This document shows positions 1 through 27,145 of a DNA stretch of 27,145 nt, piece after piece. The notes below the pieces were generated by a model, which saw nothing but the letters and a program-made list of their open reading frames with translations, ran no database searches and was not told the origin of the DNA. Position 1 is the first letter of the stretch. Each line of letters opens with the position of its first letter. The DNA is from Stramenopiles sp. TOSAG23-2 (taxonomy: Eukaryota; Sar), in assembly GCA_900128395.1 (NCBI GenBank), contig LT649422.1:1-27145 (forward strand). The letters run 5' to 3'. The translations under genes were made by a program, and so were the position numbers.

Positions 1-286
1 TATTAACACAGCATGGATTATAATTCCCAATGCTATTCCATTCTAAATCAATAATCATTTTTTATTAGCAGCACATGTTTTTACCAGGTATTTTTTTTTT
101 TATTAAAATGATGATGCACAAAAAAAGAAGATCCACAATCCACAACACAATCAAAAAATATTATATTATTTATCTCTTGAATTAGTCGGAACACACACGA
201 CGCTCAGGAGAGATCTTGAATGAGAACTAAAAACAAATAACATCGAAAACAAAGCAACAAAAAACCAAATCATCCATTCATTGAAC
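1..286 (+). promoter_or_regulatory. 5' flank and leader of the DIS3L2-like gene
   Basis: AT-rich non-coding sequence that becomes a strongly A-rich leader over roughly the last 60 bases before the ATG at 287, as is usual for translated starts in AT-rich protists. I see no complete gene here and no convincing core promoter motif. The window starts inside this intergenic region, so what lies upstream is unknown. Confidence 0.4.
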
Positions 287-3200
287 ATGCGTAATTACAA
301 CAACAACAACAACAGGCGTCGTAATTACAACAACAACAACAACAACAACAACAACAGGCGGCGTAATAAGAAACCATATTTTCCAGCATTTATTTCCTAT
401 GACGAAATGGAGCATGGAATAGAAAAAGGAATGTTGTTTCAAGGCCCTTTGCGAATCAATGGTAAAAATAGGCAACAAGCATTTGTAACCGTTGAAGGTC
501 TTGATATTGATGTATATCTTGATGGAGAAAAATCGAGAAATCGATCTTTAAATTCTGATTTAGTTGTTTTATCTTTTAATAAAGATAAATCTACATGGAA
601 AGAAGTAAACACATTTAATGATAGTGATAAAACGAGCAGTAAAAGTAACAATAACCAAAATAAAATCAATAGCGAATCAGAGCAAAAAGCATTGTGGTGT
701 CCACGTGTTTCCGCTGATGCATCGCAAGCATTTGCACCATATGAAAAACGTAATGGGTTGGAATTAACTACTTTAGCAAAAGAAAAAGTAGCAGAGATTA
801 ATTTATATTGTAAGGAAAAAAATGTACAACCATCTGCAGTAGTAGTTTATATTAAAAAGCGATGCCATTTACCTGGTCATATTGGTGTATTGGAACCAAT
901 AACCAAGGTAGATAATGGCCAACCATTGGCAAGTAAAGATAATTTTGTTAGATTTAAACCTATGGATGTACGGTTTCCATTTATGATGGTACCAAGGTCA
1001 CAAATAAATAAAGAATTTCAAAATAATCCACATCAATTTTCCACAAATCTTTACAAAGTAAATGTAGAAGCAGAGAAATGGAAAGCGGAAAGTCGATTCC
1101 CATTAGGTTCATATGTGTGTACAGTTGGTGAAGCTGGTGATATTGAAACGGAAACTAGGGTTTTATTGGAAGAATTTGGTTTTGCAAGAAGAGGTTTAAA
1201 TGGTGACTTTAGTGAGGATGTACATAGTTGCTTGCGTTCATATCGTTTATTTAAAGAAGGTGATGAAGTGAAACATAAAGATGAATATTATGATACTGGA
1301 TCATCAAAATCAGAATGGAAAATACCAGAGGAAGAATTTCAAAAAAGACGTGATTTAAGAAAAGAACGTATATTCACCATCGATCCAAGCACAGCGAAGG
1401 ATTTAGATGATGCATTGCACGTAACTGATATAGGAAATGGGAGGTATGAAATCGGTGTTCATATTGCAGATGTTAGTTACTTTGTACGACCAGATAATGC
1501 ATTGGATAAAGAAGCATCAATACGCGCGACGACGGTGTATCTTGTTCAAAAATCGTTGCCTATGCTTCCTCGATTGCTTAGTGAAAATTTATGTTCGTTG
1601 AATCCAAATGCAGATCGTTTAGCATATTCATGTATATGGACGATGAATGATAAAGGGGAAATGGTTGATAAGGAGCCATGGTATGGCCGTACTATCATTC
1701 GCACATGTTGTCGATTGGATTATGCAAATGCGCAAGATATGATTGATGATAAAATAAAACCAGCAGATGCATTTGTGAAAGATGATGGTGTGAACAAAGT
1801 GAAATGGCCGGTCAATCGACGTCCGCAAGATGGACACAAACCTGAAGATGTGATAAATGATGTGAAAATCATGCATAAAATTGCAATGGGTAGGAGGCGA
1901 AGACGTTTTGCCAGCGGTTCTTTAGCATTGAATCAAGCTAAATTATGTTTTAAGCGTGATAAAGATGGACGTCCAATAGGTGTATTTACATATCCAATTA
2001 AAGATTCAAATAGATTGGTTGAAGAATATATGCTGTTAGCAAATTATTTAGTAGCGGAGAAATTGATTTTAGGATCAGGTGGTTTAGCACCAATACGAAG
2101 ACATCCAGCACCTCTTAAAAAGAAGTTATATGAATTTACTAATAAAGTCATGCAACGTGGATACCATTTAAATGCTGCGACTGCTGGTGATTTACAAAAA
2201 TCATTAAATGAAGTACAAAAATTTAATTCAGACCCCATGACTGTTACTGCATTAATAAAAATGGCTACGAATCCAATGAAACCTGCTGTATACTTTGCTG
2301 CTGGTACGCTTGCAAAGCAAGAAACGTGGAGACATTATGCATTAAATATACCATATTACACACACTTCACATCTCCAATTCGTCGTTATGCAGACGTCAT
2401 GGTACATCGTGTTTTAACTGCAGTATTGGAAGATAATGTTGATGAATTAGGTCTTTCCGTGTTTGATATTGAAGATGTTTTAGAACATTGCAATGAAAAG
2501 AAAGCAAAATCTAAAGAAGCACAAGATAGATGCGATCAAACTTTTTTTTGTTTATATATACAAGGACGAGATATAATAGCAGAAGCATGTGTTGTTGATT
2601 GGGGGGATAAGTCGTTTGAATTGTTTATACCTGAATATGGTGTAAGTAAACGTGTTCATGTTGATGATTTAAAATGTAAAATGAAAACGAAAGAAGACTC
2701 GTTTGTATTATCACCAAAGGATGATGAAGATAGTGGAAAGAAACATACGAATAATAACAACAACAACAACAACAATAATAAAAAATCGGCGAATGATGAT
2801 AATAATAATAATTCTGCTCCTCCATCGGCACCTACTACGGTAGCAACAAAAACTAAACCACTAGTACCAGATTCAAAGTTAAAAAAATTAGATAGAAATG
2901 AAAAAAATGCTGAAGTAGATCAATTGGATGATGAAATGAGAAAATTAACAGTTTCACAAGCAAATAGTAATTGGGGCAAAAGTGATAATGATATTGCTGC
3001 GTTGCCAAAATTCAAACCTGGTAGTGATATTCCTGTATTTACATTGCCGAATGAATTGACAGGTATCATGGAAGAAGTGCCTGCTGAAATTTTAGGACGT
3101 GCAGTTAAATTTGGTGTCAATGTCATTTATGTACGTGATTTAAATGGGAAAAAAGTTGAAATGATGATACCAAGCATGAATACTTTTGTTGAAGCTCCAA

Positions 3201-3517
3201 ATACAACTAAAAAACAAAACAATAATAAGTTTAATAAAGGTAATGGTAAGGGTAAATATTCAAAAAAGAAAAGTAATAATGTGAAAGGTAGTGCGAAGAG
3301 AAACAATTCTAATTATGGCGATGAAAGTAAAAAAGGTGGTGGTAATCAACGCAATGGAAAAATGGGAGATGGTGTATTAACGGAACCAACAACAATAAAA
3401 ATGTTAAAACGTATGAAAGTACGCCTATACATGATTAAAAGAGTACCAGTTGATTTTGGTGTTGAAATATTAGATATTTATGATTGGGATCCAATCGGAT
3501 ATGGTGGTGAGAAGTAA
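287..3517 (+). CDS. DIS3L2: DIS3L2-like 3'-5' exoribonuclease (RNase II/RNB family)
   Basis: A 1076-residue exoribonuclease expected to degrade RNA 3'-5' in the cytoplasm independently of the exosome; in animals DIS3L2 prefers oligouridylated RNA. Order seen: Asn/Arg-rich tail (1-26), cold-shock-like regions (about 30-105 and 190-310), RNB domain (about 355-720), then an S1-like end interrupted by Asn- and Lys-rich inserts. The catalytic acids are Asp366, Asp372, Asp374 and Asp375, with the same spacing as E. coli RNase II Asp201/207/209/210, and the HFTSPIRRYADVMVHR signature lies near residue 695, so it should be active. No PIN domain precedes the cold-shock region, which favours DIS3L2 over DIS3 or DIS3L1; intact acids argue against Ssd1. 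The frame is open two codons further upstream, but the first ATG is at 287. It is longer than human DIS3L2 (about 885 residues) mainly because of the low-complexity inserts. Single exon, convergent with the next gene. Confidence 0.93.
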   Translation: MRNYNNNNNRRRNYNNNNNNNNNRRRNKKPYFPAFISYDEMEHGIEKGMLFQGPLRINGKNRQQAFVTVEGLDIDVYLDGEKSRNRSLNSDLVVLSFNKDKSTWKEVNTFNDSDKTSSKSNNNQNKINSESEQKALWCPRVSADASQAFAPYEKRNGLELTTLAKEKVAEINLYCKEKNVQPSAVVVYIKKRCHLPGHIGVLEPITKVDNGQPLASKDNFVRFKPMDVRFPFMMVPRSQINKEFQNNPHQFSTNLYKVNVEAEKWKAESRFPLGSYVCTVGEAGDIETETRVLLEEFGFARRGLNGDFSEDVHSCLRSYRLFKEGDEVKHKDEYYDTGSSKSEWKIPEEEFQKRRDLRKERIFTIDPSTAKDLDDALHVTDIGNGRYEIGVHIADVSYFVRPDNALDKEASIRATTVYLVQKSLPMLPRLLSENLCSLNPNADRLAYSCIWTMNDKGEMVDKEPWYGRTIIRTCCRLDYANAQDMIDDKIKPADAFVKDDGVNKVKWPVNRRPQDGHKPEDVINDVKIMHKIAMGRRRRRFASGSLALNQAKLCFKRDKDGRPIGVFTYPIKDSNRLVEEYMLLANYLVAEKLILGSGGLAPIRRHPAPLKKKLYEFTNKVMQRGYHLNAATAGDLQKSLNEVQKFNSDPMTVTALIKMATNPMKPAVYFAAGTLAKQETWRHYALNIPYYTHFTSPIRRYADVMVHRVLTAVLEDNVDELGLSVFDIEDVLEHCNEKKAKSKEAQDRCDQTFFCLYIQGRDIIAEACVVDWGDKSFELFIPEYGVSKRVHVDDLKCKMKTKEDSFVLSPKDDEDSGKKHTNNNNNNNNNNKKSANDDNNNNSAPPSAPTTVATKTKPLVPDSKLKKLDRNEKNAEVDQLDDEMRKLTVSQANSNWGKSDNDIAALPKFKPGSDIPVFTLPNELTGIMEEVPAEILGRAVKFGVNVIYVRDLNGKKVEMMIPSMNTFVEAPNTTKKQNNNKFNKGNGKGKYSKKKSNNVKGSAKRNNSNYGDESKKGGGNQRNGKMGDGVLTEPTTIKMLKRMKVRLYMIKRVPVDFGVEILDIYDWDPIGYGGEK
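298..357 (+). repeat. CAA/AAC trinucleotide repeat in the DIS3L2 N-terminus
   Basis: Two successive copies of a unit encoding Arg-Asn-Tyr, a run of Asn, then Arg-Arg-Arg; the first has 5 Asn and the second 9. The Asn codons are almost all AAC, so the tract is a nearly pure AAC microsatellite inside coding sequence and probably varies in length between strains. A second Asn run (about 2754-2815) lies in the C-terminal part of the same gene. Confidence 0.85.
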
Positions 3518-3527
3518 GAAGTGAGAA

Positions 3528-3546
3528 GGAGGGGGTGGGGGGGGGG
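3528..3546 (+). other. G-run between convergent genes
   Basis: Nineteen bases made almost only of G, ending in ten G in a row (3537-3546), in a genome that otherwise avoids G and C. It lies 10 bases past the DIS3L2 stop codon and about 100 bases from the stop codon of the opposing gene. In RNA or single-stranded DNA it could form a G-quadruplex and pause polymerase; that role is inference. Confidence 0.5.
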
Positions 3547-3611
3547 ATTATTCGATTAAATATGATAATATTGATATTTTAAAATACTAGTCTATATATA
3601 AGTAACATACT

Positions 3612-3636
3612 TATATATCATATTATATGATATATA
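3612..3636. other. AT-rich hairpin in a shared 3' region
   Basis: Perfect 11-base inverted repeat with a 3-base loop (arms 3612-3622 and 3626-3636), 7 bases past the stop codon of the minus-strand WBP2-like gene. It lies in the 126-base gap between two convergent stop codons and could mark 3' ends on either strand. Simple AT composition makes chance formation fairly easy. Confidence 0.35.
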
Positions 3637-3643
3637 TTTATTT

Positions 3644-4186
3644 TTACGACATTGGCACTACTTGTGCATTGCTTGTGGGCTGTTGAACAAATATCACAGT
3701 AGGGTCGTTAGGATCAACAAATGCACCATTTGCAATTCCATTATTTGTGACTTCTTGTGCAAATCTTCTACTATCTTGTCTACCACGTTCCATTGACATG
3801 AAAAATATAGGTAAAAAGGTTCCACAACCACCGTTGTTAAAATTAAATTTAAACTTGAAATCAGAGGTTGAACCAACGACAACAGGAGAGCATTTACCAC
3901 TTAAATTATTAGCACCAAATATAGGCTGATTAAATTTTTCTTCTGTAATGTTTGTTATAGGTAACCGGAAAGAGACGAACTGGAGACCACGTTGCGTTGT
4001 AATTTTCTTAGCAACAAAAAATATTGAATGAGAAGTAAGAAATAAAGTGCCATTTCCACTAAATTTACCAGTTTCCTTTGCTTCTACTGAGAAGCTAATT
4101 CCAGCACGTGACAATAAGAACACTTCGTTTGCATCCTCCGGTGTGACTGGGATGCCATTTGACGCGACAGTTGGGTTAAATGCCAT
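3644..4186 (-). CDS. WBP2-like GRAM/PH-fold protein
   Basis: 180 residues, single exon, ATG at 4186. Residues about 20-135 match the GRAM domain of WW-domain-binding protein 2: a GTLFLTSHSIFFVAKK strand region, then a 'QPIFGANNLSGKC' segment very like the 'QPVFGANYIKG' hallmark of WBP2, then a hydrophobic strand ending near MSMERGRQ. In animals WBP2 is an adaptor and transcriptional coactivator that binds WW proteins such as YAP through PPxY motifs. No PPxY is visible here, and the tail after the GRAM domain is short, so only the membrane or protein-binding GRAM module seems conserved. Fungal and protist relatives of this kind are common, and their role is unknown. Convergent with the DIS3L2-like gene. 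Confidence 0.8.
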   Translation of the reverse strand: MAFNPTVASNGIPVTPEDANEVFLLSRAGISFSVEAKETGKFSGNGTLFLTSHSIFFVAKKITTQRGLQFVSFRLPITNITEEKFNQPIFGANNLSGKCSPVVVGSTSDFKFKFNFNNGGCGTFLPIFFMSMERGRQDSRRFAQEVTNNGIANGAFVDPNDPTVIFVQQPTSNAQVVPMS

Positions 4187-4237
4187 TGCGTTGATGTTTT
4201 ACTTCTTCTTCTTTCGTAATCTCAATTTTCATATGTG

Positions 4238-4269
<32 letters not shown>

Positions 4270-5305
4270 AATAAAATAAATGTTAAATGTTGTGCATGCA
4301 ACTAACAACTAAAAACTAAAAAAAATATTATTGGAAAGAGAAAATTAAATTTCCTAAAAAAAACCGACTCTTTTTAAGGAAATTGACTCGGTAGTTTTCC
4401 ATTAATTAAGCCAAATATTTTAGTACCTGTACTATTTGAACAGCCATGGTAATTTACTTTATTTTATGATAAATAAATATTAAGTATATTAATTTAAATA
4501 TTATAATAAATATGTTTTTTGTTTTTATAAATATTTATTATATATATCATATGTATGTATAATATACGTAACAAATGTGATTCCGATGTATTAATTAATA
4601 TATGATATGAACATACTATTGTGTCATTTTAGTCATTAGAAAAACAGATTAAAAGTTTTATAAACATTTTAAACTACAAGTAATAATAGTTCATAATGTA
4701 AGAAAGTTTTATCCTATATAAAAACTTCTATCCACAAATTCTTATTTCTAATCTTTTTTTCGTTGTTGGTGGTTTTTACATGAAACTACGCACCTACATG
4801 ACACTATTTTAACATTATGGCGACAAATGCCAACCACACATTAGTGCATTAGACATCTGCAACATCTCAGGGATCCCATTTATGCAATTAAAGATTACGC
4901 GTCAATAGATTTTTCCTACCTCATATTTTACTTTTAAATTTAACGGTATTGCCGTACTAGTATCATACTTAAAAAAATTTATAAAATAAAATCTTTAATT
5001 TATAAATACCTTGTCAGTACATAAGACGGAAATAAGTGCCTCGAAAAAGTGGGCAGTGGTTGGGATAGGAGTAGGGTTTAATTTAAGTACTACATTAGTG
5101 TACTAATATATGCATATTTGATAGTGAGTTACTGGTATTGCAAAAATCGGATATTCTTAGTAAATTCATCAAAAGAAGTATTGGCTATTTTTGGATTTTT
5201 TGCATTACCAGTACAAAATATTTCTCTATTAAAAAACACCAAACTGGCAAACAAACTACAGTAAAATCCATTAAAAACTACTACTACTAAAAACTTTCTT
5301 ACAAG
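4187..5305. other. AT-rich intergenic region before the GC-rich block
   Basis: About 1.1 kb with no convincing gene. It holds a TA/TG microsatellite (4231-4269) in the 5' leader of the WBP2-like gene and an imperfect inverted repeat (5131-5149 with 5194-5212). At its right end, a tract with a TACTAAA-like branch point and pyrimidines leads to an AG at 5304-5305. No GC-rich coding segment is seen that could be an upstream exon of the oxygenase. Confidence 0.5.
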
Positions 5306-5829
5306 AGAGCTTTGTCGAGAGCGGGAAGAATACTTCGGAAACCTTGACGGTCAAGTCCTGGGAGCTGGCAGACCTGCTGTGGCAACGCTGCGGGCCTTGC
5401 ATTCCTCCGGAGCTGAGGGAGCAGGGGGCTACGGCACTTGTCCCTGGAACTTACCAAGCGCAGTGCATTGTCCCAGTGTTTCGCTTCATGCGCTACAGTG
5501 CAGGGCAGGGCTTTCGGCCTCACCACGACCCAACACGGCTGCTGCGCCGCCATCCCCGAACGCAAGAGAGTGGTACGTATCGTACTCTGGTGACCATTGC
5601 ACTATACCTGAACTCAGGCAACGAGATGGACGGCGGCGCTCTCAGCTTCTTGCGCGCTGCAACGGGGACGAACGGGCGTAAAGGGTTCGAATCCATCGCC
5701 AGCGTTGAGCCGGCCGCCGGACGGGCTGTCATCTTCCCCCACAATCAACTCCACGAGGGCGGCGAGCTGGCGGGTGGCGTGAAGCACATGTGCCAATGCG
5801 ACGTGCTGTACAGGCGGGTCGGGGACTAA
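5306..5829 (+). CDS. 2OG-Fe(II) oxygenase (prolyl-4-hydroxylase-like), 5'-incomplete, GC-rich
   Basis: The frame that ends at TAA 5827-5829 encodes the catalytic double-stranded beta-helix of a P4H-type 2-oxoglutarate/Fe(II) dioxygenase. Counting from TTG 5344 as residue 1, the iron ligands are His60, Asp62 and His137, and Lys147 is placed to bind the 2OG carboxylate. The RYSAGQGFRPHHD and LYLNSGNEMDGGALSF segments are typical of the family, so the active site is complete. What is missing is a start: the frame is open back to 5275, yet its first ATG (5488) lies well inside the domain. Either this is a last exon beginning near 5306 at a candidate splice acceptor, or a 5'-truncated copy. Base use is alien: 65% G+C at 5341-5400 and 67% at 5701-5760, against 27% at 5221-5280 and 18% at 5831-5880, and codons end mostly in G or C. 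Horizontal transfer, recent insertion or an assembly chimera are all possible. The substrate is unknown. Confidence 0.75.
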
Positions 5830-6146
5830 TATATATATTTAGATATATAAAAATTACGAACGTATATTATATTACCAGGTACATATATATATATATTACG
5901 ACGAGTATCTTTATTAAATAATCCAGACCCTTTTGTTTTATTTTTATTTTTATGATATCTTTTTTGATGTGCATGTTTTTTATAATTAAATTTACGCATA
6001 ATTTATTTTTAATTTACTCATGATAATTTATAATATATCAAGAGACATCTGTATGTTTTGTATGATATGTGTGTATTTGTAATAAATATTCAGTTATACA
6101 ATAACCGACATACCATATTTCCTTCTTTTTTATCTTTTTAATTATT
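5830..6146. other. AT-rich 3' intergenic region
   Basis: About 320 bases between the convergent oxygenase and zinc-finger genes. It is AT-rich with short TA runs; I see no gene or RNA. G+C content falls immediately after the oxygenase stop codon. Confidence 0.5.
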
Positions 6147-6926
6147 TTACAATAATATTTCAGTGGAAAAACTTGAAGGGATATCAGGAAATGCAGTTGC
6201 GCCAATACTAATACTGCTGCTACTACTGCCACTATTAATATTATTTTTTTTATCATTTATTCTCTTTCGTTTCTCTAATTTACGTTTAACTATTGGACTT
6301 GCAGAGTTTAATGCGGTAGCCAACATGTTTAAACCATCTTTTTCTACATTATTATTATTATTATCAATGCGATTTGCATTTCGTTTCCTTTTTTTTTTTC
6401 CTTTTTTACTACCAGTTGGAGGAGTTGTTCTATCATCAGATTTATTTTTTTCATTATGTGGATCAGCTATAGTTATGGTTACTTCTTTTCCTCGATAATC
6501 TCTTGGATAAAAATTTACATCTCGTTTACAAGTGCGTTTATGCCTAGATAAACCGGATACATGGGCATACGCGCGTTTACAATATGGACATTTATGTTTC
6601 TTTATAAGTGGTTGCCCTCTACATTTATGTTTAATAAAGTTGCATTGCCATCGAAATACTTTTGCACATTGTGTACATTCCCATCTTTTGTTTTCATGGA
6701 CATTTTGTGTATGTGCTCTTACCATTTCTCTTGATGAAAATGTTTTGCTACAAATCTCACAGGCAAATTTTCTTCCTTGATGCACATTTAAATAGTGCCT
6801 TTTTGCATCACTTTTTTGCGAAAATGTTTTATTACAACCAGGATGTTGGCAAACGGCTCGTTCAACTTGACGTCCACTTATAGGATCTAACATTGTAGTC
6901 AACATAATTGACGTTTTTTTTGGCAT
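6147..6926 (-). CDS. C2H2-type zinc-finger protein, four fingers
   Basis: 259 residues from the ATG at 6926; the frame is open five codons further, but only from a TTG. Four fingers lie at about residues 24-140. Finger 1 is C-x4-C-x12-H-x4-H, finger 2 C-x2-C-x12-H-x4-H, and fingers 3 and 4 end in Cys (H-x-C and H-x3-C), making them C2HC variants. Spacing between fingers is short and regular, as in DNA- or RNA-binding arrays. Two basic clusters (about 175-190 and 215-230) can serve as nuclear localisation signals, separated by an Asn run; the C-terminus is Ser-rich. It is probably a nuclear nucleic-acid-binding protein or transcription factor with unknown targets. I cannot assign an orthologue. 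Single exon. Confidence 0.85.
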   Translation of the reverse strand: MPKKTSIMLTTMLDPISGRQVERAVCQHPGCNKTFSQKSDAKRHYLNVHQGRKFACEICSKTFSSREMVRAHTQNVHENKRWECTQCAKVFRWQCNFIKHKCRGQPLIKKHKCPYCKRAYAHVSGLSRHKRTCKRDVNFYPRDYRGKEVTITIADPHNEKNKSDDRTTPPTGSKKGKKKRKRNANRIDNNNNNVEKDGLNMLATALNSASPIVKRKLEKRKRINDKKNNINSGSSSSSISIGATAFPDIPSSFSTEILL

Positions 6927-7754
6927 GATAATACTAACCAATATATAGTATTTTGATGAAGACTAAGAAAATCACAAAATCACCAATAATAAAAGATTAA
7001 TAATATATATAAACTGTTTGGGGGTGTTGATGAGATGGCACGGAAAATGGTATGGTTATGATGGAGGGCGAAAGCAGCAAGAAGAAACTATACAAATTTC
7101 TTTTTTGTATCCACTTGATCTCACATACACACATATAACGCGCACACGCACACACACACTGATCTCTATTCACACATTCTACTTTTGCTTCTATATTTTT
7201 TCATAAATGAATTCAATAATCCTCCCACTGACCACACCACAATAATCATAAAATACACAGAGTGCACCATGCTATTCACATGCTAAATAGTAATAGTTGG
7301 CAAAGTGAAAAGGGAAGCGAGACGTATCAAAACCAGTGAGAACGTAAAACTGGTTATTCGCAACCTTTTTCCAGCTTTCTTTAATAGCTTTGCACCCCTC
7401 TATTGCACTTTTCCTGGATTTTCCTTAATCCTTTTTCCTAAATCCTTAATATATTCTGTAAAAGTGATAGGAATATGTCGATTAGTGTACTATAAGTGTA
7501 CCAACAGTAGGTAGGATCGACGTCTCCTCGTTTGTAGAACAACCAAAATTATAGAAAATACAAGAGAGATGTGTGTGTGTGTAAGTGTGCATCTGTTTGA
7601 AGAAGGCAAAGAAACGCAAGATATGGAAAAAACAAGGAGAGAAGTAATAGTATAAGAAGAAGAAGAAGAAGACAAAACTATATATACGGAGAGATTAACT
7701 CTGTCTCTCACACATACGCATACGTATATATGTATATATATAGAGAGAGCTCAA
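6927..7754. promoter_or_regulatory. Divergent promoter region (zinc-finger gene / POP4)
   Basis: About 830 bases between two genes transcribed away from each other, so it should hold both promoters. It contains CA/AC-rich simple sequence near 7126-7159, GT repeats near 7569-7582, and AGA-rich then TA-rich sequence just before the POP4 ATG. Short ORFs here look like chance. I see no specific factor site. Confidence 0.45.
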
Positions 7755-8567
7755 ATGGATGTTATAAATGAATATATATCAAAAGCATTAATTGCCGATA
7801 ATCGCGGTGGATTAAATGTGGAGAAAATATACCAAGAAAAATTAAAGCAAAAATATGTTAAAGTGAAACAAGATGATAATGGTAATTCAAAAAATAATCA
7901 TGAGAAATCAATTACATCTATTAATCCGTTTCAAAGAAAAATAATTGAATTGAAATATCAATGTAAAGCACCGAAACGAAGTTATACTATACATGATAAT
8001 AATAATTACAAAAAAAAGAAAAAGAGAAAACGGGAATCGATAAAGAAATACACACAAAGTATTTTAAATGAAATAGAGTTAAAACAACTTCATCATTTGT
8101 GGAATGAATATTGGAAAAAGTCTATAGCAGACAAAACTGATTCTAGAAAAAACTTATTGCAACGCATTCGACGTGGGCTAATATTCACCGGTTGTTGTAT
8201 GAAAATTGTTGAATCTACATGTGCTCAAGATATTGGTAATATTGGTTTTGTATTGAAGGAAACATGTAATACTTTTATTTTTCAAAATAAATTGAGTACT
8301 AATAGTACTCAAAGTAAGAACAAAACAGATGAACCGTCTATCAATAAACTTAGTTGTAAATATAATATTAAAATGATACCAAAACAAGATCGAGTCTTTT
8401 TATTATACATACCAAACAATAAATCAAATGTAAATGATAATTTAACAGATAATGAAACGATCTTATTGTATGGGAATGATTTTATAGTAATAAAGAATAA
8501 AAATGAAAAGAAAACAAAAATGACGACGCTTTCATCAAGTGATATGTATACAATGAGGAAAGTTTAA
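7755..8567 (+). CDS. POP4: RNase P/MRP protein subunit POP4 (Rpp29)
   Basis: 270 residues, single exon, ATG at 7755. From about residue 139 the protein follows the Rpp29/POP4 Sm-like barrel: RRGLIFTGCCMKIVES, then a DIGNIGFVLKETCNTFIFQ stretch matching the family's 'G-x-VxxETxNTFxI' core, then KMIPKQDRVFLLYIP matching 'KxIPKxxSVFxF'. Between the last two lies a Ser/Asn/Lys insert of about 25 residues. The N-terminal half carries a strongly basic cluster near residues 85-100 that can act as a nuclear or nucleolar signal and RNA contact. POP4 is a core protein of RNase P (tRNA 5' processing) and RNase MRP (rRNA processing). Length is close to human Rpp29 (about 220 residues) plus inserts. Convergent with the PH-domain gene. 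Confidence 0.85.
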   Translation: MDVINEYISKALIADNRGGLNVEKIYQEKLKQKYVKVKQDDNGNSKNNHEKSITSINPFQRKIIELKYQCKAPKRSYTIHDNNNYKKKKKRKRESIKKYTQSILNEIELKQLHHLWNEYWKKSIADKTDSRKNLLQRIRRGLIFTGCCMKIVESTCAQDIGNIGFVLKETCNTFIFQNKLSTNSTQSKNKTDEPSINKLSCKYNIKMIPKQDRVFLLYIPNNKSNVNDNLTDNETILLYGNDFIVIKNKNEKKTKMTTLSSSDMYTMRKV

Positions 8568-8576
8568 AAAGAAAAG

Positions 8577-8643
8577 TGTGTGCCGTGTGTTTGTGTTTGT
8601 GTGTGTGTGTGTATCATTACGAGTACGTACACACGTAGAATAA

Positions 8644-8675
<32 letters not shown>
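8577..8675. repeat. GT and AT microsatellites in the POP4 3' region
   Basis: A GT-rich tract (8577-8611) followed by a pure AT dinucleotide run (about 8646-8675), in the 240-base gap between the convergent stop codons of POP4 and the PH-domain gene. Short ORFs crossing it consist of repeat-encoded residues and are not genes. Confidence 0.8.
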
Positions 8676-8678
<3 letters not shown>

Positions 8679-8807
8679 TACCTAAAAATATCGTACGGTG
8701 TACGTATATTTTTTTACGTGTTTCCTTTCTCTCTCTCTCTTCTTTTTTATAAAATTTTTTTATATTACTCTGATATAAAAAAAGTGTTGTGGTTTTTTTA
8801 CAATTCA

Positions 8808-9827
8808 TCAATTTTTTTTTATACCAGTATCTTGTTTATTTAAAAACGTTTCATGCGCTTTTACCATTCTTAAGACATTTTGATATTCATTACCATGTCG
8901 CGCATGTGTTATTATGTCATCTAAATTTAAATTTTGTTCTTTCATTAAATGATTCCAGGAACTTTGGCTTGATATCCAATTTGTATCTGCAATGACACGT
9001 GAGGCATGTATACCAGTAAGTGCTAAATTTAATTTATCAAGCCATAATTTTGAATCATCTCTATTACGAAATCGTAAGATAATCAATGGATCGCCATCAT
9101 CATCTTCCACTTCGTAAATATTTGATATAGTTATATAATCAACTTGTTTATTAGCATCATGCTGAAACGCAACACTATGGGTGGATTTCAACCGTATACT
9201 AGCTAATGGTGGTGTTGGTTCTTTTTTAAGAATATTGCCACCATTATTATTATAAGATACTGCTTGCTGTGCTGCTTTTTTATCTTTATAAATAATAAAT
9301 CGTACTACTAAAGATGACAAAGCACCAGGTTGCATGTATTCGGAAAATATACGAACGTAATCTTTATCAAATTTCGAGCTAAGTTTGTTGGTGGAACGTC
9401 CAAACATACGTGTTGAACGTTTACCTTTAGCTTTCACTTCAATTTCACCTTCACATATTGAAGTGCCTGCAACAGTATTAATACCTTTGTTATTATGATA
9501 TTTTTTATTGCTTCCGGTACTATTAGAACTACCCCTAGATTTAAAACTAAGACTTGAAATACGCGATCGTCTATCATCTCTATCGTTACTTTTACCATAA
9601 GTTGTCAAGATGATGGTATCATCATTGTCCATATGTGCATCATTGGTATAGCGCTTTTTGGCAGTTAATAAGTTTTGTACTGTTACAAACTCCCCTTCAT
9701 GACTTTCTAATATGGAGTCTGAATATTTAATTAATTCTTTTGTAGATTGTAAATTAAAGAAAGAACGTTTTTTATTATTATTAGTCATGGAAGAAATATT
9801 CTTCCCATTCGTTTGATTAGAAGACAT
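8808..9827 (-). CDS. PH-domain-like protein, function unknown
   Basis: 339 residues, single exon, ATG at 9827, TGA stop. The N-terminal 150 residues are polar and low-complexity (Asn, Ser, Arg). Residues about 155-272 look like a pleckstrin-homology fold: a strand run around SLVVRFIIYKDKK, a loop insert with Asn/Gly, a strand SIRLKSTHSVAFQ, a YITISNIYEVED strand, LIILRFRNRDD, and a closing helix DSKLWLDKLNLAL whose Trp (near 262) is at the conserved PH position. PH domains bind phosphoinositides or proteins at membranes; no clear basic inositol pocket can be asserted here. The C-terminal helix-rich tail has no recognised domain. Convergent with POP4 and divergent from the HROB-like gene. Confidence 0.7.
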   Translation of the reverse strand: MSSNQTNGKNISSMTNNNKKRSFFNLQSTKELIKYSDSILESHEGEFVTVQNLLTAKKRYTNDAHMDNDDTIILTTYGKSNDRDDRRSRISSLSFKSRGSSNSTGSNKKYHNNKGINTVAGTSICEGEIEVKAKGKRSTRMFGRSTNKLSSKFDKDYVRIFSEYMQPGALSSLVVRFIIYKDKKAAQQAVSYNNNGGNILKKEPTPPLASIRLKSTHSVAFQHDANKQVDYITISNIYEVEDDDGDPLIILRFRNRDDSKLWLDKLNLALTGIHASRVIADTNWISSQSSWNHLMKEQNLNLDDIITHARHGNEYQNVLRMVKAHETFLNKQDTGIKKN

Positions 9828-10650
9828 AGATACACGGTAACAAAAACAAAATTACAATTAGGAAGAAGAAAAAAAAGGTAGATCGAATCAATTCTAAATA
9901 AATAATATGTTAAAGGGCATCAAATGCAAGTTGATGAAATATACATATATATATTTTAAAATATCTATAAAAATATATGTTTTTTCTGATAAATAAGTGT
10001 GTTGATCCCACATTTAGTACAAACTTATAATAGTCGTTTGATAGGCAGAAATCGAAAAAAATGGCCCATACTAGGATCTAGGATACTAATACTAGGAAAA
10101 GTTGACTGAGAGGATGATGTGCTACAGATTAGCATATATGATTAGCATATAAATAAAATTAAGTGCTATTTATTTCATTTATATGCTAAATAGGTACACA
10201 CAAATCGATGAAAACCTTAAATATATCGACTTCACATTACACTTATACAGAAATCGATGTGGGACTGATTTTTGATATTTTGATATCTGATATTTATATT
10301 CTGATAAATAAGATCTTGATAGGCATAATTAATATTTTAGAATAAGACAAAGCACCAAAAACCAGCAGCACAAGGCAAGGGCGGGAATTACCACCAGTAG
10401 TAGTTTGTACAGGTAATACTAATTTCGAAATTTTAGTATTAATAATTAATAATAAACAACAGTCCTATTTAAACATTGGGATAGAAATACATATTATATA
10501 TGTAAAAGAACGTCGGTGTAGTCGTCATCTTGTATATAAATATACAATTGTTGCATTCTTTACTCTTCTTCGCCTTCTTCTTCCTTGTTTACGCGCCCGT
10601 GTCTGTGTGTTTGTGTATGTGTTTGTGTGAATTGAAGAATAGGAAATACG
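9828..10650. promoter_or_regulatory. Divergent promoter region (PH gene / HROB-like gene)
   Basis: About 820 bases with no gene. It contains a short direct repeat of a GATTAGCATATA unit near 10130-10150 and a pyrimidine-rich then GT-rich leader (about 10560-10630) just before the HROB ATG. Both genes' promoters should lie here; I see no identifiable motif. Confidence 0.45.
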
Positions 10651-12513
10651 ATGGATTTTGATTTTGACGATGATGAATTATCTGCATATCTTGATCAAGA
10701 AATGGATGGTAATACACATACAAATAATAAAAATAATCATTTAAATTCAGTTATTATGCCAAAGAAAAAGAAAAATGGAAAGAATCATTATACTATGATG
10801 AACGACAACAGCCAACGAAACGATAATGGTTCTAATCATCAAATTATTGGCAATAGTCAATATCATAGCGATAGTTTAAAACAAAAGGTAAGAGTAGACA
10901 CCACAAAGGCATCAACGTCAAAACCTCCGGTTTTAGTAAATAATAAATTTATAGCACCAAATAGTATTATAAAACGAAAAAAAAAAAGTTCTTCGTCTAT
11001 TATTCTGGAGCAAGAACAAGATGTCAAAACGCGTAGAAGGAAAGATGAGAATGAGAGGTTTCAATCAACCATATCTTCTAGACGTAAACATAATAGAAAT
11101 AATAATACGAATAGTAGTAGTAATAGTAATAATGCCAATATCAGTGTTGCAAGGGGTTCCCAAGACATTTTAAAGGGGCTTTTATCGAAAAATAGTTACA
11201 GCAAATACAATAATAATGGCCGAGAAAGTTACTCATCAGGCAAACGAAAAAATGTAAATTTTCAAAATAGCCCATCCAACAAATCTTCTTCTAGTAGCAC
11301 CAGCAGCAGCAACAGTGATAGCAGCTATTATCGTAGTAAACCGAAACGAAGGAAAGCTATACCTGGTCCAGTGGGAATATTTAAAGCATCTTTAAATAAA
11401 ACAGCGAAAAAAGCTTTGCGTAGGAAAGAAATGGTCGTTTCCAGAATTGCAGCCACGCAAGATAGTATTTTTGATATGTCAGGGCCAGATAAAATCATCG
11501 ACGAATACTCTGATTTCAGACAAGGTCCATGGCTAAAGTTTTGCTATGATCATATGGTACGTCCTCCTATGGCACCAATAAGTTACATGCCGCCAAGAAC
11601 AACTAGACGCGATCCATCAAAATATACCGATTTTGCAACGATTAAAAAATCAAATTTAAAAGGCAAAGTTGCATTTACCGCGGGGATAATTGAATCGTTT
11701 AAAGAAAATTTTGAAAGCGGGAAAGTTATTTTAAAAGATCCAAGTGGGATTATGAAAGGATCTTTAGGGGGTGATGCTGTGAATGAATATGCGATGAAGT
11801 TGACACCAGGAACCATACTTGTTTTACAAGATATTGCAATATTTACTCCCACGCCTAATACATTTTATTTCAATATTACGCTTAAAAACATACTTCGTGT
11901 TATCCCTGCCGGTACGAAAATTCCACCTCAAATGAAAGAAGTGTCTACAATCCTTCCCCCATCCCAAGATATTGGTATAACATCATTGAACAATAACAAT
12001 TTGGGGAGGGATGATGATGACGATAAATTGTTAATCGATTTAAGTCCTGTGTGTGATGATGATAATGATCACGAGCATCGCCGTAAACAGATCAGTAATT
12101 TACGAAATAATCAACTCTCTAGCACGAGTAAAAGTAAGAAAAACAATAACCATGCGAAAAGTATGATGATGATGATGCCTCCTTCGAAATCTATGATGCA
12201 TTCATATCGAAATAGATCAAATGGTAGTGGTTCAAATGAAAATTTAAATGAAAATAAAACAAATCAACAAAAAAATGGCTCATATGCATCTTCGTCCTTT
12301 TCAAAGCAAGAAATTGTTCCAAAAACAAGTAATAATAATGTAACAACAACAAGAATAAATAATACTGCGAAACCAATACAGACTGATATTGCAAATCCAA
12401 GTAACAATAAAAAACAAGTGTCCACTTTGATCAGTAAAGAAAATTTAGAGGAATTGTGTGCTGGTGTAGATTTTGATTATGACGATGCATTTGCTGATGA
12501 GAACTTTTTATAA
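10651..12513 (+). CDS. HROB: HROB-like homologous-recombination OB-fold protein
   Basis: 620 residues, single exon, ATG at 10651. A central domain (about 237-425) resembles HROB (C17orf53/MCM8IP): a GPVGIFKASL box near 239 matching the family's GPAG element, an 'RPPMAPISYMPPRTTRRD' linker, then an OB-fold-like stretch from about 335 with VAFTAGIIESF, VILKDPSGIMKGSL, LTPGTILVLQDIAIFTP and FYFNITLKNILRVIP, matching the human order FKDPTGEMQG, LKPGSVLLLKQIGVFSP, YLNVTPNNLV. In animals HROB recruits and activates the MCM8-MCM9 helicase for DNA synthesis during homologous recombination and crosslink repair. The rest is Asn/Ser/Lys-rich and disordered. Both termini carry acidic aromatic motifs (DFDFDDDE at 2-9, and DFDYDD near the C-terminus). 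Nuclear by inference. Its stop codon is 25 bases from that of the opposing RING gene. Confidence 0.82.
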   Translation: MDFDFDDDELSAYLDQEMDGNTHTNNKNNHLNSVIMPKKKKNGKNHYTMMNDNSQRNDNGSNHQIIGNSQYHSDSLKQKVRVDTTKASTSKPPVLVNNKFIAPNSIIKRKKKSSSSIILEQEQDVKTRRRKDENERFQSTISSRRKHNRNNNTNSSSNSNNANISVARGSQDILKGLLSKNSYSKYNNNGRESYSSGKRKNVNFQNSPSNKSSSSSTSSSNSDSSYYRSKPKRRKAIPGPVGIFKASLNKTAKKALRRKEMVVSRIAATQDSIFDMSGPDKIIDEYSDFRQGPWLKFCYDHMVRPPMAPISYMPPRTTRRDPSKYTDFATIKKSNLKGKVAFTAGIIESFKENFESGKVILKDPSGIMKGSLGGDAVNEYAMKLTPGTILVLQDIAIFTPTPNTFYFNITLKNILRVIPAGTKIPPQMKEVSTILPPSQDIGITSLNNNNLGRDDDDDKLLIDLSPVCDDDNDHEHRRKQISNLRNNQLSSTSKSKKNNNHAKSMMMMMPPSKSMMHSYRNRSNGSGSNENLNENKTNQQKNGSYASSSFSKQEIVPKTSNNNVTTTRINNTAKPIQTDIANPSNNKKQVSTLISKENLEELCAGVDFDYDDAFADENFL

Positions 12514-12538
12514 AAAAAAAAAATATTATGAATACATT

Positions 12539-14359
12539 TTATCTCAAGATTGCTTCAATTTCATCTAAACTATTTTTATAATTCTCACATAATGCTAAAA
12601 TATCACCATCTTTCGTTTGGTCGCGTTCAAAAAATCCTAAACGTTGTAATATTTTTTCAGTTAATGGATCTTCTTTTACAAACTGCTTTTTATCAGCTTC
12701 AATTTCGCAAAACGGACACAATGACATACCAAGTTTTCTTTTGCTACTCGATGCTACTCTAAATTTTGCTTTTGCTGCCAGCATGGACATACGATGTTTG
12801 GTGGCGAAAGTTGGAGTACGGGAAGATCTTCTACTTGGGCTTATAATAGCTTTTAATCCGCCAACCTTTCCAAATTGACCTGATAATACTGCTACAACTG
12901 TTCCCATCGAAGTAGAATCAATACCTAGAGGATCAATTAGTTCCCATAATACGTTTTTTTGTTCTTCATTTAACATGATTTTAACACGCCTTAGTGCAAT
13001 TTCGAATTCAAGCCGTGAGATTTTACCATTGTCGTTGTAATCAGTTAATATCTCATGTAATTCTGCTTTTTTTTTTTCAGCTGCCTTTATTAAGCTGGCA
13101 AATGAATCTAATCTACCCTTATTTCCATTACTAGCAGCCTTCTTTAGACATTTCTGACAAAATACATGACCACAAGTCCAGACTTGCCGAGGATTATCTA
13201 AACGTTTGTCGCAAATTTTACATTCTAAACTAAAGCCTAAACCAGTAGCCAATTCTTTGAAAAACATGGAATAACCATTTAAAGTCAAAACATTTTCATT
13301 CATTTCAACTCGTATTTTTTCCGGCACAGCTACTTTTGTTTTTGCAATTTTTTCTTCAACATCAATTTCCATTTCCATATCTTCTATCTCTCTATCACGT
13401 CTTTTCAACGTTTCAATTATTTCCTCTTTTTTGCTTTGTAACACTTCTAATTCTGTTTCTAATGATGGTAATCGCTGTTGTAATGTTTCAAATTCACCTT
13501 TTAATCTTTTAACATTTTTATCTACTCTTTTTTTCCTACTTCCAATTTTTAATTTTAGACTTGCAGCGCCTACATTTGATGATTCCAATAATTTTTCCTG
13601 CGCTTCCATTACTTGCTTTTCAAGCGAATCATTTTTGTATTTGCAATTTCCATACTCTCGTTTAACTTCCCGCAAATCGTAAACCAACTGCCGTTTGCCA
13701 GCAAATTTATCTATCATTTTATCAACTCTTACCCTAACAGCTGCTAAATATTTTTTTTGTTTCTCTATCACTTTGCCTAAGCTAGCTTCTGACTCTTTTA
13801 CTATCTCATTTAACTTCTCTACGTGTAATTTACTTTCATTTTCTGATATATGTACATATGAATTCAACAAAGCTTCAGTGTATGATTCTACGAATGGGGC
13901 TATATCGGCAAAATTTACCGATGGCTCATCATATATTATAGCCGCTTTACTCTCTGATATTAATGCAGAGGAAATCGGTTGATATTCAGGTATAACTTTG
14001 CTGTCAATTAAGTATTTATTATTATTGTCTATTGAAAATTTACTACTCTGTATTTGGTTTTGCAAATTGTTAAGCACATGTTTTTTACTTAATTTTATTT
14101 TATTGTTAATGATTCGACCTTGACTTAATGCCTTCGAAAAACTGACTTTGTCCTTTTTTACCTGGCTGTTGTATATTTTATTATTTAATGATTTGTAGTC
14201 TATCAAACATGATTTTGCACCTTTTTGTCCATTTGGATATAAAACGATGCGTTCATTATTGTCTTCAAGGTCTGCATTTGGATCAATTTCATCATCCAAA
14301 CCATGGAATATGTCTACAGAGGAAGTGGAAACATTGTATTGGCGGTCGTAGACTGACAT
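12539..14359 (-). CDS. Coiled-coil protein with RING finger split by an EF-hand
   Basis: 606 residues, single exon, ATG at 14359. Residues about 165-355 form a long charged coiled coil. A RING C3HC4 pattern follows: Cys380-x2-Cys383, Cys396-x-His398, Cys401-x2-Cys404, then, only after 143 residues, Cys548-x2-Cys551. The intervening segment contains a canonical EF-hand loop at 440-451 (DYNDNGKISRLE, with D/N/N/K/S/E at the ligand positions) flanked by helices, a second degenerate EF-like helix pair (about 460-495), and a Ser/Arg-rich linker (about 505-545). If the last CPFC pair completes the second zinc site, this is a RING E3 ubiquitin ligase with a calcium-binding module inside the RING. 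Alternatively the first half is a partial zinc site and CPFC belongs elsewhere. I recognise no orthologue. Convergent with the HROB-like gene. Confidence 0.75.
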   Translation of the reverse strand: MSVYDRQYNVSTSSVDIFHGLDDEIDPNADLEDNNERIVLYPNGQKGAKSCLIDYKSLNNKIYNSQVKKDKVSFSKALSQGRIINNKIKLSKKHVLNNLQNQIQSSKFSIDNNNKYLIDSKVIPEYQPISSALISESKAAIIYDEPSVNFADIAPFVESYTEALLNSYVHISENESKLHVEKLNEIVKESEASLGKVIEKQKKYLAAVRVRVDKMIDKFAGKRQLVYDLREVKREYGNCKYKNDSLEKQVMEAQEKLLESSNVGAASLKLKIGSRKKRVDKNVKRLKGEFETLQQRLPSLETELEVLQSKKEEIIETLKRRDREIEDMEMEIDVEEKIAKTKVAVPEKIRVEMNENVLTLNGYSMFFKELATGLGFSLECKICDKRLDNPRQVWTCGHVFCQKCLKKAASNGNKGRLDSFASLIKAAEKKKAELHEILTDYNDNGKISRLEFEIALRRVKIMLNEEQKNVLWELIDPLGIDSTSMGTVVAVLSGQFGKVGGLKAIISPSRRSSRTPTFATKHRMSMLAAKAKFRVASSSKRKLGMSLCPFCEIEADKKQFVKEDPLTEKILQRLGFFERDQTKDGDILALCENYKNSLDEIEAILR

Positions 14360-14736
14360 ATTTATTCATATAAATAGTATATTAATACAGTAATATAGTG
14401 TTTCTATTTACTATTATTATTATTGATATGCTATTTTATAAACAGTGAAAGTTATAATATTAATATTATAATAACTGCTATTTTATATTATTATTAAAAA
14501 CAACAACAACAAACAACAAGTGTTGTTGTGGCATTTTTTTGCGAGTTGCAAGCCGCCAAAAAAAGCCGCCTGTGGCAAGAAGTTAAAGCTTTGCTATCTG
14601 GCTATTACAGTAATATCATAAAGTGTGTGAAACGAAAACGAAAAAAAAAGGCTGCAAACTATATACCAATGGTACGACTCGTAAAACTGGCAATCTAAAT
14701 CATCGCAGGGTAAGGTTATAGTTTAAGGTAAATTAC

Positions 14737-14881
14737 GGTCGGTATATATATATACCTAGTCTGCGTCGTCAGACTCTTTCTTATATATACCTTTTAATTA
14801 AGCTAATAAAAGAGTCTGACGACGCAGACTAAATTTTTATTTTCTAGAAAATTTTTTTATGATTTGTGTAATTTTATTATA
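14737..14881 (+). repeat. Fold-back repeat element, copy 1 (long form)
   Basis: The last 90 bases (14792-14881) are identical to 18130-18219, and a 10-base left end (GGTCGGTATA) is shared with the second copy. This copy also contains a perfect 23-base inverted repeat (14757-14779 with 14809-14831, 29-base loop); the right arm lies inside the 90-base core. The left part also has a 16-base self-complementary TA tract. It resembles a small non-autonomous element or a duplicated structured RNA; no ORF is present. Confidence 0.75.
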
Positions 14882-14934
14882 TTATACAAATATCAAACCT
14901 CTAAACAACAACTAAAACAACCGAAGGGGATAGC

Positions 14935-14976
14935 AGCACTTCTTACCGCCGCCTTCGGCGTCGATAAGAAGATGCT
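14935..14976. other. GC-containing hairpin
   Basis: Arms AGCA-CTTCTTA (14935-14945) and TAAGAAG-A-TGCT (14965-14976) pair with one bulged A, and inner bases 14947-14953 pair with 14957-14963 with one mismatch around a 3-base loop. The local G+C is far higher than around it. It could be a structured RNA, a 3'-end signal or a remnant of an inserted element. I see no ORF, and it has no second copy in the window. Confidence 0.45.
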
Positions 14977-15472
14977 TCCTTAAAACTGTATATGTATATG
15001 TTTATGTATTAACATGTACTAATATATTGATATATATATTTTTAGCAAATATTCTGATCTAGAATATTCGAAATGCTGCTACCGCCCCTCTTTTTTTAAG
15101 TGTAGTAAAGAAAACTTTGCCCTGTAATGCTATTGCATACTAACGATATAGGTCCGAAAATTAAAAAGATAGAAAGTGAGTTGAAGAGGCCTTTGTATTT
15201 GGGAAGGGGTTGTTTATAAAAAAATTCCTCTTGTTTGATGTACATTACACCATTACATGAAAAATGCTTAATATTTTTCCGTAAATTGATTTTATAATAT
15301 TTTTTATTCATATAATTACTTCGTACGTTCGTACTAATTTATCACCATATCACTATGTGCAATTCGTGGATTCCTTCTTCAAAGTGCCAAAATATACTTT
15401 GGTATTTCTTTTTTTGATAACAATTTTATCTTGTAGATGTAGTACCTGTAAATCAATACTCGCGCGCAAAAG

Positions 15473-16406
15473 TTACACTCCAGTATTTACTATTGACGGC
15501 GAAACAATATTTATACAAAATTTTTCAATAATGTAACCTTCTGGTACGTTTCCAACGACTACTGTTCCTGGACTTTTGTGATCCAAGCTCGATTGTGATG
15601 GTGTCCATGTCATTACAATTTTGCCTTTAAAGGATGTATTGTTTGCATTTTCGATTGCGGTAAATACGTTGTTTAAAGAATCTGCTGCTTTTTTGTTAAG
15701 AATGTAGCAACCGAAAGCAATTGAGCTAATTATATACAAGAAAAATATTATCGTAAATACCGTTTTCAATGCGGGAATATCCTTAAACACATCGCCTTGC
15801 AAAATAGCTAAAACAATAAAACAAACGATCCACGCGCCTGCTTTCATAAGAAGCGGTTGGGTTACTTTAAAACCAGTCCCGACACTATCGTTTTGTTGAT
15901 TTATCTCCAAGATTTCCTTTTTCCACACGTCAACTGGCAAGATACCGACTAGCTGTGCTGGTAGGGAGGTAGGAAGGAATGATTTTGCACTGCAACCGTA
16001 GGAGACTGCGGATACCGCACCTGAATAAAACAGAGGGAAAGTATAGGAAAGATTTTTCTCGTGTTAGATGAAACCAAAAATTTTGTAAGTCAATTCAATT
16101 ATACTTACCATTCAGCTGAAGCGCATTTGGTTCTTTTTGTGGACAGTTGCTTACTATGATAAAGTTTACGGTATCCAATGGTTGCCCGACTGGTGCTGCG
16201 CTGGTATGCTTCATATCCATATAATAATAACCATCTTGCTCTGACTTGTAGTTAAATCGAACGGAGTTTTCATCTGGCTTGAACCATCCATTTTGTGGCC
16301 TTTCGATTATTTTGGCTTCTTCCAGAATTTGAGTGGCGACTACAGTTCCTGTTGTTGGCTGTTCGTCAAGTAGACAAAATGGGTCCTTTAATCCACCAGA
16401 AGACAT
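15473..16406 (-). CDS. Two-exon, two-pass membrane protein, function unknown
   Basis: Exon 1 is 16406-16109 and exon 2 is 16020-15473, joined across an 88-base GTAAGT...CAG intron; the split codon (G|GT) restores one frame of 281 residues ending in TAA. The N-terminal 115 residues are soluble and polar, starting MSSGGLKDPFC; a Cys/Ser segment spans the splice site. Two hydrophobic stretches, about 159-177 and 184-207, are probable transmembrane helices separated by a short loop, which would place both termini on the same side. The C-terminal 70 residues look like a compact soluble region. I recognise no family. An ATG further upstream (16538 region) is in frame, but the added residues are repeat-encoded, so I prefer 16406. 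Divergent from the Cys-rich gene. Confidence 0.75.
16021..16108 (-). other. Spliceosomal intron, 88 bases
   Basis: Minus-strand donor GTAAGT at 16108-16103 and acceptor TTATTCAG ending at 16021. Removing it joins two long open frames in phase (phase 1), and both flanks encode plausible protein. Neighbouring housekeeping genes lack introns. Confidence 0.85.
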
Positions 16407-16968
16407 AGCTCTTCGTGCACTTTTATATGATGTATTTATATGTTTATATATATATATATATTCAATTCTCAAACATAGTTGATATATTGAGACTGCATTT
16501 ACATGTATGTTAACCTCTCTGATGTTGAATGTTCCCATTATTGAAGCATTGAAGAAGAGAAAAGAGAATTTGGCTCACCTGCTGGCTCACCACAAAAAAA
16601 AGGCTAGCCAGGCTAGCCTTTTCTGTCCAAAATTTGTTTGCCTTTGGATCCTCTCTAGTGCTGTGTCTATGGTGTCCCAATCAGTGGCCTATGTGTATAA
16701 GTTTCTTTTTTTTTGGTTTCATTTTTTTCGAGCGAAGTATAGTATATTTACTGGCTGTGTTAAGTCTATAGGACCTAGATTAGTATTAGTATAGAACTTG
16801 CTATAAATAAAGCGAAATAACTGCCAAAACCAGCCAACTCCTTTTGGATTTTCCAATAAGAAACTGTTTTAAATTAATATATATCAACATTTAAACTTGC
16901 AGGTGTTTTTTTTTAATTAATTAGTAAATAAAAACGTCGTTTAATTCTTATTTGTATTTACGTTTACA
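16407..16968. promoter_or_regulatory. Divergent promoter region with palindrome
   Basis: About 560 bases between the membrane-protein gene and the Cys-rich gene. It holds a tandem TGGCTCACC unit (two copies, 12-base period, near 16571-16591), a perfect 12-base palindrome with a 1-base centre (16598-16609 with 16611-16622), and a 33-base stretch (16613-16645) identical to coding sequence at 18285-18317. The palindrome could be a factor site. Confidence 0.45.
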
Positions 16969-17657
16969 ATGACTACCATAAAAAATACGAATAATATCGA
17001 GGTCGACGAATTTGGCAACACTGTTGTAGCAACAGATCAGCAAGTCGTTAATCGTAAGAATATTTCTGTGGATAAGACAGATGTTGTGTTGGAGGATTTG
17101 TGTTGTCCGTGTGGACTTTGCTGCTGCATACAAGCTTGGTACTGCAATCCTAGCGGCTGTTTAGGCTGTGTCCTTAAACAGGAATGTTGTGGATTTAGGT
17201 GGTCTGGCAAGTGTTGCAAATGCATGTCACCAAGCAAAAATGATCAAAAAATGTGCTGTCTATTTCAACAGACCGCGTGTTCTTGCCATCTTCCAACAAC
17301 GGTAAGTGTTTTATGTTTTCTTATTTCTCGTTTTTGTTATTTGCTTTTGCTAACATTTTTCTTTTCCCTTTTCCTTCACCACCATTCTAGCTTTGCAATC
17401 AATCTAATCAATGTTGTTGCGTTTATGCTAGTATGGCTATTCCATGCGACTTTCTTCAAAGCCAAGTTCCTATACTCGTTAGTTGTGGAATCTGTTCTGT
17501 TTACCCCAAAGTTAGTTGTTGCAAATGCAAACTCAAACAGATGATGAATGAAAAATGGCTTAACAGAAATGCTACCAAAACAAACGTACACAGTGAGGTA
17601 CAAGTCGCTCCAAATGAATACAATGGCTCGCCTGAAAAGCTTGAAATGGAACGTTAA
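16969..17657 (+). CDS. Two-exon cysteine-rich protein
   Basis: Exon 1 is 16969-17301 and exon 2 is 17391-17657, joined in phase 0 across an 89-base intron, giving 199 residues ending in TAA. From about residue 45 to 160 it has 28 cysteines, many in CC or CCC runs (CCPCGLCCC, ECCGF, KCCKC, KMCC, CSCH, QCCC, SCCKCK). No signal peptide or strong membrane helix is seen, although the IPCDFLQSQVPILVSCGIC region is fairly hydrophobic. The pattern recalls Cys-rich proteins seen in several unicellular algae and protists that end in a 'CxVYPKxxCC'-like motif; I cannot name a family or function. Metal binding or palmitoyl-anchored membrane association are both plausible inferences. It has few His residues, unlike a zinc-finger array. 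Without splicing, exon 1 would run on into intron-encoded hydrophobic sequence. Confidence 0.78.
17302..17390 (+). other. Spliceosomal intron, 89 bases
   Basis: Donor GTAAGT at 17302 and pyrimidine-rich tract ending in TTCTAG at 17390. Removal keeps the frame and carries the Cys-rich pattern (LCNQSNQCCC) straight across the junction, which is good evidence that it is real. Confidence 0.88.
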
Positions 17658-17744
17658 ATATTAGAGGCACAATAACAAATATATATGTAAAATGTTCATC
17701 CTTGTAAAAATATATTTTGAAGATGAAGCATTACGTGCGCGAAT

Positions 17745-17948
17745 ATGAGAAAAATGACGGAGGAAGAATTGAAAGCAGAAATTGTGAAACGTGGTCTTAC
17801 CCCAAAAGAAATTCTAGCACCGAAAAAAGATTTAGAACAACAATTACTGGATGTAACAGATTTTTCAGAGATGAAACCAGAGGAAGCAGCGAAAGAGAAA
17901 GTTCGTATAAATAAGATGTCTCAAGTTAAATTACGTCTAGCATCATAG
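17745..17948 (+). CDS. Small SAP-like protein, 67 residues
   Basis: Short ORF 87 bases past the Cys-rich gene's stop codon. An in-frame TGA at 17724-17726 shows that no longer version exists without an intron; the ATG at 17754 is an alternative start. Residues about 4-38 (MTEEELKAEIVKRGL ... KDLEQQLLD) resemble a SAP helix-extended-loop-helix motif, which often binds DNA or RNA, but the loop is longer and lacks the usual Gly. The rest is Lys/Glu-rich helix. Composition is protein-like rather than repeat-derived. It could be a small gene of its own or a last exon; I do not recognise it. Confidence 0.5.
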   Translation: MRKMTEEELKAEIVKRGLTPKEILAPKKDLEQQLLDVTDFSEMKPEEAAKEKVRINKMSQVKLRLAS

Positions 17949-18247
17949 AAGCAAAAAATATGAAACCAAAACGAGTTTAAGTTCCTGGGACTAAAGAAAT
18001 AAATCGCAATAATTTTCTATAACAAGTACACTAAATTGTATACTCTCAGATATTCCCCCTATCAGAGAGATTCTCTCTGAATTAATATTTTTTAAAAACC
18101 TACGGGTCGGTATAGCAAGTGCTATACAATTTTAATTAAGCTAATAAAAGAGTCTGACGACGCAGACTAAATTTTTATTTTCTAGAAAATTTTTTTATGA
18201 TTTGTGTAATTTTATTATAATTTACATTCAGGAGTGTGCTGGTGTGC
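17949..18247. other. Intergenic region with hairpins and repeat copy 2
   Basis: No gene seen. It contains a perfect 8-base hairpin with a 3-base loop (18062-18080) and the second copy of the fold-back repeat (18105-18219), between the 3' ends of the SAP-like ORF and the minus-strand orphan exon. Confidence 0.55.
18105..18219 (+). repeat. Fold-back repeat element, copy 2 (short form)
   Basis: Shares the 10-base left end GGTCGGTATA and a 90-base identical core (18130-18219) with 14737-14881, in the same orientation, 3.3 kb away. It lacks the extra left arm of the 23-base inverted repeat and instead has its own 8-base stem (18110-18117 with 18120-18127). The core contains AGTCTG...CAGACT, a short hairpin present in both copies. 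Complete identity suggests recent spread or strong constraint. Confidence 0.75.
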
Positions 18248-18618
18248 TCACTTTCCCTTCTCTTCCTCCTTCATACTTTTCTCACTAGCCTTTTCTGTCC
18301 AAAATTTGTTTGCCTTTTCACTACTGCTAACTTTCATACTACTTTCACTTTTCGATATAATTGGTGATATCTTTGTTGGATCGTTATTTTTCGTATCTTT
18401 TTTTTTGATACACATATTAATGCATTTCTCACCACATGGTGTAGCTAAAATCAACGACATAACAGCAGTTACTATGACAGACATATTCAATACGATCAAT
18501 GCAACACCATATGCATGGTTTTCATCGGCATTTGCTTGTAATGGTTCCTTTGTGTTGTTTACGCGCAGTTTGATTACTAATCCAACCAATAAAGTCAAAA
18601 ATAATTGATTCGAGTAAA
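18248..18618 (-). CDS. C-terminal exon of a membrane protein (partial or orphan)
   Basis: Open frame ending in TGA at 18248-18250 and beginning at a good splice acceptor (CTATTTTTAG, exon from 18618); an in-frame stop lies just beyond, so an upstream exon is required. It encodes one hydrophobic helix (FLTLLVGLVIK), a polar linker, a second helix (YGVALIVLNMSVIVTAVMSLIL), a CGEKCINMC cluster, then a Lys/Ser/Glu-rich tail of about 45 residues. This resembles the membrane end of a multi-pass protein or channel-like surface protein. I cannot find a convincing first exon up to 19400; a weak candidate (Met-Gly-Lys followed by GTGCGT) lies near 18960. It may be a fragment left by duplication or rearrangement. 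The plus-strand ORF over the same bases looks like a shadow. Confidence 0.42.
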
Positions 18619-19416
18619 CTAAAAATAGAAAAAAAATTTAGAAAATTGTATTTATAAAAAATTTAATATCGTATTCAAATAATGGTACGATACTATATGT
18701 AAATAATGGTACGATACTATATTGTTACGTATATATAATTATTACTTTGGAAAAAGAATATTTATTGTTTATTGTTCTTGTCTATATGAATTTTTATATC
18801 TTTATCTTTTCAATCTATATCAATTTCTATTCACTTGAAGAACTTTCTTCGTCCTATCTTAATCATCTATGTCCTAAACTTTTCAAGTCCTATAAATTTA
18901 GTAGTGCAAAAAATAATCGTCCTCCTCTCCTCCTTTTTTTTGCAACGTGTTCTTGAACGCACCTTTCCCATGGTACAGTACCAGGTACATACCACTGGTG
19001 GTAAAAAAAAAAATAGAGCTCTGGCCAACTGTGCCAACACGATGTACTTTGTCATAGGTCGGTTACAGATTTAGAATTTTAAGGTGTATTATTTGTTTTT
19101 AAATATATAAATATTGACTAGCATACTACCACCAGGTAAGCAGCCACTATTTTACTTTCCCTAAGTTTAAGGACTAAGTGTTCATTATAATATCTTCTCT
19201 ATCTCTTCGTTATAGTATTAGTATCTTGGTATATGGATATGGACGAAAGCTATAAATATATATATCTTTGTAGCACTACTACTAAACATATATTTGAATA
19301 AATGCAAACTGGCATATAGGTGATTTTATGAATATACAACAATATAATTTATACAACACAAAAATAATATAAATAAATTATATCACAACAACAATCGCAC
19401 GAAAAGAATCAAAAAG
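18619..19416. other. Non-coding region upstream of the surface-protein gene
   Basis: About 800 bases. It includes a 24-base tandem repeat (18677-18700 and 18701-18722) with an AATGGTACGATACTATAT core, and the promoter and leader of the following gene. It may also hold a missed first exon of the minus-strand orphan exon. No other gene is supported. Confidence 0.4.
18677..18722 (+). repeat. 24-base tandem repeat, two copies
   Basis: Two adjacent copies, 18677-18700 and 18701-18722, identical over 22 bases, each containing GGTACGATACTATAT. They lie in the intergenic region upstream of the plus-strand membrane-protein gene. Confidence 0.8.
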
Positions 19417-21120
19417 ATGTCGCGAATCAAACCGTTTTCCAAAATGACAATGAAACAAAAATTGTTCGTTGTGGTTATACCATTAATATTTGCAATTTAT
19501 ACACCAATAGCAGAAATCATTGCTTTTGTCAACTTGGCCCAAAAAACGGATCTGTTAACCAGCTCTTTATCGGATACATTGGTAGTAAATTCGAATTGGG
19601 ATTCTAATCCTATTACTGATGTAAAGCTTGCAGTTGCATGTCCATCTGGTTATTCGGAACTTGGTAAAAAACCTGCAAATGTTGAGGTTAAAGACTTACG
19701 CAATATGGGTGTTACCGGTGTTTGGCCTGGTGCAAAAGCAATGTGTAAATGTGGTAAAACAACTGATACGTCAACATTATCTTGCACAACAAATAAAGAT
19801 CCGTCGTCGCCAAAAGCGCCTGGTTGTAAATTTACAAAAAGTAAAGATGGAAAGAATACAACTGTGATATTTCAAGATATCGTTTCGAAATGTACCGCCG
19901 ATATGAAAAGTGCTGGTTGTACAGATATCAACAATGAAGGGGAAAAGATTTTAACAAAAATACCTGATGTAGGAGCTGGGACAACAATGACGGAGATTCA
20001 ACAAAAAGGGTACAATTACAAGTCAGGAAAATCAATTTGCATCAAAAGAAATTTAAACGTGAAATATTCAGATTTAGCTACCGTCGATACCAATCAAACA
20101 GATGTCAATAAACAATGTGGAGCTGATACAACAAAATGTGGTGGAATCTGTTATCCAAAAAAAGAAGGGACTTGTCCATTAAGATCATTTTCCATACAAT
20201 ACAATGTGCAAGCAAAAACGTATAACATTAAACTTGAGCCGCTAAGTGATATCACTGACGGTGAACCGTTGGTCAGTGTTGCAATATCAGCTGGAATTCC
20301 ATGTTTTGGAAAACCATTGACTGCTGATGGGTTTGCCAAACCAATCATTCAAGGAGCACCAAACAATGAAGCATTTGAAAGTGCAGCTGGTGCATGTAAA
20401 AGGAAAGATACAAGATTTGATATGGCTGGAACCATCGCGCAATTTGATTTCTTTAATACTAATGAAATTGGTAATCCAACTGGGATCACAGTTACAAATG
20501 ACAAAAATTACGAAGCATATAATACATATGACAAAGGGGCATGGACATTGTATACACAAGAAGGTATTCAATGGTCGGCGAAATGCAAACATACAAAAGC
20601 GGATCTTGTTGGAGTAAGTGGCAAAGTACAAACGATTAAAGGTGCTCAAGAAGGTGCCTATGTGGTTCAACTAATCTTTGGACTTTTCATTTTAGGGCTT
20701 TTCTTCCCAATTATGGCTGGTTTGCAAGTGTTTGAAAAAGATCAAGATTTAATGTGTATTCCTGGTGAAGGTCTTGAAGAAAAGAGAAATCTTGGAATAT
20801 GCAAAAGTGTGTGTTCCTTCATTGCAATCTTGTTGAAATTGATTTTTATTGGCATGGCATCTGGCGCAACACAACCAGTCTATGAAATTTATGATGGAAC
20901 TGGGGACTGTGCAATGGATGACTTGACAAAGGAAACAGTTAATTTCATAACGCCTACAGTGAAGAAGATTCATGAAGGTAACATTACTGCAATGAATTTA
21001 GCACTTGTATCTTTAGTCTTTTGCATTTTAAATTGGTTATACCAAGCATATAATGGTTGCAAAGTGGATAAAACATTAGCAGATGATGAAACTGAAGGTG
21101 TAGCACTTAGTGAAGTTTAA
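19417..21120 (+). CDS. Large Cys-rich surface membrane protein, function unknown
   Basis: 567 residues, single exon, ATG at 19417. A hydrophobic segment at about 13-37 is a signal anchor. It is followed by a Cys-rich region of about 375 residues, probably extracellular or lumenal, then three membrane helices at about 416-440, 464-484 and 527-547. The ectodomain starts with a CPSGYSELGK...GVWPGAKAMCKCG arrangement, recalling the 'CPxGY...W-x-G...CxC' start of abundant membrane proteins in ciliates and other protists; that likeness is from memory of the pattern, not a match I can prove. It has several NxT/S sites. The C-terminal tail is short and acidic. Possible roles are a receptor, channel subunit or surface coat component; none can be chosen. 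It lies next to other membrane and Cys-rich genes. Confidence 0.75.
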   Translation: MSRIKPFSKMTMKQKLFVVVIPLIFAIYTPIAEIIAFVNLAQKTDLLTSSLSDTLVVNSNWDSNPITDVKLAVACPSGYSELGKKPANVEVKDLRNMGVTGVWPGAKAMCKCGKTTDTSTLSCTTNKDPSSPKAPGCKFTKSKDGKNTTVIFQDIVSKCTADMKSAGCTDINNEGEKILTKIPDVGAGTTMTEIQQKGYNYKSGKSICIKRNLNVKYSDLATVDTNQTDVNKQCGADTTKCGGICYPKKEGTCPLRSFSIQYNVQAKTYNIKLEPLSDITDGEPLVSVAISAGIPCFGKPLTADGFAKPIIQGAPNNEAFESAAGACKRKDTRFDMAGTIAQFDFFNTNEIGNPTGITVTNDKNYEAYNTYDKGAWTLYTQEGIQWSAKCKHTKADLVGVSGKVQTIKGAQEGAYVVQLIFGLFILGLFFPIMAGLQVFEKDQDLMCIPGEGLEEKRNLGICKSVCSFIAILLKLIFIGMASGATQPVYEIYDGTGDCAMDDLTKETVNFITPTVKKIHEGNITAMNLALVSLVFCILNWLYQAYNGCKVDKTLADDETEGVALSEV

Positions 21121-21736
21121 ATATATACATTTAACTAAAGAAATATATATGAGAGTATATATATATATTATATGCAGTGTCAAGGCTGTAATATATTGTG
21201 CGATTGGTTGATGGATATGACAAAAGCAGCTTATAAATTTTACATTATTAGAATTATATAAAGCTGAAACAAAAAAGATGAGCAAAAGCCTTAAATAGGA
21301 ACATACGTGTAAAAATTAAGTACTGTACAGTAAATTAATATCAACATAGCATTGATTTTTGTTATACAACCTTCCATATACTAACTAGTATACTACTCGT
21401 ATTTTAACCCTAATTCATTGTGCCCCTCTCGCCTTTTTTCGGCTCAAAGTTATATAAATATCCGTTCGGCATCTAACACATTTATTATATTTGATAAAAT
21501 TACTATAACTTAAAATAAAGAGTTAAGAAGATCTTTGATTTATTGTACTAAATACACTGATCATAAATAAATCATTCAATACAAGACGTTTTGTACAATA
21601 TATTGTAGTACACGTATATACAACCTGATTACAAAATATAATTTCTATAATAATCACAATAACATCAGCATATATACGTTTTTAATAAGTAATAATCATT
21701 TAAATATTATATATATATAATATAAACACAGCCATT
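21121..21736. promoter_or_regulatory. Intergenic region between two plus-strand genes
   Basis: About 615 AT-rich bases with TA runs near each end; it should contain the 3' end of the surface-protein gene and the promoter of the next one. I see no ORF or RNA. Confidence 0.45.
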
Positions 21737-22780
21737 ATGAGATTCTCACAGCCAAAGAAAGGTGGTGACCCAAGGGATATTATTAGTGATCGTGCTGGTG
21801 GTTTAGATTTAGCAAACACAGCAGAAATGACAAAGTGGCGTTATATGATTGCACATGATGCGCAAATTGACTTGGAAAATATGAGAGGTCATATCCGTAG
21901 GTTTAAAAAAGCGGGAGAGTTAAGCGAAGATGATTTATTAATCAAAGATGACAAATTAAATAAACACATAACGAATGAAGCAATATTAGCAGGTGGACCA
22001 AATGCAAAGGTATTTCCAAAACTAGGACTTGGACAAAGAATTCCAAAAATGTTCAAATCATTGACGCCGCAGGAACATGAAAAAATGTTAAAAACAGTAA
22101 AAGAAGTCAAGGTGATCAAAGGTGAAAAGTTGTCACAAAAGCACTTGAAAGCGAGAATGTTAAAAATGGAGAGAACGTTGAAAACAATTAGACGAGCCAG
22201 AAAAAGTGCAGAGAGCGATTTACATCAACTACAACGTACGTTAAATCTACCTTTATCTCCGGTAGTTAAAATATCAGCACCACCATCCAGAGCTAGTTCA
22301 AGGTCTAGCTTAAGATCCATGAAAAATAATAGTAATAGTAACAATGGGAATAATAACAGTAAGATGAATAAAAGTATTAGTGTGCCAAATATACGGTCCC
22401 GTACATCTACACCAAAAAGACGAAAACAAAAAGATAAAATAATTAAAAAACGTGTTTGGAATAAAAAAACACAAGTTTGGGAAATAAGGCCAGTACGAAT
22501 GGCATATGGTTTACCAGATACAAAAGAATCATTTCGTAGTCAAAATATTTCGAATCTATTTATTGCTGGAGATCATCGTGGTATGGTATCAACTAATCAG
22601 ATTGGCCTCATAGCTGCTAGTGATTTATTAAGAAAAGGTTTGGTTGATCCAAATATGTATATGAAATTGTTTGAATTTGATAAAAGTCAAAGATGCCCAA
22701 AGATAATGTCCCCGGTAACTAAATTTGCTGAACATGCTGTTAAAAACAGATTAAAGCCATTTGCACTTGGACGTGGTTAG
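21737..22780 (+). CDS. Unrecognised basic protein
   Basis: 347 residues, single exon, ATG at 21737, TAG stop. The first 170 residues are charged and helix-forming (for example TKWRYMIAHDAQIDLENMRG and ARMLKMERTLKTIRRARK), then a Ser/Asn/Arg-rich linker (about 180-235) ending in KRRKQKDKIIKKR, then a second structured region (about 240-347) with 'VWNKKTQVWEIRPVRMAYGLP' and LFIAGDHRGMVSTNQIGLIAASDLL. No signal peptide, membrane helix or known motif is visible. The basic linker could be a nuclear signal or a polyanion or microtubule contact. I do not recognise the family. Convergent with the MATCAP-like gene. Confidence 0.75.
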   Translation: MRFSQPKKGGDPRDIISDRAGGLDLANTAEMTKWRYMIAHDAQIDLENMRGHIRRFKKAGELSEDDLLIKDDKLNKHITNEAILAGGPNAKVFPKLGLGQRIPKMFKSLTPQEHEKMLKTVKEVKVIKGEKLSQKHLKARMLKMERTLKTIRRARKSAESDLHQLQRTLNLPLSPVVKISAPPSRASSRSSLRSMKNNSNSNNGNNNSKMNKSISVPNIRSRTSTPKRRKQKDKIIKKRVWNKKTQVWEIRPVRMAYGLPDTKESFRSQNISNLFIAGDHRGMVSTNQIGLIAASDLLRKGLVDPNMYMKLFEFDKSQRCPKIMSPVTKFAEHAVKNRLKPFALGRG

Positions 22781-23120
22781 AAAAAGAAAGTACATATGTG
22801 TACGTAAGAATGGTTTTTTAAAACATAAAATAAAAATTTAAAAAAAGTTTTTTTTAATATTTTTATGCAACACTAATATTTAAATAAGAGAATTTTTTAT
22901 ATATATATATTAAAATCTTAATATTAATATTATACATGATATTACTAATATATTTTATATTATTTTTTTTTATATATCATATAAAGAATATTTAATTATT
23001 TTTTAAAAATAAGAATTATTCGTATGATATGGAAGATCGACTCTCAAATAAAAAAACGTTAAATGCCAATATCGTCATTTGCACACCACAATATACACAT
23101 TCTGCTGTTAAATTGTCAAT
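22781..23120. other. Convergent 3' intergenic region
   Basis: 340 very AT-rich bases between two convergent stop codons, with T runs and TA runs; no gene seen. Confidence 0.5.
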
Positions 23121-25187
23121 TTATAACACAACGGTTCTTGAAATATTTTTTCGGTATGATGATATTAATGGTAAATCTTTTGCATGTGCTGGTGGAGCCT
23201 TTGCAAATTTCATGGTTGGATACATACGTTGCAAATCATTTATAGAAAATTGCATATCTTGTTGTATTGGTGACAAACCACGTTTAGACGGTACCTGATA
23301 CAAAGGTTTTCGTTGAACATGGCTGTATTTATCTTTCGTTTTATTATCATTGTTATTATTATTATTACTACTATTGTTGCTGTATAAATCAGAAACCATT
23401 TTTTTTTGTTTAGGTGGTAATTTAGCTTTTTGTTCATCTTTTATATCAACACCTTCTTCACTACTACATGATGAGGATTCTTCATTATTATTATCGCTAG
23501 AAAAATATTTATTTTTCTGACTATTATTGCTTTTCGTACGTTTTTTATTTTTTTTTATCCCGGTCATTTTTCGTCTAAATTTTTTACGTTTATACGCACT
23601 ACCATAGATTTTTCTCATGTTTTTTTCAGCTTCTTTTTGCAATTTTTCTTGGCGCTTACGTGCTTTTTCTTCTTTTTTTCGATCTCGCTCTTCTTGGCGT
23701 TTTTTTCTTGCTTCTGTTTCTTCCGCTTGTATTTTTCTAAAATCTTGTACATCCATATCACGTGTTATTTGTTCGGCTACAGATGCTGTTGATGGTCGAT
23801 TTGCCTTTATGGCATTTAATGGCGAACCAACCGCTACTGATTTATCAGAAGTTTCATTTGCTAATCTACTTGGTGTATTTATCTTTCCTTTACGATTGGA
23901 GGAATAATTATATTGTCTTGGAGATGCGTAATGATATAATGGATTTCTTACTTTTACAGTTCGAATTGGTGGTGTTGGCTTGTATCCATATGGAATCGTT
24001 GATATTAATTTATTACGAAATGCCATATTTAATAATTTATATCGATATTCTTCTATATCTTGGCAAAATGGTGGCAATGTCAAACCTTCCCTTCTTACAA
24101 CACGTTTTACACGATCGTGTTCATTCAATGCAATTTTTCCACAAAATAGCAATGGAATATCAATATCTTTGATATTTTTTAATATTTCTACAGCACCTTC
24201 AAAATATGCTTGTGCTTTTCCATCACCACCAGGTTGCGAAGAGTCTTCTAAACCCCGTTTTGCATTGACACAAAATTTCCAACGAACTTCTTTATCTGTA
24301 ACAAATGGTTCGAGCATATCAAAAATTTCACGAAATGAAGAACTTTTGGCTTGTGCAGAAACAAAATATGTAACTGCATGTTGTGACAACAATTGTCCTG
24401 GTGTTACTAATGTGTCGTTAATAGTTGCGAATCCTTCTTCCGTTTGTATATCAGCTCTTGTTTCCCCTGGCTTACGTAATTTAAAGTTTGATCTACCGAA
24501 GCACCATGGTTGAACTTCTTCATTAACTCTACGTACTAAATGTGTTCCTATCTCATGCACTGCAAAACTATGTAATCGCACTGGATTTCTTGCTAAATTT
24601 ACTGAAACGTACAATGTATGCTTACAGTTGGAGGAACTTTTATCGAAATATTCATCTTTACATTTAAATCTAGCATAACTGACAGATTTACGATTGATGA
24701 ACGTACCTGAATTATGCATGTCAGCCCATTGTAAATTACAATGATGGTCTACTCTGCTTCTTTTTAAATAATCGTTTAGTACAACCGTTGCTTCTGCCAA
24801 CGACAACTCTATGTCTTCCTCTGATCCTTTAATTGGTTGTTTCGATTTCAAAACATTGCCACGGCCATATTCCTGAACAGCCTCTTTCATAATACCAATT
24901 GCTTCTGGTAATAATTCTGTTTCTTGTTTATTATTTGCTTTTTCTAACATGGACTTTCTCGCAGTTTTCGAAATCCTATATGTAAATTGTGGATTATAAT
25001 CAGTAGACGCAAAAAATCTTTCCTTCTCTTCCAACAAATTAGTAGCTAATAATTTATGTTTTGGTGCATATTTGGATATCTTTGGTGATTTAGTTCTACT
25101 TTTTGTATCACTAGTAGTTACAGTAGGTGATTTTATTGTAGCATCGTCGCTGTATTCATAATATACGTCATCACAAAAGCGACACAT
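23121..25187 (-). CDS. MATCAP/DUF1704-type metallopeptidase (probable tubulin tyrosine carboxypeptidase)
   Basis: 688 residues from the ATG at 25187 (the frame is open 12 codons further, but only from TTG); TAA at 23121. Residues about 60-390 match the DUF1704 catalytic domain: His211-Glu-Ile-Gly-Thr-His216 gives the family's HExxxH zinc motif, followed by an Arg-rich stretch, and Glu250/Glu251 in TEEGFA match the 'QEGLA'-type motif that supplies the third ligand. In animals the homologues MATCAP1/2 (KIAA0895L/KIAA0895) remove the C-terminal Tyr of alpha-tubulin. After the domain comes a Pro/Ser linker, then a strongly charged Arg/Lys/Glu coiled coil (about 490-560) and a Lys-rich stretch that could bind microtubules, then a disordered Asn-rich tail. 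Catalytic residues are intact. Substrate is inferred by homology; a bacterial-type DUF1704 role is the alternative. Confidence 0.85.
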   Translation of the reverse strand: MCRFCDDVYYEYSDDATIKSPTVTTSDTKSRTKSPKISKYAPKHKLLATNLLEEKERFFASTDYNPQFTYRISKTARKSMLEKANNKQETELLPEAIGIMKEAVQEYGRGNVLKSKQPIKGSEEDIELSLAEATVVLNDYLKRSRVDHHCNLQWADMHNSGTFINRKSVSYARFKCKDEYFDKSSSNCKHTLYVSVNLARNPVRLHSFAVHEIGTHLVRRVNEEVQPWCFGRSNFKLRKPGETRADIQTEEGFATINDTLVTPGQLLSQHAVTYFVSAQAKSSSFREIFDMLEPFVTDKEVRWKFCVNAKRGLEDSSQPGGDGKAQAYFEGAVEILKNIKDIDIPLLFCGKIALNEHDRVKRVVRREGLTLPPFCQDIEEYRYKLLNMAFRNKLISTIPYGYKPTPPIRTVKVRNPLYHYASPRQYNYSSNRKGKINTPSRLANETSDKSVAVGSPLNAIKANRPSTASVAEQITRDMDVQDFRKIQAEETEARKKRQEERDRKKEEKARKRQEKLQKEAEKNMRKIYGSAYKRKKFRRKMTGIKKNKKRTKSNNSQKNKYFSSDNNNEESSSCSSEEGVDIKDEQKAKLPPKQKKMVSDLYSNNSSNNNNNNDNKTKDKYSHVQRKPLYQVPSKRGLSPIQQDMQFSINDLQRMYPTMKFAKAPPAHAKDLPLISSYRKNISRTVVL

Positions 25188-26102
25188 GATATGAAGGTAA
25201 ACTGTATAGGAAGAAACAAACAAAGAAGATGAAAAATCTGAAGCTTAAACTAATGAATATATTATATGTATCCAATTTTTATCTTTTTAAAGAAAACAAT
25301 TAAAAAGAAACAAACAAAGAAGATGAAAAATCTGAAGCTTAAACTAATGAATATATTATATGTATCCAATTTTTATCTTTTTAAAGAAAACAATTAAAAA
25401 CAACTAAACAGAATGTAATGGAACAGTTATGGTTTAATAATCCAATATATATACTATAATTACATATGTGTATATGTATGTATGTCGATAGTGTCTATAG
25501 ATAGATACATGTATATTATATTCGATCCCATGTGCTTCCGAAGCTCAATAACAAAAGAAGAAGTATAGTAAGTTGAACGGATACGGATAATAATTAACAT
25601 GGACACATCATTATATAAATATAGTACAACTTTTATTAATAAACTCACACAGTCACAACAGCCCACAACAGGACACAGCATTACCTATAAACCACTCCTT
25701 TTTTTTTTTGCAAACTTTTTTTTTGTTTGCCGAGTATTTTTATTTTTAAGGATAATATATACCAAGAAAAGTAGAAGTAAAAAAATATATAAATCGTGCG
25801 TAAATACACTAATGTACAAAGGCTTGTTTACGACGAGAAGAACTTCCATATTAAAATTCTTGCTTAGAATTCCTTAATATACCGACACGACATCATCTTA
25901 ATCTGTACAACAAGTATAATATATGTTAATGTATTCGTCGAGTATATAATAAATAATGATGGGGAAATTATAGATTATATAAAATACATATCGAAGAATG
26001 TAGCAATAGATCATATTTTTATACAGTATATCAAATAAGACTTTCAACGAAAAGCAAATATAATTTTCTAATATATATACATATATAAATATAACAATAA
26101 CT
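25188..26102. promoter_or_regulatory. Divergent promoter region (MATCAP-like gene / FKBP gene)
   Basis: About 915 bases containing a perfect 94-base tandem duplication (25211-25398) directly upstream of the MATCAP-like gene, and AT-rich sequence elsewhere. Promoters of both divergent genes should be here. The short ORFs present have no protein-like features. Confidence 0.45.
25211..25398. repeat. 94-base tandem duplication
   Basis: 25211-25304 is repeated as 25305-25398 without a difference that I can find. It starts 23 bases upstream of the MATCAP-like ATG (minus strand), so it lies in that gene's leader or promoter. Confidence 0.92.
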
Positions 26103-26534
26103 ATGAAATTTTTAATTACAGTTGCATTACTTTTTTCTTTCACCTTCTTTGCTATGGCACAAGATGCTGGTCCAAGTGGTGGTGGTTTACGTGTTCAAAC
26201 CACGGCGAAACCAGAACAATGCCAAACAGCAGCAAAAGCAGGGGATAAAATGACTATGCACTACACAGGAACCATCGATGAATCAAGTCCAACTGGTGAA
26301 AAAGGGAAACAATTTGACAGCTCTGTTGGACGTGGGCCATTTTCATTTAGACTTGGTGCAGGTGAAGTAATTAAAGGATGGGACCAAGGTCTTATGGGGA
26401 TTTGCGTCGGTGAGAAACGGACTTTGATTATCCCTGCAAGCCTTGGCTACGGTGATCAAGGTGCTGGCGGTGATATTCCAGGCGGCGCAACTTTAAAATT
26501 TACAGTTGAATGTTTGGGCATTAATCAAGACTAA
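26103..26534 (+). CDS. Secreted/ER FKBP-type peptidyl-prolyl isomerase
   Basis: 143 residues, single exon, ATG at 26103. Residues 1-19 are a clear signal peptide (MKFLITVALLFSFTFFAMA, cleavage before Gln). Residues about 35-140 form one FKBP domain with MHYTGTI, FDSSVGRGPFSF, VIKGWDQGL, SLGYGDQGAGG and IPGGATLKFTVE, which keep the aromatic and Asp pocket residues that bind FK506 and catalyse proline cis-trans isomerisation. Two Cys (in EQCQT and in GICVGEK) could form a disulfide suited to the secretory pathway. Size and layout match FKBP2/FKB family folding helpers. The C-terminus (LGINQD) is not a KDEL-type signal, so retention in the ER is uncertain; it may be secreted. Confidence 0.93.
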   Translation: MKFLITVALLFSFTFFAMAQDAGPSGGGLRVQTTAKPEQCQTAAKAGDKMTMHYTGTIDESSPTGEKGKQFDSSVGRGPFSFRLGAGEVIKGWDQGLMGICVGEKRTLIIPASLGYGDQGAGGDIPGGATLKFTVECLGINQD

Positions 26535-26552
26535 ATGTTTCGTCTTACATTT

Positions 26553-26553
<1 letters not shown>

Positions 26554-26586
<33 letters not shown>
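26554..26586. repeat. TA microsatellite
   Basis: A nearly pure TA run just past the FKBP stop codon. Confidence 0.85.
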
Positions 26587-26589
<3 letters not shown>

Positions 26590-26614
26590 TCAAGACTAAC
26601 TTTGATAATATATA

Positions 26615-26896
26615 TATACGTTATGGATATGAAGAATTGGTAAGCATCAGAAATAAAAGTTTTTGTTATTTTACATTTTATTTTATTGCATATAATATTT
26701 TTTTTATACTCTGTATATATCATAAAGTTAGCTGGAAATCTCAGCTGGGAAGACTTATACGTTATGGATATGAAGAATTGGTAAGCATCAGAAATAAAAG
26801 TTTTTGTTTTTTTACATTTTATTTTATTGCATATAATATTTTTTTTATACTCTGTATATATCATAAAGTTAGCTGGAAATCTCAGCTGGGAAGACT
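26615..26896. repeat. 141-base tandem duplication
   Basis: 26615-26755 is repeated as 26756-26896, with one base difference that I can see (A against T near 26670 and 26811). Each unit carries an open frame without stops on both strands, which produces misleading ORFs of 92-131 codons with internal sequence repeats. Confidence 0.92.
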
Positions 26897-27145
26897 CTGC
26901 GCTTGCCAGAGTATCATAAAGTATACTTGATGGTTAAAATAAAATACTCGTAATTATATTTTTTTTTTCTAATTTTATATACGAAGTTCGTATATTTTAT
27001 TTTTTACGAAGTATTTTAAAACATATGACCCGGTTTATCTGAGAGAGGACTTCCAAGGGACAAATAAATTTTTAGTATACTAATAACTATAAATTACACA
27101 TATTTTACTATCAAACCTTGTGCATTATAATTCCTATATCTCCCA

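Follow-up and report, generated by a model that had tools for sequence, protein, structure and literature searches.

A GC-rich 3′ fragment of a foreign prolyl 4-hydroxylase-like gene within a MAST-4-like contig: technical chimera or recent insertion?

The described systems closest to the locus reported here are the solved prolyl 4-hydroxylases (P4Hs) and the foreign DNA encountered in single-cell protist genomes. The P4Hs of Chlamydomonas (2jij), Pseudomonas putida (4j25) and a chlorovirus (vCPH, 5c5t) were recovered as Foldseek matches to our predicted models, but with 13-21% identity in those alignments and a high rmsd, and no sequence-level match was found in the PDB for either the fragment or the family profile. 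One study (PMC5778133) reports that some single MAST-4 cells contained nuclear DNA from photosynthetic eukaryotes and describes microalgae as ingestible by MAST-4, and another (PMC8163842) counts chimeric assemblies among the limitations of single-cell genomics. The present locus resembles such prey or contaminant DNA in that apparently foreign eukaryotic DNA accompanies MAST-4 cells (compare the relevant passages of PMC5778133), but differs in that the foreign piece lies inside a host contig rather than on a separate one.

We analyzed a window of 27,145 nucleotides (the whole stretch of DNA under study, constituting an entire contig, C189, of a 17.45-Mb assembly with 793 contigs), in which the 3′ portion of a foreign gene adjoins, in the assembly, MAST-4-like host sequence on both sides. 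The best three-segment maximum-likelihood fit over 4199-6146 placed a composition island at 5305-5826, with edge intervals within 2 lnL of 5298-5321 on the left and 5823-5828 on the right, and outperformed a one-segment model by 119 log units. The G+C content was 62% in the island, compared with 26% in the left flank (4199-5304) and 19% in the right flank (5827-6146). The first-pass annotation had described a GC-rich oxygenase island of about 65% G+C with abrupt edges and had proposed a comparison with the codon use of the genome's own genes. The island proved to be real and its edges sharp, with small corrections to their positions; its GC-richness was upheld at the measured 62% rather than at 65%, and its codon use likewise set it apart, with a GC3 of 0.71 in the island frame vs 0.18-0.35 in 12 host frames chosen from the window.

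Patterns of consecutive G/C bases served as a weak detector of further islands: with a longest run of 12, the island itself would escape those requiring 13-14 in a row. A 13-G/C pattern occurred at 24 places in the assembly, and among those loci a 300-bp window of ~60% G+C was present solely on contig C442, the next richest window (0.56) being an RG-rich stretch on C114. A second pattern yielded 486 matches per strand, one of them in the island, with the places listed reaching C21. Six GC-rich places sampled from this second pattern displayed a GC3 of 0.22-0.29 in five cases, taking the presumed coding frame, and no clear frame in the sixth.

The oxygenase fragment resides in a forward-strand frame that is open from stop to stop (5275-5829) and is preceded by an in-frame TAA at 5272. 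The first in-frame ATG, at 5488, lies well within the homologous region, and the fragment itself (5302-5829, 175 codons plus the stop, forward strand) contains neither a stop nor a frame break. The island matched the 2OG-Fe(II) oxygenase profile PF13640 with 46.4 bits against a cut-off of 27 (E 8e-12). An HHD motif at 5521-5529 contains what we take, from the HxD...H...K pattern, to be the iron ligands His (5521-5523) and Asp (5527-5529), followed at 5752-5784 by the presumed distal His (5752-5754) and, 10 residues further on, Lys (5782-5784). All four residues were identical in 20 of 20 rows of an alignment (A6) that excluded P0017, P0018, P0019 and P0143, and the island carries the HxD...H arrangement and putative 2OG-binding lysine of a P4H-like oxygenase. 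The earlier description of a stop-to-stop frame, of intact His/Asp/His/Lys active-site residues (in their presumed roles) and of the absence of an in-frame start ahead of the homologous part was thus borne out. The P4H-like domain that it had proposed is supported by the profile and by the catalytic residues, but not as a complete domain, since homology begins at codon 5302 and the part upstream of the catalytic core is absent.

A protein search and a tree, both of which the first-pass annotation had suggested, placed the island within a family of oxygenases. The first protein search returned 19 matches, 14 of which are proteins of 296-308 residues with 73-84% identity to the island. A profile search, in which 7991 candidates sharing most words were scored, also returned 19 matches, with P0140, P0141, P0142 and P0143 as new members. 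P0140 (327 residues) is the closest full-length relative, being identical to the island at 171 of 175 positions over its residues 153-327, from codon 5302 to the last residue, and the match ends where the base composition changes. Over the shared part, P0001-P0014 and P0140 are 73.7-97.7% identical to the island and have the HHD...H...K residues in common with it; they differ in that all 15 possess 123-152 residues upstream of the point at which the island starts. In a 22-row tree, the island grouped with P0140 and P0015 with 100/100 support; 11 of the 19 inner branches were drawn open, so that the rest of the tree says little. By sequence identity, the island is distant from the PF13640-type frames native to the host.

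Apart from P0142 (EukProt), a distant relative with 30% identity to P0001, the 23 proteins obtained from both searches carry the source labels lgn, ena or jgi; P0141, labelled lgn, is also a distant relative. These labels probably denote environmental sequence from uncultured eukaryotes. The island represents the last 175 codons of a GC-rich prolyl 4-hydroxylase-like gene of another organism, with P0140 as its intact relative, and we consider the donor likely to have been a eukaryote. No relative was confirmed in viral contigs (two conserved peptides, 24 pattern matches, tblastn) or in bacterial and archaeal GTDB genome contigs (two conserved peptides, 172 pattern matches, tblastn), searches in which distant relatives could be missed, nor in phage records searched by tblastn with P0001. 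A viral, bacterial/archaeal or phage donor was rejected, since none of the three collections yielded a confirmed relative with these peptide and tblastn queries.

Four shorter matches, P0015-P0018 (113-138 residues), also lack the upstream part. P0015 starts at the residue equivalent to the first in-frame Met of the island and is located on a 583-bp contig, indicating that comparable short open frames exist elsewhere; the shortness of these four proteins may reflect contig ends, introns or real truncation. P0018, on a 42-kb contig, starts inside the same domain and lacks the distal motif, and in our own reading its letters, set against those of P0009, look frame-shifted in the region of that motif. 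This protein could represent another truncated copy, carried by a different genome, and a possible parallel to the island.

Residues 1-152 of P0140 have no counterpart in the island. The missing upstream half was not found in the assembly with the relative P0002 as the query. Its residues from 127 onward aligned with the island and with the corresponding position in contig C259; the query also met a weak oxygenase on C133 and a sequence on C196 (E 1.23), the C196 match being the one other match to touch the upstream half. The model predicted for P0140 (mean pLDDT 77.5, 17 sequences) places strands 74-80 and 88-93, along with helices between residues 98 and 149, ahead of the junction, and these elements presumably form the N-terminal part of the P4H fold. 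On the predicted model and this presumed place in the fold, the island would lack the N-terminal strands and helices of a complete P4H-like fold. The fragment alone was predicted with a mean pLDDT of 73.8. Foldseek matches to the full-length P0140 model were led by prolyl 4-hydroxylases with a best E of 1.1e-7, compared with 1.1e-5 for the fragment model, a difference that provides a weak argument since E-values also depend on length. The TM scores normalised by query were modest, at 0.25-0.38 for the full-length model (50 rows) and 0.35-0.51 for the fragment (first 15 rows), so that by TM the fragment does not fit worse, and the argument for a broken fold derives from the missing elements rather than from Foldseek scores. 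With neither a start codon nor the N-terminal part, the island is not a complete and expressible gene; as judged from its sequence, it is not a gene but a truncated 3′ piece of a foreign gene.

On the left of the island, a reverse-strand host frame (3644-4198) with a GRAM match below the curated cut-off is followed by a dispersed host repeat with inverted arms, resembling a MITE (5006-5233). A query with the left flank (4690-5310) against the host's own genome yielded 55 matches, 2 of them self, mostly within this repeat, the arms of which occur in inverted order in other genome copies. The adjoining AT-rich stretch (5234-5301), at the end of which the left junction lies, had no match elsewhere in the genome search and no homology to the oxygenase family. 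On the right, sequence and composition fit delineate an AT-rich flank (5830-5972) that begins with a TA-rich run from the stop codon and leads to a dispersed host motif of ~48-56 bp (5973-6028), to which most of the 46 matches (2 self) of a right-flank query (5827-6180) belong, 40 of 130 candidates having been scored. Beyond it lies a reverse-strand host frame (6147-6962) with a C2H2 zinc-finger profile match. The presence of host repeats to the left and right of the island indicates host DNA on both sides; the spacers between these repeats and the island, of 68 (left) and about 120-143 bases (right), may contain the true junctions. Six of the 46 matches to the right-flank motif were <100 bp from a contig's first base. 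A search for an empty site, in which the flanks were joined in a script and compared with 13 repeat loci, gave short, mostly AT-rich matches only.

The identity of the host was approached through a Dis3L2-like frame (251-3514), for which, among the best 120 of 4263 matches, the relatives include P0020 (99%), P0021 (82%, on a 23.7-kb contig) and P0024 (55%), labelled Stramenopile-MAST_4 in EukProt; from this one protein, the host would appear to be MAST-4 or close to it. The assembly is probably of single-cell or metagenomic origin. The MAST-4 entries in Table 1 of PMC5778133 have final sizes of 28.4-32.8 Mbp. Contig C259 (23,231 bases) matches the window without a single difference over 22,747 bases from base 1, then diverges, and carries the same island. 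We take this identity to reflect the same assembly path and a redundant contig, and C259 was rejected as independent support for the island. Elsewhere in the assembly, C26 (L025 1500-2940) contains poly-G, an N gap and a long cgaacgtg satellite. Two loci read on C442 (L044 1-3013, L045 1-3013) have about 48% G+C. The frames of this contig comprise an Oxa1/Alb3-type protein, an AP2 protein and one whose fucosyltransferase match falls below threshold, and C442 possibly derives from a contaminating alga or from prey.

We infer that a technical chimera of amplification or assembly is the most likely origin of the island, with a probability of roughly 0.5. In this scenario, a GC-rich organism, co-sampled or ingested, would have had its DNA amplified, sequenced or assembled along with that of the host; a chimeric molecule or a path in the assembly graph would have linked the foreign piece to the host contig where the sequence is AT-rich and of low complexity, leaving a fragment that would have no function in this organism. 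This origin is favored by the near-identity to an intact protein within a well-supported clade of three, by the loss of homology at the composition edge, and by the absence of a start codon and of 152 residues, this upstream part not being recovered from the assembly by the P0002 query. The open frame and high GC3 are also as expected had the fragment never lived in this genome; its composition is presumed to be unchanged. The assembly displays features that permit such errors (the contigs sharing 22,747 identical bases, the N gap beside poly-G and the alga-like C442), in keeping with the passages on foreign DNA in MAST-4 cells (PMC5778133) and on chimeric single-cell assemblies (PMC8163842); against this, 17.45 Mb is unlike the published MAST-4 entries, and a single-cell or metagenomic origin is our presumption. 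Moreover, a simple chimera has one junction, whereas here two joins are needed, with host DNA on both sides in an ungapped contig. Both joins are intergenic, and on the right the island ends no more than a few bases from the stop codon, as a random break would by our own estimate do about 1 time in 100, an argument that weakens if the donor's own 3′ flank was AT-rich. A contig that continues ungapped into host DNA at either end of the island, an intergenic location in which the frames of both neighbors stay open, and a right edge at the stop codon argue instead for a genuine recent insertion, to which we attach substantial weight, short of even odds. Ingested foreign DNA would have been captured, for example where intergenic DNA next to a repeat had suffered a double-strand break, and would now be a young non-coding fragment without a start codon. 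The intact active-site codons and the lack of a stop fit a very young event, and ingestion of microalgae by MAST-4 is described in passages of PMC5778133. Set against insertion are the search for an empty site, which gave none for comparison, the shared assembly path of C259, and a protein identity of ~98% to a database protein, exactly the level expected of foreign DNA that had never integrated. The order of chimera and insertion would flip for a reader giving more weight to the improbability of two joins. The first-pass annotation had envisaged a recent transfer, a truncated insertion or an assembly chimera, with a gene caught just after transfer if the case were real; the foreign and truncated nature of the island is supported by its 171/175 match to full-length P0140, but a gene so caught is not supported, the fragment lacking 152 residues and a start codon.

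The intact catalytic residues in an open frame, together with the ctttcttacaag before 5306 that resembles a splice acceptor, might also suggest a functional acquired gene or captured last exon, in which a host promoter and an upstream host exon would give rise to a fusion product whose oxygenase domain is functional. We consider this very unlikely. Neither the window nor, with P0002 as the query, the assembly yielded an upstream exon of the family (the C196 match having E 1.23), and the last exon of a foreign-like gene, which had also been put forward earlier, was rejected on this ground. The left neighbor gene lies on the opposite strand, the predicted strands and helices of P0140 (74-149) fall upstream of the junction, and the Foldseek E-values, weak as that argument is, point in the same direction. 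A native gene of unusual composition is the least probable origin that we considered. Frames of PF13640 type do occur in the host itself, on C133 and C19 (the latter with 20.3 bits, below the cut-off of 27), but they share 36% and 35% identity, respectively, with the island and have a locus G+C content of 29% and 31%, and the GC3 of the GC-rich places sampled elsewhere also stands against a native origin. This origin was rejected as disfavored by composition and by low identity to the host paralogues.

If the island is a chimera, it serves as a warning that foreign fragments inside host-like contigs can escape contig-level contamination filters. The 'you are what you eat' idea concerns the entry of foreign DNA into grazer genomes. 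The island could tentatively represent a eukaryote-to-eukaryote capture nearly at the moment of the event, in which a phagotrophic stramenopile would have taken up a 525-bp gene fragment of another plankton eukaryote at an intergenic site by a mobile-type repeat, before visible decay or change of composition. If insertion is true, the locus would show foreign DNA that has entered the genome of a grazer and is still almost unaltered, and the first step of that idea would become testable at one locus. Our analysis also brings to light an oxygenase family whose close members bear the source labels lgn, ena and jgi alone.
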